Assembly (NCBI GenBank): GCA_034620365.1
Contig: JAQGEQ010000219.1
Location: forward strand, 62,001 to 126,000
From: Pegea sp. RAD2-039
Taxonomy: Eukaryota > Chordata > Thaliacea > Salpida > Salpidae
Reading direction: 5' to 3'
DNA length: 64,000 nucleotides
Shown piece after piece: positions 1-64,000 of the stretch; position 1 is the first letter of the stretch, and each line of letters starts with the position of its first letter. A model generated the notes under the pieces. That model was not told where the DNA came from. It worked only from the letters and a program-made list of their open reading frames with translations, and did no database searches. A program made the position numbers and the translations under genes.

Positions 1-1438
1 TAAAGAACTTAGTTTTGTTTTAAACAACGGTTTTCTGCTGGTTACAAGTTTTTGATATTTAATTTTTTCATTTTAAAATCTTTTTTTTGTATAAAAATCC
101 CAAACATTTGATTTTAAATTAAAAGAATTTTCTTAGTTTGATGCTTTTGAGTTATTTTTAGTAACTGAAAAAAATAGTTTTTAAATATTTATGACGTCAT
201 CAGCATATATATTTCTCTAACTTTCAAGAAGCTTCATAAATATTTTGGCAGTTTACGATTAGTGAATATGATGTCATAAAATCATGACGTCAACAATTAT
301 AACTTCCTCATCACAACAAGATTTAAAACAATCCAAACAGATAAATTTAAAAAACGTTCAGTTGTTGTCAAGGTGATGATGTCATTAGAGATGGTGTCAA
401 ACATTTTTATCAATTTGAAACTTCAATTAAAAATGACGTCATCAGCCAAACAAATCAATAGAAAGAAGTAGAATTTGAAATGTTTCAATTACAGAAGACA
501 ATACAAGAAGTTTTCAGTTTGAATTTTTAGTGTTTTCAAACTAGTTTTTTTAATTTTCAAATGATAAGATAAATAGAAGGAAAAATAAAAAACAATTTTA
601 GTTGAGGAATTCAAAAATTATGAAGATTATCAAGTTGAAAGAAATAGAATTCTTTCACAGTGTTTATCGTCAAAAAAAATTAAAGTAAATATAAAAATTG
701 GATTTTATAGCAAAAAATCAACTACTGTTTTCAAATAGGGAAAATTCTCAACGTATAATCCGGTTTCTAGTCATAAAAAAAGAAATTCCTTCTAACCAAA
801 CGAGTATTAATTTCTGGGTTGGAATTGGCAGTTAATTTCTTTTAATTTCAAATATTTTAATTGATTTTATTTTTGAAAGCAGCAAAAGCACTTTTTCTCA
901 CCACAAAAACTTATTTCTTTTTCATTAAACTGTTTTGAACTCAAACAAAATTTATCAAAAAAAAATTTCAAATTTTATATTCTTTTTCTAATAAAGTTGT
1001 TCTCAATATTTTTATCAATTATAAATATAATTTTTAAACTTTTTTTACGACCTAGTAATTAAATCTGAAATAATTATTAACTTCAAAACATAGTTGTTTA
1101 AAATTTTTACCGTATAGTTTGAAACAACAAAAACTGGTTTTTTATATTTGTTATCTAATTATTTCGATAAATATCAAATTATCACAATAGATATTTCCAT
1201 GGTTTTTATTCATTTGATGTGAAATTAAATTTCATCAATTTCTGTTTCGGCTGAAAAAATAAAACAAATTTATTGAAATTTAATCAGATTAAATTACAGA
1301 GAAGTTAATAAGTGTTTTTTACTAAAATTCTTTCTTTTAATTTATTCGCGTGCCAAGATCTTCCGTTAAGCTTTTAAAGTAAAATTTGTTGTAATTTACA
1401 TAAAGTACCCCACAAAAAATGATTTAAGCTTGAAACTA
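1..1438. other. Non-coding AT-rich flank downstream of SPARC
   Basis: I see no coding region here. The first 450 bases hold several copies of the dispersed palindrome ATGACGTCAT (near 190, 285 and 432) and relaxed versions such as GATGATGTCATT. Elsewhere in this window that motif marks gene bodies, so this may be an intron or UTR of a gene extending off the left edge. The segment from about 500 to 1438 is plain AT-rich sequence that includes the 3' UTR of the minus-strand SPARC gene. Confidence 0.5.
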
Positions 1439-3365
1439 TTAATCTCCTGAAAATAGCTTCTCATAATGACGTCACGACTTTAGAAATGACGTCATAATCA
1501 CCTCTAAGTTGGAACCATGTCCAAGCTTTTTCAACAAAACAACTTTTCCATTCAAATTTTGAAATTTCGTTGTCAAAATTCTCATCACATTTTCTGATAA
1601 TCAAACAGCTTAATTTTGACACAAGAAAAAAATGATGACGTCATACTTGAAGAAGGGTCGCGCGCAGTGTTCCAGAGGCATCAGAGCGTAACGGAATCGA
1701 CGAAGTTCGCGTTGAGACAAATTGTCGTCACTATTTTGATCAAGTTGATGAAATTTCCACTAAAATGACACTTATGAGTTTGATGACGTCATCAAATGAC
1801 GATTTACCATCGCGATATCTTCACGCTCTTCTTCGGACATCATTTGTAAGCGAGATGCAGATTTGTAAGAGTCGAGATCTGTTTGTGTCCGAAGATGAAG
1901 AAACCAATCCAAGAGTCGGAATGGGAATTGTTTCAAGTCGTCAGAAACACATGAAGCTTGTGAGGCTGAAGATCAGGAGAAAGATTGAGAAGAAGATTAG
2001 AAAGAAGATTAAAAAGAGGACCAGGAAAAGATCAAGGAGAAAATAAAAAAGAAAATAAAGATAAAAAATGAAGAAGAGTTAAGATAAAGATTAGAGGGGG
2101 GAAGATCAAAATAACAGAAGGATGAGGGTTAGAAGATTATATAAGAGATGAAGATCAAGATAAGAATAGGAAAAGATCAGGATAAAGATTAGGATTACAA
2201 GAAAGATCAAGATAAGATCAGATTAAAAAGATGAAGATCAGATTGAAAGAGGAATATTAGATTGAAAAGATGAAGATCAGGTTGAAAAGATGAAGATCAA
2301 ATTGAAAAGATGAAGATCAAATTGAAAGAGGAATATTAGATTGAAAAGATGAAGATCAGGTTGAAAAGATGAAGATCAAATTGAAAAGATGAAGATCAAA
2401 TTGAAAATGATTTTCTCACCGATACAAGATCCTCTGTAAGCAATCTTGATATGCTTCTTTCTTTGACAAGCCTCTAAGTGAAGTTCACATTCATTCTCAT
2501 ATTGACGACCGTACATGCTACAAACTGGTTGGTGGAGGTCCCTGTTGTATAAAGATCAGAAGGTGAAGGTCAGAAGGTAAAGATTAGAAGATGAAGATAA
2601 CAACATTAAGGTCAAAAGATGAAGATCAGAAGATGAAGACCAGAATAAGAAGATCAGAAGATGAAGATCCAAAGATAAAGATCAGAAGATGAAGATCAGA
2701 AGATGAAGATCAGAAGATGAAAATCAGAAGATAAAGATTCAGAAGATGAAGATCAGAAGATGAAGATCAGAAGATGAAAATCAGAAGATAAAGATTAGAA
2801 GATGAATATATCTTACAAATGATCGCATGAGGTTGGACAATAACAAGTTGCCTTTCTAGTTCCATTTCTTCGAACAATGGTGCAAAGGGCGCCGCGCGGT
2901 TTAGATTTCCCGCAACGCTTTCTTTCACAAAGCTCTAAAAAAGCTTAAAATACAAAAAAAACATCAAAATGAAATTTTTTAAACCTGCATCTGATAATCG
3001 GTCAAAGTAAAGATCTCTTCTGCTTCCAGTTGATACCTGCAAACAACAAAAGCTCATTTTGATATGTGGTTGTGATCACTGGTCTAACGTTAAACAATTC
3101 TGCATAAAAATTAAAAATAACTTCATTTTGAATCACAAAAAATATTCAAAGTTGATTTTTTTCTAATTAATTATCAAATTTTCTAAATAGATTTGCTGAT
3201 GACGTCATAACAGATGTCTACTTCAGTGACTAGACGAAAATAAAGTGTAATGACGTCATGAATATATACAAGAGATAAGCATAAGTTTTGCGACAATAAA
3301 AAAATCTTTTAATCTTCTTTTACCTGAATCAGGAACAAAACGAAACAAAGAATTACTAATTTCAT
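1439..3365 (-). CDS. SPARC: SPARC (osteonectin)-like secreted matrix protein, 8 coding exons
   Basis: The product is a secreted, calcium-binding, collagen-associated matricellular glycoprotein. Coding exons are 3324-3365, 2985-3036, 2817-2934, 2420-2541, 1808-1965, 1647-1759, 1502-1593 and 1439-1446, giving 234 residues with all phases consistent. Residues 1 to about 18 are a signal peptide (MKLVILCFVLFLIQ then VSTG). The follistatin-like domain starts near residue 32 with ELCERKRCG and continues into a Kazal half with PVCSMYGRQYENECELH. From about residue 117 comes the SPARC extracellular calcium-binding domain (LKQFPFRLLDWF). Two EF-hands follow: LDQNSDDNLSQRE, then MPLEHCARPFFK leading into CDENFDNEISKFEW, both with calcium ligands kept. 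The protein ends QLRGD. The N-terminal acidic domain of vertebrate SPARC is essentially missing, since only about 13 residues separate the signal peptide from the first cysteine. A likely trans-splice acceptor lies 15 nt before the ATG. FSTL4/5 share the FS domain, but the EC domain makes SPARC the better call. Confidence 0.93.
2047..2415. repeat. GAAGATCAGAAGAT-type purine repeat in SPARC intron 4
   Basis: An imperfect tandem array of roughly 12-bp units (GAAGATCAGAAGAT and GATTGAAAAGATGAAGATCA) fills most of the intron between the exons at 2420-2541 and 1808-1965. On the SPARC sense strand it is pyrimidine-rich (CTTCATCTTCTGATC). Confidence 0.85.
2560..2812. repeat. Same GAAGATCAGAAGAT repeat in SPARC intron 3
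   Basis: A second array of the same family occupies the intron between the exons at 2817-2934 and 2420-2541. The unit is AGATGAAGATCAGA with variants. The same unit recurs in CLASP near 21090-21295 and, in reverse orientation, in ZFAND4 intron 2 near 56580-56680. Confidence 0.85.
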
Positions 3366-3381
3366 CTTTTTAAAAACTCTC

Positions 3382-4700
3382 TAAAAACAAAATTGTTTTT
3401 TTTTTATTATTTCAATTTGATGACAGAACTCTTTATTAAAGCCACACACTTTGTAAATATCACTTATTATTCTCAGGGTTTGTCGCTTTTGGTGAAAATC
3501 GGATAAAAATTTGTTAAATTGAAAAAAAATCGACAAAAATATAGAAAATAAAGAAAAAGATATAAAAAGAAAACTTCTAATAATTTTTTTTTTGTAAATT
3601 TAATAATTCTTTTAATAACAAACAGATTTTCAAATAGAAATAATAAAAAGTAAAATCTTTTCATCAACATTTTCTGATTACTTTTTATTATTTTTTATAT
3701 TCTATTACAAATTTTTTGCAAAATAACTTTTAAATAAGATAAAAAAAAATTTACATCTTATTTCTAATCAGACAAATCTTCTTTTAAAATTTGGAGGAAT
3801 TAAATTCGATGACTTCTTCTTAGATAGATTTTTTTAAGAAAAAAGTTCTTAAATGCAACAGCGCCATTTAGCGGTTATATATCTGAAAAATAAAAAACTA
3901 AAAAATTATATAACTGATAGTAAAAAATAAAAATAATTTTTTATGTTTTTAACTATTTAGTTTTGAACAGATCATACTTCAAGACAAAAAAATCGAAAAA
4001 TTCATTTTTTAACAAAAACTATAAAACAGGTTTGTCATTACTTACTGAATGATATTTGATAAAATCTAAGAAAATCTTTCAACTAAGCAATAAATTTGGT
4101 TTCTTATCATTTGAATGATTGATTTATTGATAAAAACGAAAAAGATTTTGTTCAAAAATTTTAGTTGTTATCCTCCTGCTTTACTGATAGAAAACTTATT
4201 TACATTTTACAATTTTTTGGTTTGTTTCAGAAATGGACCTAATTAATTTTTATGACTGAAACTTGATGAAAATAAAAAAAAATCGCTTCATAAAATAATA
4301 AATTTATATTTACAGAAAAACAAATATTACTGACATAAAAAATTAGTTTACAAATTTCTTAGTTTCAATTGTTAAAAAATGTTCTTTAAATTATGAAAGA
4401 AAATTTACTATAATAGTTGAATAGTATAAAGAAAATCATATAAAATAAATCCATAATATTTATCATAAAACAACAAATTAATACATTTTTTGTTTGTTTA
4501 TATATTTATTTATTTTAATGGTTATCATTACAACAAATTGGAAACTTTTGATATAAGCTTTTACTTACTTCTTTTTAATAAGCTGTTTTTATTTTGCACT
4601 TACTACATTCCTAAGGGTCGACATCCAAAGGTCACATTTTAGATCTTTTATACCCCCTCTTTAACAACTCAAAGTATATCAATGCTATCTGTTATATACA
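3382..4700. other. Intergenic AT-rich stretch
   Basis: No gene is recognisable. The one short minus-strand reading frame (3473-3670) is rich in F, L, K and I, which is what translated AT-rich DNA looks like. A CTCF-like sequence (CCGCTAAATGGCGC on the minus strand) lies at 3861-3874. Confidence 0.5.
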
Positions 4701-4724
4701 AATTGTGTATACTATTGTAATGTT

Positions 4725-5660
4725 ATTAGTTTACTTAATAGGAGATTTTAATCTTCCTAACATCAATTCCTCTATGTTCAGACGATTTTGCTCATGAAAC
4801 CTTTCTTAATTTTACAACTACTAATTCTCTAACTCAATTATTACTGAACCCACTCTGCAAAAGGTCTTTTTAGATCCTTTATCCTGTAACATCCCAGGAC
4901 ATAACAATTAGTTTTTCTATTCAGTCAATCCTTTCTTCTCTCCCACCTAAGACCATTTTGTTATTCTTTATCGCAGTTTTATCTGTATATAAATATATTT
5001 AAAGACTTTTTCTTTTGCATTTCGCTGTGTCTTGCTTTATTAGCTCCTTTGCATCTCATTTCATTCTGTTTTTAATATCATCAATCATGGCACATCCCAC
5101 ATGACTGTTCTTGGTCGAAGTAAGCTTCTACTATTTTGACAAGAACCAAATTTCTCAGTGTCAGGTCATTAAAGACCTTTGGAGTCTCTTATGACTTCAA
5201 ATGGGTCAACTTCATACCAAATTCTCAATCTTTTTAAGATAAGAGATGTTTGGACATTATCAAAGCTTCTTACTACATAAATTCGTCCTAAGCAGGAGTT
5301 TAATTATCCACATGGAGTCTTTAGCTTAAAAAAATATTACAAAGCTTGAATCCGTCTAAGGATCTTTCACTAGGAAAGCTTTCCTTAGATAAAGCTTTTC
5401 TTATTAAAAGATAGTCTTTTGGAACTAAATATTAAGTCCTTGCAATATCGACGTTTTTTTTCCGACATTGTATTGCTTTTTAAAACTGGTAAAGGTTTTT
5501 GACAACTTAACTTCATACTTTAATTATTGCAATCTCCAACACGTCCTCAGAGTCTCTTCATTAAAAATAAAACAGCTTAGCAACTTTACTGACACCAGGT
5601 GGACACTTTTTCTTAATAAGATTTGAAACTCCTTTCCCAATTTCATCACTTCATCAAAAT
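4725..5660 (+). mobile_element. Decayed CR1/L2-like LINE remnant
   Basis: Translating 4730-4880 gives a broken but clear endonuclease signature: YLIGDFNLPNI, followed by FAHETFLNF and TTNSLTQ. This is the usual GDFNLP..F....LTQ context of CR1/L2/Jockey-group endonucleases. Near 5580-5660 a segment resembles the C-terminal end of such reverse transcriptases (WNSFPNFITSSK-like). Many stops and frameshifts show that it is old. Boundaries are approximate. Confidence 0.6.
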
Positions 5661-6003
5661 CAAAGTTTACATTTTTTTTTCCTTTATTTTGTCGAATTAT
5701 ATTTATATCGTATCAAATTTTTAATTCATAATTTATGTTCAGTATATACCTCTACAAGTGTTTTTATTCTTTCTGTGTGAATCTTAATTTGTGATACCTA
5801 AGACCTTCCAATTATCTGCCTGCTTCTAATATTGGGTTTTTGTTGAGTTTGTGACTACTACCACATTGAATGAAACCAATTTTTTAAGAATTTTGCAAAT
5901 TTTCATTAAAATATTGATTTTCATAAAAAGCCATTTTGTTTCAAAACATAAAATCAAATGCTAATTTCTAAATTCACTTTTGACCTCAACAAAATAGAAA
6001 AAA

Positions 6004-6396
6004 ATGTCAGAAGAAAATAAAAAGTCTAAATTTTCTTCAAATGTTCGAAAATTTCTTTTTTTATCTAGTGTTGGTGTTTTTGCCAGCATTGGTGGTTTTA
6101 GTATGGTAATTAGTAAGTCCAGAAAGTCAAGCCCAGCAGATTTTGATAAGGGTCTTTTAATGGATAATGGATCAAAGCTGGCCATGAGAGCTCTTGGTAG
6201 AGCTACAATTTATTCTGTTGGAGGCTTTTCAATTTTTTGTTTTTCTATTTGGCAATTGATGGGTGTTAAAAGTTTAGATGAATTTACTAAAAAAATGCAA
6301 TCGATAATGCCAAAGGTTCCTCCTGCTAAAATTTCAGAAGACAAAAGAAGAAATTGGGAAGATATATTTGCTGAAATAAAGAAAGAAGAGAAATAA
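6004..6396 (+). CDS. TMEM242: TMEM242 homologue, two-pass mitochondrial inner-membrane protein
   Basis: This is a single-exon gene of 130 residues, close to the size of human TMEM242. Transmembrane segment 1 is FLFLSSVGVFASIGGFSMVI (about residues 18-37). The conserved loop follows (SPADFDKG, then GSKLAMRALGRATIYS), then transmembrane segment 2 (VGGFSIFCFSIWQLMGV). The family motif LDEFTKKMQSIMPKVP comes next, then a charged tail. In the family TMEM242 assists assembly of ATP synthase and complex I; that role is family knowledge, not seen here. The start is the only ATG before TM1. An AATAAA signal begins 5 nt after the stop, and the SelL start codon follows 61 bp after the stop, which suggests an operon-like pair. 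Confidence 0.88.
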   Translation: MSEENKKSKFSSNVRKFLFLSSVGVFASIGGFSMVISKSRKSSPADFDKGLLMDNGSKLAMRALGRATIYSVGGFSIFCFSIWQLMGVKSLDEFTKKMQSIMPKVPPAKISEDKRRNWEDIFAEIKKEEK

Positions 6397-6457
6397 GTTG
6401 AATAAAATTCTTTGTAGAAAATTGAAACTTGTTATTTTTATAGAAGTTTTATTGTAA
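6397..6457 (+). promoter_or_regulatory. Intercistronic spacer with poly(A) signal and unpartnered 3' splice site
   Basis: Only 61 bp separate TMEM242 and SelL. AATAAA lies at 6401-6406. A pyrimidine-rich acceptor (TGTTATTTTTATAG) ends at 6443, 14 nt before the SelL ATG, with no matching donor in the spacer. This is the layout expected for trans-spliced polycistronic units, in which the upstream cistron is polyadenylated and the downstream one receives a spliced leader. Confidence 0.6.
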
Positions 6458-7893
6458 ATGAAAATAGAAATTTTGATTAAAAATCTTCAGGAGTTTTTGG
6501 ATACTTCACAAGAAGTTAAAACAACTCTGGAAGAAGAATTCGAAAGTTAGTTTAAAAAGTTCATTTATTAAAAAAAGTGCTTTAATTGAAATTAAACTTT
6601 TCAAAACTACTTTTGTTAATTTTTTAGAGTTTCAAAATGTTGAAGATTTAATCAAAAACAAGAAATTTTCTGTTTTAAATGGCTTAAAGGAATCATACAA
6701 ACAAATGTTTATTCATTTGAATATTTACAGCAGAAAAGATTTAGAAGAATTATTTCAAAATTTTTCTACAAATGAATCTGTTAATCATTTAATTGAACAA
6801 TTTTTTGAATTTGAAGTAAGATTATTAAACATTTGAAAATCAAATAAAAAGTTTATTATTAACTAACTATTAAATTAGAATGAGTTTGCATTTTCATATA
6901 ACAATTGGTTTATTCATCTAATCATTCTTGTTTATTCTGTGAAAAAAGTTTTTATCAAAAATTAATACTTATTTTAAGGTTATAAAACTTATAAATAAAC
7001 TAAACCCACAAACTAATTTTCTTTTTATTTAAAATTCTTAATTTAAAATGATTGTAAACATAAACAATCTTTACTTTTATATTAATTTTATTTATGGCAT
7101 TTTTTTCAGAGAAATTTGAACAATTTTTTGGAAATTTTGGATAAAAATTTTCCTCAAAATGTTGCCCAAATTTCAACCAATCAAAAATTTCCATCAAATT
7201 TTTATCTACAAGAAGTTTTAAGTGGGAGAAACTGCCGGAGTAACAACTCATTGTTTTTCCCATATCTCAACAATCATTGCATAGTGATTCTATTACGTCA
7301 TTTTGCGTGATTACCATGACGTCAACATGTTGCTGATCTTCATCTAATCCGAGTAAACTCTGAAATGATTCTCAGTGTTTCCAACTAAAACTATGACAAT
7401 TTCGAAGGAGGAATTAGAAGAGGAAAGCTGTTCGGTAGTCATAGTAACATTTGGCGATCGTGAAAACGCTCTAAAGTGGAGAGAAGAGATGAAAGTCGAC
7501 TTCCCGATGTTCATTGATGAGAAACGAAACTTTTATAAGACCCTGGGATTTAATTCTTCGATTTCAAAAGTAACTTACGGCTTTCAGGGTTTCCAAACTA
7601 ATTTTTTTTCAAAATTCAGTCGTTTAACACTTCTATCTACTGTTACTATGGAGCTGCTCTCGCATCTGGGAAATCCCCTCCAAAATTTGTCGAAGGCGAT
7701 GACGCTTTTCAGGTGACCTTTGACCCTTGCTTATAATTTCGCGTCATGGCGTCATTTACAGATGGCAGGTGATATGGTGGTGACGCGTGCTGTTGAAGAC
7801 GTTATTGTGTCGCATATTCACAAGAGCCAGTCGTCAGACGATCGACCCACAATTCCGTTTTTGATGAAACTTCTTAAAAGTTTAAACCATTGA
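6458..7893 (+). CDS. SELENOL: Selenoprotein L (UxxU redox motif, peroxiredoxin-like fold), 6 exons
   Basis: This is a thioredoxin-fold selenoprotein related to the PRXL2/AhpC-TSA family. SelL is known from aquatic animals and carries two selenocysteines as UxxU. Exons are 6458-6545, 6628-6815, 7110-7352, 7408-7569, 7620-7712 and 7762-7893, giving 301 residues with consistent phases. The strand before the active site reads IVILLRHFA, followed by TGA-L-P-TGA at 7308-7310 and 7317-7319 (U159 and U162), then RQHVADLHLIR. The next exon continues EELEEESCSVVIVTFGDREN and KVDFPMFIDEKRNFYKTLGF. The C-terminus carries EGDDAFQMAGDMVV and SSDDRP. The frame continues as helix sequence right after the TGAs, which argues against a pseudogene. 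A SECIS lies 42 bp after the stop. About 90 N-terminal residues before exon 3 form an unassigned extension. The gene is the downstream cistron of the TMEM242 pair. Confidence 0.9.
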
Positions 7894-7918
7894 AAAGGGG
7901 AAACACCGAAGATGAAAA

Positions 7919-7996
7919 TGAAGATTATTTTTTAATGAAAAGTTTTTCCGAAACTGTTTTTGTTGCAGAGGAAGAACTTGGAAAAAGTTTAAATAT
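7919..7996 (+). promoter_or_regulatory. SECIS element of the SelL 3' UTR
   Basis: The non-Watson-Crick quartet is ATGA (7935-7938) against GGAA (7980-7983, fitting KGAW). Between them a 10-bp helix forms from AAGTTTTTCC (7940-7949) and GGAAGAACTT (7970-7979), with one G-U pair. The conserved AAA sits at the start of the apical loop (7951-7953), 12 nt after ATGA, which is standard SECIS spacing. A weaker AT-rich lower stem flanks it. Confidence 0.85.
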
Positions 7997-9565
7997 TTTT
8001 TCATTTTTCTAAAAGTGTTTCTAAATCGTGAAATGTAATTTTTGTATTAAATTAAATTTGAAATCAGTAAAGTTTGTAATTTATTGAGTTTTGACTTTTA
8101 CGTTTATGAAACTTTGTAAAATAATCTTTTTATTTGAAAAATTTAGTAATTAAACAGAAAAAATTAATTTATTTCAAAGTTCGATTCTATTTTTGAATTT
8201 TTGTTCAAAATATTTGAAATTAATTTATAGAAAAAATCTTTTAAAAGTCAGAAGCATTCTTGTATCAGCTTAAGTGACAAGTTGAAGCCTCTTCAAACAA
8301 TTGTTAGTTTGAAATAACTTTTATATTGACGATTCTGCTCAAATCTGTTGTAAAAGAGTTTTTAGTTTGGGTCTAATCGTCCTTTTGAATTTTTAAAGTA
8401 ATATGAGAGCATCAACCTCTTAAATAATTAATATAAGATACTTTAATTGCTTAAATCCTAAATCTCAATCTTTGTTCTTTCGTTTAATTTTATTTGAAAA
8501 GATGAGTGAGGGCTGGTGGTTCCCCTAAAACGCGCTTCTCTTGTTTAGTAGTTTTTAATTGAATTAGTAAAATCTGAAAAACAAATTAATAATTTGGAAA
8601 ACCTGAAAATTGAAATTTCACTTAAAACCTTCACTTTTGTATAACCTTCAAAGAAAGTCTCAAATATATCTACAATCCATTGACTTCAAAGTCTCATGCC
8701 ACCGGACCTAAGGTGTAGGACCGTTTGTGTATGAGAGCAGTATGTAAATGAGCCGACCACAGCAGCACCTGACAGCAAACGGCAGAGATGCCATTTTGTA
8801 TGTTCTAGTAAGAAGTAGAAGTTTCAAACTCTCTTCTTTTGACAAGACTAAAGATTTTTCAGATACTTCTCAGCTTTTATACATTTCTCAGTAAACTAGA
8901 CTTTCTTATAAATGAATTCATTACATTTAATGAAATTCAAATGAAACAAAAGAAATGTGAAAGAGTTTGAACTCATCGATAATTTATTTGGAAAAACAAA
9001 AATCCTCAGCATACCTTTACTGATTATCTTCAAGATTATAATCCCATTGCTGAAGAGGTTGAAGTGTGAAAAGGTTGAAGAATCCTTTTAAAATGTGTCA
9101 CTCAAGAAGTACTTGTGATGAGTCACTTCGAATCTTTTTAACTCTAATTCAAACCAATATTTAAAAAGTAATAAATGCTTAAAAACCGCTTCTTGGCTAC
9201 GATTAAAAGATCTCTAAAAATTAAAACACTGGGGGCGAAATTCGGGAATATTTCTTACAAGAAATTCATCAACTTCTGAAAAACAAAGAAACTAAATTTA
9301 TTTTGCTAACATAAGAATGAAATAAGAGGTTGACAACTGACAAGTATTTAGGTTTGTGTTTTCAGAACAAATTATCTAAAATATGAGATCTTTATCTAAA
9401 GATTTCATTTTTTCAGTGATCAGCAGAAAATCTTTTAAAATTTTTCTGGAAATATTTAAACTTAAACGAATTAAATTTAGCAGATTGAATTTTGAATCTA
9501 TGTGTCTTGACTCCTCGGAAATCATTTGAAGAAATTTCTGTTTTAATTTTTTTTTAGTTGGTTTA
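7997..9565. other. Intergenic stretch with a GC-richer patch
   Basis: No gene is recognised. A compositional outlier lies at about 8690-8800 and contains CCACCGGACCTAAGGTGTAG and GCAAACGGCAGAGATGCCA. It is far more GC-rich than its surroundings. I cannot match it to a known RNA or element. Confidence 0.4.
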
Positions 9566-9569
9566 TAAA

Positions 9570-9715
9570 ACTTAGTTCCTACAATAAACACGAAAGAGGG
9601 TGCCTGAAGAGAGCACCTCCCACTAACACAAATAATATCAATTAAGTTAGAAATATAGAAAGAAAAAGATGTAACATGAGGCATTTCAGTAGTCCCTAAA
9701 ACATATAACAGTGAA
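9570..9715 (-). mobile_element. 3'-end remnant of a CR1/L2-like LINE
   Basis: The segment GAAAGAGGGTGCCTGAAGAG ... AGATGTAACATGAGGCATTT matches, with substitutions, the 3' UTR ends at 32085-32255 (minus) and 60400-60555 (plus, reverse complement). It is a 5'-truncated, decayed copy in minus orientation. Confidence 0.7.
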
Positions 9716-12700
9716 TGATAAGCGATTTGTTAGTAACAAAACTATTTGGCGATAATTTGAAAGATGCTAAGAAGTCAATCACAATTTATTCATCATATCA
9801 GTTTTTGTTTGATATCAAATTAAATATAAAAAATATAGATATATAAAACATTTCTACAGTTATTTCATTAAACACTCATACAACAAAAATAATGTTAAAT
9901 GTTAAAGAAAGTTTTCAAAAATACTTACAATGGTTGTTTTTTTGTTGGAAATATTACTTTTTTTCTTCTTTTTTAGTAAGCTTGTCTAATTTTTTAGAAT
10001 GATACTACTTGTAAAAAAGCCACTAAAAATGTTACACTATTTTTTGACAGCTTAGGTTGTTAGTGATTACATTTACAAATCCTAATTTAGTTTTTCTTTA
10101 ATATTATACTTTTTAGAAATGGTAGTTGAACAGCTTTTTGTTCTAGAGTCTAATTATTTTATGATAATTGTTTTTACAGTTTTAACAAATATTTTTTGAA
10201 AATTTTTAAACAAATTAATTGAAAAAAAAAGTTTAAAACTATTGCAATTATTAATCAAACATAAAAACAAAATTAAATATTGAATAAATGTAAGTTATGG
10301 GAAACCTTATTTATAAGTAACTTCAGTAAATAAAAGAATTCAAAACAATTAAATTAACTGACACAACAAGCTTAAAGTTTGCTCAAAAATATTTTGAAAG
10401 TATTTGAAACTATTTTATAAACAAATTTTAAAACATTTTAAACAGATTAAGTCGTTTTAGCAGATCTTTCATAACTTATCAGCTAATTTTATATTGACTT
10501 TGAAGTTCAAATAAGGTCTTAAATTGAAAAAAAAAAATAAAATAAAAAATGTCCTCTAGCTGTCGTAAAGAGTAAAAATATGAAGAGTTACGTAAACAAT
10601 TTTCTCAATTACAAAAATATATTATATGCCACTTCTAAGTTTTGTAAATTTCTCTTCTTTATGTTAAAGTTTAACGTTTGGTTTTCAAGAAATGAAGCTT
10701 CTGTAACTTATTTTAATTGATTTCAATTTTCTATTTGAAAGTGAGTTATTATGAAAAAATTAAAACAAATGTTGGGGTGGGCTTTTAATTATCTCAACAA
10801 CTTCCTGAAAAGTTTCACAATATTATTATTTAAAGTGACAAAAAATATCTATAAGATTTAATTCTAACATTCTTAAAGTTTTGAAGAACTTGAAAAACAG
10901 ATTTAAAATAAAAATAAGGAAAAACAATTGAATGTTCATTTGTTATTTAAACAAAAATACAATTAGTTTTACAAGAACAGAATTTATTCATAAATGAAAT
11001 TTGGATTAGATTAAAAACTTTTATTTTGAACATAATTAATTTCTTAAATTACTTTTCGTTAAATGAATCACGATTATAAATTTCCGTTCCAAAATTGTCA
11101 TTAAGAATTTGTAAAAAACAAATTTTCAAGAATAAAAAACAAAATTTTTAATCAAAGATTTTATTTTCTTAAAATGTATCTTTAAATAAAAAATCTAACA
11201 TTCTTATTAAATTGCAAATTTAAATCTATAAAAAAAGAAATAAGTTTTCCGAAAGACTTTCTTCAAAAAACTCTTCAAACTTTTTAACAATTATTTTGGC
11301 GGCAATTTTGAATTTGAATTAATTTGGAAAAAGGAAATTTTTGAGGCAAATTTTCGACAATTAAATTTTGTCTAGTCAATTACAGCTTTAAAAAAACAGT
11401 TTATAAGATTTGTTTTATCCAAAGTTGAATGTTGTATAATATTTATTTAATCTGTTTAAAATATTTTCAACTTTTTAAAACTGTTTTAAAGTTAAAAAAA
11501 AATTTATGACTTATTTTTCAAATAAATTTAAACTATTTAATCCGACTTAATTTCTTTAAACAAATTTTAAAGTTTATTTTTAGAAAAATGTTTCTAATTT
11601 TAATTTCACAGAAAGATAATAATTGAACTTTTATTTCTAAATTTACAGTTTTAATAAACTTGTTTTTTAAATTTTCAAGAAATAATAAAAGTTGTTCAAC
11701 TGCCAAAACCAAACTAGTATAACAACCAAAATGTTACATAATCAAGAAAATACAATCAAAATAACAGATTACCATCAACAACAATATTTGAAGCAAAACT
11801 TAATCAAGTCTTTTATTATTCGGTGTGTTTTTAGCAGTTTTAAAATCATCTGAAGTTTGAAAGATGACTTTTTGAAGCAAAGTTTTCAGTTTGTAAAAGT
11901 TGCTTGAAATAATCAGACTTGATATTGAATTGTTGCTTCAACAGTTTTACTAGAAAGAGACCCCCTATGTATCGACTCAACTACAAAAGCGACATTCTCA
12001 ACTTATTTACAAATTAGAGTATGTTCCCTCAAAAAATCGGTTACTAAAACCTAATATCTTCTTTTTCTAACTCTTTTTTTGGCCCAAAATCTGATGTTTA
12101 ATAAATTTAAGTGCAAAAAATCAGAAATTAAACTGTTTCTAAAATGGTTTGTTAGAGTTAAGAACCAGCTTCAGCAATCTGTGCTCCCCAAAGACAAATT
12201 CTGAAAATTGAAGCAGGTACTATGCTATATCAAGCATGAAATCAAAAATTTGTTGCTTCTTACCAAGATTTATCGAAAAAATAATTCCATTTCATGAATA
12301 AAATCATTTGAGGCAAATAGTTTGTGACCCCATCTAAAGATCACCATCAGCAACAGAAAAAAGAACTTGCAAAGATTCAAGTTGATTTGGTTTCATCCAA
12401 AAGAATTAATAAAGAAAAATAGTCGATACATTTGCCCAATTACAAAGCTGTTATTTTTGAACTTTTATTCAGAACATCTAATATATTAGTTTTTTTCTTG
12501 AATGGATTTTGTTTCACATCTTATAAAACCTATTAAAAGTTGAGAATTGATTTAGGAGTTGGACTCGTTGAAGTTTGTAAAATCTTATCTACTTGTAAGT
12601 GTCACCTTAACTCGAGGAGTTTCGTGGCGAGGCTGAAATCACTAACTGATTTTTTTGATGATATGGATTTGATCTGAGATCTTGGGGATTGAGTTTGAAA

Positions 12701-14115
12701 AGCTTAAAAGTGACTGGAATGTAATCAGCTAACTTCAAATTGAATTTTTGCAAATATCATCTAATATTTACAGAATTCAATTTAGATGTAAAAACATCTG
12801 ACTAGTTGATTTACAAAAAGCTAATTTGATGAAACCACAGAATTAAGAAAATAAATTTTTATTCACTGTTCTGGTTGAATTGATGATGTTGTTAATAAAA
12901 ACAATAAAACATAACAATAATGACAATAATAAAATGATAAACGACAAAAAGATTAACAACCATCTAACAACCAATCTAATGGTCGGAATAAAAGTATAAA
13001 AAATTCTTTTTAGTGTAGTCATATCTACGCCATCAGCGATGACGTCACAGTCGTCATGACGTAAGTGGTTCGTGTAATAGGAATTTTTATCAGAATTTTT
13101 TTCTTTGTAGTTTTTTTTTGACACAGTCTTTTTTTAATTTTTGTGGAAAGCCAAAACGGAAACGACAATAATAATTTTGTTGTTGTTGGTTTCTGTTGGT
13201 TGTTGTTACTTTTCAAAATTGTTGTTGTTTGTAAAAAGAAAACAGCTTTTGTCACAAATATTTTTGTCTTTTTTTTGGCGGCCAGTAGGAATGTGGATAG
13301 AAAATAAGAAAAAGAAAAACATGAAAAAAATGCCAAAGCCAGGTAAGGCACAACAATTCCGTTTTAACCCAAATTCGGTGAAAATTAGAATTTAGCAAAC
13401 ACAATGATATTGTTGGTCTTGTTTGATTGGAACAAAACAAGCTATAAATCTACCATTTGACGTATGTGTCTGCAGATAATGTGGGTTTTGAAAAACAGCT
13501 GGTTATTTAGTTGGATATTGGTTTGAAAAGTGCACCAACCCACTAAACCAGTTGCTAAAATTATGCTTCATATGCAGAAAAGAAAACATCACGGGTTTTG
13601 GTGATTAAATTGAAAAAGATGTGGTTATTTGGGGTTGTGATTTAAATTGTTATACAGAAAAGTGAAAAACTGGAAATAAAAAAAGTGATCGAATTGAACT
13701 GAAAATAACAAACTAGTTAATAGATAAAAAGTACCTGTACAACAAAACAACAACAACACATAGCTATTACACAAACAGTGTTAATATCTCAGTATCCAAA
13801 TAAATGATATATATATATATATAATCTGATAAAAGCAAAAAATCAATAATAATATATATTTCGAAATATTTACAAGCATATTAGATAGATATTATTTGTT
13901 AATAACAAAAACACAAAGATACACAAAGACAAAAAAATAGAAAAAATCACTTTATAATAAAGTAAAAATATTTCTGTTGACTTGACTTATAACTGATATA
14001 TATGTAATTAATCGATATAAAGATATGTTGGAGGTAGTTCAAGATACTTCTACGATAATCTGCTTTTATTGATATCAAAAACCCTCGCCGCTTGTAAAGA
14101 ATTTGAGAAGTAGGG
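9716..14115. other. Intergenic AT-rich stretch
   Basis: No protein gene is recognised. The only gene-body-like feature is around 13020-13400, where two TGACGTCA copies lie next to short frames on both strands, including a minus-strand frame with a strongly hydrophobic segment (LLIFLSFIILLLSLLLCFIV). The evidence does not support calling a gene. A short (TA)n run is at about 13810-13822. Confidence 0.4.
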
Positions 14116-15384
14116 TTAGGAGCAGGTCCCATTAGGAGGTTTCTTCATCAGATTACTTGATTGATTGATTGAATTCCGAACTGGGATACTCAGAGGTTTT
14201 CTCACATTGATAGTAATCAGATTACTTGGCCTGTTATTCACAATATTCAAATTTGTCGCAGATTCCAAACGAGGTCTGATGGATTCCACCAAGGTTCCGT
14301 CCACAGCAGTTTCAGAAGGAACATCAATCACTATTTCGTCATCTATAAGTGTAAAAGAGTCATGATTAGTTGTTTGCGGGTCTTAAGAGGTTCAAGGACC
14401 TTTATCAGAGTCATTAGACGATTCAGAACGTCCTGAAGACCAAGAAGAGCCAGTCGAGTCGCGACGATATCTCATCGCTTCTAGTTGATAAAGCTTCTTA
14501 CGAAGAATCTCATTCTTCTTCTGCAAACGTTGTTTTTCACTCTTGTAGTAAACACTTCGCCGTTCCAAACTCTACAAAAATTTCAATCAAAAAAAGGTCT
14601 TGAAAAGAAGTGCAAGGAGACCTTGATCAATTCGCTAGCTTGATTAAGAAGACCCAGAGTGGTATGGCGAGTCGAGTCCCGATTCAGAGGTACAATTGAC
14701 TTTAAACGGTCTAAGCAGCCTCTTAGGTGCGCCCGCCTGTCAGAAAATAACTCTATGACGTCACACAAGCAACGCTGTTTACAACATCAGACAGTTCAAT
14801 TGACCGCTAGGGGGATATGCAGTAGAGCGAAACGAGGTTTATATCAAGTGAACTTGTTGAGAAAAACAAGTCTGTGGACAGAGAGGCGATTTTTTTTCTT
14901 ATTTGCTGAACAGTCACAGATATCACCAATTCAATTTCGGCTTTTCCAAATAAAGAGAAAATTAGATTCAAAATTAAAGACAGAAAAGAAAACGGCCAAA
15001 ATGGTTTAAAATGTTCATTTGGTAATCAAGTGTTACATAAACAAGAATGACGTCACTAACGCTGTTAAATGAACTCACCTATTTTTTTCAAGTTCGTTAT
15101 GAGATGATCTGAAACAACAAAAATATACTAATGGGGGTTTTAGGGGCTTTTAGGGACAGTGTTACCTGTTTTGCATCCTTCGTGCGGTTTTTTTAGGTCG
15201 AGGATTCGCATTATTTCGATGAATTGATGAATTAGCGGCATAAACATGATCTTTTTCTGTTATGAGATTATTTGATAATTAAATCGTGATGAAAAGAGTT
15301 TGAACCTTTGTGCTGACGTTCTACATATTCTACAGCTCTGATCAGAACCTCCAAATTACTTCTCACAAATTTTTCTGGCATCAT
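14116..15384 (-). CDS. MXD: Mxd/Mad family bHLH-leucine-zipper repressor, 6 coding exons
   Basis: The product is a nuclear partner of Max that opposes Myc by recruiting Sin3 to E-boxes (family knowledge). Exons are 15306-15384, 15166-15250, 15079-15108, 14622-14736, 14400-14571 and 14116-14342, giving 235 residues, close to MXD1 length. A Sin3-interaction helix lies near residues 9-25 ([15 protein letters not shown]). The basic region and helix 1 are [18 protein letters not shown]. The loop and helix 2 are [20 protein letters not shown]. The zipper is [20 protein letters not shown] and onward. A Ser-rich tail follows, then DDEIVIDVP. The near-identity of ELEKNRRAHLR and [11 protein letters not shown] to the MXD/MXI1 family makes the call secure; the paralogue (MXD1-4 or MXI1) cannot be decided. 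Intron 3 holds a CTCF-like CCGCTAGGGGGA at 14804-14815 and a TGACGTCA. Confidence 0.94.
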
Positions 15385-18300
15385 TTCGTTTTGAAATTTA
15401 TCAATTTCTTTGAACCAATTACAAATGTATATGTACAGTAAAAAGCTGTTGATGAAAATGTTAAATCTTGTTTTTTAAATCAAGAATCTTTGGTGTAAAT
15501 CTTTAGGAAATTTAGTTCAGGAAATATATGAAATACTTAATACAAATGAGTTTAAAATCAGTCGTTAAGTTAAAATCGTTTCTATCATAAAATTATTGAT
15601 TAAAAACTTTCTACTTTTCTATTGAAGCTAATTAAGTAAAAGATAAAAAAGTTTAGAAATTTTGAAATAAAAGAAAATTAAGACTTTATGAAAATACTGG
15701 GGTATTCAAGCTTTTCTATTAAACAATATTTTTTGTTTTTGATAAATATTACAAAATTACTAATAGATAAACAAATAAGAATAAATTTTAAGCAAAAAAT
15801 AAAGTTATTATTTATTAGAATTTATTTAAGGCACTTTTAAATAAAAAGCAAAAAATAAAAACTTTTATAAGAAAATTCACAAACTTTAAAACCTTCAAAA
15901 ACTTATTTAAACAGAATTTTAAAACATTTACAAAAATAAAACAAAATTTCTTAAATTGAGATCTCATTATTATATATAAACAATTTTTGAATTGGATTTA
16001 TGAAATAATTTGGTGTAAAGAAAAGTTTTATGTAAAATTTCTTTATCTAACATGTAACCATTCTAAATATATTAAAGTAAATGATTTCAAATCAACAGTT
16101 ACATCAGCTGAATTAAAAATATTTCTTTATAAAAACAACAAAATGAATTCACATAATTTTTTTCATAATTAAACATTTCAATCATTTTTAAAGCATGAGA
16201 AATTACTACAAGTACCAATTATAATAATTGAATCATTTCAAACATATACTTCAAAATAGGAACCACTAATAAACAAAATAAATGGACCATATGCTCCTTG
16301 CTCTTTTTGATAAAATCTACTAATAAAAGAAAACTTTAAAGTATATTTTTATTTTGATTCTTATCTAGATTCTATTTCATGATATTTTGTAACAGTATGA
16401 TAACATTAAATCATTTTGAAATTGTTTGAATGACAACTTACTTAATTTTCAATAATAAAAAATAATTTAACACATGTTAAATTCATAGATACCAAAAACA
16501 AATTTTAGGCAAAAAATTTAAACAAACAAAATATTTTTTCAGACAAAAAGATTAAAAAAACAAAATTAAGTAAAAAGCAAAATAAAAACACTTTTAAATA
16601 GTTTACAAAATTAGAATTTGTAACTTAAAAAATGTCAAAAACAAATTTTCAAAATGATAGCTGATTAAGATTACTCAACTTTCATGAAATCTAAAATTTT
16701 ATTTTAGATAAAATTTAGTTTTAGCATAGTTTTAATAGAAAAATAAATTCTATAACTAAAATGCTGTTATGATTTATTCAAACTTTTTTCAAAGTTTAGA
16801 TAAAAAGAGATTCAACTCAAATAAAAAAACTTTGTTTAGTTAAGAAATAATAGTTTAGAAAAAATATAGTTTGATAAAAATGACCTTAAAAACTGGTTTT
16901 TGAAGAACCATGAAAATGTTTATTTTATAAAAATAAAACCATGAACGTTAAAATATCAAATAGGTCACGTACACAGGTACGTTGTTATTCAAATAAAACA
17001 AAAAATACGGAAAACAACAAATTCAAGGGATCAAATATATTTATTATTAGCCGTTAGGGTCAAATAACCAAACACATAATTGGTGATAGGTTATTTTAAG
17101 TACCCCTGTGTAAACAAAAGTAAAAAACAAATTTTTATTTGACTAGCTAACCTCATAATTAGGTAAAAATGAAAAACATGAATATTTTAGCATAGAATAG
17201 ATTTTTTTTTAATTAAAAAGGTTAACTTAATTTCAAAAAGAGCCAAGTCTTATAGGTAAATTTTCACTGGAGAAAACGCCCTTTATGATTTACGTCATTA
17301 AAGTAATAACTTAATATTCAAAGTCAAACTTCAGATATCATGAAAAAATATTAAAATTTAATAAAAACCATTTACAAATGTATAAAAATAAGTAAAAGTT
17401 AACAGCCTAGAACACAACACAAACACATGAGGAAATAGATTTGAAGCACGAGGTACAGATATGAGCGACTAGCGCTATAAGTCGTCACTTCTACAAAAAC
17501 AAAGGCCTGACGATATCACCACGTTTTAACCAATCAAAATAAGCAAAATAGATGATTTAATAAGTACCATGTGTGTGTGCATAAACTACTTTTTAATTAT
17601 TAAATATTTATACAAATATCTTTATTTAAATCATAAATGAAAAATATGGTATAATTTATAAAATATTATAGAGAGAATATGGTGTTTTTGAACAATTCTA
17701 TTTTCAACAAGAAACCTGGGTAAAAATAAATTCTCAACTGAGATACTCTAAGCTGTCTATATTAAATTAAGTATCAAAAAAATTATGAGTTTAAATCACT
17801 AATAAACACAAATTATATAAACAAAGTTTCCCAAATCTATTTTAGTTTAAAAAATAATTGTTGATAACATCTGCTTGATATAAAACATTAAGTTTAAACT
17901 GAATAAGCAATCTTCTTTTAAAATAGAAATAATCTAAATATTATTGGGTTTATCTAATAATGATAAATTAAACTTTTGTTTCAATAAACTTAACTCAATA
18001 ATTATGACTTAATAAGTAAAATTTCTTTTTAGAAAACTAATCTTATTTACCAGTGAGCACTTTTTATCTTTTAAACATTCTTTTAGTTAAGAACGATACA
18101 CATAAATAATAATATTCTTAAAAGGAGCTTTTTATGTAGTCTTAAATAACAGAATAACTTATGTAAGAACTTTGAATAAAACTGAGATATCAAATTGTAG
18201 TTACATCAGTTACTTAAATGAAAATTTACAAATACAGTACAAGTCGCAACTTTAACTTTACAAAAATATTTGATTTGGATTTTAGATAACATAAAAGCAT

Positions 18301-19674
18301 CTTTGAAGTAGAAGATTTGATAGAGATGGCTGAAACACGTGGCCAACACGTGGCGAGAATTACCTAACTTCATCAATTTCTACATCAGTCAATTTAGTTT
18401 CAAATAGTTTACATTTTTAAGCTTTTCACTTGTTTTTGTTCTTAATAAACTTTTCTTAATTATTTTTCCAACCAAAAAATGTTGATTAAAATTTGTAACA
18501 AGAAGCTAACAAAATATGGAAGTACAAACTAAGAAATTTTTAATAAAATTGTTAAAAAAGTTTAATTAATTTATCAAAATTATTGTTCACTTTGCTAGTT
18601 TGTTTTCAAATTTCTTAAATTTGTAGTCTAATTTATCTTTATCATAAATTCAACTTCTAAATTTGAGTTCAAATCTTTTTAAAAATAATATTTTAAAATA
18701 TTTAAAGATATTTACAACAAAAATACTGCAAGATAAATACAGAAATGTTTTTAATATTTTCATTTATATTCTGATATATTGAGTAAAGAATGAAAAACTA
18801 AAAGCAAGAAAATATTTTCTAATGTGCAAACAGAAGTGATGACGTCATATGACGTCAGAACGCCCACGAATCGTGAAAAACATTTAATTATCGACTGCAG
18901 ATAGAAACTTTGTTGTCTGTTCGAATAATTTCAGACAAATACAATTCTGTTGTTTCAGTTGAAATGTGGTTAGAGCAAAACTATAACAGAACATTTTTTA
19001 AATAAAAACATTTTGAAGATAAAATCAACTTTTTGAAAAATCCTTAAAAGTGAAAATTATTTTTTTCTTATTAAAAAAAAGTTTCATGAAAAAATAATTT
19101 TTAAAATTGTTTTTAAATTAAAAAAATTGAAAATTTTTGGAACAAACAAATTGAAAAAAAGTTTTAGTGGTTTTTAATGGTTCTTTGTAAAAAATATCTT
19201 CAAATTTGAGGTTTTAACAAAATGGCCTTTTCATCATTTTACACCAAATAAATCTTCAAAGTTATTTTTAGAGAGTTTTTGAAAATGGAGATTTCCAAAA
19301 ATTTGTTTATAATTTTTGAAATTCAGTACAAAATAAAAATGTCAAAAAATATTTAAGAAAATTGAAAAATTCGTTTTTATTTGTGACTAATTTTCGGTTT
19401 TAATCTTTTTGTTAACAACATCTGTTAGACATAGATGACTCATATGACGTCATCATTATCGATTTAAATGTTGTTCTAGACCAGTGGCGCCACCTAACGG
19501 TAAAAGTATTGAAAGTAAATTTGATAATCTTTAGTTTATTGAAGACAAAAAAAAACGTTGAAACTAAAATAGAAGAAAACGTAGATATTTGCAACCACCA
19601 TGCTCGTTTGTATATCAACACAAATATCAATTTCCTTGTTACTAACGACATCAACAGACATCTTCATCAATAGA
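15385..19674. other. Long AT-rich intergenic region without a gene
   Basis: I found no spliced or single-exon gene. TGACGTCA motifs are absent from about 15070 to 18830, then appear at 18838-18856 (two copies back to back) and 19445, close to the 3' end of CLASP. A strong CTCF-like sequence lies at 19486-19500. Confidence 0.5.
19486..19500 (-). promoter_or_regulatory. CTCF-like motif downstream of CLASP
   Basis: The minus strand reads CCGTTAGGTGGCGCC, which fits the bilaterian CTCF core (CC...AGGTGGCGC). It lies in the gap between Mxd and CLASP, about 175 bp beyond the CLASP stop. This is motif evidence only. Confidence 0.4.
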
Positions 19675-22600
19675 TTACTTCTCAGATTGCTTGTTGATGT
19701 ACAGTTGAAGAAGTTTTAACTAAAAAGCGACAAAGTGAAGAAGATTAGGAAGTGATGAAGATTAGGAAGACACAAACCTTTGCTGGAGGAAGATGCTGGA
19801 TTCTTGAAGTCAGTTCTTCTTTTCCAATTATTCCATGTAAAGAGACGAGACAGAAACATGAAACTTTTCTGATGCTGCTCTGTTTGCTGCTATAACACTA
19901 AAAAGACACAAAGATCAACATCCGATCTTGATCTGATCCTCATCTCACTTGAGTCAAAACTGGCATCAATTGATTGATGACGTCATCAGGAAGCGAGTTC
20001 GGTTTGCACCGATCAAACGCTTCATTGAGAGTAAGAAGACACAATTGTTGGATTTCGGAAGATTCTGAATTTGATGAGATCTTGTTGATGAGGATTTCAA
20101 TCGAGATTTTGACGTCGATTATTGATAAGAAAGTTTGGATGGCGGTTTCAACAGCGCGCGTTTTATATGACGTCATTCGTAGTTGAGGTGATAGAAGATG
20201 GTTAAAAGTAACTTCAATGTAATTTGTAAATTTATCAGAAGGTAGTTTCGACATCATCGATTCTAAAATAGAGATTGCCACAACAACCAAATCTTCTTCC
20301 TAAAGATCAAATAGTATTGAGATAAAGATCAGAAGAAGACACATCTTTACCGAGTTAGATCTGATGACTTCCAGAAGTCCGAACAGAATCGAAGCAAAGT
20401 TGATGTTCCATTGATCAAGATCACTTGATGGATTTGAACTCAAAGATTCCAAGACCTGCTTCAGATCTTCGAGAAGAGGTCTTTCTTGAACAGGATCGTT
20501 TTCTAATCCTAAAGATAACCGCTTTGCAATTCTTTCAACCATATTTATATCTGTAAAAGATGACGTCATCAGCAACGATGTAAGATCAGTGACGTCATCA
20601 GCAAAGATGTAATATCAGTGACGTCATCAGCAACGATGTAATATCAGTGACGTCATCAGCAACGATGTAAGATCAGTGACGTCATCAGCAACGATGTAAG
20701 ATCAGTGACGTCATCAGCAACGATGTAAGATCAGTGACGTCATCAGCAACGATGTAATATCAGTGACGTCATCAGCAACGATGTAAGATCAGTGACGTCA
20801 TCAGCAACGATGTAAGATCAGTGGCGTCATCAGCAACGATGTAAGATCAGTGACGTCATCAGCAACGATGTAATATCAGTGACGTCATCAGCAACGATGT
20901 AAGATCAGTGACGTCATCAGCAACGATGTAAGATCAGTGGCGTCATCAGCAACGATGTAAGATCAGTGACGTCATAAACTAACCGCTTTTTTTTTGAACT
21001 GGTGTTTGATGTACCTCTGGTTGAGAAAATTTCCTGGTTTCGCTGTAACTACTCGGACTGTAAAGACGCGAAGGGGGAGTGTTCTGTATATAAAGAAGAT
21101 CACAAGATGAAGATCACAAGATGAAGATCAGAAGATGAAGATCAGAAGATGAGGACCAGATGATAAAGATCAGAAGATGAGGACCAGATGATAAAGATCA
21201 GAAGATGAAAATCAGAAGATGAAGATTAGAAGATGAAAATTAGAAGATGAAGATCAAAAGATGAAGATCAGAAGATGAAGATTAGAAGATGAAACCTGAA
21301 TATTTGGCGATTGCATGAAGTAATTAACTTTTGACGTCTTTTTGTTGAAATCGGGCGATGATGACGTCATCGTTCGTAAGTCATTCTACAAAAAATCAAT
21401 TTGAGGGCCAGAAACGAAAAAAAACATTTTGAACCTGGTCAGAAGTATCACTAGGACCACGAAGTCTTTGGATTGATGATGTAATCTCACGCATTCCTTC
21501 AGCTACATCATTAGTGGTCGATGACGTCATCAGCGTTTTTTGATTAGCAAATGTCGTGTCAGCTTCAGGACTGAAAAAGAGATTTGAAAAACGGAAACGA
21601 AAATGGCTTTTTACTAGAATGGAACCTTAATAAAAATAATGAATCAAAATCAGAAGATTTGTTGATTGCTTTATTATGAACTGAATCTGATGTATTCAAA
21701 TCCGCGTTCTGATCCTACAAATTACAAAGTTGATTAAAATAGAAATAAAATTTGGGGTTTTTGTTGAACCATAAATTTTTTGAGTATTTTCATAGCTTCA
21801 TTTGTAAATGTGCTCGGTACACTTTGAATAACAGCCGTAAAAGTTGCTGTGTTTAAATCGAACAGAGAAACTAAAAGAGCTTCAGACGTCTGAAAAAGAA
21901 ATACATTTCTTATTTATTTCTAAATAAAATTTATATTTGAATATTATTATTTTCTTATTTTATATAATACATTTATTTGAAAAAATACTATAATATGTTC
22001 AAAACTGACTCTTCTGATATCAGCACTTTTAGTTTCGGTGGACCAAGTAATAATGGCGGGAATTGCCATCCTTGTTTCCGGGTTATTTTGTAAATCTTCC
22101 GATCTCATCATTTCTGTTAATTTCACCAGATAATGAAGCAGAGCAATCTTCACCTGTAAAAACCAATAAGCAACCAGCAAACCAACCAACCACGTGACTA
22201 ACTTTTAAATTAGGTCGCTGTGTTTGATCTACCATATAACGAGACAAAATTGTAAATTGTAATTGAGGTGGAAAATTCTCACTAAAAAAAGAAAGATGAA
22301 AATTTATGACGTCATGGTGGTTATCATTATTACCGAGTAACTCGTAGAGCGTTGAGAACCTTATTTTGAACTGAACCTAAAAGATCAGCGCCCATTTTTT
22401 TCAACAGTAAAGTCATCAAGCAGTATAACCAATCATGTAACTGATCTTTATAATTTGTTACAAATTCAGGAAGCATCTCCAAGAACATACTGAACACCTG
22501 TTGAAAATATGACGTCATTATATAGTAAAATGATTTCAATGACGTCATTAACTAGTGAGTGGAGCCATGCATTACTATAAAAACTTACAGGGAGACAAAC

Positions 22601-25600
22601 GACCAACAAGCTACCACAGCAAGTATCAAGTTACCATAGCAACTAATAAGTCACTATAGCAACCAGCAAGTCACCATAGCAACCAGCAAGTCACCATAGC
22701 AACCAACAAGTTACCATAGCAACTAACAGGTTATCATAGTAACTAACTTACCATAGCAACTAACAAGTTACCATAGCAACCAACAAGTTACTATAGCAAC
22801 TAAAAAGCTGCCATCAAGTAAGTTGTAAGGGTAACATTGAACATCATCAGCTGATTTCATGCATTGACAAAACAACGACAAACAAAAAATGAATATTTTT
22901 TATGAAATGAAAATTAGTAAAAGCTTTTGTGGTTTGGGAAGTTTGTTGGTAGTTACCCTTTTTGATCCCTGTTAACATCCATAAGTAAGAAACATGAAAA
23001 GTTGTTTAGATATTTAGAAATTGGAAACTTTCTTTAAAATAAAGCTTATAATTTCACTTTACAACTGACCTTTCCATGAGGGTCTGCAAACATCTTGTTA
23101 AAAATCTCCAAAATTTTCTTCAATTGAAATTGACTGAAATAAAGATGACGTTATCAATCACATGACGTCATCAACGAAATAGTAACTAACTTGAAATCAG
23201 TTTGATCAACAATTAGAGATTGCAAATTTGATAAACCTTCTTTCCGTTCAGCCCATGAATTACTTTCACAAGAATGAATTATATCATTGATATCATAATG
23301 GTTACCATGGTGATGACGTTTTTTCAAACCTTTCCTGAAGATCAAAGATCGAAATCACTCAAGCAAAACCAAATTAAGGAACCTGAAAGCAGATGATGAA
23401 CGGTCGGAGCAAACACTTGAAGCGTCTGAAAAATCGTCGTCAGAAGTTTCTACACCGCTTTTCCGCGATTTCCGCATCTTTAATCAAGCAGTGTCGTGAT
23501 TATTTGGTAACTTGATTAAATAAATAACTAACCAGCGCAAAGTTAAGAGCTTGTTCTCCTTCTCGCCCAATTGGAAGTACTTTCATAGGAGGGGCAAAAC
23601 TAAGTTCTGAAAACAAACCAAATAATTACTAAAAGTCGATAAGTTACCATAGCAACCAACAAGTTACCACAGCAACCAACAAGTTATCATAACAGCCAAC
23701 AAGTTATCATAACAACCAGCAAGTTACCATAGCAACCAACAAGTTACCACAGCAACCAACAAGTTATCATAACAGCCAACAAGTTATCATAGCAACCAGC
23801 AAGTTACCATAGCAACCAACAAGCTAATTCAATCAGTTAATTTCATGCATTTGCAGAATATTAAAATGATGACGTCATATGATGACGCACCTAGAGATGA
23901 CATCATTTAAAACGCTGTGAAATTTTGTTTCATAAAATTTTGACCCTCAAAAACTTGTTCAGCTTTTTCACATGCAGTAGTAGCAATGATGACGCCACCA
24001 CAATCAGGTCAGCAGTGACGTCACAACAGCGAGAAGCACAAACCTCTACGCGGTGGGCTTGAACCACGCGAAGGACCACGACTATGAATTGGAGTACTAT
24101 TGATGCTATTGAAGCGAGAACTAAGACGCGATCGCGAAACCGGTATTCTTGATGGAGTGTCTGTTATGACGTCACAACTGACCACCTATAATCGAGAGAT
24201 GCTGACGTCATCAACTTACTAGTACGTGGTAATGAATTATAGTTGTCGTAAACTCTTTTATGAGCAGCAGCACTTGGTGTAGGAACTTCGGTTGATGAAA
24301 GACATCTTCCTGGTTGACATGGTGATGTAGTTCGACTTGTTGCTGTGGAAACGCGACGTCATTAGGTGGATGGTTGCTAAGTGACGTCATCACTTACTTA
24401 ATGAAGGATTTTGTGAGCCAACCTCCATAGTACGACTTCTTCTCGGAGGTATATGTCCTGGAAGAAGTAATCTTCTAGATGAAGATTTATTTGGAGTTCC
24501 TAATTTAATTCTATTTGGACCTACAACAAATCTAAGGTGGTTATGGGGCGATTAGTTGAGACGTTCGAGGCACCTGTTGGGTTGTTTAGTTTCATCTTTG
24601 ATTTTGAAACTGCATTTGAATCAATTTCTGATCTTGATCGATTTAAAGCGTAACCCGATGATGACGTAGGTGTTGTTGGTGGTTTGTTCCGCGTAGCTGT
24701 TGTTGCTAAGCAACAAATATGTTATTACGTTGTTAGTTGCTCAGCAACTGGTAGCTTACCTCGTTTGTTGCGTAAAGGTTTGTTAGGAGGAGGAAGAAAT
24801 TTGCGACTTTTGAAACAAAAAAATGAAAATTAGAAGAATATGAAGAGGATAAAGATCAAAGAACTTACTCTAAACTATCAATTGAAGATGATCCTTTTAA
24901 TTGGCCTGTAAATAAATCATCAAGTTAAGTTTTTGGTTGCCATAGCAACCAATGACGTCACCACCTTTAATTAGCTTCTGTTGGTTTGTAGAAAGTCTGC
25001 TGTAAATATCATCAGCTTCAATTGGAAAATGTTCAGCGAAATTATGCCAAGCACTGTAAATTGATGAGATAGTAGTGACTTCACGAGATTGATGATGACG
25101 TCATCACCTGCGCGCTTCTAACCGTGTGTCTGCATCGGCGTCAGCGACTCCTTTAAAGATTACATCTTTAAATTGAAGGACAACTCTACGCAAGAAATGA
25201 CGACGTCATCAAAAGTACGATAATGACGAAAAACAAACTTCTCGAGTAGATTTTGAGGCCAATTGATTAAGATGATGTTCAGAAAACTAAAAGAGAATTT
25301 CCGGATAGAAGTGCTTCGAGAAATTGCATTTTCGAAAACTGTACTCATCATTTTAGTATTTTGCGTGTACTGTTGAAGTAAAAATCAATCAAACCAATCA
25401 GCAACCATCTACTAAACAATCAGCAACCATCTACTAACCAATCAGCAACCATCTAACAACCAACCAGCAACTATCGAACAATCAAACAGCAACTATCAAA
25501 CAACCAATCAACAGCCATCTAACAACCAATCATCAACCATCTAACAACCAATCAGCAACCATCTATCAGCCAATCAGCAACCATCTAACACCCAATTAGC

Positions 25601-28600
25601 AACCATCTAACAACCAATCAGCAACCATCTAACACCCAATTAGCAACCATCTACTAACCAATCAGCAAGCATCTAACAACCAATCAGCAGCCATCTAACA
25701 GCCAATCAGCAACCATCTAACAACCAATCAGCAACCATCTAACAACCAATCAGCAACCATCTAACACCCAATCAGCAACCATCTAACAACCAATCAGCAA
25801 GCATCTAACACCCAATCAGCAACCATCTAACACCCAATCAGCAACCATCTAACAACCAATCAGCAAGCATCTAACACCCAATCAGCAACCATCTAACAAC
25901 CAATCAGCAACCCTCTAACACCCAATCAGCAACCCTCTAACACCCAATCAGCAACCATCTAACAACCAATCAGCAACCATCTAACACCCAATCAGCAACC
26001 ATCTACTAACCAATCAGCAACCATCTAACAACCAATCAGCAGCCATCTAACACCCAATCAGCAACCATCTAACAGCCAATCAGCAACCATCTAACAACCA
26101 ATCAGCAACCATCTAACACCCAATCAGCAAGCATCTAACACCCAATCAGCAAGCATCTAACAACCAATCAGCAAGCATCTAACACCCAATCAGCAACCCT
26201 CTAACAACCAATCAGCAAGCATCTAACAGCCAATCAGCAACCATCTAACAACCAATCAGCAAGCATCTAACACCCAATCAGCAACCATCTAACAACCAAT
26301 CAGCAACCCTCTAACACCCAATCAGCAAGCATCTAACAACCAATCAGCAAGCATCTAACACCCAATCAGCAACCATCTAACAACCAATCAGCAAGCATCT
26401 AACACCCAATCAGCAACCATCTAACAACCAATCAGCAACCCTCTAACACCCAATCAGCAACCATCTAACAACCAATCAGCAAGCATCTAACACCCAATCA
26501 GCAACCATCTAACAACCAATCAGCAACCCTCTAACACCCAATCAGCAACCATCTAACAACCAATCAGCAACCATCTAACACCCAATCAGCAACCATCTAC
26601 TAACCAATCAGCAACCATCTAACAACCAATCAGCAGCCATCTAACACCCAATCAGCAACCATCTAACAGCCAATCAGCAACCATCTAACAACCAATCAGC
26701 AACCATCTAACACCCAATCAGCAAGCATCTAACACCCAATCAGCAAGCATCTAACAACCAATCAGCAAGCATCTAAGACCCAATCAGCAACCCTCTAACA
26801 ACCAATCAGCAAGCATCTAACAGCCAATCAGCAACCATCTAACAACCAATCAGCAAGCATCTAACACCCAATCAGCAACCATCTAACAACCAATCAGCAA
26901 CCCTCTAACACCCAATCAGCAACCATCTAACAGCCAATCAGCAAGCATCTAACACCCAATCAGCAACCATCTAACAACCAATCAGCAAGCATCTAACACC
27001 CAATCAGCAACCATCTAACAACCAATCAGCAAGCCTCTAACAACCAATCAGCAACCCTCTAACAACCAATCAGCAAGCATCTAACACCCAATCAGCAACC
27101 ATCTAACAACCAATCAGCAACCCTCTAACACCCAATCAGCAACCATCTAACAACCAATCAGCAACCCTCTAACACCCAATCAGCAACCATCTAACAACCA
27201 ATCAGCAACCATCTAACACCCAATCAGCAACCATCTAACAACCAATCAGCAAGCATCTAACACCCAATCAGCAACCATCTAACAACCAATCAGCAAGCAT
27301 CTAACACCCAATCAGCAACCATCTAACAACCAATCAGCAAGCCTCTAACAACCAATCAGCAACCCTCTAACAACCAATCAGCAAGCATCTAACACCCAAT
27401 CAGCAACCATCTAACACCCAATCAGCAACCATCTAACAACCAATCAGCAACCCTCTAACACCCAATCAGCAACCATCTAACAGCCAATCAGCAACCATCT
27501 AACACCCAATCAGCAACCATCTAACAACCAATCAGCAAGCATCTAACTTTCAAAATAGTCCTAATAGCCAATATTCCAGATGTCGACATAACTTTTGCGG
27601 AATTTGGAATTAATGTGAATAAAGATGGAAGTAATGATCTTGCCAATCTTTCAAATTGATTCTTCAATGTAAAGGACAAAAACCTTCAAAGATACGTCAT
27701 CAACTAGTGACGTCATTACCTAGCAACCAACTTACCCGACTGTGACACAAGTTTCTCGAACAACTTGCGATCGTAAATCGCGGATATTACGCTGTAACGA
27801 CGATTCGAGCGTTTGTAACTCGCTAAAAAATACTTCATGATCCAAAGCACCTCCTTCAATCAATCCTCTCAATTGCTTCAACTACACGAACATTGATGAC
27901 GTCACTTCTTCCGATGACATCATACTAACCGCCTTGACGCGAACTTCCCAATCTTTTTTATCATCTGAGATGACGTCACGGACTTTTTGAAGATGCTCGC
28001 TGACATCTTTTGACGAGAAAACTCGAATTGTTGGAAGATTTGAAGTGAAATCGTTTTGAAACGAAGCAACATCCAACCCACCTGACACATCAACATCTGA
28101 TTGTGATTTACTTTCACCAACTTCACACAAACCTGTATTATTAGCTTGACGAGAGACAGGTTGAGCTGAACGTCTTGCTGACGGAGGAAGAGCAGAAGAT
28201 GATCTTTTAGTTGATGAAGGATCTATAAAGGATGATGTTGAAGCGAAGTAATGATGAATGATTGAAGACCTTGGATGCTGGTTTTGGAGTTGGTTGTTTT
28301 GGGAATGAAATTGATTGAAGTTGAAAATAGAAAATCATCTTCAAACACAAACAATTTAATTTTTTTGTTTTTAATTTAAATTTGAAAAAAAAACCTTTAT
28401 CTGAAAGTTCCTGGACCTCATCAAACTTTGACATCAAAGAATTTAACCTGAAAATATAGATGACGTCATCAAATAGCACATGACATCATGAACAAGTTAC
28501 TTTGAAGCTGGGAGGCCTTGTTTGACAACATCTTGTCGAACTTTATCACCAACATGTTGATAAATTACTGTTAAAGTTAATTCAGCCGTACTTCTAACCT

Positions 28601-29769
28601 AAAGATACAAAAATTGTTCTAAATTACCCTAAAAATCCCTAAAAAATTACAAATCATCTCTAGAACATCTTTCACTTCCCTGAAACTTACCTGAGCGTTA
28701 GAATCACTGAGTAATCGACAAATAGTTGGCAGCAAACGACTTAGAACCAAAGCTCGTCGTCCAAAGCGGTTAATAGTTGCCACTAGGAGGCGACAAACAC
28801 TTTCACGAACACGCCAAACTTTATGTGAAAAAGCAGAATTCAGACTTTCGAAGATGTCCTGAACATGAAATACAATCGATGACGTGATAAACGCGAATTA
28901 GATGATACCTTTGGGTTTGAGGACACCTGCATTATGTTAGTGAGTAAGGTGATACTCGCATCTCTAACCTGCTCCTTCTGGTCACCTAATCTGTCCACTA
29001 GAGGTCCTTGAACTGTGAGAAGTTATGACGTCATACTTCAAATAACAATGACGTTATGGAAGCTTACTTAAATGGTAGTATTGATGAAATTCTTTTTGTA
29101 GGTCACCAAGAAGGAAGTTTAAGATGTCCAAACCCAATAAAGCAACCTGTTTAGTTGCTTGGTTTAGGTTTTGGGGACTTTTTGAGTTCACTTACTTTGT
29201 AATTACTTGAACTGACCCATTGGGTCGATAATCCATGAACTATTTTATCCAAATTAGTCCAAGGTAAATGTTTTGTTTCATTTTCAGATAAGAATTTCAT
29301 AATTTCCTCTCCACCATTCATTCGTAGCAGCATATCCTAAATAAAAAAGTTTAAATCAGACCTCAAACACAGGTGACGACCTTGTTACTGAGTCTATGGA
29401 TGGATTTTAGAGATGCTTTAAGGAATGTACAATTGTTTTAAGTTCAAAAATAAAATGAGTTTTTTGAAGACAAAAATGTTTTCAGCCAAATTGTTTGAAT
29501 GATTTAAAAGTCTTAGCTTAAAGAGCTAAAATAATTTTTTACTTTCTGTATTTTGAGTTAATTTTATTGGTTTTATAACTCAAAGTTTTTAGCTGAAAAA
29601 TACTGATTAGTGGTTCATTGGTGGAAATTTACATAAAACATGCTAAAAAAATTCTTGAATAGTTATTAACATATTTTTAGTTTTAGATTATAAAGTATTA
29701 CTTATATAAAAATAACAACAAAAACCTTACCTGCTCAAGTATGATGTCCAGCACTGTCTCCTGGTCCAT
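19675..29769 (-). CDS. CLASP: CLASP microtubule-stabilising protein, 35 coding exons, complete
   Basis: CLASP binds microtubule plus ends and tubulin through TOG domains. Summed exons give 1382 residues in frame. Exon 1 is 29731-29769. Exons 2-10 run 29196-29336, 29068-29146, 28927-29012, 28691-28858, 28501-28598, 28395-28447, 27930-28222, 27736-27881, 27548-27683. Then 25219-25369, 25108-25183, 24965-25053, 24869-24905, 24760-24806, 24574-24705, 24398-24520, 24220-24342, 24044-24160, 23533-23606, 23383-23477, 23191-23334, 23070-23133, 22334-22497, 22203-22281, 22010-22153, 21770-21889, 21626-21714, 21435-21570, 21296-21385, 20984-21083, 20351-20550, 19949-20299, 19778-19897 and 19675-19719. 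TOG1 is about residues 1-220 (STQWVSSSNYKVALLGLDIL). TOG2 is 270-490 (IRVFSSKDVSEHL, LIPNSAKVMSTSG). A Ser/Arg linker holds the EB1-binding SxIP motif SRIP near 677. TOG3 is 770-1005 (WAERKEGLSNLQSL, KKMGADLLGSVQNKV). The C-terminal CLIP-interacting domain starts near 1145 and ends LKLLQLYINKQSEK. Two exons contain translated palindromes (LMTSST, TMTSSS). Confidence 0.95.
20551..20983 (-). repeat. 29-bp minisatellite in CLASP intron 31
   Basis: About 15 head-to-tail copies of a 29-bp unit, GTGACGTCATCAGCAACGAT followed by GTAAGATCA, run from one splice site to the other. Every unit holds one TGACGTCA palindrome (a few read TGGCGTCA). Variation is mostly GTAAGATCA against GTAATATCA. Confidence 0.95.
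21090..21294. repeat. GAAGATCAGAAGAT repeat in CLASP intron 30
   Basis: A purine-rich array of AGATGAAGATCAGA units, the same family as in the SPARC introns. On the CLASP sense strand it reads as pyrimidine-rich sequence. Confidence 0.85.
22585..22825 (-). repeat. 20-bp X-box-like minisatellite in CLASP intron 23
   Basis: About 11 imperfect copies of CAAGTTACCATAGCAACCAA. Each intact unit contains GTTACCATAGCAAC, which fits the RFX X-box dyad (GTNRCC, short spacer, RGYAAC). Confidence 0.9.
23636..23832 (-). repeat. Second X-box-like minisatellite, CLASP intron 19
   Basis: About 9-10 copies of the same 20-bp unit (GTTACCATAGCAACCAACAA with variants GTTATCATAACAGCC). It lies in a different intron of the same gene, about 0.8 kb from the first array. 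Confidence 0.9.
25385..27547 (-). repeat. 22-bp minisatellite filling CLASP intron 10
   Basis: About 95-100 copies of CCAATCAGCAACCATCTAAC plus AA, with limited variants (CACCC, CAGCC, AAGC, CCCT). It covers almost the whole 2.2-kb intron between exons 10 and 11, which interrupts TOG2. Blocks of several units are repeated as higher-order units. Each unit contains CCAATCA, a CCAAT-box-like core. Confidence 0.95.
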
Positions 29770-29785
29770 TTTTAATTTATTTTGA

Positions 29786-32065
29786 CTACTTGATAAAAAA
29801 ATTGTTTACTAAAACTATATGCAAAAAGGTTTACCAAAACTATATGCAAAAATAAAGTTTAATAGACCAAGATAGAAAATAATACTAAAAAAAGATTCAA
29901 TTATTACTTAAAAGTTATTAGGATTCTAAATTTGAATAGATATTGATTTATATAAAATTTCTTCTAATTAATAAAAGAGAAAATGGAGCATCTAATAAAT
30001 ATATATTCTGAAAAACTTTTAAGATTTGAAACAAGTTCAAAGTATGACTATAATATCATAACAATTGTTTTCTATTTTATTTTCATTAAAAAATTTGTTT
30101 TAAGCTTAATTACTAAGCCCTTTAATTAGATAATTTCAATAAAGTTTATCAAAAGATTTCTTAAAACAATCATAATTAGCAACAGATAAGCAGAAAGATA
30201 AGTATATAATGATAAGAAACATAAATAGACTGTTTCAGCAATATACAACTTTATTTTTTAATCTTTTATACTTTCAAATATTAGAAACATAAATCACAAA
30301 AACTATCATTTTGCTATTATTTACTTTCAAATAATTAACAAAATTTTTTACAGCAATCACTGATTAAAAATTGTTAATTAAGATAATTTTTTTATAATCT
30401 AGCAACCACCAAACTATATATAAAAAATTATTTTAATGAAAGACATTTATCAATTAGTGTTACTATATTCATAAAATTTCAGGTATCAACAAAAACTTAA
30501 AAATTGTTTAAACAGCTTTGAAATTGAAATATCTTCTTTTATTTAATCTACTAATTTTATTACAGTTTTTTGAAATAGAACTAAAGTTAAATCATAAATA
30601 ATTGAAATGTTAAAATTTCTAAAAGATAAAATGTTTCTAAATTGTACTTAACTTTGCAAGCATAAAGTTCAATATAATGTAAAAAATAGAAAATTATATA
30701 AACCAATTTTAAGGTTATAAAATTAAGTCACTAATAAATCAGAATAACTAAAAGTTATTTTTTTGTCAATTAAAATGCTATAATATGAATTAACAAGATT
30801 CTAAGTTTATAATTTATCTATTTTTTTTTAGTTTTTATAAAATATGACTTAAATAAACTGTAAAAATCTTTTAAAAAATGCTTAACTAATTTATAATTTG
30901 CAATTAAATAAAGTTAGCACAATGGAAACTTGTTATATAATTTTATTTAAAGCAAACCATATAAATTATGAAACAATTTAGATTAAAAGTTTAATATGAT
31001 CTTATGAGTTGAATTGCTTTTGTAAAACTGTTTTTCAAAGATTTATACCATTCTTTTATAAATAAAAATTGAATGATTAAAATAATCTTAAAATTAAAGC
31101 AACAAAAATTGAATTCAAAACAAAAATTTAAACTCTACAAAGTAAAGAGCTGAATAATTTATTTACAATAATAATAATTCCAAAATGAAAAAGATAAAAT
31201 AATACATTTACTATTAAAGTGAAGCAATAGAAATGTTCTATTATTAAACTTGCCACAAATATTATCACTCAATAGATTTCTAATTGAACATTTTACTAAA
31301 ATTTTTGAAATAAAATAAATTACAGGAAAGATTTTGAATTGATATGTATTCTAAACCTTCTAAAAATATTTAAAATTAATCAATAAACTATATTTACACA
31401 AAGAACAAATAAAAAAAGCTATATTGACATTAATTAAATGAAAAAATAAAATTTATCTGAAGTACTTCAAATAAAAGAAGTGAAAACGTTGGATAAGTAT
31501 ACACAAATGAAACAGATACAACTGTAGCAACCTTTCGGTCAAATCAAGACACACAATAAAATAAACATAAAAGAAGCAAAGAAAACGATGAAAATCGCGA
31601 ATATCCTAGCGGCAACGATTACATACCAACGGTATTGTCATTAGTTATTTATCAAACTATTTGGAAATATTTTTGGATAATTTTCCTTATTATCAAAAGT
31701 GACCGCTATTTTTATTCATTTCTATTTGGTATTATCTAATGTTTGCAAGTTGTTATAAAACATTATGTCAAAATTTAATCATTAAATTATTCATTTGTTA
31801 TAATTTATTTGATAAGATAGTAAATAGTCTTGTGAATAATATTTTAATGAGTTATTTTAGATGTTTAATTACGTAAGAGTTTTAAATACAAAATTTATAC
31901 AGGCCAAATAATTACTTTTATAAAAAGGAAAAGTTTAAAAAAGTTAATCTTTAATTTAACTAAATAGTTTAATCGATTTAATCCAAAATTAATTAAAAAT
32001 AGTCACATAATTTTCAAATATTCTAAAAATATTTTAATAAACTCTTTCACAATATATGTTATGTA
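29786..32065. other. AT-rich intergenic region upstream of CLASP
   Basis: No coding or RNA gene was recognised. A 3' splice acceptor (TTATCAAGTAG on the minus strand) ends 15 nt before the CLASP start, so this side holds the CLASP promoter or outron. No TGACGTCA occurs here. Confidence 0.5.
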
Positions 32066-32069
32066 AACA

Positions 32070-32260
32070 ATAAATGTTTTGGTTATTTATTTATTTATTT
32101 CAATAAATGCGAAGGAGGGTACCTGAAAAGAACACCTCTCGCCAACACACACTCTCACAAATAACATCTATTTAGCCAAAAATATAGAAAGTAAAAGATG
32201 TAACACATGGTATTTCGATATCACTCAAAGCATATAACAGTGAACAATTACATGGAATGT
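32070..32260 (-). mobile_element. 3' end of a CR1/L2-like LINE with short tandem tail
   Basis: The minus-strand copy consists only of the 3' UTR and ends in a (TATT)n tail at about 32083-32100. It matches the 3' end of the plus-strand copy at 60400-60580. Short 3' microsatellite tails instead of poly(A) are usual for CR1/L2 elements. Confidence 0.75.
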
Positions 32261-33713
32261 TAATAATATAAGAAATTATTATTTGTGTTTAATTAGTTAA
32301 ACATTATATTTACTTTCGATTTTAAATGATGTTTTCTATTTTATAGATTTTTTAATTGCCATTAATTAGTACCAACTTCAACTTGATAAAATTCACATAA
32401 ACACAGAAATTACTAAACATGTATTAAGCTTTTTATTATTATTAGATTATTATCTATATTATTATAGTATTTATCATTTATTTATAGATGATCAATAGTT
32501 AAGTCTGTAAATCTTGTGGTTTGTGGCTTGTTTAATATTAATTCTCGACTAAAATGAACTCATTTTAGATTTCATATAGAATCTATGTAAGAAAATGAAC
32601 TTCAATTAATCGTAAAAACAAAAGTCAAATTTTGTATTTTTTTCACAAATTTAATTATTTTACGTTCAAAATATTATATTTCTTGATTTGCAAATAATCT
32701 TTAACTTGACCTTTCTATGATTAACACCTTCAAAATATTACTTTTTACTCATGAACAAAAAATTACTTTTTACTTACAAAGTTTTACAAAAATTTAAATA
32801 AAAGAAATGATAAAACTATTCATTTTAGATTTTTCAAATACTTTAATTTTTAAAGTTTTACATAAAGAAATCCATCATTCATTCATTTTTCGTATTGATT
32901 CTTTTAAATGAATTATGTTTTACGTTTGTTATATTACAATAAAGCATTTTTTTATGTGAAATCAACTTCATTTTTTTATTGGAGTTTTTTTGGAAAGAAA
33001 TTTCTTAATTTAAAAATGAACTTAATAGAACTTTAATAAAATCGATATCTTTAAGTGAACTAATCTAACATAGAAACATTATATGACTTAATGCAAATTT
33101 TGAAGCATGGTTTGCTTGTACTGTTGAAAATATGAAGATCACTTTTTTTGGAAACTTTTAAATTAAATTTTTGAAATTAACAATGAAATTATTCTGATTT
33201 GTATTTATTTAATTTTTTTAATTATTTTTGTAATATATTTTCTCAAACAATTGTTTTATAAAAGTTTGATTAACAATTTTTTAGAGATGTTTGTAATATA
33301 GTTATTTCAATCATTTTATTAAATTATTTTTTTAACTCCATGAAAAATAATATAATACAAATAAATATTTCTCTTAAAAATAATTTTTTCACATACTTTT
33401 ATGAATTTTTAGTCATTTTATTTATAACATTTTGAACTTTTATTTAAAGTTGTAATGAACTCTTTACAATAATGATTATTTTTATATTTTCTCATTAACA
33501 ATAAATAATTTTAAAGTAGATAATAATATATAATTTATTAAGTTAAGCACATAATAAAATTTAAATTAAATGGTGGCCAAATAGAAATTGAATTTTTTTT
33601 TAGGGTTATAAATTGAAATATTTTTAATAAAATTGTTTTTAATAATATTTCAGTAACTTAAAAATTAGTTACTTTATAAATAAATTATAATGTTTGTAAA
33701 TCCTTTTTTATAG
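32261..33713. other. AT-rich intergenic region upstream of FKBP
   Basis: No gene is seen. The segment ends in an unpartnered acceptor (AATCCTTTTTTATAG, ending 33713) that begins the FKBP 5' UTR, 18 nt before the ATG. Confidence 0.5.
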
Positions 33714-33731
33714 AAATAAAAATTTCCAAAA

Positions 33732-36700
33732 ATGGTAAACCAAGAAAAAATTGATTTAACTCCTACCCAAGACGGTGGCGTCATTAAAGTAAGCGCTTTA
33801 ATCATTATGACGTAATGTAAGTTGTACTGATGACGTCATAGGAAATTTTACTGGAAGGAAAAGGAGATAATCGTCCTTTAAAAGGGGCAAATGTGGAAGT
33901 TGATTATACAGGCCATTTTGTTGACGGCACCATTTTCGACTCTTCTCATCAACATGGAAATACTCTTCGATTCGAGTTAGGAAAAGGTTTAGTGACGTCA
34001 TATGCTTGTGAATAGTGATGACGTCATCGTACAGGTCAGGTGATTTCGGGCTGGGATATTTGTGTGGCGTCGATGAAACGCGGCGAAAAATGTCGAGTGA
34101 CTTGCAGCGCGAAATATGCTTACGGAAAGCGGGGAAGTCCCCCTAAAATACCTCCAAATTCAACGTTGGTATTTGAAATCGAACTTCACGACTGGCAGGT
34201 GATGATGACGTCATCATACGTGTGTTACTGATGACGTTATTGATGTAGAATGAAGATATTTCTGAAGCGAGCGATAAAGGAATTATGAAAGAAGTTCTAG
34301 AAGAAGGAAGTGATGAAAATTTGGCGAATAATGGATCGCGTGTTTGTGTTCGATTACGTGGTTGTCATCAGCAACGTATTTTCGATGAAAGAGAAATCGA
34401 TTTCATTCTTGATGAAGGTAATGATGTCACTTTCTAGCTGATGACGTAACTTTTCAACTGATGACGTCACTTTTCAACTGATGACGTCACTTTTCAACTG
34501 ATGATGTCACTTTTTAACTGATGGCGTCACTTTTTAACTGATGGCGTCACTTTTTAACTGATGATGTCACTTTTTAACTGATGATGTCACTTTTTAACTG
34601 ATGACGTCACTTTTTAACTGATGATGTCACTTTTTAACTGATGACGTCACTTTTTAACTGATGATGTCACTTTTTAACTGATGACGTCACTTTTCAACTG
34701 ATGACGTCACTTTCTAACTGATGATGTCACTTTTCAACTGATGATGTCACTTTTTAACTGATGGCGTCACTTTTTAACTGATGGCGTCACTTTTTAACTG
34801 ATGGCGTCACTTTTCAACTGATGACGTCACTTTTCAACTGATGATGTCACTTTTCAACTGATGATGTCACTTTCTAACTGATGGCGTCACTTTTTAACTG
34901 ATGATGTCACTTTTTAACTGATGACGTCACTTTTCAACTGATGACGTCACTTTCTAACTGATGATGTCACTTTTCAACTGATGATGTCACTTTTTAACTG
35001 ATGGCGTCACTTTTTAACTGATGGCGTCACTTTTCAACTGATGACGTCACTTTCTAACTGATGATGTCACTTTTCAACTGATGATGTCACTTTTTAACTG
35101 ATGACGTCACTTTTCAACTGATGATGTCACTTTTTAACTGATGGCGTCACTTTTTAACTGATGGCGTCACTTTTTAACTGATGATGTCACTTTCTAACTG
35201 ATGATGTCACTTTTCAACTGATGATGTCACTTTCTAACTGATGGCGTCACTTTTTAACTGATGATGTCACTTTTTAACTGATGACGTCACTTTTCAACTG
35301 ATGACGTCACTTTCTAACTGATGATGTCACTTTTCAACTGATGATGTCACTTTTTAACTGATGGCGTCACTTTTTAACTGATGGCGTCACTTTTTAACTG
35401 ATGACGTCACTTTTCAACTGATGACGTCACTTTTCAACTGATGATGTCACTTTTTAACTGATGACGTCACTTTTCAACTGATGATGTCACTTTTCAACTG
35501 ATGATGTCACTTTTTAACTGATGATGTCACTTTTTAACTGATGATGTCACTTTTTAACTGATGATGTCACTTTTTAACTGATGACGTCACTTTTCAACTG
35601 ATGATGTCACTTTTTAACTGATGGCGTCACTTTTTAACTGATGACGTCACTTTTCAACTGATGATGTCACTTTTTAACTGATGATGTCACTTTTTAACTG
35701 ATGATGTCACTTTTTAACTGATGGCGTCACTTTTTAACTGATGACGTCACTTTTCAACTGATGATGTCACTTTTTAACTGATGGCGTCACTTTTTAACTG
35801 ATGACGTCACTTTTCAACTGATGATGTCACTTTTTAACTGATGATGTCACTTTTTAACTGATGATGTCACTTTTTAACTGATGACGTCACTTTTCAACTG
35901 ATGATGTCACTTTCTAACTGATGACGTAACTTTTCAACTGATGACGTCACTTTCTAACTGATGATGTCACTTTTCAACTGATGATGTCACTTTCTAACTG
36001 ATGACGTAACTTTTCAACTGATGACGTCACTTTCTAACTGATGATGTCACTTTTCAACTGATGATGTCACTTTTTAACTGATGATGTCACTTTTCAACTA
36101 ATGACGTCACTTTTCAACTAATGACGTCATTGTAATGCAGATGAGGTTAAAAATTTGGTTCCAGCGATTCCAGTAGCGATTCGAACAATGAAAAGTAACG
36201 AACGCTGTCGAATTGAAATCGCGTCCAAATACGCTTTTGGTGTCGATGGCTGTCCTGATTTCGAAATTCCGCCCGATGCTGACGTCACTTATGACATCAC
36301 AATGATGAAATTGGAACGCTGTAAAGAAAGTTGGGAAATGAACGACTGTGAGAGGATTGCGCAATCCAAAATGTTTAAAGAAAAAGGAACTGAAAGTTTT
36401 AAGGTGCTCCTTACATCCGGGACATCAGATTTCAGTTCAATCTTCATTTCCAGAAGAGAGATTGGCTAAAAGCTGAAAAATCTTATAACAAATCCCTTGA
36501 AGCGATTAATTACATCGTTGCCAAGGAAACTGGAAGCGTGGAAGATCGCGAAGTGGTTGCTATGGTGAAGAAACTGAAGTTAGCTCTTCATCTCAATTTA
36601 GCTTTGTGTGAAAATAAAACCAAAAAGTTTTCTGAAGCTGTTCAAAATTGTGATAAGGTTAGTGACTTCATCACTGTGCTAGTGACGTCATCACTGTGCT

Positions 36701-37183
36701 AGTGACGGCATCATTTTGTTTCAGGCGCTGGAAATAGACGCATCGAGCGAGAAAGCTTACTTTCGCCGTGGCGAGGCACAATTCGCTCAAATCAATTTCC
36801 TTGAAGCAAAACAATCCTTTGAACAGGTTCCTGTGTCCCAATCTTCCTCTACACGCTTCTAATTTGCATATTACGCGCGCGTAGGCGTTCCGAATCAATC
36901 CGAAGAGTCGTGTCGCTCATGAAATGATTTTAAAAAGTCGCGAAGGTTTGAAGAAAGAACGCGAACGCGAGAAGAAGACTTTTCAAGGAATGTTTGATCG
37001 ATTTGTGCAACAAGATGAGGTAATGATGACGTCATTGGGTGTTTGTGTTGATGACGTCATTTGCAGGAAGAAGAAGTGAAACAGAAGTTAAAAGAGAAAG
37101 CTGAAAAAGCGAAAATAAAAGCGGAAAAGAAGAAAAGCTCACCACCACCGCCATCTAGTGACGACCAAATCGAAATTAATTAA
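33732..37183 (+). CDS. FKBP4: FKBP52/51-type peptidyl-prolyl isomerase and Hsp90 co-chaperone, 9 exons
   Basis: Exons are 33732-33788, 33842-33991, 34040-34198, 34249-34417, 36141-36403, 36454-36657, 36725-36826, 36885-37019 and 37067-37183, giving 451 residues (human FKBP4 has 459). FK1 (about residues 20-122) keeps the binding-pocket pattern: VDYTGHF, IFDSS, VISGWD, KYAYG and [18 protein letters not shown]. It is therefore probably an active isomerase. FK2 (about 135-250) is diverged: [20 protein letters not shown] is kept but the pocket tryptophan is not. Three TPR repeats follow ([59 protein letters not shown]) for Hsp90 binding. The tail is charged ([14 protein letters not shown], then [13 protein letters not shown]). 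Intron 4 is a 1.7-kb satellite. Most other introns carry one or two TGACGTCA palindromes. Whether it is FKBP4 or FKBP5 cannot be settled; invertebrates usually have one such gene. Confidence 0.93.
34418..36140 (+). repeat. 20-bp minisatellite forming FKBP intron 4
   Basis: About 85 copies of ATGACGTCACTTTTTAACTG, with variants at two positions (GACGTC/GATGTC/GGCGTC and TTTTT/TTTTC/TTTCT). The 20-bp register holds without an insertion or deletion from about 34441 to 36120. The array occupies the whole intron: the donor region GTAATGATGTCAC is itself unit-like, and the last unit is 20 bp before the acceptor. Confidence 0.97.
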
Positions 37184-37724
37184 ATTTGATTAAAAAATAT
37201 TCAAATTTGTGATGTGACTAAAATGGACTTTTTAAAGAATCGCCGAAAATAAAATTCTATTATTTCTAAAATGTTTAAAAAAATTTATTTGCGACTAAAG
37301 TGTTTTTTTTTCAAAAAAATCCCCAACAATACAATTTTTACTATCAAATAAAATCTAATTAATTTATTATAGAAAATTCGCATAAATTATTATTCAACAA
37401 ACTATCTAAATATTTTTAATAATCCCGAAAAACAGAGTTTTTATCAAAAATTAATAACGCTGATTTTGAAATGTCGCTCGATCACGTGACAAGCGTCACG
37501 CTTGAGTGAGTTTCTCTCTCTATGTTTTGCGAACAAATAAAGAAAAAAAATGTCTTCTTTTTCTCATCATAGGTAGAATTTTGAAAACTGATTTTATTTT
37601 GTTGAAATGCTCAGAGTAAAGTTAATTGCGATAAAAAAGGTTTCCAATGGATTTTTTTTTTTAAAAGTTATAGATTTTCTTTAAAAAATTCCTCTTAAAT
37701 TAGTTTCACAATTATTTTTGACAG
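37184..37724 (+). other. FKBP 3' UTR and spacer to the claudin-like gene
   Basis: A poly(A) signal AATAAA lies near 37249. The spacer ends in an acceptor (CAATTATTTTTGACAG, ending 37724) 9 nt before the next ATG. No other gene is seen. Confidence 0.5.
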
Positions 37725-37733
37725 AATTTTAAG

Positions 37734-38578
37734 ATGAGCAAATATCTTCAAACTAATTATGTTGATAAACCAATAACAATGACTCAGCAAAGAGGAAGAA
37801 ATGAAAATTTAGTTGAAGAACAAGCTTCAAGTCTTCACCCAATCTTCCTTTCTTCAATTATTATCTTAATTTCTTTTTCTTTATTTATTTCAGCAGTTTC
37901 ACTGCCCGAATGGCGAATTGAAATATCAGTAGGAGATAAAAACAATAAAGTTAGTTTCAAAACGAATTTAAAATTCCAAAAATTTCTAATCGAGTCACGC
38001 ATCAATGACTTTGTTTGCTTATGACGTCATCTTAACTCTAAAAATACAAAATCACTGATGCAGAACGATACAACTTTTTATTTCAGATGTTATCTTGGGG
38101 CTTATTTACAATCTGCCAAATTAGTTCTGAGCCCAGCGCACAGGCAAGCTGCTATTCATCACAACAATTCGCTGCCATTGGCGGAGGTTTGTAATCAATG
38201 ACGTCATAACTTCTATATGACATCATGATTTTTATAGTGTTACAGCAACCGGCAAGTGATTTAGAGCAAGCAACGAAAGGAATGATTATCGTAACTATCA
38301 TCTTTTGTTTTGCGACGTTAATTGCTTCTGTTTTATTCGCACTTCGTCGCTATCAACGCCATCAACGCGCCTTGTTCGTGGTTGCTATGCAACTATTCAC
38401 AGCTGTTTGTGGAACTTCATCAATGATTTGTTACAGTTTATTAATTTCAAATTTACAACAACTTTTGCCGGTCGGTACCTTCTTATTTGCCGGTTATTCT
38501 TTCTATTTTGGTTGGTTTGCCACCTCAGCATCTTATCTCGCAGCTTTTATGTCTCTTCTTACTATTTACTTTTTGTAA
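37734..38578 (+). CDS. Claudin/PMP22-superfamily-like four-pass membrane protein, 3 exons
   Basis: Exons 37734-37949, 38087-38186 and 38238-38578 give 218 residues. The cytoplasmic N-terminus of about 37 residues is followed by TM1 (IFLSSIIILISFSLFISAVS) and LPEWRIEI. The first extracellular loop has WGLFTIC ... SCYS, which resembles the W-GLW-C-C signature of claudins and relatives. TM2 is about residues 122-143 (IIVTIIFCFATLIASVLFAL), TM3 follows RALFVVAMQLF, and TM4 is near the C-terminus (SASYLAAFMSLLTIYFL), which ends with almost no tail. No PDZ-binding YV end is present. Family membership (claudin, PMP22, TMEM or CACNG type) is inferred from topology and the loop motif, so no symbol is given. 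An acceptor lies 9 nt before the ATG. Confidence 0.78.
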
Positions 38579-38623
38579 AAATCTAATTACCCAAAAGTTT
38601 TTATTTCTACTAATTACTTTACC

Positions 38624-38629
38624 AACACC

Positions 38630-38669
<40 letters not shown>

Positions 38670-38728
38670 GCAACAGCAACAGCAACAGCAACAACAACAG
38701 CAACAGCAACAACAACAACAACAGCATT
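38624..38728 (+). repeat. (CAA)n/(CAG)n microsatellite in the claudin-like 3' UTR
   Basis: About 33 trinucleotides of CAA interspersed with blocks of CAG begin about 45 nt after the stop codon. Confidence 0.95.
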
Positions 38729-38944
38729 TATTTCACTTTAAAATATCTTTTTAATCTTTAATCTGAATTTTTTTTTATATATAGATTTAACTGATAAAGC
38801 TCAACAATATCAAGGCAATAAAACTAGTTTCATATATATTAGAAAAAAGTGACACAAAAGTTTTGATACAAATTTCTTCAAATAAGAGCTTCTACTCGAG
38901 ATAATAAATTCTTAAATTAAACCAGAAGAGAAAATAATGTAATA

Positions 38945-41720
38945 ACTGAAAGAGATAATAAAAGATGTAACTCATGGTATTTCAATAGCACTCAAAGCAT
39001 ATAATAGTGAACATTTATATAGAATTATAGTAATATTAAAAAAAGAGAAAAATCACAGTTTAGAAATGGCAATGTTGGCAATATTATAACGGTTCAACTT
39101 CTCCTTGAACAACGCGAGTGATTCTGACATGACAATGTCTGATGGCAGCTGGTTCCATGTACTAATTGTACTGTATGAGAAAAAATTTGCTCTGACCAAT
39201 GTACTAGGTGATATAGGATTATTAAGATGCAATGTGTGTCGTCTGAGCTGATATAACTTGAGGGAAGGACTAATGGTAAAGAAATCATCAAAGTGAAGGT
39301 CAATTAAATTGTGGTTAATTTTAAAAATAAGAATTAAGTCGTATTTAATTCGTCGAATTTCCAAAGTATCTAAATTGAAGAGACTGAGACGATGTTTATA
39401 ACTATCTTATTTAATATTAAGTTTTCTACATACTAATCAAGTAAATGTGACCTGAACAGACTCGATTTTTTTGATATCACTAACTTGATATGGCATCCAT
39501 GCACTGACATTGTATTCAAGAATTGGACGTACGTACAACTTGAAAAGATTGATAAGAAAGCATGGATCCTTAGAATTAAAGGTCTGTATAATAAAGAAGA
39601 CAAGTTTGATTGATTTTGCAAAGATTTTGAAACATAATTGCGCCATTTAAAGTCAGATGATAGAGTAATGCCAAGGTCTAGGACCGAAGATACTCGTTGA
39701 ATAATAAATTCATTGATGGAATATTACTTTAATGAACTTGCAGCTGGTTAACGGGAGAAAGTTCAAACTTTGTAGGCTGGATTCTGAGCTGTCAGTTCGT
39801 AGACCAGTTTTCTGCAGTGCGTAGTGCAGTTTGAAAGACAGCAAGATAATAGCGTGATGTCATCTATATACAAGTACACTGCCATCATCTACTGCTACTA
39901 GTCTTCTGATGAGGTCTTCAATGAAAATTAAAAAGAGAAGAGGACCAACAACGAAACCCTGAGGAACACCACTGGTGATTTGACTAAGAGTAGATAAAGA
40001 TCTTTCAACACGAGTTTGTTGGATTCTTCCTGATAAGTAATCTTCAATCCACTGTAAGATAAAGCTGTTGACTTTTAATTTTGTAATACAATAATGAACT
40101 TGTTGTGTGGGACAGAATCAAATGCTTTAGCAAAATCGAGGTATATGATGTTACAAGGAGTATTACTTCCATAATATGCTGTAAGCTCATTAAGAAAAGT
40201 GAGATGTTGAGTTAGGGAAGATCTCCGTTTCACAAAGCCATGCTGGACATCAGATATTAGATGGTGCTCCATCAAATGACTGGTCATATGATTGCTAATG
40301 ATATGTTCTTGAGTTCTGCAGATAACTAAAGTCAGCAAAACTGGTCTGTAGTTAAGCACGGTGTTTCTGGGACCCTTCTTATGAATTGGAGTAATAATAG
40401 CATTCTTCCAAATTTGTGGAACTCTTCCTCGTCTCAGGAAAATGTTAAAGAGAAGCAATAAAGGTAGTAATGGTAGACAAAGAGGAAGTATAAAGTAGTA
40501 TAAAGTAGTTTTTTTAACAAAGCAGGGATCTGATCTGGGATGATTTTAAAGAAGAAATAGCCTTAGCTACCATATCGACCGTTACGTCAAGATCTATCAT
40601 CTCAGAGACATTTGTGAGAATGTCGGAGTAGGAGAGAGAAGGAGTATTGCCATCATCGGTCATAAAAACGCTATAAAATAGATTGTTTAGCAATTCAGCT
40701 TTATTCTCTGGTTTCATCACAAGCTGGTCGCTGTTATCAAGTAAGGGAGGTAATTGAGATCTCATCTTTAGGTCGTGATTTATGAAACCAAAAAACGTTT
40801 TCTTGCTAGGTGAAGATAAAACTGCACTTTCTCTTCCTAAATAGAAATTAGAAATAGATTTCTTGTAAACTATACAAAGATATTTGTTTCAACCAAGTTT
40901 CAGTAATAAAAACAAATGTGAAATCTTGGAATGCAAAAGAGCTTTCAATTGGAAAATTTTGTTAATAATCGACCGCGCGTTGAAGAACATACATAATGTG
41001 ATAAAAAAATTGTCTTTTTGACGCTTGTGAGATTTAATGACAGGCTTCTGTGAGTTGATATCTAGAGCTGGAAGGATGGTATTCATAATTGTGTGCGGAG
41101 AGAGTTTAAAAAAAGAAGATGTGGGTCCGGTGGTTATTTGCCACTTCCGTTTACCTCTGCCTCTTTTAGAAGACGTTTATTTTCAAAGCAATCATCTTCA
41201 CACATATCATTTGCTACTCTAATGCGCTTGTTTGATGCTAAATTTACAAAGCTGATGACATTAAAGACATTAAAGATGACGACATTGTTTTCTTTATCTT
41301 AACGGTTTTTTGAAGTAAGTTTTTTGTTCGTGTCAGTTACCTTCTTGGCAAGAAGCTGCATCATGCTAGCTTTTTCGTCAAAACCGGAATCACCGACCAC
41401 CGAGGCCCATGTTTCTTTGTAGAGGCATCCAGTTCATCCAGTGATTTAGACAAACTAGAAATTTTTTCATTGATTTTGACAACATCTTTGTTAATTTCAG
41501 ATTTAAATTCGGCCAATTTAGCAGATATAGATTTGCTGATGTTGGATAATAGGTTTGAATTAGAATTGGATGAGGTAGATGTTATGTCAATGGTTCTACA
41601 TTTAATGCAGAACCATTTACATCCCATTTGCTTCATCTGGTTGTTATCAAATATTTCATACATTTTTTTACTCACATCACTACAGGTGAGATGAAACCAG
41701 GAGAGGTATTTAATGTATTC
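38945..41720 (-). mobile_element. Truncated, inactivated CR1/L2-like LINE
   Basis: Read on the minus strand from 41720: ORF1 remains (41361-41700, a PHD-like CLLWFHLTC ... CKWFCIKC and a coiled coil). Next comes the start of an endonuclease (FFNARSIINKIFQLKALLHS, near 41000). The rest of the endonuclease is lost by an internal deletion. Reverse transcriptase pieces follow: TPIHKKGPRNTVLNYRPVLL, YLDFAKAFDSVPH (40075-40458), a GVPQG-FVVGPLLFLIFIEDL segment near 39900-39970, the connection domain (KLYVRPILEYNVSAWMPYQV), and the C-terminal RRIKYDLILIFKI ... STWNQLPSDIV. The catalytic ADD block (about 39860-39880) is disrupted by a frameshift. The 3' UTR begins at 39050 and is truncated near 38945. 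Confidence 0.85.
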
Positions 41721-43461
41721 TATTGCCGGATATTTTAAACGAAAATTTGATTAAAAAAAGTATTGTTATCATCTTTATTAGTCTTAGAAACATTAAAGAC
41801 GATGAGATTGTCTTCACTGTCCAAGAGAGGTACATATATATATACATATATATTACATTCTATTGCCGGATTTTGACTATCATTTGAGCCCACTATAGTT
41901 TTTACTTTCATCAAAGGTTTTTCTGTAACAAAACCCCAATAGTTTGAATCGATTTCTTATCCAAATAGAATAATTTATCACCAGTAACATAAAATTCACT
42001 GAATAAAAATAATTTTATCTCAACTTATAAGCGGTTATTCAAATAGAATATAATCTACAACCTGAAAACCTTATTCAAATAGAAAATTGATCCAGAAATA
42101 TGGGCTGCGTTCGCCGTAAAGCTGATAGAATATCAGCACCAAGAAATATCATAATAATCTTGGTTTTTTAAGACCCTGAAGGTTCTGAGCACTTTCACTT
42201 ATACGATCAAAATTGAAAATTTGGGTCAAAAACCTTTCTAACTTCTGTGATGTCTATTGGTTCAAAAAATTTCAAGAACATCTTCTAGAAATCACTTTTA
42301 TAATAAAGCAACTCAAATAAGATCTGACGACACATTATTTTATGTAGAGTGAGGCAGGTTGAAGACAGATTTTATGTTATTAGTTCATTTTATCAATTAT
42401 TTATCTATTAATGCCTGAGGACCCCTAAACATATTATAGGGACTTAAAAATTCGGTTGTTTTTGGTTCCAAACCTATCTAGCACCAAGAGTCTATCATAA
42501 AAATAGAATAAGTAAATGATAACAAAAAATATGAAACTTTAATGACGCACTATAAATGATACTCTTATAACCTCCGAGCAATATATACAATATTTAACGT
42601 TTTTAGATTTTGTAAATATAGTAGAGGTTTTGAACTTGTTTTTTTGTTTACTCTAAGCTTTAAACTTTCCGATCTATAGTATCATTTAGATCTATTGACA
42701 TATTATTAACTTATCTCTTGTTTTGTCTTGCATTTAAGGACTGCATATGGAAAAATTATTAGTTTACGATCTATTTTAAAAGCTGTCTCAAGACTATCTC
42801 ATTGATAAAAGACAAGTTACTTAGATTAATCAAATAAAAAAAATTTAAAATTATAGTCGTAAAATTTCTGATAGTAATAGCTTTTTATATGGCTAAGATT
42901 AATTTTTTTATCAAATACTTAAATCAAAAAGTAAAAAATTCATTTTGTCACAAAATGTTTTTCTTTCAATTTTAGTTTTGAGTTGCTTCTAAATATTTTT
43001 AGCATTTCTGGATTTGTTACGTTTTGTGGATTTGTTACAATTATTATTTTAATTCATCTATCAAAATTATTTCTTTGATTGAAAAATTTTTTATTTAAAC
43101 TTATTTTAGAATTTCATTTTAACAAAATTTGAAGAAAACTTTTACAATTGTAATCTTTTTTATATTTTCTAAAAGTTATAACTTATCCTTATAAAAGTTT
43201 TTTTTTATTATCAATATTTTATCTGTAGTTTGCTTAAAGCTTTTTATAATAATTATTTATTTTGTGATAAAATGACAATTTCTGAAAAACATTTTGAAAC
43301 AAATTTTATAAAAAAAATAGACCTTTTAATATTTGAACTTTAAAATTGATAAATATAAAATAAACAATTATAACAATTAATTACAATTAAAGTTTTGATA
43401 AAAAGGATTTAATAACTTAGCTTTGACAACTTAGCTGATAAAAACAATTTTTTCTTTTTAG
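41721..43461. other. Intergenic region after the LINE
   Basis: No gene is recognised. A 15-bp direct repeat, ATTCTATTGCCGGAT, occurs at 41717-41731 and 41857-41871 and flanks about 125 bp that includes a (TA)n run. The rest is AT-rich. Confidence 0.45.
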
Positions 43462-43514
43462 ATTTATATGTTTGCTTCAGTAAAAAAGTTTCATAAAAAA
43501 TTTTTATTTAACAA

Positions 43515-45554
43515 ATGGAATTGGAATTTGATGAAGAAGTCTGTTTGATAAAAAGTCAAAAATTTTTTAACAATTATCATTTTCAGGAAGAAATAGAGTT
43601 TGAAAATGAAGTTAAAGTAGAAATTGATACAACAGGAGATAAATTTGAATGTTTTGTTTGTCATAAAGTTTATGCTCACAAAAAATCATTATCTCATCAT
43701 TTAAGAAAATATCATTCATTGTTTGCTGTAAGAGGTGGAAAGTAGAAAATTATTTCTTAATATTTCTTTCAATTTCAGTCACCAAATAAAACTATCAATT
43801 GTTTAGAAGATGGCTGTAACGCAGCATTTGCAGCTATTTCAGAATTGTTAATACATTTGGAGAAGAAGCATCAAAAAATGATCAAATCAAAATTTTTTTA
43901 TTTTGATACATATATAGGTTTGTAAAATTGATTTCATTTCAAATAATCTTCATCTAATTTTGTTTCAAAGATTTTTGTAAATGGAAAGAAGAGATTGAAA
44001 AAAAAACTGCTTCAAGATTTACATTTAGAAGTTCTTGGAAGAAAAAGGATGGTTCTCTAAACAAAGTCTTTAATTGTAACAGATCAGGAACATATAAACC
44101 TTTGTCCAAAAATAAACGAAAAAGAAAAATCAAATCTCAAGGAACAAGAAAAATAGGGCAAGAATGCCCTGCTAGGATTGTTGTTAATGAAGTTGTTGTT
44201 GATGGAAGACCTCAAACAAAAGTTGATGCAATCTTAGATCATTATGGACATGATTGTGAATTGAATCATGTCTCGTTCTCGAAAGATGAAAGAGCTTTCC
44301 TACAAGGTCAGTATAAAATCAAGATTTGCAAACTAGTAAAGATCATTCGTTTGATTCGTTTCATTCTAGACCCCTTTAGGGTTGACTTTTTCAGTTTTTC
44401 TTCAAACTATTTCAAGTTTCAATTTTTTTTAGCCAAACTAGCGATGGGAGTTCCCCGAGAGATAATTCTCAATGAAATCAAAACAATGTCGCAAAATGAA
44501 ACTTCTCAACAAAGACTACATCAAGCAAAAAGTAAAGATTTATGTAATATATGGTCAGGACTTCAAAAAGGTTTTCAAAGAACTGATATCAATGACGTCA
44601 CCAATGAAAAGAGTTCACGTGAAGATGTAGTTGATGAAGATACTAAATTACAAGTAGAGGTTCTTCAGGATGACGTAGCAGATAATAGAAGCATGAATGA
44701 AGTTCAGAAACAGATTTGCAAGTTATGTGTATCACTACAGGGTTCGGTGATGACTCGTCAAATGAGTTTGGAGAACCTACGTGAAGTTGAATCTAATTTA
44801 AAAAGCTCTATCGCGCTTTGTAACGCGAATCGCGTTCGTAAGACCGGATTTCCGCTTGACTTAGTTTCAGTAGTAGAATCAGAATCTGTTGATGATGTTA
44901 ATGAAGATCTTTTTGGGTCTGTTGAAAAACCTTTTGAAACAGAAGATGAAGACGATCGGATATTTGATTTGTTGCAAGAAAACTTGGTCGATATGACGTC
45001 ATCACCGCTTTCTTACAATGAAGAAGCTTCAAACTCGGAAAATCCTTGTTTCAAAAGTTTTGAAGATCGACTAGCAGGTCTTCATCACTTCCTCATCTTC
45101 ATCACTTCCTGATCCTCATCACTTCTTGATTCTCATCTACTTTTTCAGATTTTGTGTTAAAACTTTGCACACCTGGATCCCTTCAGAAGATCAGAAGCGG
45201 AAGACTTCTTTCAATCTCCGACCTTCAACTCCCACACAATCTCATCTCTGAAGAAATGTTCGATTTCCCAATTGACGTCATCATCAATATCTTTGATGAC
45301 GAAGCCAAGCAACTTGTCAATCAATTTTGTGAGTTACTGATGACGTCAAATCTTTGATGATGTCACTAAACTTTTCAGTTGAGCGCGGCAAACCGATGTG
45401 GAAATGTGTGATCTGTTGTGACGTCACGGATACCAGTAGCTTGCTGACGTGTAACGGATGTCTTCGATATTTTCATCTTAATTGTCTCGAAATTCCTGAA
45501 GAATCTTTTGGTGTTTGGAATTGTTCTGATTGTCGATCACGTGTTCCTCTATGA
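43515..45554 (+). CDS. C2H2 + FAR1/FLYWCH-like + PHD finger protein, function unknown, 6 exons
   Basis: Exons 43515-43727, 43779-43917, 43971-44306, 44433-45077, 45149-45328 and 45379-45554 give 562 residues in frame. Two C2H2-type fingers lie at the N-terminus: FECFVCHKVYAHKKSLSHHL followed by RKYH (about residues 45-68), and NCLEDGCNAAFAAISELLIH ... KKHQ (about 77-99). A FAR1/MULE-type DNA-binding-like region follows: ASRFTFRSSWKKKDG, VFNCNRSGTYKP, KIKSQGTRKIGQECPARIVV, ending D-H-YGHDCEL-H. This Cys/His pattern resembles transposase-derived domains. An acidic middle region comes next. A C-terminal PHD finger (WKCVICCDV ... LLTCNGC, YFHLNCLEIP, VWNCSDCRS) ends 4 residues before the stop. 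I infer a chromatin or DNA-binding role. I do not recognise an orthologue. Confidence 0.8.
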
Positions 45555-46259
45555 CGTCATCGATGATGTACGGGCTGAAAAGTTTTCTATTGGACGATTT
45601 TTCTTACCTATTATGTTTGTTATAAAATTTTCATTCTTTCCTTTGGCTAGTTTTTTTAATTTTTATGAATCAATAAAAATCTTATGTGAAACACCAAAAC
45701 AAAGAAATATTCCAGTTTCAAGAAATTTCCAAAGAAAAAAATTTAATCTGAAACTAAATTTGCAATAAACAGTAATAGTAGATTTATATTTAGTGAAATA
45801 ATTAGAGAAATCAAATTCTTTTTATTTGCTATTTGACAAAACACCATTTATAGGTCTATACTATTGTAATTTATAATATACTTATTTCGATATAAATTTA
45901 TTCAGATGAAGAAAAAAGTTTTTGAAAAACTTTATTAAAATTACTAGTTTTGTTCCAGACTTCTGCCTTTCTAAAGACAAATTTAATTTCAGGCTCAACT
46001 CCAATTTTATTTAAAATTTCAAGGCATTTGTATCGTCATAGTTTTGAAGAAACTGATCTTCATCTTCTAAGACATTGAGCTGAAATAATTTTAATCAATT
46101 ATTTCATTTTATAAATTGTTGCTGGTAGCTAGGTTTATTTAATTAACAAATCAAATCTTATGGATGTAAAATCACTTTTGTTGCCGTCCACAATATTAAA
46201 GGCAAATTATCCCGTGTATCTGAAAACATTTCTTCATAATCTGAGCCTAGATTGGATTA
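45555..46259. other. 3' UTR and spacer after the C2H2-PHD gene
   Basis: An AATAAA occurs at about 45670 and others follow. No further gene is seen. A plus-strand frame running through the PHD stop in another register is a shadow. Confidence 0.4.
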
Positions 46260-46269
46260 ATTTATGGAA

Positions 46270-46560
46270 TTAAAAGTTACAAATTCAGACTTTGCGGGCT
46301 GGATTATGAGCTGCCAGTTTATAGACCATTTTTATACAGTGTGTAGTACAGTTTGAAGGATTACAAGATAACAGCTTAACGTCATCTGCACACACAAACA
46401 CACTGACATCATCTACTGCTAGTAGTCTTCTGATGAGGTCCTTAATGAAAATTGAAAAAAGAAGGGTACCCAGAAAGAAACTATGGAACACTACTGATGA
46501 CTTGACTAGGCGTAGGTAAAGAGCCTAAAGATCATTTAAAGGAGTAACTCTAAAGCGCGA
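46270..46560 (-). mobile_element. Reverse-transcriptase fragment of the same LINE family
   Basis: On the minus strand this reads TLLFSIFIKDLIRRLLAVDD then SVFVCADDVKLLS, the segment spanning the GPLLF..FI.DL motif and the catalytic ADD, followed by HCIKMVYKLAAHNPARKV. It corresponds to 39780-39990 of the larger copy and keeps the ADD that is broken there. It is a short isolated fragment. Confidence 0.8.
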
Positions 46561-47410
46561 CGTTTGGGACTAATAATCATTGATGGCATTAATGAGATTA
46601 CGGACGATGTTTACTGTTTGGCTCAATTATTTGGTTGGGGAAAATGTGATATATTTGAAATGTAAGACAGTAAAGTATTTTACCGCTGACGTAAATGTGT
46701 TGAATCCAGTTAATATAGTAAGACAACTGTCAATTGATCGTAAGCTTGTTGTTAAGTAGTGCGCATCGTTAACGTATTTGTTGTTCTTAGCCGCCTGATA
46801 TATTTTAATATAAAGTCATTTTAATTACAGTTAGCATTTACTTTACAAACTTAAATTTTTTTTTAGTTTTGGTAATAATAGAATTAAACTGAAAAAATCT
46901 AAATTTATTTGTTGTTCCTTTTTAGTAAAAAAGCATTTTGATGAAGAAACTCTCTTAAAAAAAAATTGAAATTAGTCTAAACTAAATCTTATAAGATATT
47001 TTAAAGTATTAAAACTATTTTAATTATTTATACCTATCATTTTTTACACTTAATTTTTTTATAACTAGGTGTTTATTTTCAAAAATTTTATTTGAAATTG
47101 TACTTTAAAATTACTAAAAAAAGAACATTTTTTTTTAAAGCAAATATTTAATTTGAAAAAAATCGATATATAAAAGATGTTGCAATAAAATTATCAACGT
47201 TTCAACCTTTTGTTTGTTTTTTAATCGTTATAGATAAATTATAATTTATTATTTGTGAATTTTAAAGTTATTTTTTCTTATTTTTTGAAAGTTTATCAAA
47301 TTATAGATTTTTTATTATAGACAGTTTTTATTGATATTTTTTTCTTCTATATTTCATTATATCTTGTTTTTTATAAGTTTATTAATTCTTTGATAAAAAC
47401 TTTTTTGTAG
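46561..47410. other. AT-rich upstream region of NFX1
   Basis: No gene is seen. The region ends at an acceptor-like AAACTTTTTTGTAG (ending 47410), 60 nt before the NFX1 ATG. Confidence 0.45.
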
Positions 47411-47470
47411 TTTCTAAGAATAGTTTATATATTAAAAAATTAAAAATCTGGAGTTGGATTTTTACAACAA

Positions 47471-50400
47471 ATGACTTCAAACTCTCAAGTAAGGTTTTTA
47501 TGAAAACTGAAAAATATTAAATTCAAATATTTTTAGAATTTAAATCCAGAAGCCTTACCTTTCCAACCACAAAATACTTCTCAATTTTCTGGTAAAATAT
47601 TTAACCTGATTCTGAAACTTTTTTAGAAATTCTTTTATTTTAGGATCTTCTCATCAATCTAATATACGAAGAGAAAATGGAAATAGGCAACAAAATCGAT
47701 TCAGCTTCAGGTATCATGAAAATAGATTTCAACCTCCTAACCTAGAACCATCAAGCCATCAAAATGAAAGATCAAATCATCAAAATGAAAGATCAAATCA
47801 TCAAAATGAAAGATTGAATCATCAAAATGAAAGATCAAATCATCAAAATGAAAGATCAAATCATCAAAATGAAAGATTGAATCAACAAATATCAACATCT
47901 AAAGAGCAGATTTCTTCTAAAGCTTCAAATTTGTATAAAAAACAAAGCTTTTCTAAAAAACAAAAATCTTCTAAAAGTCAAAGATCTTCCAAAGATCAAG
48001 GATCTTCTAAAGATCAAGGATCTTCTAAAAATAAAGGTTCTTTTAAAGATCAAGGTTCTTCTAAAGATCAAGGTTCTTCTAAAGATCAAGGTTCTTCTAA
48101 AAATCAAGGTTCTTCTAAAAATCAAGAATCTTCTAAAGATCAAGGATCTTCTAAAAATCAAGGATCTTCTAAAAATCAAGGATCTTCTAAAGATCAAGGA
48201 TCTACTAAAGATCAAGGATCTTCCAAAGATCAAGGATCTTCTAAAGATCAAGGATCTTCCAAAGATCAAGGATCTTCCAAAGATCAAGGATCTTCTAAAA
48301 ATCAAGGATCTTCTAAAAATCAAGGTTCTTCTAAAAATCAAGGATCTTCTAAAAATCAAGGATCTTCTAAAGATCAAGGATCTTCTAAAGATCAAGGATC
48401 TACTAAAGATCAAGGATCTTCTAAAGATCAAGGATCTTCTAAAAATCAAGGATCTTCTAAAAATCAAGGATCTTCTAAAAATCAAGGATCTTCTAAAAAT
48501 CAAGGATCTTCTAAAGATCAAGGATCTACTAAAGATCAAGGATCTTCTAAAGATCAAGGATCTTCCAAAGATCAAGGATCTTCTAAAGATCAAGGATCTT
48601 CTAAAAATAAAGGTTCTTTTAAAGATCAAGGTTCTTCTAAAGATCAAGGTTCTTCTAAAGATCAAGGTTCTTCTAAAGATCAAGGTTCTTCTAAAAATCA
48701 AGGATCTTCTAAAAATCAAGGATCTTCTAAAGATCAAGGATCTACTAAAGATCAAGGATCTTCTAAAGATCAAGGATCTTCTAAAAATCAAGGATCTTCT
48801 AAAAATCAAGGATCTTCTAAAAATCAAGGATCTTCTAAAAATCAAGGATCTTCTAAAGATCAAGGATCTACTAAAGATCAAGGATCTTCTAAAGATCAAG
48901 GATCTTCCAAAGATCAAGGATCTTCTAAAGATCAAGGATCTTCCAAAGATCAAGGATCTTCTAAAGATCAAGGATCTTCTAAAGATCAAGGATCTTTTAA
49001 AGATCAAGGATCTTTTAAAGATCAAATCTCTAGCAAATCTTTGGAGTAATTTTTTAAACAATAAAATCTTCTTAATTTAATATTTTATAAATTTGCAGAA
49101 GTTTTAAAACAAAGAAGAGATGGGAAAAACAGAAGAAGAAAACTGAAAATAATTTCAAAGATTCTGAAGTAGATGAAAAAAAGTAAAAAAAATTGTAGAA
49201 TAAAAAAATCTATTTTTTTAGAGTGAAACAAAAAAAGAAGTTCTCAAAAGTGATGAAGAACAGGCTGGTTAGTATATGGTTGCTAAGAGATGGTTGCTAT
49301 GACAACCAACTACTTGCAGATCTTATAATGGAACAATTAACTGAAGGAATCTACGAATGTTTAGTTTGTTATGACGTCATCAAACCTTTCCACGCTATTT
49401 GGAGTTGTTCAGTTTGTTATCATATATTTCATCTAAGTTGTATCAAACAATGGTTCAAAAGTAGTTCAAAACAACAAACAGGTCTTCATGACTCTCATGA
49501 TGTCATCAACTAACTGATGACGTCATCAGGTTGGAACTGCCCGGCTTGTCGGTCATCGTATCAGCAATGTCCAAATGTCTATCAATGTTTTTGTGGCAAA
49601 CAACGCAACCCGCTTTTCATTCCCGGGGAATCACCTCATTCATGTGGCTCTATTTGTGGAAGAAAAAGAAGAGGCAATTGTTCACATCCATGTAACAAGT
49701 AAGTTGTGACGTCATCAGTAGAGTTGTGACGTAATTTATTTTTGACCAGATGGTGTCATCCTGGAGCATGTCCTAAATGTCCGGTGATGTCGGAGCAGTT
49801 TTGTGGATGTGGAAAGACATCAATTGTAAAAAGATGTCATCAACAAGAGTTCTTTTCTTGTCATCAAATATGTAACAAATTATTAAACTGTCAACGTCAT
49901 CGTTGTCAACTTACTTGTCATGATGGTCAATGTAAAGAGTGTGACGTCATCATCGAAGAAGGTAACTGAATGATGATGTAATGATGACGTCATCGTTTCA
50001 TTTCATTTTCAGACTGTTTTTGTGGTAAAAAGAAGCGAAGTCGAAAATGTAGTGATGACGTCATCGGTGGTTTTAGTTGCAATGCTGTTTGTGATCGGTA
50101 AGTGACTTTATCTGTTCTATATGACGTAATCACTTCCTGATGACGTCATCACTTTTACAGCTTACTTGATTGTGGTAATCACCGTTGTCAACAAAATTGT
50201 CATTTTGATAAATGTCAAAAATGTCAACTTTTACCTGAAAATGTTCAAACTTGTGTCTGTGGTCAAACATCAATCAGTGACGTCATTGTCGGTGGTTCCC
50301 CGGTTACTAGAAAGTCTTGTTTGGATCTAATTCCAAATTGCAATAAAGTAATTCAACAATTTAATCTTTCCAAAAAAAATTTTAATCTTTTTTAATGTTT

Positions 50401-53400
50401 ACAAACTGTTTTTGCAGATTTGTAACAAACCTTTAAAATGCAGCGGAGAAGAAATACATTTTTGTCAACAAACTTGTCACCAGGGTGAATGTGAACCTTG
50501 TTCAAATGCTACAACTCAAATAATTTGCAGGTTTTTTAATCGGAAACACTTTTTTTCATTTCAATTAAAAACTATTTTGTAGATGTTCGAAAACTAAGAA
50601 GCGTTTTACATGTCGCGAATATTATGACGTCATCAGTAAAAACAACGAAGTTATTTGTAAAAAAAAATGTAATAAGAAGAAAAATTGCGGAAGACACAAA
50701 TGTCAAGAAGCTTGTTGCACGGTGAGTGGTATGACGTCATCAGCTACATGTGACATCATCAACTACATGTGACATCATCAACTACATGTGACATCATCAA
50801 CTACATGTGACATCATCAACTACATGTGACGTCATCAACTACATGTGACATCATCAACTACATGTGACATCATCAACTACATGTGACATCATCAACTAAA
50901 TGTGATATCATCAACTACATGTGACATCAACTACATGTGACATCATCAACTACATGTGACATCATCAACTACATGTGACATCACCAAATACATGTGACAT
51001 CATCAACTACATATGACATCATCAACTACATGTGACATCATCAACTACATGTGACATCAACTACATGTGAAATCATCAACTACATGTGACATCATCAACT
51101 ACATGTGACATCATCAACTACATGTGACATCATCAACTACATGTGACATCATCAACTACATGTGACATCATCAACTACATGTGACATCATCAACTACATG
51201 TGACATCATCAACTACATGTGACATCATCAACTACATGTGACATCATCAACTACATGTGACATCATCAACTACATGTGACATCATCAACTACATACATGA
51301 CATCATCAACTACATGTGACATCATCAACTACATGTAACATCATCAACTACATGTGACATCATCAACTACATGTGACATCATCAACTACATGTGACATCA
51401 TCAACTACATGTTACGTCATCAACTACATGTGACATCATCAACTACATGTGACATCACCAACTACATGTGACATCATCAACTAAATGTGACATCATCAAC
51501 TACATGTGACATCATCAACTACATGTGACATCATCAACTACATGTGACATCATCAACTACATATGACATCATCAACTACATGTGACATCATCAACTACAT
51601 GTAACATCATCAACTACATGTGACATCATCAACTACATGTGACATCATCAACTACATGTGACATCATCAACTAAATGTGACATCATCAACTACATGTGAC
51701 ATCACCAACTACATGTGACATCATCAACTACATGTGACGTCATCAACTACATGTGACATCACCAACTACATGTGACATCATCAACTACATGTGACGTCAT
51801 CAACTACATGTGACATCATCAACTACATGTGACGTCATCAACTACATGTGACATCATCAACTACATGTGACATCATCAACTACATGTGACATCATCAACT
51901 AAATGTGACATCATCAACTACATGTGACATCATCAACTACATGTGACATCATCAACTACATGTGACATCATCAACTACATATGACACAACTACATGTGAC
52001 ATCATCAACTACATGTGACATCATCAACTACATGTGACATCATCAACTACATGTGACATCACCAACTACATGTGACATCATCAACTACATGTGACGTCAT
52101 CAACTACATGTGACATCATCAACTACATGTGACATCATCAACTACATGTGACGTCATCAACTACATGTGACATCATCAACTACATGTGACATCATCAACT
52201 ACATGTGACATCATCAACTACATGTGACATCATCAACTACATGTGACATCATCAACTACATGTGACATCATCAACTACATGTGACATCATCAACTACATG
52301 TGACATCATCAACTACATGTGACATCATCAACTACATGTGACATCATCAACTACATGTGACATCATCAACTACATGTGACATCATCAACTACATGTGACA
52401 TCATCAACTACATGTGACATCATCAACTACATGTGACGTCATCAACTACATGTGACATCATCAACTACATGTGACATCATCAACTACATGTGACATCATC
52501 AACTACATGTGACGTCATCAACTACATGTGACGTCATCAACTACATGTGACATCACCAACTACATGTGACGTCATCAACTACATGTGACGTCATCAACTT
52601 GTATTTTCTTTGCAGATTGCTGAACATGTTTGTGAAATGATTTGTGGAAGGAAATTAAGTTGTAATTTACATCGATGTGAAGAGTTTTGTCATCGCGGTC
52701 GATGTCACGTGTGTTATGACGTCAGCTTTGATGAATTAACTTGTTATTGTGGACAGCAAATAATATTTCCACCAATTCAATGTGGGACAAAACCACCTCA
52801 ATGTGAAAATACTTGTACAAGGTCTCATACATGCTCACATCCAGGTCAGTATATGACGTCATCTTCACTAAATGACGTCATTATTTCTCGAAAGTACGTC
52901 ACACGTGTCATATGGAAGAAGATTGTCCACCTTGTGTTGAATTGACCAAAAAAATTTGTAATTGTGGAAAAGTTCTTCGATCAAATATTCAATGTTTTAT
53001 TGAAAATGTGTCATGTGGACAAACATGTGACAAATTATTATCATGCTCACATCGTTGCTTGAAAATTTGCCACAAGTAGGTGACGTCATCATTTGTCAGT
53101 GTCGTCATCATCATCTGAAATATTTCAGGGCAAATTGTGTTGATGTAAATGATAAATGTAAACAACTTTGTCAAAAACTTCGACCCGTTTGTAACCATCC
53201 TTGTTTAATGACGTGTCATGATGGTTCGTGTCCTATTGATGACGTCATCTGTTCATTTCCTGTCACCGTCAATTGCCGATGTGGTCGAAAATCGAAGCAA
53301 CTTCGTTGTCATGACGAACGGCGACGTCGAAAGAAATCAAATTTTATGACATCATCAAATGATGAACAAATTGACATCACAGGTTACCTAGCAACTGATC

Positions 53401-54185
53401 AAATGTAAGTGATGACGTCATCAATTTTCAAACTTGTGATGACGTCATATATGACGTAGGTGGCAGATGGAATGTGATGACGTTTGTCTTGTTGAAATAC
53501 GAACTAAAAAGATGGCCGAGGCGTTACAGATTGATGACGTCACTACTTCGAAACCAGATGATATTTATTCACAATTTCTTCGCGATAGTTACAAGTAAGT
53601 GGTGATGACGTCATCACGTCTTTCACTCCACTAATGACGTCATCAACAGAAATAATTTGAAGTTTTTTTCTCAAATTGAAAATGATTTAAAACATTTAAT
53701 TGAAAATGTAAATTGGATGAATTTGAAAAGTAAAAATCATTCGTTTGTTGCTATGAAGAAGGAAAAGCGTCGTGTAAGTAATGACGTCATCATCTTGATG
53801 TTATGATGACGTCATCATCTTTTTTCAGTTGATCCATGAACTTGCTGAGGTGTTTAAATGTCGAAGTGTAAGTTTTGATAAAGAACCAAATAGATATGTG
53901 TGTGTTACTGCAATTCAAAATATTAGCTGTGAACCACGTCATTTGCTGACGTCATCAAATAAACCATTGATGACGTCACAAGTCAATTTGACGTCATCTC
54001 TTCGAGACGATAGGTTTGTACGAAAATAGTTGAAAATAAAAATTTTACGTTTTTCTCTTCACAGAATTCCACTCAGACTTGCTCCTTATAGATCAGCTGC
54101 TGTGACGTCATCAGCTGTGACGTCATCAAGTATTGCGAAATCGCGACCAAGCAAGCCCTTCGATTACTTTGATGCAACTGATTAA
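47471..54185 (+). CDS. NFX1: NFX1 transcriptional regulator (RING-like, NF-X1 fingers, R3H), 19 exons
   Basis: About 1302 residues. Exons are 47471-47488, 47537-47591, 47644-49045, 49099-49168 (or 49182), 49222-49267, 49320-49481, 49530-49698, 49750-49961, 50013-50097, 50161-50347, 50418-50530, 50583-50721, 52616-52844, 52895-53075, 53129-53404, 53460-53594, 53650-53773, 53829-54013 and 54065-54185. The N-terminal 490 residues are low complexity: NHQNERS heptads, then about 57 [12 protein letters not shown] hexads. A RING/PHD-like finger follows ([35 protein letters not shown]). NF-X1 cysteine repeats come next ([50 protein letters not shown]). An R3H domain carries [11 protein letters not shown] (R-x3-H kept) and [11 protein letters not shown]. 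The end, [10 protein letters not shown], is the family C-terminus. The junction between exons 4 and 6 is ambiguous, because a continuous reading through 49223-49319 is also open. Exons after 49320 are dense in translated palindromes (DVI, VTSS, LTSS). Confidence 0.93.
47755..47885 (+). repeat. Coding 21-bp repeat (NHQNERS) in NFX1 exon 3
   Basis: About six tandem copies of a 21-bp unit, AATCATCAAAATGAAAGATC plus A, encode [14 protein letters not shown]. Confidence 0.92.
47990..49020 (+). repeat. Coding 18-bp repeat ([12 protein letters not shown]) in NFX1 exon 3
   Basis: About 57 tandem copies of GGATCTTCTAAAGATCAA keep the reading frame throughout. Variation is mostly D/N at one position, with rare S to T or F. 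Higher-order blocks repeat about every 200-370 bp. The opposite strand is also open for 378 codons, purely because of the unit sequence. Confidence 0.95.
50722..52615 (+). repeat. 19-bp minisatellite forming an NFX1 intron
   Basis: About 97 copies of TGACATCATCAACTACATG run from the splice donor (GTGAGTGGTATGACGTCATC) to just before the acceptor (TTTTCTTTGCAG). Some units read TGACGTCATCA, showing derivation from the dispersed palindrome. A few single-unit deletions and truncations are present (for example near 50920 and 51050). Confidence 0.97.
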
Positions 54186-56299
54186 TATATTTGGTTTGCG
54201 ATAAAAATAAACGTTAAAAAATTGATTCGAAGTTTTTTAAAGATTTCAAAAGAAATTTCCAAATTTAAGAAACTAATTTAGATATTCAAATGGAAGTTTG
54301 AAAAAGTAACAATTTTGAGCAAGACACAAAAAGATACAAACTTGTGATTTGCATCAATATCATCAATCTATTATTTTATTTATATTTCAAAGTGCTGATA
54401 ATAATTTTAAACAAAAAATGATTCTTAAATTAAAAATAACAATTTTAAATATATTTTAAAAGAAAATCCATTTATGTAAATCGACTCTTTAGATAAGCAA
54501 ATAATTCTAATATTTATTTGGATTTCAAAAATATTATTGATATTTTGTAAATTGTTAAAATACAATTAAAGTTAGTTATTTAATTTAAGGTTTATTGTTA
54601 CTTATTTTGAATTTGGTTTCAAACAACCTACATGCCATCATTTAAATGACAAAATATGTGTCGAGAAAAATACTGATACAAAACTGTGTCTTTAAATCAA
54701 TTACATCAGAATTATTCTTGATCTATAGCATCTCAGACTTTATCATCTGTTTTTATTGAGAAATACAAATTGATTTTCTTAAGCTGACATTTCGTTTAAG
54801 TCACTCAAAAGTTTTTAACTGATGAAAAAGAAATTAATTTAACAAGAAAATCTGACAACCAGATGTAATTCGATTTGCTCACAACTTTTGATACAGAGCT
54901 AAGAATAAAAAGAAATTATTTAGACATTTAAAACTATACGACTGTTTTCAACAGAAAGTATTTTTCAATTCAAATTTATTCAGCGACAAAATGTTTTTTT
55001 TAGATTATAAGTGATGAGTGATCATAACTTTGAGAGATCATACTTCACCTAAGCTAATTACAGGTAACTTGACAGCTTATTAATAATGAAGATACAAATG
55101 CAGCAGTCGTTCGCATTCTAAGCATTTTCGATCACCAAACACAAGAATTAGATTTAATAATCTTAAATGTTTCGACGTGGTATTCGACTTTGCTGACTTG
55201 GTTTCTAATATGAAGCTCAATAAATACAGAAATATATTTGATAAGATTTAATTATAAGAGTCATTAAAATAAATTTATTTTTATATGAACATTATTAAGC
55301 ACTTAAAATTGTTGTCTAAGATAATTCAAATATATTTTAGATATGGTGTATCATGGAATAAAGTACATAGAAAGCTTAAAATATAAAAATGCTTTAAAAT
55401 AATTTTATTATTTTGAAATCGATGTTTATTTATATGACAATATATTTAAAAAAGTTAATTTTCTGACTTTTATATTTTGTAATCTGATATATAGTGTTTT
55501 TATGGGTGTTATGGCAATCAAACCATCCGGGAAACTGTCTCTGCAAATTTTTGCAAACCAAATTTATTTACAAATTTTTACAGATTTATTTTTGATTTAA
55601 AATTATTTATAGAGAAAAATTAAAACATTTATTATTTTTTGAAATTTATTTTTTGTTTTTTATTAATTTTAATTACTTTTATTCTATTTAAATAGTTAGA
55701 AATTTAAATATTTTTGAACCTTAGATTTTCTTATTTATTACCATATAACTAAAACTAAATTAACTAAAATGATAAATTTTAAATTTATTAATAATAAAAA
55801 AAATTATTTTTATCATCATTTAGTCAAACACAACTCACTAAATTAAAAGAAATAAATAATTGTTATTATTTTTATACCCAAATTATGTTATTCTGAATTA
55901 TACTATTTTAATTTTTTGTTTTTTTATTATATTTCTTACTTATCTTAATTTTAAATTTTTTTGTTCCTTTTTTAAATAACAACAAATATTTTACAGTTTA
56001 TTTACATTTGATTAATTTCTTTAAATTATTAATTAAATGAAATTTGTAAAACTCTTTTTTGTTCAAACTTTCTAAAACAAATGAAAGTTTCAGGTAAACT
56101 ATCTTTAGTATCTTTTAAACATTTGATTAATTTCAAATAATTTCAATTTTTTAGGTATTTTGATGGAAAAATTCTAATTTTTCCAAAATTTACAAGAAAA
56201 TGAACAAAAATTTCCAATTTGTTTCAATCATTTAAAACTTTAAAAGGTTTGTTCTTCTTGTTTAAAGTTGATGTTAAATAACATTTTTTTGTCTTTTAG
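54186..56299. other. AT-rich intergenic region between NFX1 and ZFAND4
   Basis: No gene is recognised. No TGACGTCA is present. The region ends with an acceptor (TTTTTTTGTCTTTTAG, ending 56299) 9 nt before the ZFAND4 ATG. Confidence 0.5.
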
Positions 56300-56308
56300 A
56301 CCTCCAAG

Positions 56309-58371
56309 ATGCTAGTAATTATCAAATCTTTAACAGGAACATGCTTTGAATTAATAGTCTCAGCTTATGAAACTATTTTATCATTAAAAACTAAAATCCA
56401 ACGTCTAGAAGGTGATCAATTTCAATTATCTTCAAATTTAATATTTTTGAATAATATTTTAGGAATTCCAACTTCCCAGCAACATTTAATTTGGCAAAAT
56501 TTACATTTAGAAGATGATAATTGTTTGCGTGATTATGAGTAAGCTCTTAGTTTTAATCTTTAGAACTCTAGTGTTTATTTTTAAGTCTTTATCTTCTGAT
56601 CTTCATTTTCCAACCTTATTTTTCTGATCATCATCTTCTGTCCTCATCTTCTGATCTTCATTTTCTGATTTTATTGATTTTTTAGCATTGTCGACGGTTG
56701 TACTTTGAAATTGGTTTTAGCAATGAGAGGTGGACCAATCAGTACGCGTAAAGGTAAGTAACAACATGACGTAATCACTTCTCTGGTGACGTATTTGATG
56801 ACGTAGTTAGCATTGATGAAGAACTTTCAACCTCAAATCTCTTTGATGATTCAATTAATGAAGATTTTTCACCACCTCCAAGCTCAACAAGCAAACGCCG
56901 CCAGGTGAGCTAACTACTAATGTGACATCGTCATACTGACGTCATCACTGTAGGTGACGTTGTTAGTTTATCGTGAAGGTGATCAAATCAATTTCTTTCG
57001 AGTTACAAATAGAGGAGATGGAACATTGACTCCATTTTCTGAGTCATACAGGTGATGACGTCATCAGTTATGTTTTGACGTCATACTCATTTAGTGTATC
57101 ACGTCATCAGTGATTCAACGCTCAACAACCATGAAGATGATAATGATGATGACGTCACAAGTCATGCGGTTCAAGGAATGATGACGTCACCAACTCCTCC
57201 TAAATTAAGACGAGTGCGAAAAATTTTGGAAAATAATTTAACAGCCACAAAAATGAAACAAGTTCGAAAGCAAATGCAAAATGTCTCGTTATTGGGGAAT
57301 CCCTTAAAACCAGAACCACCTAAAATGGTCTTTTTCATTTTTAGCTTCAATCTAACTGCAAAATAAAAAATTTTAATTTTCAGAAAAAGTCTGAAAATTT
57401 GAGAAAGTTAAAACCGATGACGTCATCAACAGATAATGATGTAATAGTGACGTCATCAGATTCAAAAGCTCGAAAATCGTTGTTTAATCGTCACGATCTT
57501 TATTTAAAATCTTATGGACTTTTTCAAGAAAGAAATTCTAATAAAGCTCCAAAAATGTATTTTTTTATCAAAATTATTTTTTGATGAATAATTTTTTTTT
57601 AGTTTTTTGGATTCAGAATCAAAACAAGAACCAAATTCATTTTCGCGTTTTCCTGCGTTACAAAACAAATTTGGATCAAAATCAAATTTTCATCAGGATC
57701 ATAAATATGATCGAAAACCTCTTGAAGAAGTCTCAGAAAATCTTTCTAAAAAAAATGTTCAGGTAAATCGATGTTTCGAAGTACAAATTTGTAAATTAAA
57801 CTTTAGAGCTTCTAAATTTATTTTATAGAATTCTACACGCGGCAAACTAGAAACGCGTCGTGACGTCATCGACTTCATCAACAAAACTGTCGATTCAAAA
57901 ACTCTTCAAGAAATTATCACAAAAGATGAGCCAAGTTAGTGATCGAATAATTGTGACGAATATCGAATAATCAATACATCATATTGATGTAACCAAGGTA
58001 ACAACGAGCAAAGCATTTGTTGTAAATCAAAATCAGCATTACAACGAAACGCTATTGTGAGTTGTCATGGCAACCAGCAACTGCCAACCACGTTGCCTCC
58101 TGTGAAAAAATCGAAAAAGAAGAGATGTTTTTTATGCGGCAAAAGAACAGGACTTGCTACTAGTTATGTTTGTCGGTATGACATCATCATATGATGACGT
58201 CACAACTGATAATGACGTCATATATTCGTTTACAGATGTGGTTTCAACTTTTGCGCAATTCATCGATACGCTGAACTTCATTCTTGTACTTTTGATTATA
58301 AAACTGCTGGAAGGAAAGTTCTTCAGACGACAAATCCACTTGTTCAAGCTCCAAAACTACCTAAAATTTAA
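56309..58371 (+). CDS. ZFAND4: ZFAND4 (ubiquitin-like + AN1 zinc finger), 11 exons
   Basis: Exons 56309-56411, 56463-56538, 56686-56753, 56807-56904, 56954-57051, 57111-57327, 57384-57556, 57603-57762, 57829-57934, 57998-58175 and 58236-58371 give about 470 residues in frame. The N-terminal ubiquitin-like domain is closely family-like: KSLTGTCFELIVSAYET, KTKIQRLEG, then IPTSQQHLIWQNLHLED, DIVDGCTLKLVLAMRGGPIS. The middle is disordered and Ser/Lys-rich, with translated palindromes (DDDVTSH, KPMTSST, NDVIVTSSD, RRDVIDFIN). The C-terminal AN1 zinc finger is KRCFLCGKRTGLATSYVCRC then GFNFCAIHRYAELHSCTFDY. The tail QAPKLPKI ends the protein. The first intron (56412-56462) can be read through in frame but would insert 17 non-conserved residues. 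Its cellular role is poorly known. A likely trans-splice acceptor lies 9 nt before the ATG. Confidence 0.93.
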
Positions 58372-58880
58372 TCCCTAATCTCCTCTTTGCCTTTTAAGAT
58401 CTTCTTTTCACTTTATCCGATCTTTCTGACTACACTTTTGATCACTGTACTATTTTACAAATTTTTGCTACAAATTACAAAAATGCTTTTTGTAAATAAT
58501 CGCAATAAATAAGGTTAAACGAAAAAGATAAATTTGATGAAATCTGTTTGAAAACCAACAAGTTGGTCCTAAAAAGTGATTTAATAAAATGATTTTTTGT
58601 TTCAATTACATTTGATTTACACTTTTTTGACCTTTTTCAATATTTCAACTTTTTAAATTTTAGAGATATTTAATAAAGTTCTGACAATATAAATAGTTCA
58701 ATTAATTATTAACAATTTTACACACCTTATATACTTCTTGATATTTTAAAATTCCTGAATAACTTATGTTTGTAAACTAACAAAATTTTCAAATTATTTG
58801 TCAATCTTGATTGTGAAGATAAAAATGGTAACTTTTTACTAATTTTATGCTAATTTGTAGCTTACAGTAAATAGAGCGTT
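58372..58880. other. ZFAND4 3' UTR and spacer
   Basis: AATAAA-like signals occur near 58505. No other gene is seen. Confidence 0.5.
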
Positions 58881-58884
58881 TTGA

Positions 58885-59262
58885 GCCTGGTTAATGACAG
58901 CACTTCTAAGAGACACAGAAATCCAAATTTAAAGCCGGGGTTGGAGCCTCGTAGGCAGTCACTGTACTTAGTGTCGTTCTGGCAACTCATGCGACGCCAG
59001 CCAGGCGTAGCTGCATCAGTGTGTCTGTTTTGCTGCATAACCTTGTTGGCGTGGAGAGTGGAATCCTGCTACTGGATCTCAATATTTCTGCCTTGGCACA
59101 TATATGCTTCGCATATGCATAATGCCGTCATACTTAAATGATAGGTCATTTTCGCATATATACGCATGGCTGTTCGCGGCCGAGACAGGCCACCTTCTTT
59201 TCTATTTACCAAGAAATTTACAAATAAAATAGCAGATAATGTTCTGATTGAAGGGAAACCTA
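58885..59262. repeat. GC-richer insertion of unknown type next to a LINE
   Basis: This segment is compositionally unlike its surroundings (AAAGCCGGGGTTGGAGCCTC, GCGACGCCAGCCAGGCGTAG, GTTCGCGGCCGAGACAGGCC) and directly precedes the LINE copy. It includes a short dyad, GCATATATGCTTCGCATATGC-like, near 59097. It may be part of another mobile element or a piece of the LINE 5' region. An 86-codon open frame is not convincing. Confidence 0.35.
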
Positions 59263-59344
59263 TTTGGAACCTAATGGTCCTTGTAATATTTCCGAAATAT
59301 CTGCTTTCAGATTATATCTGTTTTCAAAAACACCGCACAGACCA

Positions 59345-60580
59345 GTTTCGTTGACTTCCGGTATCTGCAAAACTGAACAAAATATCATTAGCAATCATAT
59401 GACCAGTCATTTGACGGAGCACCATCTAATATCTGATGTCCAGCATGGCTTTGTGAAACGGAAATCTTCCCTAACTCAACATCTCACTTTTCTTAATGAG
59501 CTTACAGCATATTATGGAAGTAATACTCCTTGTAACATCATATACCTCGATTTTGCTAAAGCATTTGATTCTGTCCCACACAACAAGTTCATTATTGTAT
59601 TACAAAATTAAAAGTCAACAGCTTTATCTTAAAGTGGATTGAAGATTACTTATCAGGTAGAATCCAACAAACTCGTGTAGAAAGATCTTTATCTACTCCT
59701 GTTCAAATCACCAGTGGTGTTCCTCAGGGTTCCGTTGTGGGTCCTCTTCTCTTTTTAATTTTCATCGAAAACCTAATCAGAAGACCAGTACGTCTCGATA
59801 CAAACTCTATTCAGTCTAGACAAAATTTTCTACAAAATACATTAGTTACCAAACATAAGATTTATAATTGCACATATCTTTTCAATATTTTGAAATTATA
59901 CGTACGTCCAATTCTTGAATACAATGTCAGTGCATGGATGCCATATCAAGTTAGTGATATCAAAAAAATCGAGTCTGTTCAGGCAACATTAACGAGATTG
60001 ATAGGCAGGAAACTTAATATTAAATACGATAGTTATAAACATCGTCTCAGTCTCTTCAATTTAGATACTTTGGAAATTCGACGGATTAAATAAGATTTAA
60101 TTCTTATTTTTAAAATTATCTACAATTTAATTGACCTTAAAATCGATGATTTTTTTCTATTAGTCTTTTCCTCAAGTTATATCAGCTCAGACGACACACA
60201 TTATATCTTAATAAGCTCATATTACCAGGTACATTGGTCAGAGCGAATTTTTTCTTATACCGTACAATTAGTACTTGAAACCAGCTGCTATCATACCAGA
60301 ATCACTCGCGTTGTTCAAGCAGAAGTTGAACTGTTATGATATTGTCAACATTGCCATTTCTTCGCTTTTAATTTTTCTCTTTTTAATATTACTATAATTC
60401 TATGTAAATGTTCACTGTTTTGAAGGAATACCGAAATGCCACGTGTTACATCTTTTGCTTTAAATATTTCTAACTCAAAAGATGTTATTTGTGAGAATGT
60501 GTGTTAGCGAGAGGTGCTCTCTTTAGGAACTCTCCTTTGCGTTTATTGTAATAAATAAATAAATGAATAAATCAATTAAT
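59345..60580 (+). mobile_element. 5'-truncated CR1/L2-like LINE with 3' microsatellite tail
   Basis: Plus-strand copy of the same family as 38945-41720. Reverse transcriptase pieces: EQNIISNHMTSHLTEHHLIS, DVQHGFVKRKSSLTQHLTFL, YLDFAKAFDSVPHNKF (59350-59611), the GVPQGSVVGPLLFLIFIENL segment (about 59715-59770), then a deletion that removes the catalytic ADD block. The connection domain (KLYVRPILEYNVSAWMPYQV) follows, up to about 60093. The C-terminal segment is frameshifted. The 3' UTR runs about 60390-60545 and ends in AATAAATAAATAAATGAAT. It is nearly identical to the minus-strand copy over 59370-59610, so the two share a recent source. Confidence 0.87.
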
Positions 60581-62114
60581 TAATAAATCAAATTATAAAA
60601 CAAAAATAAAGAATTCAATACTTAAAAGTAATTCAACATGAATACCAATTGACTTCTAATTAAATTAGCTTGGTAAAGAGGCATCAGATACATCTCTATT
60701 TCTTTTATCTATTTTCAATAAAGATTTGAATTTTGTTGATGTCTTATTGGCTTGTTGTGATTTAAACTATCCGTAAAAAACAGTAAAAGTTATTAACCAA
60801 AGCTTGCATTCATTTTTTTAAATTGTTTTGGTTTCTTTGGTTTAGACTTTTCTCAAATTGTTTAATGCTAAAAACTCTATTTATTGGCAACAAAAATGTA
60901 ATGACTACGGTTTAAAATAGATTTAAATAAAAGTTGAATAATGTTGATAATTGATAAAGCAGCTTACAGATTGATTGTACTTTTGTGAAATTTAGTACAA
61001 TCCAAAACTATTCATTAAAACCAAGGATGCAATTCATCAGATGCATAAGCCTTGAAGGCTATAGCCATCACAAATGCATTTCGATGTTTAGATATTTCCT
61101 AAACTTTTGGTACAAGGTAACAATAATGAATAAAATAAATTTTTATTTGTATAATAGAATAGGAGAAATTAGTAATAATTCAAATAGCTGAATCAAAGCT
61201 AAAAAAAGATTTATTAAATATAAGACAAAGAATAATAGTAGTTAAAGATTAAACTTACTTAAAACATTTAATTTAAGAAATTAAATCATGAATATTCTTT
61301 AATTATATCAAAATTGGTTTAAATCCGCTTATAGTCTGCAGTTAATAGAAATTAAGAAAATTGCAATAACGCAAATAGTAGCTTCCTAAATTCGAAGATA
61401 GTAATGATAACTAAATAGTCATAATCATATATAAATGTTATAAATAACTAAACAGTAAACATTTTCATAAATTTTAATTTTCTTAAGTTAAAAAAATTAT
61501 ATTCTTTTATAAAAAGTTTAAAATATTATTTGTATCTAAAGATTAAAAAAAAAGCTTTCAAGAAGTTTTTGAAGACAAAATTATTTTTATCCAAAATTTC
61601 ACAAACGGTTAAATTTCTAACGATCTCACAAAGTTTAAATTTTTGTTTTTATGTTGTTATCAAAAAAGTGTTTTATTTTTTGACGAATTTCATTACTTAT
61701 TTTTTATCGTTGATATTTTTGTTTCAATTTTAAGATTTTTAATGTTTTATATTTATTATCTTCAAATAGTAATAATGTTTTATAATTTAGTTTATTTTTT
61801 TAAAAATTTTTTTTAAGATTTATTATTTGTATTAAATTCTTTTAAATAATTTATTTTTTGAAAAACTTTTATAATTCTAATCTAATGTTTAGTTTTTATT
61901 ATTTGCTGTAGATAACAGTTTAAGAATAAACTTGTTTTGTTTATGTTTGTTTACTTATTTATCAGTTTTATTTATCCACATATATCATCCACAATTATTT
62001 CTTAAATATTTTGTAAATTATTTTTATTTTCTAAAATATTTTCACAGAATAACTTTTTGATTATTTTGCTTTTAAGGTTAACTTTGTAAATTTATAATTT
62101 TCTAAATTTTTTAG
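60581..62114. other. AT-rich intergenic region
   Basis: No gene is recognised. It ends in an acceptor (CTAAATTTTTTAG, ending 62114) 14 nt before the next ATG. Confidence 0.5.
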
Positions 62115-62128
62115 GAGATTTTAAAATA

Positions 62129-63973
62129 ATGAAATCAAAAAAAGGAGAAATTTATTTTCAGCCTTCTCAGCTTTATTTCAATTTAAATGAAGAAATTTCA
62201 AAAGATGAAAGCTTCAAATCATTTCAAAATCCTATCATAATTGAAAAGATTTCTTCAAAAAAAACAGAAATTAAAAAAAAAATCAATGAAATTAATGGTA
62301 AGATGGAAATAGCTCAACGAATTGCCAAATTGGATGTTTCAAAGGAAGATTTTAGAAGAAGGTCATGTGAGCCTTCTATAGGTACATGTCTTAGTGGAGA
62401 TTTGGGTGAAAAATTATCTCAATTTCAACCTGTCTTTAAACTGTCTCAATCAACAAAGAAGGTTTTTCAGAATCCAATTGTTCAAAAAAAACTCTTTCAA
62501 AAAAACTCTCAAACTAAAATTCCTAAAAAAGATGAAAAAATGAAGATTCTATTAAAAGATTTCCCTGAGCAGAGGATCCCTGAGAAGATGATCCCTGAGC
62601 AGAGGATCCCTGAGAAGATGATCCCTGAACAGAGGATCCCTAAGAAGAAGATCACTTTTCTGCCCAAGACTTCGAATTGTACAAAAAGTTTACAGAAAAA
62701 AATTGAAACTGAAAAATTGAAACAGAGAAAAATTATCCCAAAAAATCTTTCATCTCAAAGATCAATTTCACAGGGAATCAAAGGATCTTCTTGTAAAGAA
62801 TTAGTTCCTAGAGCATCTTCTTCTCAAAGATCCAATCATAAGGAGTCTTTATCTCAGGATCAAGCTTTAAAAAAAAAGATTTCAAAAATTTACAAACCAC
62901 CATCAACAAAAATTAAAAATTCACTAAAAACAGAAACCAAAAAGAAAGATTTAATATCTCTTATCTTACAAGACACTAATGATGACGTCACATGTGATGA
63001 TGACGTCACAACATGTCATGACGTCACACTGACAGATAGAGAAAGACGCAAGAGGATTTTTAATCAGTCAGAATTAGAAGCGATTTTACGAAAATTGACG
63101 GAAATTGAAAATGAAGAAAATGAAATTAGAATGAAATGGAATAAGATTGATTTAGGAGTGCTGGTTGTTCAAAAAGGGGAAAAAGATGTTCCCGAAAAAC
63201 TTGTTATCACCGAAAATCATCATCCATTTGCTCCATGCGGAATTGAAATAAAAAAAAGTCCTAGAGGTTCCCCTAAAAAAAGTATTTCGACAAAAATGGT
63301 GAAAAACAAATTGGGTTTGAAACCAGATTTGTTAAAATCCATTTTAGACGGAGCTGAAAATTTCAAAAGTTTTCTTAAATCAATTCATCATCAAAAAAAA
63401 GGAAACTTTGATCCCTGTCTGATGGTCGAAGAACTGGCTGATGACGTCATCGATTCAATGATTGGGTCAGTATTAGATGAAGTGACGTCAACGCTCGACA
63501 AGTTAATAGATCACGTGATAGTTGAAGAATTTGCAGATCCAGGCTCTTCTAGTTTTCCTCATTTGCATAAAACAGTTTCAGATTCAAAGTGTTTAAAGAA
63601 TCATTCGACTCCCAGAGAGAGAAAAAGATCTTCTAGAGGTGAACAGGGATCATCTGTGAGTGAAGGGGTATTTTATGGGAATCTGAAGTCCTCTGAAAGT
63701 GAAGGATCTTCAAATTTAAAAGAAAATTTTGAGAAGACTCTGATGGAGCCTTTTGGAGCAGAAAAATCTTCCAGAGTTGACGAGTCTTCTGGGACAAAAA
63801 TATCTTCTAGGTTAGAAGACCTCCTTATAGGAGAAGGATCTTCTAAGACACAAGTATCTTCCAGAGAATATGACTCTTCTAACTGCTGGGAAACAGAAAA
63901 AGAGAATTCCGAAAATTGGAGTTTTTTGGAAAGTTCGTTTGAAGTTGAATCTTCTTATACTATAACAAGATGA
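62129..63973 (+). CDS. Uncharacterised 614-residue Lys/Ser-rich protein
   Basis: One long open frame from ATG to TGA with no intron needed. I do not recognise the family. Most of the sequence is basic and low complexity: many SS-K/Q motifs, three tandem PEQRIPEKMI decads near residues 148-172, and a Ser-rich C-terminal third. A better-ordered core lies at about residues 300-350 (TDRERRKRIFNQSELEAILR, KLTEIENEENEIRMKWNKID), a predicted charged helix. Another lies near 420-470 (ELADDVIDSMIGSVLDEVTS). The palindrome is translated several times: NDDVTCDDDVTTCHDVTLTD, ADDVID, DEVTST. These help confirm that the frame is used, since the motif is a gene-body marker here. Centrosomal or other scaffold proteins look like this, but no assignment is justified. 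More exons beyond the stop cannot be excluded. Confidence 0.75.
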   Translation: MKSKKGEIYFQPSQLYFNLNEEISKDESFKSFQNPIIIEKISSKKTEIKKKINEINGKMEIAQRIAKLDVSKEDFRRRSCEPSIGTCLSGDLGEKLSQFQPVFKLSQSTKKVFQNPIVQKKLFQKNSQTKIPKKDEKMKILLKDFPEQRIPEKMIPEQRIPEKMIPEQRIPKKKITFLPKTSNCTKSLQKKIETEKLKQRKIIPKNLSSQRSISQGIKGSSCKELVPRASSSQRSNHKESLSQDQALKKKISKIYKPPSTKIKNSLKTETKKKDLISLILQDTNDDVTCDDDVTTCHDVTLTDRERRKRIFNQSELEAILRKLTEIENEENEIRMKWNKIDLGVLVVQKGEKDVPEKLVITENHHPFAPCGIEIKKSPRGSPKKSISTKMVKNKLGLKPDLLKSILDGAENFKSFLKSIHHQKKGNFDPCLMVEELADDVIDSMIGSVLDEVTSTLDKLIDHVIVEEFADPGSSSFPHLHKTVSDSKCLKNHSTPRERKRSSRGEQGSSVSEGVFYGNLKSSESEGSSNLKENFEKTLMEPFGAEKSSRVDESSGTKISSRLEDLLIGEGSSKTQVSSREYDSSNCWETEKENSENWSFLESSFEVESSYTITR

Positions 63974-64000
63974 AAATCAGAAGATGAAGATCACGTGATG
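63974..64000. repeat. Start of a GAAGATCAGAAGAT-type repeat at the window edge
   Basis: The last 27 bases hold AATCAGAAGATGAAGATCAC, the unit seen in SPARC, CLASP and ZFAND4 introns, here purine-rich on the plus strand. In those genes the sense strand is the pyrimidine one, so this might belong to a minus-strand gene beyond the window. Confidence 0.45.

Follow-up and report, generated by a model that had tools for sequence, protein, structure and literature searches.

A probable selenoprotein L (SELENOL) gene with two in-frame TGA codons at its redox site in a compact bilaterian genome

Introduction

The stretch of DNA analysed here (64,000 nucleotides, "the window") raises the question of whether a reading frame that is interrupted twice by TGA, at 7308 and again at 7317, belongs to a broken gene or to an intact one in which both codons specify selenocysteine (Sec). 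The original prediction favoured the second answer, namely a selenoprotein L (SelL) gene with a UxxU motif hidden behind the two TGAs, and each of its main elements (the gene model, both Sec codons, the SECIS element and the family) has held in the analysis described below. Ordinary annotation would split a gene of this kind, as two stop codons lie nine bases apart on the active site; direct reading of the raw sequence, as this case shows, can recover it. The gene also adds a bilaterian with a compact genome to the distribution of SelL and offers an animal host for tests of diselenide chemistry, while leaving knowledge of SelL itself unchanged.

SelL is recorded for Amphimedon, Trichoplax, Nematostella, Capitella and Branchiostoma, and not for Lottia, in Table 1 of PMC3473315; its occurrence in invertebrates is also given in PMC2874816, and it is missing from the table of families that PMC3828610 gives for three flatworms. 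In PMC2397514, a diselenide between the two Sec residues is stated for known SelL, and marine bacteria are named for SelL-related proteins. UxxU motifs in peroxiredoxin-like proteins of marine microbes are likewise in print (PMC2398784 and PMC13188914). Among the titles listed for the selenoprotein literature of rotifers and Brachionus, there was none on SelL.

Gene model and near relatives

Both TGA codons are present in the frame RHFA-TGA-LP-TGA-RQH (Table 1), as had been predicted. When GT/AG splice sites around the proposed borders were tried, six in-frame models were obtained whose only stop codons are these two TGAs and the terminal one, and one of the six is the previously proposed 301-residue model, with U159 and U162, in which six exons are joined in frame across four introns of 49-82 nt and one of 294 nt.

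Table 1. Features of the putative SELENOL gene, in window coordinates
Feature	Position	Strand	Details
Exon 1	6458..6545	+	residues 1-29, ends in phase 1; GT/AG model; P0001 starts at residue 14
Exon 2	6628..6815	+	residues 30-92; GT/AG model; P0001 identity 52/63
Exon 3, both putative Sec codons	7110..7352	+	residues 93-173; GT/AG model; P0001 identity 61/81, with W at each TGA
TGA read as Sec, U159	7308..7310	+	opposite the first CxxC cysteine in alignments with SelL-related proteins and PGF synthase
TGA read as Sec, U162	7317..7319	+	opposite the second CxxC cysteine in alignments with SelL-related proteins and PGF synthase
Exon 4	7408..7569	+	residues 174-227; GT/AG model; P0001 identity 50/54
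Exon 5	7620..7712	+	residues 228-258; GT/AG model; P0001 identity 30/31
Exon 6, true stop TGA 7891-7893	7762..7893	+	residues 259-301; GT/AG model; P0001 identity 40/43
SECIS, form 2	7926..7995	+	ATGA core at 7935, 10-bp helix AAGTTTTTCC/GGAAGAACTT, GAAA apical bulge, CTG/CAG mini-helix, 3' GGAA

The choice between the six models is settled by P0001, a JGI-sourced protein of 289 residues from a related species, encoded on a 1635-base contig, which was the sole match among 193 candidates in the initial search of proteins. P0001 reads EEEYQKFQN over the joint of exons 1 and 2 and LIQ-EELEEQS over that of exons 3 and 4, and thereby selects the 301-residue model. It spans all five joints without a gap at any of them, the one inserted residue falling inside exon 3, and is 87% identical to the window protein over residues 95-301. 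The first 13 residues of the window protein are absent from P0001, and of the 29 residues of exon 1 as a whole 13 are identical. Behind the TGAs, in exons 4-6, 120 of 128 residues are identical; this best conserved region is what would be expected if the sequence 3' of the two codons were translated. At the TGA sites themselves P0001 reads RHFAWLPWRQ, with W at both positions, which is as expected if TGA had been written as Trp by a gene caller that uses TGA=Trp, with TGG possible in principle as P0001 was seen as protein alone.

Another protein sourced from JGI, P0002 (117 aa), is identical to P0001 from residue 189 of the latter to its end, apart from 16 added residues placed exactly at intron 5. 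P0002 retains intron 5 and has lost intron 4, and the coexistence of a removed and a retained intron points to contigs derived from RNA. It begins at the first Met downstream of both TGA sites, and this start suggests a stop-like codon upstream. A protein search with residues 1-158, in which 275 candidates were scored and for which P0001 was too long, found no relative cut at the first TGA at E <= 0.001.

Family and fold

Residues 146-293 match the NCBIfam model NF040769, "SelL-related redox protein", at E 3e-31 and 108 bits, which is under the cut-off (120) of what is a model for prokaryotic annotation; P0001 scores 96.8 bits with the same model. The AhpC-TSA_2 domain (PF13911) is recognized over its cut-off of 27, with 41.1 bits and E 2.6e-10. 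The window protein resembles the NF040769 proteins in sharing their domain, with their CxxC aligned to its UxxU and several of them looking Sec-containing, and differs from them in its lower score and in its identity to relatives, 20-35% where given among the matches listed.

A bait-assisted search, in which the 7995 candidates sharing the most words were scored and no protein over 289 residues could be returned, retrieved 249 proteins at E <= 1e-5, and 120 of these were listed. When the listed proteins were rescored with the window domain alone, all 120 matched at E <= 10 (for a set of 120 sequences), the best 40 at E <= 4e-14. Ten of the 120 were scanned, and NF040769 was the best model for every one of them and over its cut-off in eight. 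In the 118 listed relatives other than P0001 and P0002, the Sec columns hold Cys/Cys in 70, a share that is biased upward because the query alignment contained four invented CxxC bait rows; a further 35 start behind the motif, 6 start between its positions, and the remainder carry W at the first position (3 proteins) or other letters (4 proteins). The homologues aligned at U159 and U162 thus include SelL-related proteins with Cys there, in agreement with the SelL-type assignment that had been proposed. The motif context LPURQHVADL of the window protein resembles LPCRQHIADL in P0011, a protein over the NF040769 cut-off.

The 41 of 118 SelL-related proteins (P0003-P0120) that start at or behind the CxxC/UxxU site suggest that many of them are Sec proteins with a late annotated start; Sec in peroxiredoxin-like proteins of this sort has been described before (PMC2398784). 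Misreading of TGA codons would give rise both to such starts and to the W at the first position in a few relatives, which makes Sec likely in many members of this group, and start choice alone could mimic the pattern.

Two of the relatives carry informative names, one from Anaerolineae and one from Actinomycetota, and most of the others are without an organism name, so that the word "bacterial" for these relatives rests on the two named matches and the NCBIfam model. SelL had been described in the prediction as a rare family from aquatic animals; the SelL type stands, and the restriction to animals does not, as SelL-related proteins extend beyond them. A tblastn search in plasmids and phages gave no match, and two pattern scans of genome contigs matched 43 and 126 stretches, none of which was confirmed.

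Structural comparison leads to the same superfamily. An AlphaFold2 model of P0001, built from an alignment of 63 sequences, has a mean pLDDT of 77, with ten-residue means of 72-96 from residue 101 onward and of 42-69 over residues 1-100. Its C-terminal part adopts a peroxiredoxin-like fold in which the motif (residues 147-150 of P0001) stands at the start of helix 148-159, whereas confidence in its N-terminal helices is low. The best PDB match in Foldseek is human prostamide/prostaglandin F (PGF) synthase, at E 3.8e-10. This enzyme (PRXL2B, PDB 9us9/9usa) has the same fold, and its C44 and C47 align with U159 and U162. It differs from the window protein in having Cys rather than Sec, in its length of 198 residues and in lacking the N-terminal stretch. 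With UxxU in place of CxxC and a phmmer E value of 8.9e-5, the window protein falls outside PRXL2B; the genome has a separate PRXL2B-like gene (L001), with the motif CPVC.

The complete peroxiredoxin-like fold of the original prediction is accordingly found in the ~190 residues at the C-terminus, preceded by a helical stretch from residue 1 to about residue 100. In Pfam, residues 18-99 have a weak match to Not3, at E 0.086 and below the cut-off, which was set aside. The 118 relatives retrieved, at 124-238 residues, have no comparable N-terminal stretch, and since the search was limited to proteins of at most 289 residues these short proteins are no test of it. That the stretch is a lineage-specific helical domain of ~100 residues, through which the diselenide enzyme of a phylum where SelL is undescribed would acquire a new partner or location, is a speculative idea that we regard as rather unlikely.

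SECIS element and selenocysteine machinery

A SECIS element had been predicted to follow the gene, and a form 2 element with its core parts present has its ATGA core 41 nt 3' of the stop codon (Table 1). Twelve nucleotides separate the ATGA core from the AAA, the ten-pair helix contains one G-U pair, and GA is present on the 3' side. The Rfam model SECIS_1 (RF00031) scores the element at 28 bits, under its gathering score of 35, with E 0.021 for 5.1 kb searched with 4227 families, or ~5e-6 for SECIS_1 alone; a scan of the window at the default gathering threshold gave no match. The core hairpin folds as expected at -13 kcal/mol, a value equalled in 3 of 200 shuffles, and for a 70-base fragment an alternative fold is better by 1 kcal/mol. 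A loose SECIS pattern has three matches on the plus strand of the window and none on the minus strand, against 2.6 expected per 64-kb strand. A whole-genome search with SECIS_1, which scored 133 of the 3168 candidates from its first look, gave four matches; none of them exceeded the gathering score, and the SelL element was not among them. What makes the element convincing is its placement, 41 bases past the end of a reading frame that contains two internal TGAs.

The assembly that holds the window (105.7 Mb in 387 contigs) was searched for tRNA-Sec, SepSecS, EFSec and selenophosphate synthetase (SPS). A tRNA-Sec was found at 79 bits and called SeC(tca) by ARAGORN; SepSecS is represented by six exon matches and EFSec by a match to the fourth domain of eEFSec. 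SPS is of the Sec type, with TGA at the Sec site (GLKG-TGA-GCKVP), and stays under the selD cut-off because it was matched exon by exon. Downstream of the SPS gene there is a SECIS-like element by our own looser pattern, for which Rfam returned nothing at E <= 10. Taken together, these four components indicate that the host very probably decodes Sec.

Several observations were made in passing. At the SPS locus (L025, G000:C3:2349200-2355200), a first exon with Sec lies at 177-390 and a predicted alternative start with its own exon at 537-790, where Ala takes the place of Sec (SLHGAACKIP); both alternative exons end in phase 1 ahead of an apparently shared exon, an arrangement that resembles the SPS-Sec/SPS-Gly gene of ascidians. 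The residues named for the Sec site of SPS in PMC4561486 are Thr, Gly, Leu and Arg, and "alanine" is absent from the main text of that source. The tRNA-Sec model has 37 further matches of 37-46 bits, many with the same score, clustered on one contig (G000:C225) and present on others, perhaps an array of serine- or leucine-type tRNA. A single miR-124 match, with one mismatch and a hairpin and none in the reversed control, presumably marks the genome as bilaterian; a rotifer host would be a speculative choice, and a search of the assembly for COX1 gave no match.

Alternative explanations and proposed function

The two in-frame TGAs could be accidental stop codons in a decaying gene of the PRXL2 type, and the contig does hold, at another place, an incomplete copy limited to exon 1; decay is nevertheless very improbable, as the exons past the TGAs are the best conserved against P0001, the interruptions are TGA alone and occur only at the two catalytic positions, and both SECIS and Sec machinery are present. 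We give equally little credence to the notion that alternative splicing removes the TGAs and yields mainly an isoform free of Sec. Short introns and the retained-intron variant P0002 in the relative would accord with flexible splicing, but skipping of exon 3 would delete the active site, and P0001 keeps the whole segment between the joints, including the part that corresponds to 7297-7375 up to the joint, whose removal had been put forward as the observation that would count against the gene.

Somewhat less remote, and still improbable, is membership of another peroxiredoxin-like selenoprotein group (SelU/PRXL2A-C) in which the second Sec was gained independently. The distant match to PRXL2B fits this origin, as do the 12 bits by which the protein falls short of the NF040769 cut-off. 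Its 108 bits with the SelL-related model are, on the other hand, twice the 55 bits of the genome's own PGF-synthase-like paralogue, and the motif context it shares with P0011 is that of a protein over the cut-off. Pseudogene, splice-out and SelU readings were all rejected, on the conservation of P0001 past the TGAs, the retained segment and the NF040769 score.

We therefore consider it highly probable, as judged from sequence, that a bilaterian animal has at this locus a functional SELENOL gene in which both UGAs would be recoded as Sec by way of the SECIS element. It resembles the SelL of fish and invertebrates in having UxxU in a peroxiredoxin-like protein, a SECIS in the 3' UTR and an animal host, and is, as judged from the described features of animal SelL, a further member of an already described family. 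The spliced mRNA would retain both UGA codons, and the 3' UTR SECIS, together with host tRNA-Sec and EFSec, would direct Sec insertion at each. The predicted product of 301 residues would consist of the helical N-terminal stretch followed by the peroxiredoxin-like domain (AhpC-TSA_2/PRXL2), in which U159-L-P-U162 opens the active-site helix. We infer Sec insertion and, from the analogy to SelL (PMC2397514), a diselenide in this protein, whose two Sec residues might cycle between diselenol and diselenide; its role would be that of a thiol/selenol oxidoreductase in thiol-dependent redox reactions, as reported for SelL.

Neighbourhood of the gene

Upstream of SELENOL lies a DUF1358 gene, which we take to be TMEM242-like. 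From its stop to the SelL start there are 61 bases (6397-6457), with AATAAA and two T-rich tracts ending in AG between them, a spacing like that of operons and compatible with trans-splicing; no match with at most three mismatches was found to a spliced leader of the bdelloid-rotifer pattern. A block of 605 bases (window 5931-6535), comprising the DUF1358 gene and most of SelL exon 1, recurs as an inverted repeat copy with 96.4% identity (L019, in the region of G000:C127:135017, minus strand). No further SelL exons were matched at this copy, in which DUF1358 keeps an intact reading frame.
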